Source: Allacma fusca
Taxonomy: Eukaryota > Arthropoda > Collembola > Symphypleona > Sminthuridae
DNA length: 64,000 bases
Direction: 5' to 3'
Assembly (NCBI GenBank): GCA_947179485.1
Contig: OX359248.1
Span: 46,200,847 to 46,264,846 of the forward strand
The notes below the pieces were generated by a model. It was not told the origin of the DNA, made no database searches, and worked only from the letters and a program-made list of their open reading frames with translations. Shown here in pieces: positions 1-64,000 of this stretch. Every line of letters starts with the position of its first letter. The stretch's first letter is position 1. A program made the position numbers and the translations under genes.

Positions 1-861
1 GAAGCAATAAAATTGGATTTGGGTGAAATATCATTTGAGATGCGGCAGTTGGATGTTGATGTGAGTTCCTTGAGACAAGATGTAGGAAGTGTTCAGGAAA
101 ATATTGCAACGGTCCGAGGGACACTTGCAGTAACTAGTGAGCGTGTAGCGAGACTTGGGAACCAGGTGTGTGCTATTGAGAGACAAGTCGGAAATGTTAT
201 CAAGGTATGCTCAATTTTTGTCATATAATATTCACACTCATATTTATTTTTAAATCGGTACATATAAAATCATGTAAATATAGCCTATACATTTTTTGGC
301 ACTAGAATAATTTTTTTCAATTTTTAGGACGTAAATACAATGCGGGACAGGGCTCTGAAACTTATGGAAGAAGCAGAGACGTCTAAGGCCACACATTTGC
401 ACTTGCAAGAAGAGGCTGAAAATCTCGTCTCTTTCCTTCGACAAATGACTCATGGTTGTTGCAATCAGCAAGGGCAGCATCTGGGACCAACTCTTCGAAA
501 TCACTGTTGCTCTGGGTTAAGCAAAAGCAACCATCAGTCACATGGAGCTTTAATAAATTCAAACAATGTCAAGAATCAGCAAATGAATTCTAATGGGGGT
601 AGTTCTGGTGGACATACTAGATACTGTCCCACACCGGCTCCTCGTAAGAGCAAAACGCCAGAAAGAACCCTGGATGACGAGGATGGAGGTTTGGAGGGTG
701 CTGAGAACGTCAGTAAACTTGAGACTTCCAGTGAGGACCGGTGTACAATCGTTCATTTTTCTGATGAGATGAGAACCAATAACAAGGCTGAACAAGAATC
801 CGATGAGGATGATGATGATGATGATACAAAATCCGAGATTTCTCTTCTAGCGGAATTTTGA
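1..861 (+). CDS. 3' part of an unrecognised coiled-coil protein with an acidic tail (5' end outside window)
   Basis: Two exons are visible, 1-204 and 328-861 (stop TAA-less frame ends with TGA at 859-861), joined in phase 0 across a 123-base GT/AG intron. Together they give the last 245 residues. The frame is open to base 1, so the start lies upstream. Residues 1 to about 110 form regular heptads rich in Leu, Val, Arg, Glu and Gln, which predicts a coiled coil probably used for oligomerisation. Next come a Cys/His/Gln-rich stretch (HGCCNQQGQH and NHCCSG), a Ser/Asn/Gly-rich linker, a basic-proline segment (PAPRKSKTPERT), and an acidic run of seven Asp/Glu before the C-terminal SEISLLAEF. I do not recognise the family. 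A C-terminal assembly domain of an ion channel or a cytoskeletal adaptor would both fit. Candidate poly(A) signals AATAAA lie at 1742 and 2086. Confidence 0.75.
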
Positions 862-3800
862 TTTATTTTCAACCCCATGAACTGAGTATCAGAGCAACAT
901 TTTACAGATAATTAGATTCTAATGCGATTACTATATATTTCCCAAATTTCGTTATTACAAGACTGTCACAAGTTGTGTACTGCTTTTGACCCGGTAAATG
1001 ACTTGTTAGATTTTGCATCTTCATAGGCAACTGGCTCTATTGCTCAACTTTGATTATTTGAAATATTTAACAACCTAAAAAGCAGGGATAAGAATTCCAA
1101 AAAATAGTATACAATACAATATTAGGGCCATCGGAATTCTGGGCCAAATTCAAACGTTGTTATATTATACCTCAGGTCTTAAATACAGTTTTAAAATATT
1201 TGAAATGCCGAATGAATTTACAAAATTTCATCAGGGTAAAAAATCCCTGCCATTTTCGCAGGGGTTCATTATTCTATAATTTATTTATTTGTAGCAATTC
1301 TTACAGGATAAATAATTTCTCAGGTTATTAATCAGTTGGGATGGTCAGTGAATAGAGGGCCGTTTTGTAGTTTGTTTCTAAACATTTTTAAAGGCCCTAA
1401 AGTTTGAGGTATCAAGAGAGGAAAAATAATTTGTATTCCCGCAGGTTTTGTTTGAAAATACGTGATTATGCGGAAAAATAGAACGTTGAACAAATAATGA
1501 AAAGCTTTAAACTAATTTTTAGGAAACATAGAATAGTTTGAAAAGTTTGAAAATTTAATACAAGTTGTACATAATCGTCCTCACATTCTTGCGTTATTAA
1601 TAAATATCTTTATACGGTGACCCTGTAACTATAAGAGTACCCCTTTCAAGCTCCAATATTACAATGTTTTAATGATTTGCCCCTTTTAGGACCAAAAATA
1701 CCATTGTGGCAACTCCGAATGTGTTCAAATATGTGTGCTCCAATAAAGAATGCTACTGCTAGAGATCTCTTCTAGTGAGAGCGTTCTGTAACCCAACATG
1801 TGTTGTCGTTGTGAACCTCGCATTTGAAATCAAAGTTCCTAACCTGATTACTACTATAATGGCAAAGATAATAATAATTATTAATCTCTCTGTGTGAATT
1901 TGCAAACAAAATATCTGCAGTAGCATTTTGTTAGACAAGTAGTAAAATGTGCTGAAATGTAAGAGTAGATTTAACATATGTACGTATAGTAAGTAATTAC
2001 ATCTGAGTGTAAAGCTCATTCTTTTATAATAATTGAAGTTTATGATGCGTATGCGTACCAAAAGATCAGAATAGAAACCTGCAGCAATAAAGCAATCATG
2101 TAATCCTTCCTGTCACGAGTCACCAATTCTAATTGAAAAAATATGTTTGTCCATTATTTCATGAACTACATAAAAACAACACTGGCTCATATGACGGAAA
2201 AATAATGATCTCAGTTGGCCCGGTTTTAATTGTTTTGTTATGGAGGAAAGGACACAACAATAGTCATTTATTACCATTGTTATCATTATTGTGCAAAAAT
2301 TCCATCACACCGTTTGTTTTTAAATTCTAAAGAATACATTTTCCTTTAACATGAGTCAAAGGGCACTAGTCCAACTTGCAGTAATTATTACGGAAGCGAC
2401 TACAGTGAGTCAAGAAACCATTGTATGTACATATTATTATTACATATTATGCCCTCATAAGGAGGTCTGGTAAATAATATTCAACTTCTCATGTTTTAAG
2501 AAACTTTCTGTAGAAATATTATTTTTTTCATCCGGAGAGCTCAAAATCTTTAAGACTCAGAAGGATTCCCATAAAAGTTTTGACAAGCATAACGTTTTGA
2601 AATATTTTTAAGAGTCCCAGATCATCCTTGATAAAATGGCAATCTCATAAATTCTTCCCTTTCTGCAGTGTTCTCACTTTCACTCCTGAAGCTAAATTTC
2701 CTCAACCTTGCTCTCCTATCCTCGGAAATAACAATATGTACTCAAACTGCAAAAAGTAACTATGTACATAAGAGTTATGTATATAAATGCATAAAGTACG
2801 AGTACTTCGCAATCAAATCCGGTAAGTTTTTGAAGGACATCAGGTCAAGCCCATGAAACCTTTAGCTAGAGGGGCCGTACATCTATTTCTTGCGCAATGG
2901 ATTCGGGCAGGACCGAGTGAGTATTGGAAAATTTTGGCGGCTGACTCAGGGAAAGTACATTGTGTCCCGGGAAAGTAAATTATAGTCCGTTATATTAAAC
3001 ACTATTATGTAATTATTTTTACCGGATATTTTCATTTATTAGAGCGCGAGTCCATGGAATGAGACAATAAGCAATACAACTTATGTTTTTCATAAGCTAC
3101 ACCCATTTCAGCTAGAGTCAGTTCAACTTTTGAGCAATTATTGTGAAGGGAAAAGTGCGACTAGAAAATTTGTGAAATTGTGTCATTAGTATGGTTACCC
3201 CGAGTTTATTTTACAGCATTTCGTTAAAAGGAATGTTCGGTTCTAAATAATATAAATTTATTGTTGACAACTAAATAGTAATATTCGTATTGTTATTTGC
3301 ACTCCAGCCTGTCAATCAGACTGTCAAAATTGTGACATTTTCCTTATGACTCTGCCCAGCTACTAGAGTAGGTCGATATTGGCACTACAGCAAAGCAAAA
3401 GTATTTTGTCGTAGTAGTTAAAGCTAGATACTGCATCTATGTAATGATAGTATCAGCTTTAAAATTAATTTTTATTTATACATATTTACACATAACAAGT
3501 CCGATAAGAATGTACAGGGGCATCACATCCTATTTCTCCCCCACCCAACTCACTATATGAGAGACGATATGATGTAATTCCCCTATTTCAAGCCAATTCT
3601 TTTCCACTTTTTTCAAAGTTTCATTGACCTTGATCAAGAAGATCACAACCGTCAAAAGTTGAAACAATGCCCAGATTTTTTAGAATTTTAGACACAAATG
3701 TCTGTCCCCTTCCAAAGCTTCCTCAAATATTTTTTGAAGCTACATAAAATTATAACAGGAAATCTTATGGGCTTTCCAGAGAGCCATCTCACTACATTAC

Positions 3801-5038
3801 GAATTATGGGCATACGCATAATCTGTAAAGACAGAAAATTTGGGGAAATTAAGCTTATTGAGAAAGCTGTGGAGGATTTCAGATGTTTGAATTTTATCAT
3901 GTGCGATCTGGGGTTCTTAAAAACATTTCCACACAGTGTTTCTGGTCAATTTCATGGGGATTAATTTGAATTTAGCATCATCTTCCGAAACCGCGGTCCT
4001 AGAACCGACACATATGAGGCAAGATCGAAGCAAACAAAATATCTATTTTTATTGCAAATCTTTAAAACAACCAATTTTATCCTACATTTCTGGTTCCTGA
4101 GCCAGGAATTTTGACTTATGTAAATGTTAATAGGCTCAAATGAATCCCAACAAAATCTGCTACAAATGCAGCGCAAAAACTCCAAAATGTTTTAACTAAC
4201 ACATCTGAAAATGTTCATTTTGAAAATGTTCAATGAATGAAATAGATTTTGAAAAATCTGAGAAAAGATTTGTTTGAAAATGGAGGAATCACTTTATCGT
4301 TATTTAAATGAGCCAGGGGGAGAAAATAGATATGAAACACTCTACACCAATCAATTAAAAACTTCTCAAGGACTATTTAATTTTCCAAATAAATTATAGA
4401 TCCATTCATATTAGTCATTTTACATTTGACACTTAACTACTGAAATATAATTCAAGACAGAAAGGAATAAGTTGTTGCAAATCATACGTAAACATGTACA
4501 TACATTTGTAGTTTAAAGCCCTATTTTTGACACATAAATTAAATCGAAGTGTGTGTATGGAATTTCGACTGTGTGTGTTTTGATTACTGTAATGTAGCAT
4601 TTTTCATTTTCATCGATATATATAACTGTTTCCGTTAAAATATTCACACTTTTCTTTAAATTCTCTTATTGTTTGCCCTTCATATTTGACAAAATGCACG
4701 TTTCAATCGTCAACTGTTCCCAAGTCCACTGGCAAGAGTTATCTGGCCGTACCGACAAATAAAATGATGCATACTGTACATGATGTTACTGTAAATGTTT
4801 AACTATGATCTAGTCACTTGCTCACTCATCATTGCTATTGCATGACTTTAACACGCAACTTGAACTTTAAACCATTAGATAACGCAAATCAAGTGTAGTA
4901 GATATGATTGTCCAGCAGTTCACCATCAAATGCTAGAAAATTCAGTCACAGCCAGAGACATAACACTTGATTTTTTCTGTCACAGCTCTTCAACCATTCT
5001 GACTGAAAGGATCCACTCTTTGTGACAGCAAGTTGAAA
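862..5038. other. intergenic, no gene seen
   Basis: This is AT-rich DNA between the coiled-coil gene and the aldehyde dehydrogenase. It holds the likely 3' UTR of the first gene (AATAAA at 1742-1747 and about 2086). The open frames here (for example 2133-2330 and 3698-3964) lack splice context and domain character, and I treat them as chance. No tRNA, array or clear transposon end was recognised. Confidence 0.5.
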
Positions 5039-8233
<3,195 letters not shown>

Positions 8234-8576
8234 ATCAATCTTCAATTGCCTTTTTTCCCAACTTCCGAAATGAAATTGAAGTTATATAATTAAATAAAAT
8301 GTAATTGTGTATCTTCGAATCAAGTTTTGATTTTAGACTGGGTTTCAAGATTTTAACCACGATTTTCTGAATAAACTGTGAGATTTGACGTATCCAGTAC
8401 TTTTTGACATGAGATTTATTTCTGCCAGAAGGAAGCATATATTTCCTTCTGAAGATGCATCTTCTTTAACCAAACATATAATACATATAACACATATATA
8501 CCCGAAGAATAATACAATTTGCTAGAGAATAGGGAAATGAAATATGTATTGCCATTTAATTCTTACATAGGCTGAT

Positions 8577-8690
8577 GGGAATAAAGGCATTGCGGTATTC
8601 CGTGCACAGATGAAACTTCCTGCCACAAGAAAGCCGTTTTACAGGCATTTCTGGAAAATGGGTGATGCTCGTTATCCAACAGATCAGGGA
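8577..8690 (+). pseudogene. decayed copy of the last ALDH3 exon
   Basis: Bases around 8617-8643 (TGCCACAAGAAAGCCGTTTT) match the functional exon at 8008-8030 (TGTCACAAGAAAGCAGTTTT) with few changes. The following GGGTGATGCTCGTTATCC matches GGGTGATTCTCGTTACCC at 8063-8080. About 15 bases between the two blocks are missing compared with the real exon and the frame is broken, so only a relic remains. It lies 340 bases after the intact gene's stop codon, on the same strand. This suggests an old tandem duplication or partial gene copy that has since decayed. Confidence 0.8.
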
Positions 8691-8699
8691 CAAAACAAC

Positions 8700-10300
8700 G
8701 TCCGCCAAAGTTAAGGGAAAGTTCCAAAAATATTGTACATATGTATGTATACGCATGTACATGCTATGTATGTAGTACATTGTTGCCCCACCATTCTAGC
8801 CCTCATAAGGGAATAACCCATTTGACATTCGAAACCCTACACATTTGATGGAAGTATTGTTGCAGATTTTCTAAAACTTCCGTGCATGTTCCCTATTACC
8901 TGACCAAGTAATACAGCTAATGAACCCGGAGGACAACGTTATGGGAAAGGTGACGGCCCTATGATTCTATGATGAACGTCCCTGGTAAACTGACAATGAG
9001 AATGACCAGTAACTAACAAGATTTGCGACAAGATGATTGCATATGTATTTACGTGAGTACTCTATATTCAGTACTCCTTTTGGGATGCGTTTTGTATATG
9101 TTTTTACTCTTCGTCTTGTATGTTTATATTTCACACTTAATAGAAGATTTACAAACTACTACTTCCGCTGCTACGTAAAATCCTCAAAAAAGTTTACATA
9201 TAGATTCCTAAAACTAGGCAAGAAAACTAATATTCTTTGGTTTTGTGGTTGCAGATTGTTTAGTATCAACAAAATCAAGTCACCACACAGTAGCATTACA
9301 AAAGATGTTCAATAACCATTGAGCCCCTGTAGGTTCTCCAATATCTAATAATCCTACATAAATATTGTAGAAGGTATTGTTTTGTACAAAATTATATTTT
9401 ACTGATAAACGTTAGGCCTCCTTCAGCATTTCAAAGTCAGAAGATCCAAGTGCAATCCAGTCAAACAGGATCCGAACTTCGTGAGGATGGAGAAGTCGCT
9501 CCTCTTAAGAAACCCCTCTTATTTCTAATTTAGTTTAGAAAATTCATCAGAACTTCTGTCTGTACAATTATGCAGATTACTGTAGATCTTGGAGGACCTA
9601 GGGGGGTATGAGGTTATTGAGCATCCTTCAATGTTGTTCAAATCAATGTTCATAGCTCATCCAGATTGACCACTACTCATAAGTTAATGTATCTATGTAT
9701 TGTTAGGTTGTGTAATAAGAAGAATTATCTATCCTAATAGGAAATACAAATACAGAAATATTGTTACCTTCTAATTTATTACTGTCAACCAGGAACAATG
9801 AGTATCTATTCAAAATAATTTTTTAAACTTTCATCGGGGACTTGAAGCATTTTCATGTATTGTTTAACAATTGTACGTAATACGGAGTTACATAACTGTT
9901 CTCAGTCGCTATACTTGGGTAAATGTTCCTATACAAATGTTATGAGATATATTTTTCATGGGACTATTTGGTATTATATAATCTCTCCACTATACATACA
10001 TATATAGAAATTAGACACAAAATTATACGCAAAATGTAAATGCGCACGGAGAATCTCTCAAAAATGTTCTTGTAAATATGTTTTATAGCGTAGCCAAGTA
10101 TCAAGATATGAATAGAATGTAAAAGAGAAACGGAACCAAAACAAATTCTCAGGATATCCTTAAAAATAAAACGAAAGGGAAATTCTCACACGCATGGAAA
10201 CCAAATGTGGGGGTATTTGAGATTCCTCATCCACATTCAATCAATCACCAACTCTACTGGAACCCAGTATGTAGTGTGAGGTCAGTTTCCTCTTCCATGA
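8700..10300. other. intergenic, no gene seen
   Basis: The stretch from the ALDH relic to the first cuticle promoter is AT-rich. A run of CATATGTATGTA-type simple sequence lies at about 8735-8785. The 92-residue open frame at 9037-9315 and the short frame near 9420-9530 show no recognisable domain and no convincing splice context. Confidence 0.4.
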
Positions 10301-10320
10301 CATTAAAACCACTTGAATAT

Positions 10321-10360
10321 TATTTAAGAGGAAATGATCCCACGTATATTTGTTTAGTCT
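10321..10360 (+). promoter_or_regulatory. core promoter of first cuticle gene (TATA plus initiator)
   Basis: TATTTAAG at 10321-10328 lies 35 bases before the A of the arthropod-type initiator TTTAGTCT (10353-10360). This places transcription start about 110 bases before the ATG at 10466. The block aligns with the equivalent promoter of the paralogous gene at 14756-14793, and conservation extends upstream for some 200 bases (shared GGATATCCTTAAAA, AAAGGGAA and GGTCAGTTTCC). Confidence 0.6.
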
Positions 10361-10465
10361 GTACTTCTGCCTGCCATTGGGAAGTGTTCTGGCAGATGTG
10401 TTTATTTACATCGTGACAACGACTTCCGATACTTTTCATACATTCCATCGGACGACTTGTAGTAA

Positions 10466-12492
10466 ATGCAGGTGGTCAAGGTGAATTCAAAAATCTTTTA
10501 ATTGTTTTTACTTTCTTTCACCCAGAGCTTCATTAACATGTTTTTTTGTACAAAGTGCATTATTGTTGCCTGCGTGGTGACCCTGAGTTACGGCAGGATT
10601 GGTCCTTACAATGCATTGCGTGAGGCCCCCAACTCGAACTATGCCTCAACACAACCCCAAAATCAACCAGGACACATACAGTTCCAGAATTTCATGTACG
10701 GGTCCCGTCCATTAACCCTTTTACCTTCGTATGGACGTTCATCAAATTCCCTTACCGGAGCACAGCCACGATATGAGCCCCTTAAGCAGACACAAGTTCG
10801 GAGGTCCGCAGCGGCACATCAAATAGAAACGTCAGCATCACATGGGGAAGTGGTAACGGTTCCCCGAAGTCCAGATCAGTCTCCTGGCTCTACTGTCAAA
10901 AGGATTACATTAAGTACGGCCCCTACTTCACAACAGTTTATCCAGAATCCAGGACGCTTCTTACAACGGTTGGTTCCCTTTACAGTTTTTATCAATTCAT
11001 TTAATCAGCCCTGTAGACGTAAAAAACAAATCAAAAACAAATTCACTTAACCCTGTAATTATGACCAAAATTAGTTTTTTTAATATTATTGTCGTTGATT
11101 AATATATGAACATTTCTTATTTTGAAGATCCTCAGCTGAGACTCAATCATTTAATATCCATAGCCAACCTGCAGTATCAACAGCATCAGCTTTTGATGCA
11201 AAGAAGCTTCTCCCAGGTATAACCAGCTCGTACTCTGTCACTGATGGGTCCAAGAGTGTTCAAGAACAACCCGGAAAAACACATCAAATGAAAAGCCTTT
11301 ATCAACGGACACCTGCACAAGCATTTTCGACACCATACTCAGGTTCCAAAATTCAAGCGGAGCCAAGTTCTCATTCCGTCGTAAGAGCAGCAGCACATTT
11401 CGGAGCGGAGTCTGGTGACCGTCCTTTTTCACCGAGTAATGCTCAGTCGGAACCCCAACTTTTGTATGAGTCCGAACCCCTGTCGTATTCATACTCTATC
11501 CAAAATGTTCCACCGTACTCAACCCCAGAGGGAACTATCACCCATCAATCGCTGGTTCAAGGGGGAGGTTCCAGAAGTTACCAATCCTTGGTTGATACCA
11601 GCAGTTCGTCCAAATCTCAAACTCGTTATTCAGAACCCGACCCAACCCATACCTCCGAATTTGTGGAATTCATTCCATCTGTAGAAGAGACATATAGAAC
11701 ATCCTCTCTGGCCAAATCAGCCAGGCAAGTCCGACAGCGAGTTTCGCCAGGAACACCTGAAAGAGCTAACGACTTTGAATTCCCAGAGTCCGTTCGGTTG
11801 TCCTCCTCAAAACAAGACGAACCGCCCTACTTCGCCGCTTCCCCAATTGACACAGCAATCATCCCGGATGTTAAGCCTTCCAACCCAGTCTATTCTTTAA
11901 GAGTTTCGAGTAGCTTCTCGGCCACAGCCCCTAATGTTACGACCTACGTACCCTTTAAATCATTCACAGTCACAGAACCACCATCACCGCCGCAGCGACG
12001 AGAACCTTCAAAGCCTCCACGATCTACTCCTAGTTCCACACCTGGACCAACAAACCCTTATGAGGAAGAAGAATCCGATGAAGTCACACCTGTTACTGCT
12101 AATTCCGTTGGCGTCCAATCGTCTCCAATTTCTTTGTACCGTTACATTACAAATCAAAACCCAGAGATTTTGAGATTTAGTCAAACTGCTAATAGTCACG
12201 AGTGAGTTCAAATATTTCCATATTTTAAAAAAATATTATGCTTCTAAGAAATGCTACCACTTTTTTGTACTCCTTTACTAGATTCGAAACTTCGAATGGA
12301 ATTCGTGTTCAGGAAGAAACTGAAGTTGTAAATACTAATTCCGAGCCGGGAAGTGATGGAAGGTCGATTGTGAAAAAAGGATCTTACAGTTGGATTGCAC
12401 CAGATGGACAAAAGTATGAAGTGAGGTATACCGCTGATGCTTTTGGATTCCATCCCGAAGGGGATCACATTCCCAAGAACCTCCCTGTTTGA
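10466..12492 (+). CDS. secreted cuticle protein with C-terminal Rebers-Riddiford (chitin_bind_4) domain, copy 1
   Basis: Exons: 10466-10480, 10556-10968, 11128-12201, 12282-12492, giving 570 residues. The first exon encodes only MQVVK; the phase-0 intron then splits the signal peptide (MQVVK plus CIIVACVVTLSYG), a layout common in arthropod cuticle genes. The Met-rich open frame just upstream of 10556 is intron, because the paralog at 14849 uses the same short first exon. The middle of the protein is Ser/Pro/Thr/Gln-rich low-complexity sequence. It shares landmarks with the paralog: RYSEPDPTH, PGTPER followed by F..PESV, and NSVGVQS. The last 69 residues hold the chitin-binding module, with SYSWIAPDGQKYEVRYTADA and then GFHPEGDHIP. 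Expected role: a structural protein of the exoskeleton, binding chitin through this C-terminal domain. AATAAA is at 12643-12648. Confidence 0.9.
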
Positions 12493-13425
12493 TTAAGTTG
12501 AAATTACTCGCTATTGTTTCCTTTTGAAGTTTTTGCTCTAACTCTAAATTACAATTTAATTCCTTTTTCTGTCCTAATTTATTAATTTAAATCCAGTGAA
12601 TTTTTGTAACATTATTGTAATTATCCTCAAAACTCAGATATAAATAAAATTCGCCAGGTGCTTGTTTTATTACGTTCATTACATAAAATGATGGCTATTT
12701 GGTTCATTTTGCAATGAGTGAAAACAGTACCTAAACGGAAAAAGGTTTACACAAAATGAGATCAGCCTCATCTCCAGGCGGGTTGTGGGAAAAGCTATAA
12801 ATTGCAATAATTTAGAGAGCAGAAATATTTTATGAATTTTGGGGATTTTGTTCAAAATTCGATGGAAATACAAAATATCCTTGAGAGTTTGAAGAAGTTA
12901 AAAATCTGGTTATTCACTATCCTGGAGTATTGTGTACATGGGTCATGAAACATAATAGAGCCTTTTTATATACAAATCTGCGGTATATTCGTTAAAGTAA
13001 AATTTTCAGGAAAAATAAATTTTAAAAAATAAATTCAGACAGCTCTTGGAGACCTACTCATTGATTATTGGGCTGAGGGCCAGATTAAAAACATGATTGC
13101 ACCACTAATGGTGATTTAGTGTGTCGCATATACCTACTTAAGAATATTTATATACTTATTCGTACTGGTAAGCTTCTTTAATTGCACTGATTTAGCAATG
13201 CTTATATACGCTTCTAAACTACTTCATTTCAATCTGCACAAGGGAAGGTAATGATTCTGGTATTTTTTCTTGAACGATTTTGCAATGTCAAGCATTCCCA
13301 GTAGTAGTGCTATGCCAAGGAGTTAATAACAACAATAGATATTGGTGCAGTTTCTCCTACATTGCAAATGACTGTTGTCCACAAATAGCAATACCTCTCT
13401 TATTGTTAGTGGCTTAATGCATGTA
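12493..13425. other. intergenic between the cuticle paralogs, no gene seen
   Basis: This holds the 3' UTR and poly(A) signal of copy 1 (AATAAA at 12643) followed by AT-rich DNA. No coding or RNA feature was recognised. It ends at the fold-back element starting at 13426. Confidence 0.5.
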
Positions 13426-14222
13426 CAGTGTGCCTCAAAGCATTGTTCTCTCCCCTAACTCATGGAAGGGGCAACCGTAAAAATATCCAATTTTCCTAGT
13501 TTATGTAGCCATTTCTCTTACAAATTTTTCCCAATTTTCCCCAATTTTTCCATCCCTATAACTCAAAAACTCTGGATTCAACACTCAAGGAAGTTGAGCA
13601 AACATATTTTTGACTTTTTATTGAAATTGTAAAATAATGTTAAAAAGAATTGATGCTTATTTGTAGCAACTTTAAAGACCCTTCAAACGAGTACAACAAG
13701 AGATATCTACATTAAATACTTTAGACACAGGCAGGATCGATGAGGTCATGTCATGGAGGTCAAGAGGTTATTAATTGCCTTAAATTGAAATAAATATAGA
13801 AGCATTGACACTATTTAAATATATTAATTGTTTTATTTTTCCATTTGCAAAGCTAATTTAGCATTTTGAGGCCCAATCTTGTTTCACTCTTTTTCGGCCT
13901 GTGTCTAAGCTACTCAATTTTAGGGATCTCTGGGTGTGTTATTAAAAACCCTTAAATTTGTTACAAATTAGCATCAAATATTATTTTTGCTTGTTAAAAT
14001 TTTAACATTTTAGTAAACATTCAAAATTTCGGAAAAAATCTTGACATTGCTCCACCTCCTTCAGCTCTGAATCCAGAGTTTTTGACCTACGGGGGTGGAA
14101 AAAATTGTCAAAAATCTGGAAAACAATTTACTACAGATTGGGGGAATCGAATGTTTTATTTTATCGTTGCCACTTCTGTAGGCTAGGTTGGCAGGAAGAA
14201 AAATTGTGTGAAGCACCCTCTG
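13426..14222. mobile_element. non-autonomous fold-back DNA transposon, Tc1/mariner-like ends, TA target sites
   Basis: The left end CAGTGTGCCTCAAAGCA and the inverted right end CAGAGGGTGCTTCACACAA are each flanked by TA (13424-13425 and 14223-14224). The arms remain complementary far inward. CTCAAAAACTCTGGATTCA at about 13561-13580 faces its inverse TGAATCCAGAGTTTTTGACC at about 14069-14090, and TTTAGACACAGGC near 13720 faces GCCTGTGTCTAAG near 13899. So most of the ~800 bases can fold into a hairpin. No transposase frame is present. The TA duplication and the end motif are typical of Tc1/mariner-derived MITEs. Confidence 0.75.
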
Positions 14223-14224
14223 TA

Positions 14225-14560
14225 AAGAGGCACATAAATGTATGGATGTATGAATGTATGGATGTGTGGACTTGTACAGTTACAGCTATTCTCAGCAGCT
14301 TCTTCTTTTTACCTGTAGTAATTACACAAATGAATCAGGTGTTTCATATATGGGACTATACACAGAATGCAGCGTGAGCACTGCATTAGCGTTGGAGTAA
14401 AGCTCTTGAGTAAATAAAAATATATGGGATTATTACATACATGCATAATGTGTGCCTATGTGCACCTTGCACCATGCATTTCTCGCTCAATTCCATTGTT
14501 GTAAAATACGCTAGCACTCACAATCGCAATAAGCAAAAGGTATGAAAAGGGACTTAAAAG
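14225..14560. other. non-coding DNA between fold-back element and copy-2 upstream region
   Basis: AT-rich sequence with a short ATGTATGGATGTATGAATG tract near 14239-14270. Nothing else was recognised. Confidence 0.4.
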
Positions 14561-14755
14561 AGAAATGCCACTAAAACTAATTTCCAGGATATCCTTAAAA
14601 GTATAAGGAAAGGGAAGCTATCACAGGTATGAAAGTCAAAGGTGGGGAGCGTATAGAATGGGCATATGCACAGTCAATCCAATAGTTTACTGGAGCAGAG
14701 AAAGTGATTTGGGGTCAGTTTCCCTTTTTATATACCGTACAAAGGACTTGAACAT

Positions 14756-14793
14756 TATTAAATACCAATGACTCGGCCAGTTGAGTTCAGTCT
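14756..14793 (+). promoter_or_regulatory. core promoter of second cuticle gene (TATA plus initiator)
   Basis: TATTAAAT at 14756-14763 precedes the initiator TTCAGTCT (A at 14789) by 33 bases, giving a 5' UTR of about 60 bases. The same spacing and surrounding blocks occur upstream of copy 1. A second AT-rich block, TTTTTATATACC near 14726, is too far from the initiator to serve as its TATA box. Confidence 0.6.
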
Positions 14794-14848
14794 TTATCTA
14801 GTCTTATGAAGAAATAGCTCCGTCCTAGGAAAAGGTCCTCTACAAAAA

Positions 14849-17800
14849 ATGCAGGTCGTCTCGGTACGCTCAATTTAAAATCTTTAAGATTTTTACTGTG
14901 TCTTTCGATTTTTATCCAATTATTTTTTTTATTTTTATTTTCAAAGTGCATCCTTGTTTCTGTGGTGGTTCTGGGCAACGCCATGGTTACCGTTAATCTG
15001 GTCACGAGGGAGACCGACAATCGGAACTACATTCCAAACCAAGGGCCAGCAAAGCAGAGGAGACACTACCAGGGGGAGCCTCCTCAATTTGAAAATCGTT
15101 ACTGGTCTCATCCACCAACAATTCCAGCACCAAATGGATACCACAAAGCTCCAGGACATACTTTCAGAGAGAGACCACCCCGACACCCCCAATATGGGCC
15201 AACTTCACCCACAGAAACGTGGAGGTCAATGACACATGGACCAGAACCGTCCGCATCGTATGGACCAAACGTAAATGTTCTCCAACCTCCGAACCCCCCT
15301 CCTGAATCCATTGTGACCAAGATTACATTTACCACAGCCCCTGCACCTCCAATGTATCACCACCCACCCCCAACCATGGTTTTACAACGGTCGGTTACAC
15401 TTTTTATTTTTACATGTAATGAATCAATTTTTGTTAAGGAATATCTTTATTATTCCAAAATTTAAAATCTTAGGGATGCAGCAAATTATGGATATGAAGG
15501 AAAACCAGTGGAATTTTATGACCAGCAAAAGTGAGTTCTTATTCGGTATCCAGCGGTTTTACAATTTCGAAAGTTTAATGCAAAGTTTGGAAACACGCAG
15601 TTGTCAATGTTTGGTTTTCCCAAGGATTTTATAGTTTATTATTTGATTTTGAAGATACTCAACCGGGAACGCAGGATTTGAAACCCACAACCAGCTCACA
15701 GAATCGATAGCATCAGTCAATGACAGCTGGGGTAATAAACCTCTCCCTGCTTTACCCGGCTCATATACTAACACGGACAGGTATGAGGGAAATCAGGAGC
15801 AATCAATTGGAGCATTACAACCTTCACAAGTTGAGCAGTTGTCAAATAATTATCAAGTTTCAACGACACAACCCCTTCCGGATTCATATTCAGGGAACAC
15901 AAACACGTTAATACCAACACAGCCAAGCTCTTTTTCAGGTCCAGGAGGACCAGAACGTTCAGTAGCGGAATTTGACCGACTTCCGTCCTCGCCGGGTGTT
16001 GATCAGCCGGATGCTCAACGCTCTTACGAGCAAGGACCGAATACTCAGTTTTTTCAAAATGCTCCGTCGTCCACAATACCGTTGGAAGCTGTCAGTCATC
16101 CACCACCTGTCCCAAGAGAAGGTCAAGGAAATTATCCTCCTGCTAACCCTGAAGGAAACTACCAAACTGCTCCCAGAGAAGGTCCAGGAAATTATCCATC
16201 TGGGAATCCCGAATCAAACCACCAAACTGCTTCCAGAGACGGTCCCGGAAATTATCAACCTGCTAACCCTGAAGGAAACTACCAAACGGCTCCCAGAGAA
16301 GGTCAAGGAAATTATCAACCTGCTAACCCTGAAGGAAACTACCAAACGGTTCCCCGAGAAGGCCCCGGAAATTATCAACCTGCTAACACTGAAGGAAACT
16401 ACCAAACGGCTCCCAGAGAAGGTCAAGGGAATTATCAACCTGCTAATTCCGATGGAAACTATCAAACGGCTCCCAGAGAAGGTTCAGGAAATTATCCACC
16501 TGCTAACTCCGAAGGAAACTACCAAACTGCTTCCAGAGATGGTCCCGGAAATTATCAACCCGGTAACCCTGAAGGAAACTACCAAACTGATTCCAGAGAT
16601 GGTCCCGGAAATTATCAACCTGCTAACTCCGAAGGAAACTATCAAACTGCTTCCAGAGATGGTCCCGGAAATTACCCTCCTCCAATCCTCGAAGCAAACT
16701 ACCAAACGGCTCCCAGAGAAGGTCCAGGAAATTATCCATCTGGGAATCCCGAATCAAACCACCAAACTGCTTCCAGAGAAGGTCCCGGAAATTATCAACC
16801 TGCTAATTCCGAATCAAACTACCAAACAGCTCCCAGAGAAGGCCCAGGAAATTATCCACCTGGGAACCCCGAAGCAAACCACCTAACTGCTCCTAGAGAA
16901 GGTCCCGGAAATTACCCAGTTGCTCGCCCAGAAGCAAACTACCAAACTGCTTCCAACTATTTCCCCCCTCCAAGCTACCCACCCTCACTCGCTCCAAACA
17001 CTTTCTCCAGTTCACCCACGCCCCGGTACTCAGAACCGGATCCTACTCATGGGACCGATTCTGTAGACTCTGATCCCTCAGCACAAGAGACATACACGGC
17101 AATAGCTCCTCCAGAATCACCCGGTCAATTCCAACATCCAGCTTTCCCTGGAACCCCTGAAAGAGTTCCAGAGACCTTTACTTACCCAGATTCTGTTCCA
17201 CAGCGTTACTCACAACCAAACGATCAATCGTTTTCAGCCGGGAGGGATAATTTTGAAGGAAATCCAGATAATCAGCCATTCCTCCCAATATTTGGTCTAA
17301 CAGCTCCCACTAACTACCCCGCACCAGCTCCTACAATTTCAAACTACATAGACGCTGGACCTGCTGAACCAAATGCAGAAATACAACCGCCACCACAACC
17401 TTTTAATCCTCAACTAGATCCTTCAAGCTCCATACCCAAGGACACAACCTCATTCGGACAGGGATTCGAGGATATTACACCCTCAGCTGATAATTCCATA
17501 GGGGTTCAATCTTACTCAGCTTCGTCAGACGATTACAACAGAAATCAAGGACACGAGCTTGTGAAATATAATCAAACAACCAACGGTCTGGGATATGATA
17601 AGCATGAGTGAGTCAAAATCCTTTTATATTTTTCTCAAATGTTTAAGAAATGCTGCCCTATTTTTACTATTTTTATCAGATTCGAAACTACAAATGGAAT
17701 CCACTTTGAAGAAGAAACTGCAATGGTAAATACGGGGTCTCCAAATAATTACCAGGCTCCATCGGAGAATGCTGGAAGCAGCATTGTTAAAAGAGGATCT

Positions 17801-17908
17801 TACAGTTGGATTGCGCCAAATGGACAAAAGTTTGAAGTGAGGTACACTGCGGATGCTTTTGGATTCCACCCCGAAGGAGATCACATTCCCAAGAGCCTCC
17901 CTGTCTGA
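14849..17908 (+). CDS. resilin-like cuticle protein: 14 x 20-residue Tyr/Gly/Pro repeats plus Rebers-Riddiford domain, copy 2
   Basis: Exons: 14849-14863, 14947-15389, 15474-15530, 15655-17607, 17680-17908; 898 residues with every phase consistent. Signal peptide: MQVVS plus CILVSVVVLGNAMV, split after codon 5 as in copy 1. Residues ~30-320 are Pro/Ser/Thr/Gln-rich. Residues ~325-604 are 14 head-to-tail units of 20 residues of the type REGPGNYQPANPEGNYQTAP, each usually with two Tyr in a Gly/Pro/Asn context. A tail shared with copy 1 follows (RYSEPDPTH, PGTPER, NSIGVQS). Residues ~824-898 hold the chitin-binding domain, with SYSWIAPNGQKFEVRYTADA and GFHPEGDHIP. Architecture, not sequence identity, resembles pro-resilin: elastic Tyr-bearing repeats on a chitin anchor. 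Dityrosine cross-linking and rubber-like function are inference. Copy 2 has one extra short exon (15474-15530) that copy 1 lacks. Confidence 0.9.
16112..16951 (+). repeat. coding minisatellite, 14 tandem units of exactly 60 bp
   Basis: The period is exactly 60 bp with no indel through 14 units, so the frame never shifts. Units vary at a few codons: RE/RD, GQ/GP/GS, YP/YQ, AN/GN, PEG/PES/SEG/PEA. Units 2 and 11 encode the same 20 residues and are almost identical at the DNA level. This suggests a larger block nine units long was copied, or that gene conversion occurred. Confidence 0.95.
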
Positions 17909-19940
17909 TTATTTTGAAATTGCTTTCTCTTGTTTCTTTTTTGAAGTTTCTCCAGCAATTCTAAATTGCATTTCATCGCCAATTCCATCCTAATTTAATA
18001 ATTTATATGCTGTGATTTGTAATACCCTACTAGCTCAATATAAATATTGTTATGCTTATTTTATGCAGGTATCAGCAAAAATGATACAAATAGCATGAGT
18101 TCATTTTGCAATAATTACTATCTAATTAACTAACTCGGTAAGATTTTTACATGGTACTCATGGATTCGAATATAACATAGTCCATGTTTTAGTTCCCCCA
18201 TAGTATGTTTCAGAACCCAAGTATCCTTTTTTGTGAATCAACATAATGTTTCGTACTCTTGGCAACCATATCTCATACCACATGAATTATAACCCTCGTC
18301 CAAATATTCTTAAATTCCAACTTGAAGAAAATCCAAATTTATGTTCAATACATAACTTCAAAATATATTATCTTAAATCTATCTTAAAAACGCTTTAAAA
18401 AAAATTGGGATTTAACACCAGAAACTTGTAGGGAAACAGGTATGATCACCCTATTCTGCGGTGCTGATTTGGATTTTGAAAATGGTTTCCTCCTCAGGGA
18501 AATGGGGCAAAATGCATTCGAGTTACTTCGGTTCTGAAATATGCTAGGGGTGTATGCAAACATGTCTGACATTTTTTTCTAAACCAGAAATACCGTGTAG
18601 TTGTAATTTTATCTCGTAAGTATAATCGTCAGGTAATTTAGTCAAAACAGTTTAAATCATTGGTTTCATCCAAATATTACATTCAAAAGAATTTGATTTA
18701 CACATGCTGAAATTTCTAACACTAACAATGTAAACACCGACTTGACACTTCGGGGTTGGAAATTTTGATGGGCGTGTAGGTATTTTCCGGCTGAGTTCTA
18801 TTTGATCGGTAACAAAATTACATACCTTCCAACTTACCATCCATCCTACCTTCCACCTACTATCCAGCTAGCTTTTCGCCTATCCTACCTTCTACTAGTA
18901 GCACTTTATTAGTCCCTTTTTTGAAAATGAGCTTTTCTTAGGGTTTGTGTCATATTCTGTTATAACATGTCATTTCTGTCACCCCAAAATGGGGTGTACT
19001 ATGCCAAAGAGTAGCGTAGCAGTAGTATAAGTTTCATTCAGGCATTACAATCGGTTTTGTTTACGGTCAATAACCGTTCTTGAAAACAATGTTAGTTATC
19101 CTTGACAATGTGTTTTCTTGTATTCTTTGATTAAATGGCCGTAAAATGGCAATATGACATTTATATTCAACATTTATGACATGGAGCACCACTGCACCCC
19201 AATCTTTTCACCTCGCATTTCTGAAGCATTTTCAGAAATGAAAATAATAACTTTTCTCGGAAACTCCTTCACCGATGTCACCCAAAATTGCACATATCTG
19301 AGCTTTTAGTTTTTGAGTTACTGCGTCCACGCGTAAACGGACCGGACTGTATCTACAAAGCACTATGCTGCCTTAAAACCCATTAAGTTTGCTTTGTTAT
19401 TTGTTACCGATATTGCCATTTGGTTACCTTCAAATATTTAGTCCACGGAAGTACCACGCCATCTATTATTGAAATTGATTTCAAACTAGACCTAAATGTA
19501 TCAGCTCAGTAAGAAATGTGAAACGTGCGCTCACGTCCGAAACTGATTAGGGAAAATAATTTCTATAAATTTTCCTACACCCTTATATTCAAATTGGCAA
19601 TTCACGAGACGAAAGTCGACTTCAGCCCTTCAGTGGGCTAGCTGAAATTTATGTGCACGTTTGGATAAGGTCGACAATGTAGTAGCTTTAGCGCACACGT
19701 TCGCTTTAATTTTCGTGGTAGGCTAAAGAGGGCAATGTAAGCTCAGGTGGAAGGTATGGGGGCATTAATGTTGGGAAGTGAAAACGATGTTGGACATTAT
19801 TATGGAAGGTACTTTCAATTGTGGAAGTAAGTATGTAATTATAAGTCGTGCAAAACAGGGCTAATTTGCACGAACCGTTGTGCACGAAGGGACATCTGGC
19901 CAGATGTCTACACTCACACAAAATATTTTCCATTTCGGAA
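17909..19940. other. intergenic, no gene seen
   Basis: Downstream region of copy 2, AT-rich. A CCTACCTTCCACCTACTATCC low-complexity tract lies at about 18840-18895. A short hairpin AGCCCTTCAGTGGGCT lies near 19625-19640. No supported gene. Confidence 0.4.
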
Positions 19941-19953
19941 TTATCATTGATGT

Positions 19954-20376
19954 TGGACCAAGCTTTACACAGCCAACCATACTACCTTGAAAAACTGTGG
20001 TAGTGTTTTTGATCGAGATCGAATGTTTCGACTGACCTCAACAAACTTTAATTTAGGCTAATGTATGTATTTCCATGTGTTCCTATGGCAATTCTTACCC
20101 AGTCTCAACCAAACTTTTCGCAGCAAAGCTTAGTAGGTCCCTGCCCTGTACACCTGAGTAGATTTTGATTGAAATTGATTGTTCATTATGACCTCAAAAA
20201 CTTATTTCATTTATGATCACATATGTATTTCCATGCATTCTTAACGAAATTTCCATCCTACTTCAATCAAATTTTACACAGACAAGCGTAGTACCCTGCA
20301 GAAGTCTGATATTCATTTTCCTCGAAATCGTTGTTTTCGTCTTACCACGAAACATAATTTCATTTAGGGGTGCCCT
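19954..20376. repeat. degenerate tandem repeat, ~156 bp period, about 2.7 units
   Basis: Three diverged units begin near 19954, 20105 and 20262. Each starts with an (ACC/ATC)AAA-type block ending TTTACACAG-CAA-GC-TAGTA. It continues through TTTTGATCGAAATCG and GACCTCAAAAACTTAATTTCATTTA. The first two units also carry ATGTATTTCCATG with TTCTTA. The third unit stops before that block. The open frame on the minus strand across 20263-20481 is probably incidental or a remnant of the element that carried the repeat. Confidence 0.6.
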
Positions 20377-20766
20377 AAATCGTTTCAAAGCGACGTCTTT
20401 TATGTAATTATTCGTTCTCCAGGAAAAGATAAACGCGTTGTCAAATAATACTCTACCATGAAATATGTTACCTTTTCGCAACTGAACATTGCGACGGTAG
20501 CAACAAGGGTTGAAAAATGTGCTTGTCTAACAATTACAATGCACACCCGTACGACTTCGTTACACACTAGATAGGAAATTTATTATTTTTACTCCTACAA
20601 TTGTTAGTGATAAATACAGCTGCGGGAATTTTTACTACTTCGATAGGGTTCAAAAATATCCTAACGAATCCATTTGCCGATCTTCCAAAATACCAGCCTT
20701 CTAGATGGGGTTTACGGACAACTAAAAGTATTAATCAAATGTTGTTATATAGCAACACGTGACAAT

Positions 20767-22373
20767 TTAATTAGGGCATTTGCGGTGCACGATGGACGGT
20801 CCCGACTCTTCATACTCTTTCTTGGAGACGCACAATTGAGAGAAGTTAGGCATTGCAGCAGTCATTGATCCTCCAGTCCAAACAGTGTGTTTCCGCTCGG
20901 GTGGCGCTATGACTTTAACTGGTACTGAGGTTGATGATACCAAAGCGGTCATTTCCTTCTTCAAACGCTCAACCATGCCCGGGAGCATAGTAGTGCCTCC
21001 AGAAAGTATAATATTAGCATACAGGGCCTAAACAAAATTATAAGGTAATAATAGCCAATAGCCATATAAAAAAATACCAGGTAACTCAATACGGACATAA
21101 AAATAGAAACTACAAAACACAAACAAGCTCTTCTTACTTTCCGAATCGAAAAATCATCGGTTCTATTAATCGATTCGTAAATAGTATGATGAATCCCACT
21201 GGAGTCCTTGCCTACTAGGTACGGTCGGAAAATAGCCTCTGGACATCGGAATCTCTCGTTTCCAATTGAAATTATTTCTCCATCAGGTAATTCATAGGAT
21301 CTTCCGGACGAGAGCGGAGTTGTTGGAGCAGCCAATTCTTCTTCTAGATCCAGAGCCACGTAACACAGCTTTTCTTTAATTTCACGAACAATCTCACGTT
21401 CAGCGGATGTCTCGAAATGATAACCACGTTCGGCGAGGGCGCTTTTGAGGTAGTCCGTCAGGTCACTACCAGATACATCAAAATAAGGGTAGGCTAAGGC
21501 GTTTTTCAGTGCGTAACCTAAAGTAAACAACATACACTACAAATAAACATTTCATTCTTAAGATCTCTTGCATTTGTTCCAGGTGTTTAAGTTATAGGAG
21601 GACTTCGCACTCAATTTTCTTACAAGGTAAAATCAATAATGTCCAAATGAATGGATGTACAAATAATTTTCGTATTGTGTTAATTATGGATGTAGCTAAA
21701 ATGCATATAAGCATTTAAAAAAAAAATTAAATTATTGATAATACTTGAGTGAGATACTTTAAGTAGTATCTACCTTCGTAAACTGGGAAAGTGTTGGTGA
21801 CCCCATCCCCAGAATCCACAACAAGACCAGTGGTTCTACCAGACCCGAACAATGCCATCACGGCTTGTATGGCAATAAACATCGCCGGAGTTTTGAAAGT
21901 TTCAAACATGATTTGTGTCATCCTTTCACGGTTAGGTTTTGAATTCATCGGAGCTTCAGTTAGTAGAATGGCGTGTTCATCTGGAGCAACCTGAAGTTTG
22001 TTGTAGATAACATGATGCCAAATACGCTCCAAGTCTTCCCAATTAGTAACCATACCGCGCTCGATGGGATACTTCAAATCCAGTAGATTTCTTTCCTTCA
22101 GAACCTCATCACCGACGTATAAATCCTTTGGAAGGGTTCCCTGGGACGAAAATGTTAGTATGGTTTAAGTTTTTTTTAATAATGTTTACACTTCTAAATA
22201 TTTGATTTCCTTTAAGAAACTGTCATGGTTATTGTTACATTAGTTACCGGTTCAAGTGGTCTGCCTACAACTGATGGTAAAATAACCCGGGGAGCGTCGT
22301 CACCGGACAGACCAGCTTTGCATGTCCCAGAACCATTGTCAATAACAATAACTGGAGTCTCAGCGTTGGACAT
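20767..22373 (-). CDS. divergent actin
   Basis: Exons in transcript order: 22373-22248, 22140-21774, 21517-21138, 21027-20767. Splice sites are GT/AG, phases 0, 1 and 0, and the protein is 377 residues (canonical actins are 375-376). Nearly every actin landmark is present: [10 protein letters not shown] and [15 protein letters not shown] phosphate loops, [87 protein letters not shown] and [11 protein letters not shown]. It is clearly diverged from conserved muscle or cytoplasmic actins (VDNGSG is IDNGSG; the last residues are KCPN rather than KCF). The DNase-binding loop between VGRP and YVGDE is four residues shorter, reading LEPGTLPKDL. ATP binding looks preserved, but filament contacts made by that loop should differ. 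A tissue- or stage-restricted actin, or an actin-like protein, are both possible. Confidence 0.93.
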
Positions 22374-22520
22374 GATTTGACTTATTTTTTTGGAAAAAAA
22401 ACTTTGTATTCAAAAACAAAATAGAATAGCCACGGTCCAAATTGTTATGATAATCAGTTGAATATTTCTCCTGAACTGACATGAATACAACGCAGGTTCA
22501 CTTCTACAAATCACACTAAA

Positions 22521-22533
22521 GATAAGATAAGAT
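22521..22533 (+). promoter_or_regulatory. tandem GATA sites upstream of the actin gene
   Basis: GATAAGATAAGATG lies about 150 bases upstream of the actin start codon, which is transcribed leftward. Two overlapping AGATAA motifs in this position could bind GATA factors. An initiator-like TCAGTT lies nearer the gene, at about 22475 on the minus strand. This is motif evidence only. Confidence 0.25.
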
Positions 22534-23566
22534 GTTCCGCTGGTGTTTGACATTTAGCTGCTGCAATCCTTAATTAGTCTCGAGAGCCCTTGTGTAAAGA
22601 TAAATTAATCATTCACTATCGAAAGAGCTTTCAAGCTTACTATTGCACTTGAAAGTCCGTGCATTGCGGATATACATAATAATTATTTAAATAATACATA
22701 TAACACTCAAAATATCGGCGTATATTTGGACAGAACAGCAATTTATCTATTTCATATTTCTCTGTGTGTACACAACCTATTTAAATACCATTACTTGCAG
22801 ATTAAGGCTCACGATAGGCCTCTTACTGTTCAAATTAACCATGGAAACCCCAAAAGCAAACAGGAGTTGAACTATATAGAGGTATTCAAAAACTTATAGG
22901 AATACAGTTAAATTTTGTCTGTGTTTTCATTTGCCAGTTATTATTACATCCAATTTAAAGAAAAGGATTTTGAAACCACTATAATCTAGAGGGCGCTGTA
23001 AAATTATTATTTTTGTTGGGAGGGGATGGCTATACAGCAAGAATTAACCAAAAACGTTCAATACTTGTGTCAACTTTTGAAACAGTTCATAAACCTTGGG
23101 TCACATTTTTGACTCATGAGATTGCCATTTCCCACCTGGGAAGGTGTTACTGGACTCGATTAATCCCGTAAAATTAGCTACAAACATAGTGTCTTAAAAT
23201 ATTTGATTAAAAATAAAAGGATAAAGGATAAAGTGACATAAAAAATCCCCCATTTCCCCATCTTCCTCACTTTCTATTACTTTCTATCACAATTTTCAAT
23301 CTATTTTTTTACAGGTTATGACTTCAATTTGAAACCTGTTTGACAGCTCGTTGAAAATCCTTTGAAATTTCGTATTCACGAACGTCAACATTTATTTGAA
23401 TATAATTTTGAAATTGGTATAGATACATGGCTTAAAACATACTGACTTCCTCCCTCTACTTCCTGGACCGCTGTATCGAAAGCACATTGTCCAGGAGGCT
23501 GAAACAGATTTTTAAAATTTGGAAAACGATTCCTAGAGCATGAGGAATTAAAATATTTTTTTAGCG

Positions 23567-23749
23567 CTCATCCTTGTACAGACCAGGAGGGAATCGTTGC
23601 TTGGGACTCGGGACCATGTACGTGAAAGACGTCCTACTTCGTCAGCAGATGAGATTAGAATTGGTTTATTTCTTAGACATCGGCATTATAACAAATTGTG
23701 GGATTTTGTACCTACTATCAAAAACATGAACAAATGGATACGTACCTGA
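23567..23749 (+). other. exon-like open frame of unknown nature
   Basis: A 60-codon open frame follows a possible acceptor (ATATTTTTTTAG at 23553-23564) and ends TGA at 23747-23749. It reads as ordinary protein (for example RDHVRERRPTSSADEIRIGL and HYNKLWDFVPTIK), unlike the surrounding AT-rich noise. There is no ATG, no clear donor and no recognised family. It could be an isolated exon, a transposon remnant or chance. Confidence 0.2.
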
Positions 23750-23844
23750 ATTCCGCGATTTGCGATCGTTAAACACTCCGTGTATCTCATTGAAGTAAAC
23801 TCTTCCACCTTAAAAAACTGATCAGAAATCTTGAGTAAGCTTTA

Positions 23845-24138
23845 ATGGCTCTGCTATATAGTACAGATACCCTACAGAATAGCAGTTGTGACAAAACGGG
23901 GTTTTTGAAAACCCCGAGACCCTCAATGTTTGTCTTCCGAAATCCTTCTTACTTCATGAGACATGATGGTCCGGTATTGATGTATGATGATCCTACTTCG
24001 CGTTATACTACGCTAGGTAATTGGTCTCAGCAGCTTCTTTGTGGCTTCATTTACAAAACCGTTACCAGAAAGAACGATCGAGACTTTTGTGGAGATAACG
24101 AAAACGCACCAAATTTTGTTGCAACCAATAGTAATTGA
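23845..24138 (+). other. 97-codon open frame, status unclear
   Basis: ATG-started frame with balanced composition (for example FRNPSYFMRHDGPVLMYDDP) and no recognised domain. It lies 95 bases after the exon-like frame ending at 23749. No promoter or splice evidence links it to any neighbour. The opposite strand is open over part of the same span, so chance remains likely. Confidence 0.2.
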
Positions 24139-25305
24139 CGCCTTTTTTGGAAGTAAATTCAATTTGTTCCTGCACAATTCCACAGAATTGAACAAGAATA
24201 ACCATAAAACAATAATTTGTGAGATGTGTTGCGATCTGAAGAACCTCAAGCTATATTATGTTGACAGAACATTTATATAATACACCATCAAATGCAAGGA
24301 GAAAGTTCTTATGGCTTCAAATCCTCCTCCTTCAAACCTTCAAATAAGTATATAATTACTTATTTGAAGGATATTAAATAATAGTAATTATTATTATTCT
24401 TTTGCGGGCTTAAAATTATAACCTCTGAATGGCCCCTTTGATGGCAACGAACTGTTATCTCACATGCTCCCTAATGACAGGACTGTATAACAAGTTCTAA
24501 AGTTGAAGGCTGGAGACTGTTTTGGGCTTGTCAGAGTCAGGAATCTTCGATGATAGGGTGAAGTTACTCCCATTCCAACTGAGGATTGTCACTAAGTAAA
24601 TTCAACCTTGGCAATCAAATGATTATTCATTTAAACTCTCCTGAGTGATGCGTTCTCTGCGGTGGCAGTATTAGTACTGAGATGTCTAGTTTGCTCACAG
24701 TAAGCTTAGAAGCAGCCATTAGATACATATGTACATTTTTTAAGGTGACAAACCGGACTGAGGAAATAATGAGGGGTTCCTGGGTTGACAATCGTTAAAG
24801 AACCGCTCATCCCATGTGTAATATAGTTATATAAATTCTGAGTTAAAATAGGTACAAGAGCATAGAATGGAGGTAATAAAATTATGATTCCTAGTTTCTG
24901 GGAAGTCGAATATGCCCAAAATAAATGTGCTCTCATGGGGAAAATATTACTACAGCATACATATCTACATCAGTCGATGATTGGAGTTACACTACTGTAG
25001 CGAGATAGTGCAATTTCCTTACCCCAACCTTTCAATTAACTGCCTCCAACTTTTCACTAACTGTCAAGTGCACGATTACTCTAGACGTGCCGCCCAGGAC
25101 AAATGTTACATACGGAATAACTATTATACTTCTGAGATACTCCTTTGCTTTCGCTATTTAAGAACCCTCTCAAGGATTTCACGTGTAATATTTTTTCCCA
25201 AAATTGCAAATAATTTGTGGTTACATTTTTGGGGGATTTTCAAACACATGTTGTAAGTGTTGACACATTTCCGACAAGATGGACGGTAGTTCAAAGGTAG
25301 AAAAC

Positions 25306-25455
25306 AAGCCCCCGAGGGGGCTTATTTTTAGATTCAAGTTTAGCTGCTCGAATAGAAATAACTTCCTTCTTTTAATAGAATTTTGAATTCCATCTATGGA
25401 TTATAAGGGCCACGCCCTAAAAGAGTCCGAAATAAATGAGTAATTGAATTGAACT
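25306..25455 (+). repeat. possible 3' tail of a non-LTR retroelement
   Basis: A perfect palindrome AAGCCCCCGAGGGGGCTT (25306-25323) is followed by about 100 bases, a second short inverted pair GGGCCACGCCC (about 25408-25418), and a tail of AAATAAATGAGTAATTGAA followed by TTGAACTGA. Such hairpin-plus-simple-tail endings are common in LINE-type elements. No reverse transcriptase frame is attached, so a 5'-truncated copy would be required. Confidence 0.3.
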
Positions 25456-26083
25456 GACAATGAATTCATGTAGCTCTTTTGCCCACATAAAGCAGTAGTC
25501 CATAAAATATTCAATTCCTGGAAAATCTCTAATTATTATTTTCCAGATTTTCTAAAAATTGCTTAATTCAGATCAAGGTTTTATTCCCGTACAAAATTAA
25601 TTCGTTTCGAAATATCCTGTGACGCTCATTTGCACAAAATTGCATGGGTTTACATCTAATAGGTTCTCTGAGTTGGAAACTTTTAACATCACGGATTAAA
25701 AATTTAATTACCAGGAGAGGAACGTATTGATGTATGAAATGTATGAACGTATTGATTGTAACGTTATTGATCACTGTGACCGCCCAGAGGTCAAATAAAC
25801 AAATTTTAGAAAATCTTCAAGAAAATTTGTCAGAGGAGAAATTCATAGGGAGGAATCCAATATTTCATGAACAACTTCTTAAATTTGGATAAAAAATGCT
25901 TGTATGTATATCGCTTATTTAAGTGGTGATTATTGGAGAGGATTAAATTTTAATGAACTTTTCAGGCACAACAAACAATAATTAATTTTTCAAGCGTGAA
26001 ATAGCAAATGCCCTTGTTCAGTAAATACATATTTTATAATTGAAGGATGGTCTTGCTGTAGAAACTTTAAATCCTCTTGGAAA

Positions 26084-26507
26084 TTAATACTCCACTGCAA
26101 ACGAATTATCACTACTGCAGTATCCCGACCTCAAAAGCCGTAAATCTGGAAATATTCAAAATGTAAACCGTTATGAATTTCATTGTTTTAATTTTTGAAA
26201 ATGATTAAATGTTTCTAAAAAATTTAAAAGCAAACTAACACGGCTGACACTGGCGTCTTTCACACTCAAAGGAGCATTGGTTGCTGTAGGTCTTCCCATT
26301 ATTTGCACACACAGGACTAACGTTGTATGGGCAGGGACAGGTGCTCACGCAATTTCGACCCGATGGTCTAACTTGAGATTCCAAAAGGTCGGGCGGAGGT
26401 TGATTTAGATACATTGGTGGACGGTTGTACAGCCATTGGTAACGAAGGTTACAATCAATTGAACTCACAAGAAGACACAAAGTGATAAAACCGGTAATGG
26501 TCTTCAT
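26084..26507 (-). CDS. secreted Kazal-type protease inhibitor, single domain (gene 1)
   Basis: Exons: 26507-26240 and 26145-26084, phase 1, giving 109 residues. The first exon read straight through would end after 90 residues. The donor GTTAGT at 26239 and acceptor TTTCCAG ending at 26146 remove that stop and supply the missing last Kazal cysteine in RLLRSGYC. Signal peptide: residues 1-19 (MKTITGFITLCLLVSSIDC). A Pro-rich linker with NRPPMYLNQPPPD follows. The Kazal core has C-x7-C-x10-C-x3-C spacing, with PVCANNGKTYSNQC as its signature. Eight cysteines (53, 57, 59, 67, 78, 82, 87, 99) exceed the usual six, so a fourth disulfide is likely. It should be extracellular and inhibit serine proteases; the target is unknown. 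The second exon is short and rests on domain logic plus splice sites. Confidence 0.8.
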
Positions 26508-26992
26508 TATGTTCGTTGAGAGTTCTATGTAACTTCGAATATGTATATCTATGTTGTATTTAGTACGGGAGTAAAAGCGTAATTATGAGCAATAATTCAT
26601 TGTTTTAACTTTTCCCCAAAATATTTGATGCAGGTAATACTATGGAAGCTCTGTCCGCAGTCAAGTTCAAATATAAACTGTCTCCCAGCCAGGAATATCT
26701 CCTTACATTTATATGCGCTTAATCTTGCATGTTCTAATTCTTAATGCAATTTACTAGTTCAATCAGCGGTTTCCTCATGAGGAATTGGTGTCTTCTAGAA
26801 CTTGTTCTCAAATCAAGACTCAAATGACGTCGGTGATTAATTATGAAATGTTTCTATTTATTATGCTTTCGTGGAACTGAGATTGAAAGTGGAAACAACT
26901 AGACCCTATACAATTATAGTAGTTTGTTGACTGGGCTATGGCCATTCCATCAACGACCTCAATTTGCATGTATATTTTAATTAAGGGAATTA

Positions 26993-27064
26993 TTTCCATT
27001 TTTCCCTTGTGCAAATCTTTTTTTTTATAGGAAGTTAATTTGTAATTTTTGCACAAGGAATTTC
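26993..27064. repeat. short inverted repeat (hairpin)
   Basis: TTTCCCTTGTGCAAA near 26999-27014 faces TTTTTGCACAAGGAAA near 27048-27063. The ~70-base hairpin lies between the two Kazal genes. Function unknown; it may be a transposon remnant. Confidence 0.4.
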
Positions 27065-27381
27065 CACTTACACTCAAATTTTTCCTTGTGAGTAAATTTC
27101 CTTCCCAATTTATAGTAAGACCATCCCTCAATATTGGCATACTATTTTTAAAAACAAACTTGCAGTTGCAACTAAGCGTACGTCCCAATTTGCCAATTTT
27201 GTCTTTATGCAGAACCACAATTGACAATTTAAAAAAATGAAAAATAATTTATTACCCAACTATGACATGGAACTACATGTCGAATAATTATTAAAAAATA
27301 ATCCCAGGGGATTGGTCAATTTATATTTACTCATAAACAATAAATAAAAATAATTACAGTTAATTATTGTGTAGTTGGAAG

Positions 27382-27865
27382 TCACTTCCTCCTCTCATCT
27401 TCATCCTCCTCCTCACTTTCACTCAAACTGGCAGCATCCTCATCCTCATCAATAAACTCCAATTTATCAATATACTGGTAATCGAACTCTTGACTTCCTT
27501 CACAAGATCCCCCATGAACAATTTGCAGAGCTACAATTTCGTTTCCACACATCAACATATAGTAAACTGGAATTGAATTGGCGTTGCTACTAATGAGTTG
27601 AGACTGTATATATATATATATAGTGTCCATATAAAACAAGATCAGATCAAGAAGACAGAAAAAAAATCATACCTCGATCACAAGAGCTGCGAACACAATT
27701 AAGAGTGCAGGAATTACTGTAAGTAATCCCATCACTCCCGCAAATTGGGTCCCAATGTCTTCTGCATGGCCCACATTGATGTTGCTCGAGACACTTTCCA
27801 CTCACCGAATCACTAGTCCAGAAAATTAAGAGAATTACTGGTAAGTATTTTAAAAATGGGTTCAT
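27382..27865 (-). CDS. secreted Kazal-type protease inhibitor with acidic tail (gene 2)
   Basis: Exons: 27865-27673 and 27566-27382, phase 1 (donor GTATGA, acceptor AATTCCAG), 125 residues. I start at the ATG giving MNPFLKYLPVILLIFWTSDS, a clean signal peptide. An in-frame ATG at 27931 would prepend polar residues. The Kazal core is KCLEQHQCGPCRRHWDPICG, then SDGITYSNSCTLNC, completed by exon 2 up to IVHGGSC. The intron interrupts the domain at the same place and phase as in gene 1, and the CxC plus C-x7-C-x10-C-x3-C spacing is shared, so the two are paralogs. Gene 2 adds a C-terminal tail rich in Asp/Glu (about 20 acidic residues in the last 45, with EDEDAASLSESEEEDEDERR). The tail's role is unknown. 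Both genes face left, about 0.9 kb apart. Confidence 0.82.
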
Positions 27866-28190
27866 TCTGACGGAATGTGGACATTTATTATAATTCCACG
27901 GATGAGAAATTGTTTCAGTCATGCTGAGCAAGTTGGCTCAATGATGGGGCAGAAGGGTTTAGGAATAGAATCTTTATGCAGGATGTGTTGTCTCAATGGC
28001 GTCAGTACGTAAGAGCCAGACAGCAAGGCAGCAATAATGTAAACAATCAAGATGAACTCGACTCACGGGTTTTTGAATCTGCAGTAATTATGTGAACTCA
28101 ATTCTTCCCTACCTGTCTGCAAGGGCAATTATGACTCTACAGAGGAAGAACAGCAAAAGTTTGTGGTTAGGGTTGCAGGCAGTTACAGTA

Positions 28191-28366
28191 CAGTCTCTTT
28201 ATAAGTGAACCCCATATAGGGGTAAAATTTCACTTATGCTTAAAACTGGATGCTCTCATAAGAAAAAAAAGTTAAAACATCCGTGTACATGGGAGTACAA
28301 TCAGGAATTTTTGTCCCTTTATAAAAATGCTCTTACAAAAGGGTCCTTTATAACAGGAGGATACTG
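28191..28366. mobile_element. Tigger/pogo-like MITE, 176 bp, TA target sites
   Basis: Left end CAGTCTCTTTATAAGTGAAC and inverted right end CAGTATCCTCCTGTTATAAA, each flanked by TA (28189-28190 and 28367-28368). The pattern CAGT..CCTC..TTATAA.GGACCC is typical of pogo/Tigger-derived MITEs. There is no coding capacity. Similar ends occur at 43076-43236 and 49110-49183. Confidence 0.65.
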
Positions 28367-28839
28367 TAACCTGTTGTGCTTTCATATGAGCACTAAAAAA
28401 TAGTAAATACTTTATACTACGTCCTGATATATTGTTGGATTCATGATTATATACATATTGAGGAGAACTTAGGTGCCTTGTACAAGGTTAGAGATTAGTG
28501 GCACAAATACTAATAAGGTCTTCTTGCATTGCCCCCCATATCCGTATTTATGACACTTACAGCTATGTATAAGTAAACAATTTAAATGCAGACTGAAACC
28601 CAAAACTTGTCCCTGACCGTAGGTATGTGTGTGAGTACCTGAAAAATACTTTGCAAATTATTAATTCCTAATACTGAGAGTATTTTATTAAAAATATATT
28701 TTGCATACTTGCAGTTGCAGCTCAACCTGAAATCGCATGACTTTCAATTCATGTATGACCTGAAAGCATTTGTGAGCATGACTTTCGCCAAGAAAAAATT
28801 GCTGGTACCTGGATTCAGGTTATAATATGAGCATACTGT

Positions 28840-29076
28840 CGGTGAAGAGGCAAAAGGGTCTAGATGAAATTTTATTTAAAATAAAAATAATGTATATGAA
28901 ATTTCGCAAAACAATAAAACGATATACACATGCGTCTGTATGCATGAATGTATTCTATTTTTAATGAGCACAATTTAGAAAACATGCTGCATATAGATCA
29001 TTTTAATTGCATGTAAAATGTACATCAATTTGAATTTTAATGGAATATGCACCTAGATCATTTTGCCTCTTCACTG
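28840..29076. mobile_element. MITE-like inverted-repeat element, ~237 bp
   Basis: Left end CGGTGAAGAGGCAAAAGGGT and inverted right end CAGTGAAGAGGCAAAATGAT match at 20 of 24 positions when extended through CTAG. The interior is AT-rich and has no open frame. The superfamily was not recognised. Confidence 0.6.
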
Positions 29077-30513
29077 ATGATGTACTGCTCGTGTAAATCT
29101 GTATCTCCAATTTTCCGCCATTAAATTCCAACTAATAGTTAAAATCTTAAGTCCTATCAAAGCATGAGGACAAATGCTTAGGGGGTTTGATTTGCTTTCT
29201 TAATTTAATAATGATTTAATTAAGTTATCGTACTCTTCGGAGATTCGACTCTTCTGTTCTCCTCATGTTTAAAATAATTTAAATTTATTCTTACAGAACA
29301 CCGTGAACAACACGAGCTAATATATGTACTTGCTGTTGTTACCAAACGATGAAGTATTAGTACAGAGTACCAATAATAATTGATACACAATTCAAGTCAT
29401 TAAATGCCTTGGGTCAGAAATGATAATTCAAAATTGCATAAGGCCATTATCTACTGATATGTTTCACATAGGTTTATAACACAATACAGGGTTAGCATCT
29501 TCATGTTTCATTTATTTACTAAATCATACAATCTTAAAGGCACATCTTGTACAAAATCACTAGTTCTGTCATTTCAATTTTTACTATTATAAAAAATTAG
29601 AAACTTAATTTGTTTATGTCACTGCAAAAGGACTTTCTAATAACTACTGCTTCTAACACATGTACATAATGGAGCTATAATGGAATGCTAATGCAGATTA
29701 TTAGGGTGTCAATTTAATTTGGGAAATCATAGTTTTACATTTATGCCCCAAAGGGCTAAGAATCGATTACATTGACGTCTGCACATTTTTATATCCTAAA
29801 CTTTACAGTACATTCCTGGAATTGAAGTGAAATAATACTATTTCATAGTTTGTAAAGTTGAAACTCGTGAGCTCCATTTAAACGGGATAACGGGACGGTA
29901 TCAAAAGCTTAACAAATTAACAAAATCGGACCCCTTTCTTTTGTTGGCAAGAACGTTTAGAGTATTTATAATTTTTAGCAAACAGCGTTTAATATTTCAG
30001 CGCTCCCTTGCTGAGCAAAGGCTATCGGCTGTACCAAAGATTATCGATCATAACATAAATACTTAATTAGGCTTTTAAAATAGTTCTTCTAGGTGCAACT
30101 ACAACCTACAAAAGTTTTTGGCAGCTCACTATTGGAAGGAACACGAGGAACTGCTCCCTAATATCTTGTTTGTAATGCATATTTTTAGGTTACAGGAATG
30201 TTCACGGTAATATAATTGAAATAGATACATTATAACAGTCAAGAAGCCCTAGCCTGCAACATTTCATCGAAGAGTCAGATAAATCAGAGTTAATTGATCA
30301 AAACCCCCGACTCTTCAAGCATACAAATACATAGCTCCATAGAATTATTGCAATATCCCATCCCAAAACTACATCAACAGGTGGTACAAAAATCCTCAAA
30401 AGGTTAGCATCTGGCTCATAGTTTAGCTTCAATGAGTCATTCCCACAATACATTAAGTAATAATTAGTTTAACACCGGTAAAATAGTTTCACAACTAATT
30501 ATCTACAATTAAT

Positions 30514-31646
30514 CTAAATAGGTTGGGCAGAGTGTCGAGCTAAGTCTAAATCGGAGTAGTACGCTGAGCTGGATGGGGAATTTTCGGTGGATTGCCAGTG
30601 ATTCGGCACAGGCGGTAAGCAACGTCTGCATCGATTTGGTAAATCCTTCAGCTCCAAGTAACAGTTTTGCACTGGTGGGACCACAGGTGGACGATTCCAG
30701 ACCCCACTGTAAAAATAAATCCAACTCAATTATCCCCCCATTACCATTATTGACTTCAACCATCAAGCACCCCAACACACTCTCATATCATCGAAACTCA
30801 GTGTAACTATATTTAAAATGAAACTCACGGGATCCCTGTATGCAATTCTGCATAGATATTGTTGGGAGAGTTCTGCTCCTTGTCATTATAAGGCCCCTCA
30901 CAGTACGTATTCTCTGTTAAAGTGTTCGAAGTAAACGATGACGCAGGTGGCAGTGGTCTCGATGGATCATTTATCTTCCGTGACAAGTGTCGGACTGAAT
31001 CTGACCCATTGGATAATTTCCTGTTCCTTAATCTGGAAATCAATATAGAACATTTCCCCCTTTAGCTCCCTTACAATCACGCAAATAATACAAGTATTGT
31101 CGAAACGTACTAATAATTTCGGAGTGTTCAAGTTAAAAAGGACCTGTTCCCATCAACTGTTCCCAATCAATTACTTTAACCCCCAAAATCCCTTCAGAAT
31201 TGATGGAGCAGTGAGAAATAAGCAAGGTCAAGTGTAAGTGATAATTAAAAATTCTAGAAACAAATTACTGTATGCAATTGTATTGAAATTGTAGTAATAA
31301 TTTATTGTAATTTGTGTCACCTTCTAAAGCTAAGTACTGCAGCGGTCAATCCCGCCCCCGTCAGGGCACTCACAACGGCCACAATCACAAGGAGAGAGCT
31401 CAAAGGCAATGAATTACTTTCCGTAACTTCACCAAAAGAGGCCGAGGCTCCCGCCCAGCTACAGAGGTCACAACCCGGAGACAAACCCGCCAGTCCTCGA
31501 CTATGATTCAGGAAGGCTTCCACATCCTCACTCAAAAAGTTTGGAATCGGGGGTGGTGGCGGTAACTCGGGGAAACTATACGTCCAGCAAAATGAATCTT
31601 CCAAGCAGTCCATTCTGCCCCTCAAAAATATCTTCAAATTTCTCAA
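30514..31646 (-). CDS. 3' exons of an unrecognised single-pass membrane protein with tyrosine-rich cytoplasmic tail
   Basis: Three exons join in phase: about 31646-31321 (5' boundary uncertain), 31032-30829 and 30706-30514 (TAG). They encode an extracellular Pro-rich stretch (ELPPPPPIPNFLSEDVEAFL) and a paired-Cys segment (GCDLCSW). A transmembrane helix (LPLSSLLVIVAVVSALTGAG, extending by AGLTAAVL) follows. A cytoplasmic tail of about 135 residues starts with basic RRLRNRKLS and carries NNIYAEL, QNCYLELKDL and SAYYSDLDL. These Tyr-x-x-Leu/hydrophobic motifs could be phosphorylation or endocytic sites. The family was not recognised. In the transmembrane frame a stop lies 6 bases before the 31646 end. 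A real acceptor must therefore lie inside 31646-31600; candidates are GAAATTTGAAG, GAGGGGCAG and GCTTGGAAG. Confidence 0.7.
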
Positions 31647-31899
31647 TAATTACTCGTCCATTTAGTCCTGGATTTTTGAAAAAAAACAAAATTAAATCAA
31701 AAAATCCATCAAGCTGCTGGGACTCTCCATAGGAACCCACAGTATAAACTGCTCAATACAATCCTGGGAGTACGTAGAGCATGCATAGAGAAGGGGGATG
31801 GAATGTGAGGAATAGCCTTGGGGCCAAAAAGACTCCTTTATCCTGACAAGGGGTAGAGAGCTCAGCCCGTGAACATGTCTCTCAAAGCCATAAACTCAC

Positions 31900-32450
31900 C
31901 TCGGATCCTCATCTCGAGAGACACTTCAAGCCTATATAGCCGCCTCATCCCTATACAATACATATTTTCGATAGAACATCTCTTAAAACGTGGACTTCTC
32001 TCCTCGAATTCAATACTCACGTCTCCAAAAAAAAAATCCTCAATTGACTTACTTTCCTCATACAGGGAACTCTCTCTCTCTACTAGGACCCCTTAAAAGA
32101 GCGGTATCTCCGCAGGGACAAAATTTGGGAGGAACATCCCCCCCCATGACCCCAACTCTAGTAATTTGTCTCCTGAGCCGAGCATCTCATTAGAAGGGTC
32201 AAACTTGGAGTCTTCTGGGGGATGACCTTCTGGGAAGAATGGACTGTACATGCTATTGATGCATTTAATAAATAGACAAATTATAAGTATGTATGCATAT
32301 GTATTCATATGCCACATAAGTATATGCTTAGTAGACAAATGTAAGCTAGAAGGTATGTACGTAAATGGAATGAGTCCTATATAAATGTCCATAGCGCATC
32401 TTCCTGATTTTTCATATAAAAGCCTAATTGGAAGGAAACTGTACACTGAA
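31900..32450 (-). other. protein-like frames upstream of the membrane-protein exons, gene model unresolved
   Basis: On the minus strand a frame open from about 32093 to 31913 reads like protein (for example FGDVSIEFEERSPRFKRC and MRRLYRLEVSLEMRIR) and ends at a strong donor CGAG/GTGAGT. A good acceptor TTTTCAAAAATCCAG at 31661 would continue it in phase as GLNGRVIIEKFEDIFEGQNG. That frame then stops and does not meet the transmembrane frame. Further upstream a frame to 32446 contains a hydrophobic leader-like run. These could be 5' exons of the membrane protein, with an indel in the assembly, or chance frames in a less AT-rich patch. Confidence 0.3.
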
Positions 32451-35400
32451 ATCCATTGGTCTTTCTTTTAGTGCGTGTGTGTACATACTTATGTAACTTT
32501 ATCTTTATGTATGCTCAATAGACAGAGGATGTACAGGTAACTATGTTTTCGTTTTGTGCACATTGGGATATAGCTCCTTGTAAATTAGCATCTGGGTATG
32601 TGAGCATGGGCCTCTTCATATGTAAACATTTATGGGTAGAGATATCATTTTATGTATGTAGACATGGAAGGAAGGAGAGGGATGTGCATATGTATGTACT
32701 CGTATGTAATTATTATAGGTAGTAGGGACTCAATAATATCAGATCAGGATTGTAAATAAACAACTTTGTTACACAAAAACACTTCCCTCACAAGACATAG
32801 GATGACCCAAGAGGATACAAGAGCCCAGCCTTTTCTAAGCTGAGGACGTACTTTGCCACATGCGTTGACTATTAAGGCTTCCCAACAATAGTACATATAA
32901 AATAGCCAAGAAAAATATTTCCATGTCAGACCCTTGAATATTGAGGTCTTTGAGAAAACGTCAAAGCCTTATAAATACATAAAACCTCGAGTGGGTCTGA
33001 AGTGAATGCTCTTAGGCAGACGGAATCTCAAGAGTTGAAAGCCTATGCGATAAAATGTCTTTTGGAAACCTGAATAATGCATTTATACCATTACATAGCA
33101 TTTACTTTTCAACCTCTCTATTATCCGCTTCAATTCCATTCACTTTTCTTCAATTCTCCAAATCTCCTGCAAGTCTCGAAATTGAGGCAAAACGAATTAC
33201 TCTGAGCTGGAACTAACTTGTGAGGAGTACAGAGGGAATCTTTTTACATGCTCTGTCTGATAGCCGGTGAGTCCTCTGCAAAATAGGTAAATACATACAG
33301 CAGGGACTCAGTCTTCAACAAAGACCATCATTCCTTCATTACAGACGGTCCAGCTTTGAGCCGAACAATAATAAAATCTGAGCCCATATTATATCCTATA
33401 AAAAGACTCAGGAGGAACTTTTAAGTCAAAATTGTGAGATGTGCACAAATATACTCAAGGCTCATCATATTGACTCATTGGCATGGTTCTCTACTCAAGG
33501 GTCGAGTCTGGAGAGAGTGGACATGCTGAGATGAGGTAAATGAAAGGTTGGTGGAGTAATTTGTCAGATGGATTTTTTTTTTGGGGAGGATTAACATTTG
33601 GAAAACCCCTGCAGATCATACAGAGGTAATGGGTTCGGCTCCTGCAATGACTCTGAGCAATCTCTTTGTTCCGGTTTTTTTCAGCTTTGGTGAACAAATT
33701 AAATGCAAAACACCCACAATGACCACAAAGTATTATTGAATGTGGGCAAGACTATGACTGACAATGAGTCAGGACGACCTTCAACCTTATAGCTCGCATT
33801 ATATTAGAGCATTCCCTCTCCTCAAGTTTTTATACACTAGCTTTGAATTTAATACAGAATCAAATCTACATATATGTACATACATAAGCAATCATATAAT
33901 AATTGTTTACACATATGAAACTCAACATATTTTCCTCCGGGAACAAAATCCTACTTAATTTCCTTATCACTTAATATTCATCTTTTTTTGCGGGGGGGGG
34001 GGGGAGTCTGCTTTGTCCTTATGTACATACCGCACGAATTATTAGCTGTGGATCAGACAGCTTGTGAGATTTAATGCATGAACTCATGTTCCTCAGAAAA
34101 ACGTGCTTTTCCCCCTTTTTTTGCCAATCCTTACTTTTTTTTAACCGTTGAACATGAAAACCTTGTAAGGGTAAACTTGGACTTGTGATATGATTAATAA
34201 CAATTTTAATGCTAGCAGTAGGTTTGTTTTACACTTTGAAATCATCCTTTTGTCCACTTAATAACACCTATGTCCTATCTGTATCTTAAATCAACTTGTG
34301 AGTGTGCTAAACTCTTTACAGACAGGAACAACTTCGAGGGATGAGGCATTACTATCAATAGTTTGTCCCGGAACTGAACGGCCATCAAGACATAATATGG
34401 AGACTGGGTTTTTCAATAGAATTGTATCCTATTAACGGACTACCTTACTACAGCTTTATTAGTCTCAGTAATAATAATTACAGAAATCCTGAGGCAAAAT
34501 TCCAATTTACCCCATTAGTAATATAAGTGATAAGGAACACCTCAAAGCTTAAAATAATACTTCGCTGTAAAAGTCCAAGGGCTCTGAACCTCCCAAGAGA
34601 TCTTTTATAAGGAGAGTGCACTATATTCGTATAGTTCCTATTTGTATATGAAAAATTATGAATAAGGTGGCAAGGTGAAGTGTTCTGAAGCCTCAGGTGT
34701 CATTAATTACTGACAAGTCAAACTTGCAGAAATAGAATGGCAAGGGCATTTCCCTCATTCATTTCTACTTTGCCTATTCCCTTGAATTATGGGAATTGTA
34801 CAAGTATTAATTATCGGTCTATGAGCATGGCGAAAGTTTCAGCCTACGTGTGGAAATAGTGGATGGACATAGACAATTCCGTAATGGGTTCTCAGGAGTC
34901 ATAAAAAGTCCGCAAATAATTACTGATACATACATAATTCCCTTACGGTTCTAAAGAACGGTATGACTCGTTCACATGCATGCTGAGATAACATTTGCAA
35001 GCTACTTCCTATATTTAGACGCTTTTTCAATATCGTCGGCATATCCAGTAAATATTTTATTTTCACGGAAGCACTCCGCTGTTTATATTGTCAGGGGACT
35101 GGCAAGCAACGGAACCATTAAAAAGTTTACGACCTTATACAGTACAGTATGGGACACAGTACGAGTTATACACACAACCTTCACCCTTCCGGTTACCGAG
35201 CTGTCTAAAAGGTAACAACAAAAGTATTTTCGACTTGATTTATTTCCTAAAGTTTCCTTTTTTATTGATGTGCCCGTTGTTTACCTTTTTTACGAAATAT
35301 TGACCGGTGTAGTGTAATGTATGGATGATTATATTATAATATGGGAAAAAAGTTTTTACTGCTAAAAGTAAAGAACGGGATGGATTTTTGGTCAGTCATA

Positions 35401-36390
35401 TATTTTTTTATTTATTTTCAATTATATTTTAATAACAAAAAAACTCCATCTTTTGTAAAGAGTATCATGTAAAATCTACGAGGATTTAAAAGTATGACGA
35501 GCTACAAACCGTTTGTTATTTTATGCATTAGTTGTACAAATTCAAGTTATACAAACGTGGTAAATATGGTGAGTGGTGCGCCTTGGACAAAGAGTTACTA
35601 GTACAAAAAAAAATTGGACATTTTAACACACAGGAGTTTCATATCATATACATACAAATGTAAGACGGGGAATGAACAGCAATTATTACAGAACTACTGT
35701 GTGGTTCGAGACCGTGGCTTTCATTTCATTTCCCCTTTTTTGGAGGTACACATATCTATCCTCAGACGCTCATCCCATACATAATTTTATGTACAGACTC
35801 CTCCAAAAGAGTACAAAGAGCATTGCGGGTGTTGGAATGATTCAGTATCCATGTACATATAGCGTATGTTATGTAAATTGTACAATTGAGTATAGCTTAC
35901 ATATAGTAAGAAGTGCGTGCAGTTTGTACCTATACAATCCAGGATGGTATCGAATTCTATCAGTTGACGGTGTGAAGTAAATTATCTCCCCCTCGTATCA
36001 TCATCATGGTCTTTGTGTATTTTTTTTTTAAAAAGGTAATTCCGTAATTCGTAAAAATATTTTATTAGTTTTACCATTAGAAAGTGTTAGTGGACTAGTC
36101 TGTTTATTCTTGGTTGTGAATAATATATGTGTTGGAGTACAAATGAGACTCTCAAATGCTTTTGATATAATGGGGAGGGGAAGGCAGCCCGTGAAAATGA
36201 CCTTTTAGGCTTCTTTAAAGATCCTCCTTGAGACAGATCGATTTATCATTTTCCCTTGCTCCCTTTTTCCTCATTACACTCAAATCATTGAAATCTGCCT
36301 GAGCTGGGGATGATTGTCAGGCTCACTTGTAAATAAGTTGGAAAAAAAAAACTCATGGGTTGGGACATTATTGCATCCTACCATTTACTT
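32450..36390. other. intergenic or intronic, no gene seen
   Basis: AT-rich DNA with several ATATGTATGTAC-type simple stretches (for example 32680-32710) and a G homopolymer at 33992-34004. Open frames at 33491-33697 (-), 34976-35215 (+) and 35672-35980 (+) lack splice logic or domains. A poly(A) signal for the ZP gene (TTTATT on the plus strand) lies at 36061-36066. Confidence 0.4.
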
Positions 36391-39300
36391 TTAGTTAGGT
36401 ATAAGAAGTAGTGGATGGGCCAACAGGGCCGCCAAGACAATAGCCCATTGATACCAATGGGTAACACAGTTGGAACTGGAACCATTCGGCCCTCTCAGCT
36501 CCGCTTCAATAGCATTTCTCGTTAATTTAGCATCATTCCCTCGAATCCCTATAATTGCACGACGCTCCTCTTCCACATCCAGATTTGGACTCGCCACTCT
36601 CAAAATCCTTGTCATATGAACTTCGTACATTTGATTTGTGTCCTGAGGATCCCTCGAGACAGCCCTCCGCTTCCTTCCGTAACCTAATTGACCACTGCGA
36701 CAAGGCACCTGTTCGAAGGTAATTTACAAATAACACTTTATTACAGTAATAATATCAAAAACGAATGTTACATAATAATTATACAAAAAAGTTTTACTAT
36801 TTTAAAAATTTTATTGTACAAAAAAAACTACTCTAATAGCCATAGTGCTTTTAAAAAAAAGTGATATGATTACACAATGCAATAAAATCTGTCTAGGAAA
36901 ATACAAAGTACAGCTTACCCCTTCACAAGAGCCTAAGCACACGTTGACCGTTCCACGGAAGAGGATGAAGTTGCTATCAGGGAATTTGAAAGCCCGGAAC
37001 TTTGCCATTAGTAAATCCCCATCGTTGGTAATGAAATTTTCGAAGAGGTATGGATCCACGGAGCATCTAAACAGATGAAAAGATTATTTTATTTATTTGT
37101 TTTTTTGTCTCCTTTAGAGTTATCACAATTCCCTCAAATTTATTACAACTCTTCTGGTTTTTGAGTTATAAGACGCCGAAGCTTAAATGCAATAAGACAG
37201 GAATCGAGCTTGATGCATGTGCAAGATGACGCCTTGGCTCTTCGTTTCAGTTTGTCTCCGTCTATATACACTTGGTGTGTTACATTATAGGGGCAGTGAA
37301 AGTGGAACCTGTACCACAACGTGTGTAATCAAATCTATACAGTGGACAACCCCAAAGATTTATTACCCATTGAGAAGAATCACTTCAGACTGAGGTCCAG
37401 AGTCAGTGACTTCCAGCTGGGACACTAGGATTCCATAGATCTCCTTGCTCACCGAATCCAGGCTCACCTCCATAGTCAACGGGGAACCGGGCTGAACAAT
37501 CAATTCAGGCCCGATGAGATGTCCTTCCTGTCTCACGTACATAGACAACATCGGCTCCGGAGCCTTGTTCTCAATCTTCCTCTCAATGGTGATCGTCCTG
37601 TGCATAAATAATTACAATCCGAGTCAAAACAATGTGAGCAATCCCGGTCACGACTGTACAAGAGCATTACTTCACTTACACTCATGTCAGTAGTCATTCA
37701 TGTACATATGGCTATAGTAATAGTATTATATGTATTTGGAACCTCAGACATGTACAAGTCATTATAGGAAAGGACACCAACTTCACTCTTAAGGATTCTC
37801 CCACTCAGGAGTATGATATGATATGGGATGTACCCAAATCCAAGGATTATTTTATTACTCACAATAAACTTAATTTCTCCCAAGTCTGAAACTGACGACT
37901 GAGGAATTGTTCCTACAAGGGATGCAAAGAGATACAAGAGTGGAGAGTGTGCATTGTAAACCCGGAGAGCTGCAATGTAACCATCAGGGAAACAATCGCA
38001 AACGCATTATTACAGGGCGGAGATAGGATCTCTCAAATGAAAAGATGTAATGATACGGAATAAAGCTCCTGTCATTTTTTTTAATGAGGAGCAAACCTAT
38101 CCCCTCAACTTTTACACATCCATCTAAAATATAGAGCCAACCACTTGCGCTACCATTAACCCTAAAAAAAAATCATGTTCCATTTGTAATGCACGCAACT
38201 TTAGGAAAACAATGAAGCTCAGTGAGAGATGATACACTTTAAAAATAGATAAGTATAACCAGGTAAGTATACCAGTGGAAATGGAAACTAAAGATAAGTG
38301 CTTTACAAGGCATTCATAAAAGATAAAAGCCAATGGAGAGTTATACGACTTCTAAATTATGTACTTAACCTACTGTTCTAAACTGCACAAAAGGAAGCAT
38401 GGTCCTAGATCGGGGGAGGAAAAAAAAAGTCAGCCACGTTTTTTTAATTAGTTTTGAGCAGAAAATTCCCTTAAATTAAAATCCAAAGCCACCTGCTGAA
38501 TTGAATAAAATCCTGGTAAAGAGAAGACTCATTTTTTTTTGTAAACCATGCTATTGACCCACAAAGTCCGCATGCATTGGAGTCTAATGAGTATTTTACT
38601 GCAGGAAATGTACGCTACTTAAAAAAATTTATAAAAGGGCAGTCCTACAAAATATACACTAAAGCTTTTTTCAATTCCAAGCTGGGATTATCACTTTGCC
38701 CCCAAATAATCCTCCCTATTTTACTCGAGCATAAAGAGTAGCATTCATTAAAAGCCCCTGTATTGTATGTATGTATCTGCTAATCAAAGGAATTGCGCCT
38801 TTAATTCCTCCCAACAGCCTCAGTATCATATAGGAGAAAGACAGGACCATGTCATGCCATCCTCAAATTCTCATCTCTAATTGCTGTGGATGTCTACTGT
38901 TCATTAAAAACCAGGGGATACAAAAAAAATTGAGGAACTCCCATTTCCCCATGTAGTACATAACAGCCTGAGCTGTATTTGTTCCTGACTCTGAGGTACA
39001 CAGTGAGTAAAGTTTTTTGTAATGAAAAACGGATTTCTTGGTGGTGGCTTGTCCAAAAGATCCCATCAAGATTTCAATCTTCATCTCATCCGCAGCATTC
39101 CCAAAACATTCAGTTTACCCACAGGAAAAAACTGCAAATGTGCTTATAGATCCTACTTACTAAACACATAAATACATCTCTGCTCATCTTGTCACACTCT
39201 GCAATGCAACTCATTACTCACCCTTATGTTGCATTGTACTCGGGAATATTGCCTGTCCACGAACCCATGGACGACAAGGGAATTCCTCCAAGTCATATCC

Positions 39301-42300
39301 CTTCAGAGACGATCTTGTACATTTGAGTATTTGTTTAAATGAATTTTTTTTATAGGAGCTATTTATTTGTGTGCAAAAAGATAGAGTATGGGTATCTTTT
39401 ATAATTTCTTATTTACCACAAACAACAAAGCTACATCATTTTTTAATACTTGAGTGATGCTGTTATTGTTGTTGACAAAGAGCTTAATATTGAATTTTGT
39501 ATTAACGTCCTGGATCCCCATTTACCGCTATACACCATTCAGCTGAGTTTTGATAACCGCCTTAAATAACCTGATAATTTCCTTATTCCTTGTATGTGTG
39601 TAAACAGAGTAACCATGTGAGTAATTATGTTCTGTATCTACTACTCAAAATATTCAGGATACTCATCTCCGGTTCAAATCTGGCTTCACTTTAGCTATCT
39701 GTAGAACTGGATCTCTGTCTAAACCTTGAGTATATAGCCCTTGAATTAAATAGCAGTTAAGAAAAAAAATCTGCAGCCTCAGTCTTCAAATCCTTACTGA
39801 AAGGACTACTGTATAGATATAGGGAATAAGTCAAACATATGTAGGAAGGAGGATATATAATTTCATAACGTAATGTACATTAAAATTCCTTGACTGTGTG
39901 TGTACAAAAGACTCCAAAGAGAGTTGGAACACTCCCGCGGGTTCAACATTACAATCGTAAGGTCAAGGCATCCTGTTACTAGAATGTGGAAGGAAATGCT
40001 CTGCGACTCTGGGACCTTTAGTAAATGTATACTTTATGGTCCCATAAATTAGCTGTTTAGTTCTAATGAAATCATGCTTATTGCTTCAATGGAGAATATT
40101 AAGTCAGCCCTGAGTTCCAAAGGACTGTGCTGGTAATTTAATCAAAGTTGGGAGATGTGTCTTTTATTCAAGCCTAAGCATCATACATGGAGCCAGTGGA
40201 AGGAGTTAATAATCAGGGAGATAATGAAAGGCTCTTGTAAATGTTACAAGTTAAAAGGATTTGAGAATAAATTTATGTCACAATAACCGTGTATAATGTA
40301 TATATATGAGGAAAAGGTTAGGCTACGAAATCCAGAAGCATACTTCTTGTCCTCGTATATTAATTATAATATGAATAGGAAACAATGTAAGAAAAAAAGG
40401 GGGAAGGGGAAGGGAGCAACGGCTTAGTTTTGTTTCCACACAGGAGGAGGAACAAGGAACTGCACTTTCTGTTCAGAGGTGACTGGAATGATATTTACTA
40501 TTAAAAATGACATGGCGCAACTTCCCCCTAATAGTCGATAATTGTGACAGGGAGCTCTAAAATCAAATGACGAGGCTATTACGGAGAGAGAATAAATAAT
40601 AATAAAATTACCCTTTCATTCCCAATGAAAAAAGCTCATCAAAGTTATGCTTCTCTCAAGTTTATGACCAGAGTCCTCAACATCTACCCATCGTACTTGA
40701 GCTTGGAAAATATTCCTAATTGATCCTTGCTTTTTTTCCTGGATGCCAAAACATCCAGGGATTTATTAGGGCTAGGACTTAATAACAGATATAATTTACA
40801 CTGTGAAATCCATGTACACTCTCACAATGGACATTTCACGGGAAAATGAGCAAATGAAGCTACAGGAAATCAGATGCAAATGACATGCCCTCCCATCACA
40901 GGCTACTGTTTGACTCACCAACTTCTACATTTAATAGAACTTGCTCCTGCTTCCTACACTCCTACAGAGACGTGCATACTGGGACCAGGTGATATATCCC
41001 TCCGAAAAAAAGAATACTATGGTACTACCAGTTTCATTTAAATTACCAATGTAATTTGTCGAGCCTGTAAACTTGATTGAAGAATCACATTATTTTTTTT
41101 ATCAGGATTCCTTCCTATGTGTCTGTCCCTGCGTACTCATCCTTTCAGCAATTCACACCTTGAATTTTTGCATCCAAGAGGTCCCATAATTTTTCCCTAT
41201 GAGGCAAACATGACTATAGAGCTTAGTAATGGTACATCCGGAGCTTTGAATTCTTGTGGAGGTTTTAGTGGTGCTTGGGCTTTCAGGTGACATTCCAGAA
41301 TTGTAAATTCTGACATTATCATATTGCACTCTTGAAGGGTTTCAGATGTGCCGCCAAACTATTTGATGATGTCCTTTTTATCTTGTGTATTTCAGGAGGA
41401 GTGTATTGTTGTATATACATTTTTTTGTGTGTGCACACTTTACATTTCACTGTACAGGTCCACATTTTAAAGGAAGCCTTGTGGTCGTGGTCAGCTATGG
41501 ATTTATAGATCCAGAGTGGTCCTTTGAAAAGTGGAGGTTGTGGGAGACAATGAGTAATTAATGTAGAAAAAATATGCACGTGTGCAAATAAAAATCCTAA
41601 TGCAGCTCCTCTGTTTATCTCCTCGGCTCCTCTGTACTAGAGGAGCATAACAAAAGATCAGGCAGGAAGGAATGTCTGTTGGAAGCGGTATCTTTTCGGC
41701 AGGGAATTGCTTCTTATCGTCAGGAGGGAGATGCTAATGTGTTTCTTATTATTGCCCCTCCGTCCAGGTATTGTGGTGCAATGTGCATTACTGAACACTA
41801 CATGTTTTAGAGCCTCAGCGGAGGCTCTCACCGCCAGATTTTAATCCTTGACAATTACCACGTGGACGCTATTGACCCTGACAATGCTAAAGTCAGTCCC
41901 TGAAAACTCCGGTGTTACTTTAAAGCAATGAACAAAGTGCTACAGAATCAATCTGAGTCACAATTATTGTATTTCAAACAATATAGAAAAACATGTTACA
42001 GTTCCTAGCAAGGCCGGAGTTAAAAAAAACGTAAGCCCAATAGATACACATCCTCGAGTGTAAGAAACGAAACTAAATATTGAATTTGATTGAAAGCATC
42101 GGTAAAAATACGTGAGGACAAACATATGTGCAAACCTTTCAAGAAAACAAATAGTGTATGCCTTGAATTGATGGTAATGTAATCAATACGTTCAGAAATG
42201 GTATTTTTGGCTTTCAAATTATTCTGCAGATCTGCGTTCTCTCCCTCACAAATACAAAATCTCATCATAGAATACATCTCTACTCTCATATGCATTAATC

Positions 42301-45300
42301 CTCAATCTGCAGATGGTTATGGGAGATTCCATCTCCTGCAATTATAGGACATTGGCCAGTTTAAGGAAATTAATATAAAAAATTACAGAAACTTAGAAAG
42401 CACTCTTCGTTATTTCCCAGCAAGTAGTTCTTCTAAGAGGAAAAATCTTCTTCCCCTGATTTATTGTTGTAACCTGAGACGGCAATGTATGCGGGTAGAC
42501 ATAGCGGATGAGCAAATATCACACCATATCCGTCAATGTGAACAATAGAAAACTCGTTAAAATACATAGCCCCACAGAACACGTGCTTTCATTAAACTTA
42601 ACGAGAGATTTATGCCCCACTCGGATTAGACTTGCAGATGAGATGAGAGAGGGAAACGTATCCCCTTCCACAATATGCTTACAATTTCAGGTCCATTAAT
42701 TCTCGATTCCAGCATAAGAGCATCGACACTTTGGAATGTCATAAGGCATTTCCCTAATGCTATAAGGCTATCCTGACTCCTCAATCCCAAGAGCCCACAA
42801 CTTACTCACCATTCTTCATTTTTCTTTAATGAGATAATGCTGAATTGCAAAAATGGGGTAACGAAGCACAAGGGGGGAATCAAGAGTCTGTCAAGGGACA
42901 GGACTTTCCTCGGATGTCAGAGATTAGAACGCAGAGGGTCTTCACAGGTGACAATATTAACACATAGACAGTTCTCATGTGACAGCTCAAGTATGTCCTG
43001 GTAATGTTTAGACAGTCCTAAGTAGACAAGACCTGACATCCAAAGCTAAGAACATACTATCATCAGGAGAGTATACTGTGTCCTCTCTTTATTACAGCAC
43101 CCCAGAGAAATGTAATTCTATAAGTCCTTACAGAGATTTTTTAAAATTGGCGTAACGATCTATATAGGATCCAAACAGATTTGTCCTCTAGAGACAGGAC
43201 TCCTTAAAGGGGGTCCCTAATAGCGAAAAGTCCCTGTACAAAACTACTCTCGTATAATATTCCGCAAGCCACGAAGTGTGCAGGCTTCATCTGATTGAAT
43301 AGACTTGTCTTGAAAATGTAAAGGATAAAAAAGAAACATTTAAATTAACATACTCAGGCTCTTGAAATCCAGCAGGTAGAACATCCCGTTTTTCTCTGAC
43401 AGTGGAATTCAGGTGATTTCCATCCAACTGTGGCATTGCCGGAGACTCAAGCTGACACTTGACAAGGACTTGGTATTCCTCTTCCTTCCCTCCATCCTCC
43501 TGAACAAGTATGACCACGCGGTTGTAAAAAGTTCTTGTTCCCTGGATGTGGAAAAAAAAAAGAAAATCATAAAAATAATTACAACAATGAACCCACAACA
43601 GGACGACTACATATAAGTTCTCTCAGGAAGGAACAAACATACATAGGAAAACCTCAGACTCACAGCTCCTCATAAGTATTTAAACATTTGGGAGACAGAC
43701 AGAAATATCCCATAGGAATCTCACAAGAAATTTGTAACACAAGCAGCTCATTTGGGGCACGCAAGCACATTAGATGAAAACTCCAAATCCAGCTGACAAA
43801 ATACATTCTTGTTTCATTTACTACAATAATATATTAAGTACCATTTGCACAAATGGGGTTTCGTTTTCTCTCCATGCCTAATTCATGGCTTCATGTCCGT
43901 CCGACTGAGAAACTCCATTGAAGTGGTGTCTATTCAGAATTGTAAATTCTACACATAAAGGTATCTATACATATGACTCAGACTGTATGAGCAGTGATAG
44001 ACACCTTGCATGTTGTCTATTAGAAGAGTCTTCATAGTGTGAGCTCCTATGTACATATAAACATCTGCACACAGGACTATATCTTTTTTGAAACAACTTG
44101 ATAGACACAAGGGGTATCTATATGAAATGCTCAGAGCTGTCAGAGAACCAGAGGAAATTAGTCACACATCCTAATACCATCTGAAAGCCAAACGCTTATT
44201 ACATACATTTGATGTTTAAATCCAGCGGAGAATTTTGTATTTTTATAGCTCAACGACATCACGAACACGACTACCTCATTATCCCATTGCATAGTGCTCG
44301 TTATACGGGGAGGAACAAGTGCCTAAATACCATAACAACATCACTTTTGGAGCCTCCGAGAGCAACAACAGGAATTAACAATGTAAAATTACGAATGTCT
44401 CCTGTCTCCCATATATTTTCCCATGCGAACACATCACACACACACACTACATAGCCATAGCCACCATAGTCTCTCCCAGTAGTCATCGTAAGTCTCACAA
44501 TTTCATGGATTTTCACCTGATCAAGACAACCACCTCACAAATTTGCCAGTTCCAACGAGCCATGCCTAGTGTAGATACTTGGAGTCTATACTCTTTCTGC
44601 AAGATCATCCCAAAAGGAACAAAATTTCCCTCTAAAATCCCAGGCTCTTACAGTAGGGGAAAATATAACATTGCTATGATTTCTAATATGACCAAAAATT
44701 CTGGGGCTGCCCAAATAAAAGGACTTTTATAGTTGGATTTTTCAAGGTAGAGCATCCTCTATATGCCAGATCTTTTTGTCTTTGGAGCATTCACAAAAAT
44801 GTAAATTATGGCCTTTGTATTGTCACCGTCCCTATCTTTGACTATCAATCTCTGTAAATAACGTCAGCTTTATTGGCTGGGCTCGTTCTCAAGATTTGAT
44901 CATCCCAGATTTACTCTCTGGAAAATTAGTAACTGTGACTTTTTATAGGTTTGAGCATTTACAGCTTTAATTGATTAATTGTAATGGCTCTGACTATATA
45001 GGCTATTACTATAATTGAATTTAATACAATAAAACGGACAATACGAACGGAACATATGGTGGAATGAGTTCTAGAAACGTACGCTCAAATAAACTTGTAC
45101 ATATTTAGAGTGGAAATAATAGCGTTCACAATTTCAAGGAGTTGATTTAGATTCGAAGAAGACATAATTACATACTTTAAAATAATTATTACAGTTAAAT
45201 CAAATATTGACAGAAGTCTGTTCAGAATGCACTGGTTCATTTCCTACTATCTATATGTTTCACAGAAATGTGCATCCTGATGCTAATGAATTTTAAAAAA

Positions 45301-48300
45301 AACGAAGCAATGATATATGTGCGTGCTATTTGTGTGACACCCAGTTTCAATTCATAACGTATCCGAAGTCACACCGACAATAAGGATCTCCCCTGCCCCT
45401 TGACATATTCGTATATCGACATCCGAGTGCAATAATTCCATTATTGTTATTTTCCTCCTGAACTATATGTATAACTATAACTAGAACAAGGGATTTGATC
45501 TAAATCCGACCACATTGTGAGGAGCCAGTTTGAAGGTATCTACACCGGAAATGAAACTCTATTTATATGAGGATATTGTATGTAAACAAAGGGGATTAAA
45601 GGCCTCGGAGGAATTGTTCATGGATGCTAACCTTATCGAAACTTCCAGCACGCCTTGTTGTAATTAGAAAAATAATAAATTCTATTCACGGCTTGCCTTT
45701 CTCACACATATGTGACATGGAGGTAGAGACTCCCATGCTAAATCATTGGTTCACATTATCCCTCTGGTTTAGATTTTTTTAAACCACAACAATTTGCAAA
45801 TAGGGGGAATCTTGTCGGTTCATGTCCCACTCATTGTTACACAATTCAATGCTAAATAAACCAAAGTTTGCTCTCCTGTCCCAACCATATACATATGGTT
45901 CTTGTACAGGCATAGTTACCATCGGATTTGTACACGGTGCTCGAAAAACAATGAAGCATATGTGTTTGTATTGCCTCCTATTTCCCTGTGGTTTTCCACA
46001 TGGGATAAAGGATTTGCTACTGCTTCTTTTGAAACGAGGCCACTCATTACCTACATGTACCATCTGAGCCAGATCCCCTACTCCAGTTTGATGACCGAAG
46101 ATCAAAATTGTGACAAACAATGAAGTCAATATAAATTCTCAAGACAAATGAAGCATACCGAAAGGCCGGATACAATGGGTCGAATTTTTTTTTCTACAAA
46201 ATACGCACTCCTCCTTGGAAGAATAAATGATAGATTTTCCTTCAAAATACCCCTCCAAAAAAATATATAATTATGTAAGAGGCAAAAAACGGCACGCGAG
46301 TGTAACTGCAAAAGCTAACGTCACAAATTTATTAACTGTTCCTTCCCATGTATCCCCGTCCATAAGGGCATGGAATGGTACAAGATACACATAGATACAT
46401 ATGTGAGATTGGTAGGATAGATTTTTTCCCTTGAAAAAAAAATATTCCTTCTCCGCAAGATTCCCAAGGAGACATAAAGTAACGAAGGGAATTGTCAAAA
46501 ACCCGTAGTCATAAATAAAGCAGGGCCTTTATTTATGACTCCGCTGACTTTATCACAGTCGTATTAATGATCTGCGAAGTTCATGTTTAAAAACATTCAA
46601 GGAGCATTTAGGTAGCAAAAGGACTATGAGCTTTCATGCTGTACAAATGAAGCTCTGCCTAATAGAAACCACCGGATTGTCTAGTACTTTTTTTTCTTCT
46701 TCTTGTAAATTCCCAATACACTCTCCATCCCAAGTACTATAAAACTAATGGAATACAAATAAGGTACATTTGGTCTCAAGTGACTTGAGGTTCTTCTCCA
46801 TAAAAATGAATTCACATGGTTAGGATAATTACGAAAAGGCTCATTGGAGCTGAATTTGCCAATTACTTGTAATTCAGGTTTCCTACATTGTAGTGTCAGA
46901 ATTTTTTCTCCTCAAGCTTTAATGAGCTGCATATAGTAGTGTACTGAGGGAAATACAATGTTCTGTAAAAGTCCCAACTTTTTTCTCGGTGTCAGTCAGC
47001 AGCACTCAAGACTCTTGGAACAAGGTGAATGATATTTGGCTTTTAAAAATCAGGAAGCAGGGGTCAATATATGCAAGTAAAATTATTACTGATAATAGTA
47101 CGCACCTATGTATGTCTTTCCCCAAGTAAATAAATACAACTGCTCCTAATACTATTGTAGTGCAGGCATCCAAGCCATCCTCAGAATCCTGTAGGGAAGG
47201 CTGAAGACCGTATGAGACATTATGCATAATATTACGAACACACAATTATATATAACAGGGTGATTCCCCCAATGACAATTCCAATCGGTTGGGTAGGACA
47301 GGGCACATTAGAGTAAATAAGTATCTTGTTGACAACATTTCCGACAAATATTTGATGAGGAGATAAGGAATTCACAAGGACATACATACTCCTTGAAATT
47401 AAATACCAGTCGTTGAAGTCTCAGAAAATATTTAAAGTTTTTTTTCTGTCACCGTCGTCGTTGTTGTCATTCCCCGAGATTATGGGAATGCAAAGTGTTA
47501 AGAATTTATTCGGTCTCTCCTCCAACATACCTCTCAGGAATCAATATACCGCTACTTAAAGTCTTGTACTCACATAGAGAGAGATGGAAAAATCAACATG
47601 TCATTTTCCCCAGTGAACTAACAGGTTGTCGAACACGAGAGAGCACTATCTTATCCCCAAGGTACCTGGCATGACGGATGAATTCCATTATCCGATTATT
47701 GATTGGGAAACCTTTCTCGTAGCAGCCTGACCGATTAATGAGCTCAAATTAAAACTGACTCGGCTCCGTCTTCCCGACCCCTCCAGTATATATATATATA
47801 TAGATATTTACAGGTAATTTACAAAATACTAACCATAGGTAAACATCCTTAGGATTACTAATGCAGGGAGAGTCCTGCCGGGATCAAAGTATTTAATATT
47901 TATGAGGCTTACTGTACTCCAGCAAAAATCATGGGAATTCGCAGGGATGTTAGCATGCAAAAAAGTCCCCACTTTTCCTCTTGGAAAGTCATTGGAATTA
48001 AAAGTTTTCCTCTCTTTTTGCAACTGAGGGGGGGGGGGAAGATATCAAGCCAAAGGTAACATTACTTTTATTGATGGTTCCTCCTATGTATTTTTCTCCC
48101 AACAGATACACCTCTAGCCCGTACATACTCAGCTCACCATGGGACATACCTACATATACCTATAGTCGTCGTAGCTTGAGCAAGACTTTATAGTATCTAG
48201 ATATATTCGCACGACGGAACTCTACGGACGGTCGTCTCGGCAGCTGTTTCCCCATCAATAATGACATAATCAAGAAGAAAAGAAGTGAAAAACGTGGAGG

Positions 48301-51300
48301 GACCGAGGGAAATATAATTTAGTTATCTATCAAAAAGTAGACAGCTAGGCAAGTGGATACACACAAACGACTCAATCCCGTATGGTATCCATTAAAGTAC
48401 AAGCACTTTTTATATTCCTGAGAGCTCACAATTGTTTCTACTCGAGACAGTCAGTCCTGCGTAATATTCCTCCACAGAGCTCTCATTACAATGACGACTG
48501 ATAAGGTGTGAAATCTCTCTTGACCGAGCACATGCAATAATCGGTAATGGTGGAAAAACACGTAGGTTCAACAGTGTGTGTGTACACACTCATTTAATAA
48601 TTATGTACACACTGAGCTCCGTTCACTACTCCATGGATGCGTTAGCTGCTAACCAATTGTATACATATAAATATAAATGTTGTCCGAAGAGTCAGTCGCC
48701 GCCCTGTCCCCTATCTTCGACAGGATCTTCGCACTTTATGCATACCAGCAAACTTACACATAAATAAATAATCATATCATTACCATTCCTTGTGCAAATC
48801 CTGATGTACATAGATACTTTTGCTCCTCCGAACCCTCCATTGTTTACTTATGGAATTATCATAAATGCAAACTTTTTTTGAATGTATGCCCAGCCTTTGC
48901 AACTAACTTGCTTGGGATTGTCTTCAGACCAAAAGTCTGTAGATTTTTGCAGTGTGAATTTCCCTTGTGTACAAATAAAATGCATTATGTACACTGTATA
49001 CACCTATAAGCTTAGTCCACTTGCTCTATGACAGGACTCCTTGTATACCCCCAAAATGTGACGACTGTCTCCTAGCTCCCATCATAAAATAACATTGTTG
49101 TAAATGGTACTGTGCTCCAATGTTTTTTGTCCGTGAAGGAAAATTTCCCTTGTCAGAGGTTATCTTACAAGGAGAGCCCACTGTATGTAAACAGCAGGTA
49201 GTAAATCAAATACGTGAACCCACAGCATCTCTTGTGTACACAACACATGAAGATATATACATAGATATAAACACATTGCCCAAGCCGCATATATGCACTC
49301 AAAGAGAATCAGACAAATACATTTTCCAGACACTATTCCCTGTCCATCATATATGCATGGGGGCTCGGTCCCGCTTAAGATACAGAACTGAACTGCTCAA
49401 GTGACAGAGGAACATGGGAAATGTGTGTACACAGGGAAGACGGCCAGAGCCTCATATTTATGAAGATGGACTCTCTGTCTCTACACCGAGATAATCATAA
49501 GCAGTTCGGAAATATGTACGTGACGGCCTGAGTGATGAGAGAATAAGTCGAAACCACACAATCTTCTGGGATAATCTCACAAAATAATTTCAAATGGTGG
49601 GAACGTCGTATCAATTAGGTGAAACCGCGGGGAGAACAATAACGGAGAATATCGCACGCCAAAATCCAAATGAGCACGCACACCGAGACTGCAGCAGAAT
49701 AGAGAGGGGTGAGGAGATGGAATCGTACTACGACCATTATTACACACACACACACACTAAACAATCCACACATTATTACAGTTTACGTTGGAGAGAGAAT
49801 TGGGCTCTAGCTTACCGTTAACTTGTTGAGGATCTGCGTGGTTCCACACCGGTAAAAGTCTTTTAGAGCCAGGCGGAATTGAAGGTGAGACTCCTCAATG
49901 TACTCTGGTCGACACGACGCATCTATAGTTATAATTGCATCAAAGAATAGCAAACATTTTAGACAGATTTACTCACGGGATTAATTTCTTCTTATCCTAC
50001 CTCTTATTTCCCCCACCTCTTACAAAATAGTAGCTAGAAATCTCCATCCCTCTGCACTCTCTAGTAGAGCCCTTCATACGCCCAGAGTCATTACAAATGA
50101 GCATTACTACATACCTAATCAGCTCCTACGGAAATTTTCATTCATATAAGTAAATTTACACAGGATGAAACGAAAAAAAAAACATGATGAGTTGTAATTT
50201 CTCAATAAACTACATGAAACTTCCAAGTCCTGACGAGTATAGTTCAAAATTCTACATGAGAATTTACAACCCAAAGTTCTGACAGCCATTTAGTACCATA
50301 TCCGCGACCTGTACTTACACAATTCTGTAGACTGTACTGGACTGTCATACACAATGGGAACTTATATGTAGGCTGATTTTATTGGGTCATAGTTGTCTAC
50401 AGAAAAAAATATTAATCCTTCGTACACCGACTCCTTGGCAGGAAATGTTGCGGGGTCTAATGAGCCCTCGGGTTAGTTCTCATTTCAATCACAGTCATAA
50501 CAATAAGTGTTACTTCGTTAAATAGTAATCAAGGTGGGATTATCAATGGTAAATTAATAACAAAAGTACGGAGTCCGCACACAGTCATTTAACCCTCCAA
50601 CCATTGACTCAGAGCTAATAACAATATTGTACCATTAATTATACGGAAGGTCTCCCTAGCTATACACACATGATATTACAGTAGGAGGGATTGGAGAGGG
50701 AAAAAATGGTGAAAAAAACTCTGCGGTCTTGGTTTGTATATATTTATTCCTAATGATTTATTTTCCATTGTCCTTGTTTGTACTCACACACACTCACACA
50801 CTCACACACACTCACATATACACACGTGAGGATAAAATCTACAAAAATTATAACCGTACTGACATGTCTTCAAAACTGACTTCTCCTGCCTTTTTTATGC
50901 ACATATAAGTACCCCTCAACACTATACTCACGGCCCCAGTAATTGTATATCTGTGAGCACACATAGCCTCCCCCCATGTGATTGAGATGAAGGGAATAAG
51001 ACAAAGCGGAGAAGACATGACGAATGAAATTATTTACGGTCCAATTCCCTCTCGTCTTACCCCCGCAAAATTACATAAACACAAAAATCCCACAACTGAC
51101 CAAATCATGGTCTGTTCCACTGCCATACAGTGTTTAATGTGTAGTCAAAACTTTGGACTCAAAAGGAGAATTCCACACTAAATTCCCAATAAACATCAAC
51201 AATTTTCTCTGACAGTGCCATAAGCTGTGGCTGTATGGGATTGTGATCACATCTCTCCTCTGTCGCTTTCAGGGAAAGAAGAAATTACTCAGGAAAAAAT

Positions 51301-54300
51301 TATGAATGACAGGAGATATAGGGAAGTCAGGAGATACGAACGTAACTACAGACTGTACAGTCAGCAAGAGCCAGCTGAATAGAATTATTGACCGGGTCAG
51401 TTATGATTACAGATTAGACAGACTGCAAATCATTCCTTGAGATTTTGTTTCCTCAGAAAAAAATCTCCACCTTTAGGGCTCCATGAAGGTTGATTATTTT
51501 CAACGTGTAATTTGATACTGCTGGACATTCCTATCCTTCTCTCATACGAGAGTTTCTCTGGTAAAGTTCTTGGGATAAATTATTCTTCCTGTAATCTCTG
51601 CATTGGATTTTGGCAGGGAATCCTTGGACATGCAAATGTGACCGGTATCTAGAGACGTATCGTGGACTGTAAGGAATGAGTCATTTGGCATCATCCATCT
51701 TATCTTATCATGATGGGATCTTCCTCTGCAGTTCTTCATCCCTGCATCCATTACTCCTTCCATCTCACTTCACAAACTGGTGTGAACATGTTGCTTGAGT
51801 ATCTAACAATACTGCCACAAATATTTATACGTCCACTATCCGAGTATGTGCAGGGACAATGCTAAGCACACACTTGTAATTACCAACTTTAACTACAGAT
51901 TAGGAGGGCAGCGGCTAAATACATTACAGTTTTACGAGAGTCATAGTAATTGTACAATTTGAGGCCTCCACTAACTCATACATGCTTGATTTTTGGAACG
52001 TATTTACACATTTTATGTAGGTATACCCCTCTGTATCTTGAGTATCTTGGCATAAGGGAGCATTGGAGAGATGGGCAATTTCGTACTTTACAATGACTGC
52101 ATCTCATGGCTCAAGTTTTCTTACAGATTATAATTATTTTTGTGGGAGTACTGTAACCGTAGGAGAAAAACCTACCTCCCAAGAGCTTTGAAAGTAACGT
52201 GCAAAATTTAGTAACCATAATATAGAACGCTCAGATTTCAACAGTCATTTACTTTTAGTAACTCGAAGTCTTACCCACTGCTTTTATTTTAGTTAACAAT
52301 GTAAACACAACTGTTCCTTGAGGGGCTAGCGTAGCAAATCTTAGTATTTAATTTTAGTGTCTACAACTATGTATGTATATATCCTGACTTCGGGGTTCTG
52401 TATGAAACAAGGAACACACGGTACTGCTTGTATTTACTCTCCTCATTTACTTCCACGCACTCCTTTAAAGTCATTGCTGGGAGTCATTGTAGAGAAAATT
52501 GTAGTGGAGGTTTTTAGGGGATTTTTTTTCCTCATGTGGAAATCCTACTACTATTCCATAAACAGTAACATACATTCCAATGTACCGTGGATTTTAGCAT
52601 GAAACGTTACAAGACACTGCTTTGCGTTACTTTCCACAGGAATACCGTGTCTCTGAGAGTGTGTCTCTGTGTGTGGAGAAGATTCCACATCAAAAACAGA
52701 GCCAGGAACTTGCTAACAGGAAGGACTCAATTTGTATGATACATCATACGGAAGTATGTATCTGTTTATAATTTGTCCTTTACTCCTCGTTGGGACTCAA
52801 GCACACAATCAAAAAGTAAACGTACCGTTTTCACTGCTGTTGTTGTTTACTTGTTACTAAACATTACACAGAGGAATTTTTTCTTATTTTTTTTTTTTTT
52901 GTAAAACAGAATTACTCAGAAAGTCACATGGCCATTGCAACGGCACCAGTCTTATCCCTCACGCAGAGTTTCATTCAAGCGATAAATTCATGTAGAAATT
53001 AAGACCTCAGGAAAATCAAAGAGGAAAAAAAATCCCAGAACGGAAAGTCCCATTGTCTTTTTCGGCTTGAAACTCATATTCATACTTACTTATCTATGTA
53101 GATGCCTATACCTCACGTAATTTCTGTGAGTGACTTTATCAAAGCTAATATATAAATTTGTCGTTGTTTTTTTATTTCACTCAACTGTACATACACATAC
53201 GTGGACTGTTCTCTCTGAGACACTCTCAATTACCAAGGCACACGCAAGATATGAATAAATGTCAATTGCAAATTGTCTGGACTTTTGCCCACATAGTATG
53301 TACATTGTCTACGGGTTCTCTTCCCATTTGAATTAACAAATTGGAAGGAGCAGGGAACTGGGAGTAATTATTATATTGTGAAGGTCAATGGTCATTCCTA
53401 TTACTGTGGAATTGTCTCAGTTATAAATGCATTCTGCCTCCCTCCAGTTATTCCCACTTTGATCTTGCATTTACAAACCCTGTGCTAAAATCCTACGTGG
53501 TGCTGAACTTGGCAGGGATACTGTATTTCCAAGACGACACAGTGCACTCTCTCTATAAGAGCACCCCTAGGAAAATATTGACCCTTAGAACAGACTCATA
53601 CATACATAGGAGGATCTTCGTCATGAGGAAATAAATTAAAACTGTGGTAAAGGAGAACGTGTTCAAATAATTTTACCCCTACGGAACAAATTCCCTCATA
53701 GGAGGATCTCATAGTGCAGGGAGAGTAAACTCTTACAATATTCCTCTTGCTATATAAACTGGCACTTTGAACCAACAGCAAAAACTAGTAGATCTTAAAT
53801 AACAACTTTATGCCTACCCACCGCAGAAAATTACTCTTTTCATTTGAATTCATGAATACTCTGTAACCCCGCATTATGACGAAGCTATCAGTATGTGTCT
53901 ATCATGTGTGCATATGAATAATAAAATATTACAACATTCCCTACAAAGGATAACTGAGATTTCATAATACAAATCTGGGAATTCTACTTACGAATGCAAA
54001 GGGAAATTGAATATTCCAGGGGTATTAGTCAATGTTCTCATTTAAAATACATTATATATGCCTTTCGGAAAAAAAATCCCTAAATCGTTTTTAAAAGTCA
54101 ACAATCTAAATTACTAAACTGGAATTTCGGGAACTGCTTCCTATAATCCTCATGTTTCTCCCCCTGTCTTTCACAGAGAGACGTAAGTGATACTCTCGTT
54201 CTTGGATGGTAATCTTCTGGTAGGATCTCAACTCGATTAAAAACCTTTGATGGAGTGTGCATGTAGGTTCAGCGACGGGTAATTTATACCCCAATGTGGA

Positions 54301-55200
54301 AATCTTATATTAAATCAGAATCTAGAGGCAATCTCTTGGATTTTACAGTAACGTTCCACAAAACTGACTCCAAAATTCCTGCCAAACGTGATCATCGGGG
54401 GAATGTAGGAAGATGAGGCTATGTATGTGTATCTCTAGGGAAAGAATCATTCAAATAATTGCTAAATATAAGGAGTTCCCATTATATCCCCCTATATAGG
54501 GCCTGATAGACTTTAAATAATTAATACAGTTTTTCTTCGCTTGCTATTATTATTAATAAGCTTCAGACTCATGGGCTCACTCCTAATCAGAAGCAAGTGT
54601 TAAGTCAGTGTTAATTACATTGGACGTCCAAGGAGAAGGAAGTCAGTAATTAAGGTGGGGATGGGAGTAACTGGCCTTAAAGCTTTAATTGACTGGGGTA
54701 ATTTGCATGGGTTATGGTTCCCTGCATATCCATGTACCTACCTATACGGTAGATATACTGCCTATAGTAGACTCTGTAATGCTCATCACTACTCTGCAAC
54801 AAACTGCTGACAAAGACAAAATAGATGATTGTACTCATAAACTTGAACATAAGCTCCTAACTTGTTCAGTATGCAAAACCCTCATTTGTACATATACAAA
54901 AAACATGACAAAAATTGAAACCCATTTATATTCAACTAATACTTTCATTTTTTAATCCCCCTTGAATAATACTCTTCTAAGCTCTTGATTTCAATGAGCA
55001 ATTAAAAACGATGACAAGAATCCAACCACCGTGATTGCTCAACAACCCCCCAACAATTTGTAGGAAATACTTTAGAAAAAAGGAAAAGTGAGGCATACCA
55101 GGATAGTTCTTTAGTCCTTGGAGATGTGCTCCGATGATCTGATTCGTTCCTGTGATATCCACCCGCATTTCATCATCCTCACAGGCAATCCTCGTTGAGA
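36391..55200 (-). CDS. ZP-domain extracellular matrix protein, probably GPI-anchored (5' end not located)
   Basis: Exons in transcript order: 55200-55099, 49922-49816, 43541-43354, 37597-37367, 37066-36919, 36708-36391. All joins are GT/AG with matching phase; 363 residues are visible and the start is missing (an upstream exon ending in phase 1 is needed). The ZP module begins at RIACEDDEMRVDITGTN. ZP-N holds four cysteines (IAC, ASC, YRC, VKC) with DFYRCGTT and TFYNRVVI. A linker holds VREKRDV. ZP-C holds another four (NGC, NVC, GSC, VPC) with FRGTVNVCLGSCEG. A dibasic cleavage site GYGRKRR follows, as is usual after ZP-C. The protein ends NGSSSNC plus a hydrophobic tail (WAIVLAALLAHPLLLIPN) with no cytoplasmic residues, as in GPI-anchor signals. 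ZP proteins polymerise into apical matrices. Which arthropod subfamily it belongs to is unresolved. Confidence 0.9.
37598..43353 (-). other. 5.8-kb intron of the ZP gene
   Basis: Intron between the ZP-N and ZP-C parts. It is AT-rich with no supported nested gene. It carries a Tigger-like MITE at 43076-43236. Confidence 0.7.
43076..43236. mobile_element. Tigger/pogo-like MITE, ~161 bp, second copy
   Basis: Left end CTGTGTCCTCTCTTTATTAC and inverted right end CAGGGACTTTTCGCTATTAG, followed inward by ACCCCC-type blocks. Both ends are flanked by TA (43074-43075 and 43237-43238). Size and end pattern resemble the element at 28191-28366, but divergence is high. Confidence 0.45.
43542..49815 (-). 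other. 6.3-kb intron of the ZP gene
   Basis: AT-rich intron with an (AC)n tract at 44434-44446, a TA repeat at about 47787-47801, a G run at about 48027-48036, and a short MITE-like element at 49110-49183. No nested gene was seen. Confidence 0.7.
49110..49183. mobile_element. short MITE-like element, 74 bp, TA-flanked
   Basis: Left end CTGTGCTCC and inverted right end CAGTGGGCTCTCCTTGTAAG lie between TA dinucleotides (49108-49109 and 49184-49185). It is probably an internally deleted relative of the Tigger-like elements at 28191 and 43076. Confidence 0.35.
49923..55098 (-). other. 5.2-kb intron of the ZP gene
   Basis: AT-rich intron containing an (AC)n/(CACT)n-type tract at about 50784-50827. 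Partial MITE-end-like sequence lies near 53546 (AGTGCACTCTCTCTATAAGA). No nested gene was seen. Confidence 0.7.
50784..50827. repeat. imperfect (CA)n microsatellite
   Basis: Alternating CACACA and CTCACA motifs over about 44 bases within a ZP-gene intron. Confidence 0.8.
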
Positions 55201-56398
55201 CTGAAAGGAATCAAACAAGTAAAAGTTCAAAGAACAGATTAAAATCCATTGGGAAAAACAAACAGGACATCAAATAAGCATGTTGTAGGATATTACAAAA
55301 GCCAGATGCGCTTTCCTATTAAAAACTGTACTAATCTCATTATCTTCCCTAATAGAAAATCCATCGGGAGGGGAAATCTCCAGGATCCATCAAGTACGTA
55401 AGAGTATATAGGTAGTAGGTATCTACGCAGTAAATTAAATAGAGGTAAATAATGTTCCGTCTTGTAATATCCAAGTCAAAATCTCCTGTATAGACAAAGG
55501 TTCAAAGAGATTCCTCTTCAAGATAGACCCGGTGTCTCATGTAATTCCGTAATTCGTAGAAAGCCCATAAAAAATATTTTTCATTCAAGGAAAAATTACA
55601 TATACTTATGTCGGGATTCATATATGCTAATAACTATATCCTCTCTCTCTCTCTCTCTCTGCCCTTGTCTTCAGATTCTAAATTGCTTTATTTAACATGT
55701 AAACATTTTGTTACAGCTAATATGCCCTGATACGTCAGGGCATTATGTGCAGGGCATAAAGATAGTGTGTGTGTGTATAGTGTAGGTTCATACGTATGTA
55801 TGTATTTGCATGTACGCAGATCCACACACACACAATGTACTACTGTAGGACTCTCGACTCATACTTGGGGGTTCTACAGGTTAAAGTTATGGTGCAAGTT
55901 TTATGACTTTTACTACCTATACTCTTGAACAGGACTCATCATCATCAAGTGAATTTTTATCAGTGGAGGATCGACAGAGTTTAACCGCAACATTTCCTTT
56001 GTAATACTCAGATAATACCCTCCCTACGTCTCTGCCGTAGTCATTGGGTTGGAGCGATGACAATACCACTAGACTACTGTACACTTTTATCTATTTCTCA
56101 TTTCCTTGCCAAAATGCATCGGGCTGAACCTGCGTTACTCTTAACGAGGTTTCAATGGAACTAACGCACTTTCAACAACAACTCCATCATCGAGTGTACC
56201 ATAAGGAACGTTGCTTTCCTATATCTATAGATACTCAACCCTCCTAGTTACTTTTAGATTTCTATCTCGGAGAGCCTACGGAGAGTAGATACATATAATA
56301 TACGCAATGTATATCTCACTACACAAGCCATGCACAGAATGTCTTGTACAGACACAGACCATAAATACGTACATGTCGCCTAACAATGTTCAAATACT

Positions 56399-56460
56399 CT
56401 ATATATATAGATATATATAATTATATATATATATATGTATATATAGATATATACATATAT
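56399..56460. repeat. alternating AT tract
   Basis: About 60 bases of TATATATAGATATATATAAT-type sequence, able to form cruciforms. Confidence 0.85.
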
Positions 56461-57596
56461 TAACAAGACACATTACTATCAAGTTTTGAACCCCAGCCCT
56501 ATGTTTTCTCTCAACTTTACCGTAGGATTTTATAAGTTCGTTTCCTTTCTTCGAAACTCCTTATGAGCTGAATGGTGCACACCTGAGGTTACCAAAGAAA
56601 GATTGTTAACTGATGGAACTTGGAAAAAGTACGGCGTAACTTACAGGAATTATGTATCACCAGACGTAATGACTCGGGCAGAACATTTAAAAACTTATGG
56701 AGGGTTCCCATTACATGTACACCTCCTTTTGAAAAATACTATACGGAAGACTGTTAAAACGGTGAAAAAATTGTAATGGAAATACGATGACAAATGTAAT
56801 TTATGACTGGAGGGATCAAACCTTGAGTATACCAGTTTCAAGCCTCATTAATGTATATATCTATTCCCTTTGCAGATTTTTTTTTCTTCCAAATAATGAA
56901 TCCTCCACAACTTACCCTTTTTACGAAGATACTTTTATTATAGTTACTATGTACCTTACAAATTACAAAACTCCACTTTGGAAATAGCACCTGAAGAGAG
57001 GAACATCAGGGTGTTTTATCCGTCATACATTCAAAGGCTTTTAATTAATGAAGTTCCCATAACTCCAACAATAAAGTGTCACTGCCCATGAGACTTCACG
57101 GTGATATAATAAAGAGGAAAATGTCAAGAGTGACTTTGGCATTCATTGACTTGACTCATTATTTTTTTGCAACTTTTTGACACTCTCTTCAAAATTACCT
57201 GAGATAAACTTTTCCGTGATAAGATTCTATTAAGGAGACATTTACTAACGACAGGGAGGCATACAGAAGGGACTTTTTTTTTGAAGGGGTATTCATATTC
57301 TAAATTATTGTCATCTGTCAATGATACTTCTCGTGAAGTCACTTCATTAAAAGGCACATATAGTGAGACCCATTAGAAAAAGGGAAAAGACGCAAGTAGA
57401 TTTTTTTGCTTGCGCTTAAAGCATGGGATGCACACATAATTACGTACAATACTTACGGAGCTTCCCAATTGTATATGTATATAAGTATCTATAAGTAATT
57501 TATATGGAGGGTATGTAGCAACTTAGGCATATGTCCATAAATGTACCTCGACTACCGGTCTGAAATAGAATGATAAATTAGGATACAGTGACTTAC

Positions 57597-57671
57597 CCAT
57601 TTGCTATTCATGCTCAAGTAAGATTGGAAGACAGAGGCACACACGACACTCATAAGACAATTCATAAGCAT
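57597..57671 (-). other. candidate signal-peptide exon for the ZP gene
   Basis: ATG at 57671 opens 25 codons reading MLMNCLMSVVCASVFQSYLS plus five more, ending at a textbook donor TGG/GTAAGT. The strand and a position 2.4 kb before the first located ZP exon are right. Its end phase is 0, however, while the exon at 55200 needs phase 1. At least one more small exon would be required. Confidence 0.25.
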
Positions 57672-60600
57672 CTTGTGAAGTAGCCACCCATCTAATCCCA
57701 TGCATACTGACCAAAAGTAAGAGACAACAATGTTCAATTCAGACTTCCCTGTCAACCTTGTCCACTGATTATGAGCAGGGAGTATATATATGTATATGAG
57801 CAATGATGAATGAAATACATGTGTCAGTTTCCCCATACAAAAGCCCAGGGATAAATAACACTCATCTCAAGTCCCTTCACATATCAGCTACATACATACA
57901 ATACAATGTTCGTTCCTTTCTCTGAGTACAGCGTCAGCATGACTGACCTAGTTTCGACTGATGTTCTCCTCAAGTCTAATTTACATTTCAATGCTAAATA
58001 TATTGAAATCCGGGTTGTCACATCCACTAATAAAATAAAAAGGTTGAGTATGACATGAGGTTTAGATTTGAAAGAAACACCCCAAAGCTGCATTAATTAC
58101 CTTACGTCAACCCATACACACCTTCCTTCCGTCATCCCTACGCGGAGGAGAACAACAAAAGGTATTTTAAAAACTGACAATAATAAACACAAGGTAAATC
58201 CTCAATGCAAGCATAAATCTTCAATGTTAGGCATTGTTTGGGAAGCACCCAGTCCACTAATCAGAATTAGGATGGGTGAGTGAGTGAGTGAGGACTGAAT
58301 GGAAAACACATATGACATATGTGTAATATAAACTATTACTCCTGTTATTGTTACTGTTCTTTCTTGTGCAGGGAGTGAAACAATATAGGTACTGTCCCAG
58401 TCATAACATTACTCGTTCTGTTAATTCTGTACAATTTTCAGGTGTATGGATTATTATAAGACCCGACCGTTACAAGTACATAATTTCTAAGGAGCAAATC
58501 TGAGTTAGTGTAATCCAAGGGATGCTACCACCAATGACACCAAACATTTAAAAAAAAAGGTATGAATTGCAAGTATCTTGTATAATAATCTCATTGTTGT
58601 GGCACTGACAAGCTTGAGACCATAGAACCAACAACATGTGCTTCTGTGTAGGATCCATCCCAGAAGTAGTAATAATAAGGCACACCTTCTTCTTCTTCCA
58701 TCCAGCCTAATAGCTATTTTCAAAGTTTTTGAGACGACAACTTATAAGTATGCACAGGAGGGACGTCCCAGCTCAATCATATCCTACGTAAGACACAGAT
58801 GAACGTCCTTACATTTGCTCTTCGTGTGTCGTCACTTGATATTTAGATTCTACTTCTTCTGGATGACGTCCTGTGTTGTTATTATTATTTCCTGACAAAA
58901 TGACAATTTCCAAGCAAGCACACGACATTTCCAACAACCCAGTATTAAAGGACAATCAAGTGGATGCATGCATACGCACAGCCCATGCTAGTTTCCCATC
59001 ATCCAGTGGTAACTAACTAAGATGTAATTGAAAGCCGTAAGTACACGCATAGATACTCCTCATTGTTGGATATTGTAGGGAAGCTAGTGACGCTGTCATT
59101 TTATCATTAGCTTTGGTTCTAATCTCCGTTAGCCGTTTAGCAAGGCTAAAATTTTCATATTGAACTCCCTCCTGTAGTTGCTAACCTTGGGAGGCTGGCT
59201 CTGTATATGTATGTATAAACCATAAATAATTGAATCAGGGATGCATTATTGTCGGTATACTGAACTACTTTTAGGTGGAACCATGATCGTGCGAGGTGAC
59301 CAGATGACTGACAGAATAGCCCCATTCTGACAATAGCATCAAAGTAGTACGGTCCCAGAGTCCCAATCCTCAACAGAAGAGCCTTCCCTCAAAACCCAGA
59401 ACCGAAAACTCCCCAATGTAAATCATATTAGCTAAACAGTCACAATCACTCAAATTAATCATTCCAGTGAACAATCAGAAATAAGGACCTTACACAACCT
59501 ACTAAATGCTAGTAGCTACAACTACAAACATGATTTCCAAGTAGGAAAGAGGGTAACTTAAAATTATTGCTGTGATGTAAGTTTGACGTTTAAGCTACAT
59601 ATCTTCTGCTGAACTGAACTTGACCACTTTGGCTCAACACATTTTTCTGTGGTAACATTTCAGCGGAAAAATTAAGTTGGGCACTTAGGGCTTCAGAAGA
59701 TTTGTTGAGGCTCCACATTTTTTCTTCCAACTTATTACTCAACAGTTGGGCTACAACTTGAGCTTAGGAGGAGAATATACATATATAGTTGGATGTATAA
59801 TTATTATAAGGTTAAAAAACATTGTAGTTAAAAATTCTCCAGAGATATCTATTAACTTGAGGACTTTACAGCTTCAAATAGTAAAGGTTACTAAAAGCTA
59901 CAGAGCTATTTTTTTATGAGACATCCTAAAACAAGTTATGATTTCATCTTTTGAATGGGGGAGAAAATGTAGTACCTGGAGATTGGAAAAAAAAATCTTT
60001 TTAATCTGTGGGGATAATTATACTGGTAAATAAATTTGAGTAGTGAGTACAAAGAGAACTTGCACATAATCAGAGGAATATGATTCACGCCTCCACCCCA
60101 AGCCAGACCTTGGACTACATGATGACAAGAAAAATACTGAGAGTTGTAAAAGTAGTCAAAAGTGTGAACCCTGCACGCTTAACTCAGAGCAACTATAGGT
60201 ATACGAAAACCAACATAATCATCTCGGAATATGTTAAGTTGGACGACAAGCGTGTTCCTATTATCTATCTGCCCATAAGTTTACAGCCGTGGAAATTGGA
60301 AATACATGTGGTGGGCACAGCTCTAATGATGAAATAGCCGACTACATCCATAACAGTCCACAACGGTGCATTGAGTCTTTATAGTAGGCGAGCGTTTTGG
60401 TTCCTTCTTTTTACAACTCTCTCAAGCCTTAAATACGAGAGGCGTCCCATAATCCATGGGATACATAACAGTTGCTGGGAATGAGCCAACCTTCTCTTTA
60501 AGTGACATTATTACAACACCCAAAGGTCTCAAGACTTTCCATCCTTCAATATTGTAAGTATGCTTCAACGTCGAGTCAGTTCGTACCAAAGTTAGCACAC

Positions 60601-61734
60601 AGGTATGTTTTTTTTAAAAAAAATAACATATTTTTCACCAAGCTTCATCATCAACTCTCCTTCCCCAACTATCTCATCTCGTCTCACGTCGTCATAAAAC
60701 AAAACTCGGATTCATCTTTAATGTCCTTTCCTCATTCCTATTCTGAACCTGAAAATTCCATTATTTTGTGGTAACCAGAGAAAATTGCATTTTAAAATTT
60801 ACCCCATCCCATAAAATTCTATTGATTTACGGACGTGAGGAGGAAATTGTATCATCAATGCATAACTGTTGTCCACCACCAGCAACTGCCCTCACACCCT
60901 GACTACTAATGTATCCATGCAGGTCTCCGTGTGCTCACAATAAAATATATATTGTATATTGGAATTCCATAAATGTAAACACAAGACACTAAAATCCTTT
61001 AAAGTCAACCAGCAATTTGCGAAATAAAAGCCTCAAGAAATCCTATCATGCAAATAATTTAGCGAGCTATTGCCAAAATTCCATGGTGAGTCATACAACT
61101 TGTATTATTTGTATATCCATGTAATTATATGCATATGCATACCCCAAGTAATAATTACAGTCTTGAGAGACACAGAGAGGTGAAGATAATAAAAAACCCA
61201 CGCGAATCGAAAGTATTTACAATTTAAAACCTCAGGAGGATAATGACATGATCCTTGCATAACTGCAGTGCTGAGTCTATGTAGATACATATGTAGGTAT
61301 CTACATGAACATATGAAATATAGATAGATACAGATCCTCATATGAAGGAAAAGGAACGGACAGAGAGCAGAGACTCAATCTCAAGCAAAAGAGGCACAGG
61401 AAATGCAATTAGATGAATCCTCAAAGGTTCGGTGAGAGGAGCCAGGGAGAGTGTAATAGCAGAAACCAACGAAATGATATCATCTGGTTAATATCTCCTT
61501 CCGTAACATTACTTTGTATTAAAAACAACTGGACATGTCATTGTTGTTCATGCAGTTTAAGCAAAATGTTGATAAAAATTGTTAATAACGCTTCCCCCAA
61601 CTTGTATCGGTCATTTAACCCCAGCATGCTATTACAGAGTCCTCAGATATAGACAGTCAGCTATAAAGTCCATTTATGTCTGGTTCCGAACATTGTCTTT
61701 CGTAAGCATCCAAATCATCAGACAGACAGAAACT

Positions 61735-61744
61735 TATGGGGAGG

Positions 61745-61822
<78 letters not shown>
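61735..61822. repeat. (GGGA)n(GA)n microsatellite
   Basis: A short GGGAGGGA lead runs into about 36 uninterrupted GA units (61749-61821): a purine-only strand of roughly 80 bases, capable of triplex (H-DNA) formation. Confidence 0.95.
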
Positions 61823-61826
<4 letters not shown>

Positions 61827-63031
61827 GAAACGGTGAGAAACATTTAAGTACATAAATAATAAGTACATATTTGAAGCTCCGTAGAAAAATCAGTGTGGAT
61901 TATTAACCAACCTCAGATTAGGAACAATCAGCCAAACAATAAAGTATTAAAGGAGATAGGATTGGAGATGGTAATAGGAGAGCAGTTCCTATCTCCCCCC
62001 AACAATTGTTTAATAGCAACATGTGTAAATTATATTAGGAGGCTCATATGTGCTTGAAGATTTGGAAATTTGCAGGATGATAAAAGTTGATACACCTGCA
62101 AGAGTATGTCTATGTATTTCCTAAGATTTGAGCCGGCCAAGGATCGTAGCAATTACATGTTGATACGATCCAAGTGAGATGACTGAGAAGAGCCATCAAA
62201 TGAGGGATATAGTGCAGACGGCACCTGTTGTGCCTGCAGAAATCTCAAAAAATATTTATATATGAAATGAATTCCCATTAATTTACGCACAGTCCCAACG
62301 CATTCGCTCCTGAACACGGACCTATGAGTCTGTACTATCTACTGTACCTACATGGTTGGGGGAAGATAAAAACATGAAATTATTTTCACTCCTCAAGAGA
62401 TTTACAGAGTTGCCATTGACTTGTGTGTATGGGTTTAATTCCGGAGAGACTTCCTCCCGCAGCTTTCCCACCTTATGACGGGTGAGGGTATAAATATATG
62501 CATGTTTGAGTTTGAGGGTAACAACACACAGATGCCATGATGAACTTATGACTACCTTGACTAAATCCACGTACAACAACACAGTTGTGCATACTTTGTC
62601 AAGAGTGAAATTGTAAAACAACAATATCAGGCATCTTTCCTACATCCTATGTAGACTCCGACACTCTACAGTATATCTATATAGTACTATGTATCAAAAT
62701 AAGTTACGGGGGAGTTAGCTTTTTTTGCAGTTTTTCTCCTCCAAGATTACTACTCCTTAAAAGTTGTGATAGTTGCTGTGTAGTTTCAAACATGAAACAC
62801 TATTATTACAAAGGTGATGTTACAAGGCATGCCCTCAAACTGTTACCCAAAGTATATACACAGTGCCAAAGATTACTGGGATAGACAAATCCCTTGAACA
62901 GGAAACAAACGTCATGTGAGTCGGATCTCTCGACAATAACTTCGAGCTTCTTCAACTTCCTGATCCGCTCTGTTGATGGTGCATTCCAGTAGCCTCACAA
63001 CTTCATACTTGATACATGCGAGCACGTACCA

Positions 63032-63032
<1 letters not shown>

Positions 63033-63076
<44 letters not shown>

Positions 63077-63084
63077 CCTCCCTC
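63033..63084. repeat. (CT)n(CCCT)n microsatellite, inverted relative of the GA tract
   Basis: About 19 CT units followed by CCCTCCCTCCCTC. On the opposite strand this is the same (GGGA)n(GA)n composite as at 61735-61822, in inverse orientation 1.2 kb away. Confidence 0.95.
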
Positions 63085-64000
63085 ATCCAACAATATAGTA
63101 TAGTCTTACACACTTTGACCAAATCTAGCCTCACTCCTGTATTTAATACCTTTTACCAGAATTTACTGCATATTTACTTACACTCCTGTATGTATGTACT
63201 TATATCTATACCCAGGAGACACAGATACTTACTATTTTTTTCCCTGTCTCTAAAAACTACCTGCTCCCAAGAACTTACTCAAGAGAATAATAAATGTATT
63301 CCTGGTTAACCAGATTTAACCTCACCATCCCTTTCGTTTAAGGTCTGATTTATTGCTTTATGAATGCACCTCTGCTGTAATTGGTGTCAGACTTCTGTCT
63401 CTTCTCCTCGTTACAAATCCAACTGTTCTGGGAGCAATGGAGGCTTTCAAAGCTGTAAACTTTGCAAATTTCCTTGTTTAAATGCATGTGCCAAGTAGGT
63501 TTGAAATTGACGTTCCATTTTTTTCCCTACTGAGCCATTCCCACATAGTCCCAGTATAGGGACAAAAAAATCAATTCCATTTCACTCCTTGACTCCCGAG
63601 CAGATGCTAAATATGGATACTAATCAGACCCTCCAACGTCTATGAAATATTCTCAGAATAATGGATTAGCTAAAGTACAATAATACCTTGTAGTCATGTA
63701 CTCCTTCGTAGAAAATCCTATGAGTAATTGAGTGTAGGCAACAAATTCTCGATTGCGAATCATTCCAGATGAAGTAGATATGTATTCTACTTACGAAGGG
63801 GGAAGCCAATTCGTACAATCTTCCAGATTTTTTTCTATTTAACTTTCTAGGAAAAAAAATCTTGACTCATAGCATTATTTTAAACCATGACTTAAACTAA
63901 TGATGACATCGGTCCCTGATAGATCACAATGGAATAGAGAACGGTGTCCGTCAGGGTTTGCTATTAGTTAGCATGACATCCAAACATTTCCCTTCCACAT

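Follow-up and report, generated by a model that had tools for sequence, protein, structure and literature searches.

The gene at positions 14849-17908 of the window (the whole stretch of 64,000 nucleotides of Allacma fusca DNA analysed here) raises the question of whether a springtail cuticle protein that joins a long array of tyrosine-bearing repeats to a chitin-binding domain is a resilin, a resilin-like protein of separate origin, or a cuticle protein with no special elasticity. A first-pass annotation had described Tyr repeats followed by a C-terminal Rebers-Riddiford (R&R) domain; this order was retained in our gene model, with the correction that the stretch holds four introns. As modelled, the gene comprises five exons with GT-AG introns throughout and a single open frame of 898 residues, and it has two close paralogues, a tandem copy within the window and a third copy on contig C1. 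Its features are the following:

14849-14863, forward strand: exon 1, 15 nt; all members of the paralogue trio have a 15-nt exon 1 and start with MQVV
14849..14997, across intron 1 (exon 2 begins at 14947), forward strand: start codon and apparent signal peptide MQVVSCILVSVVVLGNA, recognized by eye
14947-15389, forward strand: exon 2, Pro-rich N-terminal region, with place and splice phase as in both paralogues
15474-15530, forward strand: exon 3, 57 nt; an exon of this length occupies the same place in the C1 paralogue and is missing from the tandem copy as modelled
15655-17607, forward strand: exon 4, low-complexity, containing the repeat array (gene model)
16112-16951, forward strand: repeat array of 14 tandem units of 60 nt or 20 residues, PREGPGNYQPANPEGNYQTA type (TRF and gene model)
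17603..17893, split by the intron 17608-17679, forward strand: R&R chitin-binding domain (Pfam Chitin_bind_4), RR-1 type (Pfam and tree)
17680-17908, stop included, forward strand: exon 5, 229 nt, carrying most of the R&R domain

The model is backed by the paralogue on the other contig, in which exons of 15, 57 and 229 nt also occur as exons 1, 3 and 5. The N-terminus is hydrophobic by eye, a feature common to the three paralogues, and the end of the signal peptide was likewise placed by eye.

Elsewhere in the window, open frames at 5037-8233 on the forward strand were recognized by eye as likely exons of a class 3 aldehyde dehydrogenase, one piece of which gave no match in a Pfam scan, and a short similar fragment at about 8571-8714 may be a decayed duplicate of the last of these exons. 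Pieces of an actin gene were found on the reverse strand at 20961-22164 (Pfam Actin, E 1.2e-20 and 4.9e-43), as was a Kazal-type protease inhibitor domain at 26235-26582 (Pfam). Rfam and tRNA scans of the 64-kb window, the latter at bacterial settings, returned no matches, and a sigma-70 promoter scan was set aside as meaningless for animal DNA.

The C-terminal R&R domain proposed earlier was recovered by the Pfam scan, in which Chitin_bind_4 was the single family found in the window protein (residues 822-894, E 7.7e-14, 52.2 bits against a cut-off of 25); the one match among sequences of solved chains was 9l0p_A, 'Chitin binding protein' (E 8.6e-7). Searches of the 392,743,791-base assembly (91 contigs) gave at least 150 Chitin_bind_4 matches, 150 of the 236 candidates having been scored. 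A domain tree was built from 26 rows, namely 25 selected matches from the Allacma fusca genome, which are no survey of the family, and one fly resilin domain entered by hand, and it split into two halves of 13 rows each at 99/99. The window gene, the tandem copy and the C1 copy fell in the half whose domains have a GFxPxGDHLP-like ending, which we take, from the consensus of that type, to be RR-1, and the other half, of RR-2 type, held the fly resilin domain together with two loci bearing YGAPS repeats that are discussed below. With 10 of the 22 inner branches open and a long branch for the fly domain, only this main split was used. Judged from its domain, the window gene is a CPR-family cuticular protein gene of RR-1 type, and chitin binding by its product is inferred from the R&R domain. 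The first-pass annotation had also taken this to be the same domain as in pro-resilin, which holds for the R&R consensus and fails for the subtype, pro-resilin carrying RR-2 (PMC4444123).

The array occupies residues 325-604, entirely within exon 4, and consists of 14 units of 20 residues without indels, with 25 Tyr; TRF (scores of 1025 at period 60 and 1128 at period 180), the gene model and the Tyr counts per unit all agree with the 14 Tyr-bearing units first reported. The unit consensus is P-R-E-G-P-G-N-Y-(P/Q)-P-A-N-P-E-G-N-Y-Q-T-A, a GNYQ unit that, as had been claimed, does not resemble the YGAP type of insect resilin, and by eye its two halves look like loose copies of EGxNYQxA. All 14 units agree at Arg 2, Gly 4, Gly 6, Asn 7, Tyr 8, Asn 16 and Thr 19. 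The first Tyr (position 8) is thus always present and the second (position 17) is kept in 11 units and replaced by His in three, so that Tyr stands at 25 of 28 sites, with gaps of 9 (11 times), 11 (10 times) and 20 (three times), an evenness that none of 10,000 residue shuffles matched. The array contains 14.3% Gly and 16.4% Pro, is high in Asn, Gln and Glu (GRAVY -1.71), and lacks Cys, Trp, Phe, Lys and Met. A genome search with it returned four matches at E 0.001, all of them in the array itself or at its edge. Among units, pN/pS was 0.45 in the coding frame, and the two alternative frames gave 1.34 and 0.82. The in-frame value is to be read as support and not as a formal test, since unit pairs are non-independent; taken with the retention of Tyr, it suggests that the encoded residues are under selection.

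We hypothesize that this gene encodes a cuticle protein that is anchored to chitin, has a disordered spacer open to cross-linking through Tyr, and resembles resilin by convergence, a candidate function to which we assign a probability of about one half. The protein would be secreted by means of its apparent signal peptide and tied to chitin by the C-terminal RR-1 domain, while the central exon, predicted to be disordered, would set a Tyr about every 10 residues along a hydrophilic chain of Gly, Pro, Asn, Gln and Glu. After secretion, these Tyr might be joined as di- or trityrosine or other phenolic cross-links, and the resulting network, hydrated and pinned to chitin, could be pliant in the manner of resilin with an origin of its own. 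That the protein works like resilin is moderately plausible; against a pliant spacer stands the tandem paralogue, which manages without the array.

Structure prediction is consistent with this proposal. AlphaFold2 gave exon 4 a mean pLDDT of 38.3 and a single 4-residue helix, weakly suggesting that the exon is without a fold, low pLDDT from an alignment of three rows being weak proof of disorder, and in the exon-5 part of the domain it placed four strands with modest confidence (pLDDT 63.1, also three rows). A charge-hydropathy test put the window array on the disordered side and was set aside, having placed the folded R&R domain on that side as well and the C1 array on the ordered one. Elasticity has been linked to Pro and Gly content and to hydration (PMC7794388, PMC5703643). 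The P+G content of the window array, 30.7%, is well below the approximately 45% quoted for resilin (PMC7794388) and far below the 53.3% of the fly unit, but near the 27.3% of the 11-residue mosquito unit. Both units were entered by hand; the mosquito unit, read as a ring, matches the consensus in PMC7794388, and the fly unit differs in one letter from the consensus there. A recombinant Anopheles protein of Group IV is reported to be elastic (PMC10743668), and convergence is plausible in principle, several independent origins having been stated for elastic proteins (PMC3291537).

The main alternative is that the product is an ordinary RR-1 cuticle protein in which the array is slippage-prone, low-complexity filler, free to grow and shrink, its Tyr, if used, serving general hardening with no special elasticity. 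The comparison with the paralogues bears on this point, and two further features of the window are needed for it:

10466-10480, 10556-10968, 11128-12201 and 12282-12492, forward strand: exons of the tandem paralogue, 570 residues, same domain, no array (gene model)
14555..14647, forward strand: non-coding block of 93 nt that shares 80% identity with 10120-10212

The tandem paralogue lies 4.4 kb upstream of the window gene, start to start, and agrees with it in start, splice phases and domain; its model has no exon 3. The third copy (L037 1198-4973, contig C1, about 57.94 Mb) is an RR-1 paralogue of 1104 residues with an array of 288 residues of PTYSAPASA type, which holds 31 Tyr with gaps mainly of 9, 7 or 11, and the three genes follow one exon plan; a YSAP-type query of the genome gave 16 matches, three of them within the C1 gene. 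The filler reading is favoured by the restriction of the array to one of the two tandem copies, by the dissimilar array of the third copy, and by the identity of units 2 and 11 (60/60 nt), which points to copying between units. A common origin of the window and C1 arrays received no support (score 77, equalled in 1986 of 2000 shuffles), and the window array against the stretch preceding the C1 array scored 61, equalled in 717 of 2000; a deep common origin is conceivable. A difference in the placement of the two arrays relative to a shared RYSxPD anchor was also considered; in the C1 copy, the best match to this anchor falls inside the array and another falls before it. A remnant unit in the tandem copy, plausible by eye, was rejected, as 1190 of 2000 protein shuffles and 407 of 2000 codon (DNA) shuffles were as good and higher scores occurred elsewhere in the same protein, and therefore gain of the array in one tandem copy and loss from the other are indistinguishable. 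Over a 41-codon core of the domain, pS was 0.29 between the two window copies vs 0.71 and 0.67 for the other pairs, whereas in the protein tree the window gene and the C1 copy form a pair (85/92); we prefer the synonymous differences, by which the two window copies appear to be the closest pair. The 93-nt blocks lie 202 nt before the start codon of the window gene and 254 nt before that of the tandem copy and are possibly a regulatory element shared by both cuticle genes; upstream of the C1 copy, the search for this block found nothing beyond matches of 10-15 nt.

Repeats with Tyr and Pro in near RR-1 relatives also speak for filler. A Tyr-repeat scan covered 45 loci, many of them overlapping and most spanning 1.5 kb on either side of the match. 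Of the five RR-1 relatives that come next in the tree, four (L030, L031, L032 and L033) have Tyr/Pro/Ala repeats, of SYSAPAPAAPVQ and APYSAPYSPPAPV types, and the fifth, L034, had none within the stretch scanned; the segments flagged at L001, L007, L008, L021 and L035 were overlaps with the domain itself. Such repeats, in the C1 copy as in these relatives, may be ordinary cuticle filler. Since Tyr-bearing repeats are not rare among the scanned cuticle genes, the distinctive part of the window gene is its hydrophilic unit of Asn, Gln, Glu and Gly, and since other RR-1 genes of this genome have Tyr/Pro repeats too, a Tyr array by itself argues weakly for a rubber, elasticity being a property that sequence does not reveal. 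Set against filler are the low pN/pS in the coding frame and the Tyr at 25 of 28 sites, which suggest selection on the residues, and we consider this alternative a real possibility, though not one on which we would settle.

A different role for the same composition would be that of a hydrophilic gel or coating, in which the Asn-, Gln-, Glu- and Gly-rich array would hold water at a soft or adhesive cuticle surface and Tyr would act as a phenolic glue instead of a rubber cross-link. The GRAVY value and the abundance of Asn, Gln and Glu fit such a role, whereas a protein with an R&R domain would be expected in the chitin-bearing layers of the cuticle more than at its surface, and we regard the gel or coating as improbable.

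The remaining question is whether the window gene could be resilin itself. When the R&R domain of fly resilin, entered by hand, was searched against the genome, 111 matches were listed, the best at C12:8126909 (52% identity), followed by C10:6234900 and C10:6217111, and neither the window gene nor its tandem copy was among those listed. No tandem repeat was found by TRF across 3.2 kb at C12:8126909. The two C10 loci, at about 6.2 Mb, are candidates (L023 4741-5750 and L024 4522-5500) that combine an RR-2 domain with short YGAPS / PSSSYGSP repeats: the exon with the RR-2 domain is preceded by Gly-rich repeats (in L023 a single YGAPSGG, in L024 two SYGAPSGG) and followed by a further open stretch (SGYGAPSGGGGHSGPSSSYGSPSPSSGYGAPSGGYGG in L023, SGYNAPSGGSSQSAPSSSYGSPSPPSSGGYGG in L024). 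These repeats are similar to the resilin-type repeats of insects with their PSS[S/Q]YGAP core (PMC10743668); their TRF copy numbers are low, 2.3 and 2.0, and no EPPVNSYLPPS motif was seen by eye in the first exons of either locus. By domain and motif, L023 and L024 are likelier pro-resilin genes than the window gene. A simple tandem repeat in L023 (8331-8829, KKKQNVD-like), open in several frames on both strands, is probably an artefact of the open-frame listing, and the RR-2 locus L019 carries a Tyr/Pro stretch of YGPP, YGAP and NYSPAP type and is another possible resilin-like gene. The N-terminal motif of resilin, xxEPPVNSYLPPS (PMC10743668), is absent from the window protein, where the best loose match within residues 16-80 was equalled in 888 of 5000 shuffles.

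Orthology of the window gene with insect pro-resilin, for which Andersen's features are seen in outline (R&R consensus, apparent signal peptide and short Gly/Pro repeats, the last in the form of the 14 units; PMC10743668) and the better-placed RR-2 loci have just about two repeat copies by TRF, is rejected on its RR-1 domain and missing N-terminal motif and is very unlikely also because RR-2 and YGAPS-type repeats are paired at two other loci and the window copies are missing from the 111 matches listed for the hand-entered fly domain, itself a long branch in the tree. The independence from resilin that had been suggested for this protein is thus supported, its domain being of another type and likelier resilin genes lying elsewhere, and a rubber-like role, if it has one, would be of separate origin.

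Resilin has been proposed in the jumping apparatus of springtails from autofluorescence at 405 nm (PMC9336013), and a springtail resilin gene did not appear to be described in any of the open-licence PMC papers listed by our searches, judged mostly by titles and the beginnings of abstracts and, for PMC9336013 and PMC10169344, by passages of the text. The present analysis names candidates, namely the pair of RR-2 loci whose short repeats are of YGAPS type and the RR-1 trio with differing Tyr arrays. The trio is a natural comparison, in which nearly alike chitin anchors carry a GNYQ array, a PTYSAPASA array or none. Carrying our proposal further, one small RR-1 family of springtails might have given rise twice, with dissimilar units (GNYQ and PTYSAPASA), to chitin-tied, cross-linked Tyr-array elastomers of pliant cuticle, perhaps of the furca, independently of resilin, an extension that we find rather doubtful; action of the window gene in the furca is speculation.

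Several known systems come close to the window protein. Insect pro-resilin (Drosophila; Group II, PMC10743668) is secreted, as the window protein probably is, and also has an R&R domain, tandem Gly/Pro repeats and evenly spaced Tyr, but its domain is RR-2, its units are of YGAP type, its N-terminus bears EPPVNSYLPPS and its P+G content is higher, whereas the window gene combines an RR-1 domain with a GNYQ unit in an array situated solely N-terminal of the domain. The Group IV resilin-like proteins share short Tyr repeats (an 11-residue consensus in mosquito) and a similar P+G content, and differ in the PSS[S/Q]YGAP core and in having no R&R domain (PMC10743668). The RR-1 CPR cuticular proteins have the same domain subtype and a low-complexity remainder, although the 14-unit GNYQ array has no match elsewhere in the Allacma fusca genome at E 0.001. 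The crayfish protein Cq-M13, a chitin-binding cuticle protein rich in Tyr, Gly and Pro, has also been likened to pro-resilin; it differs in its RR-2 domain, and a search of the text found no use of the word 'repeat' (PMC4444123). Finally, the Motif 2 (YLP-like) repeat proteins offer a precedent for regular repeats with conserved Tyr in cuticle proteins, resilin included (PMC2932725).
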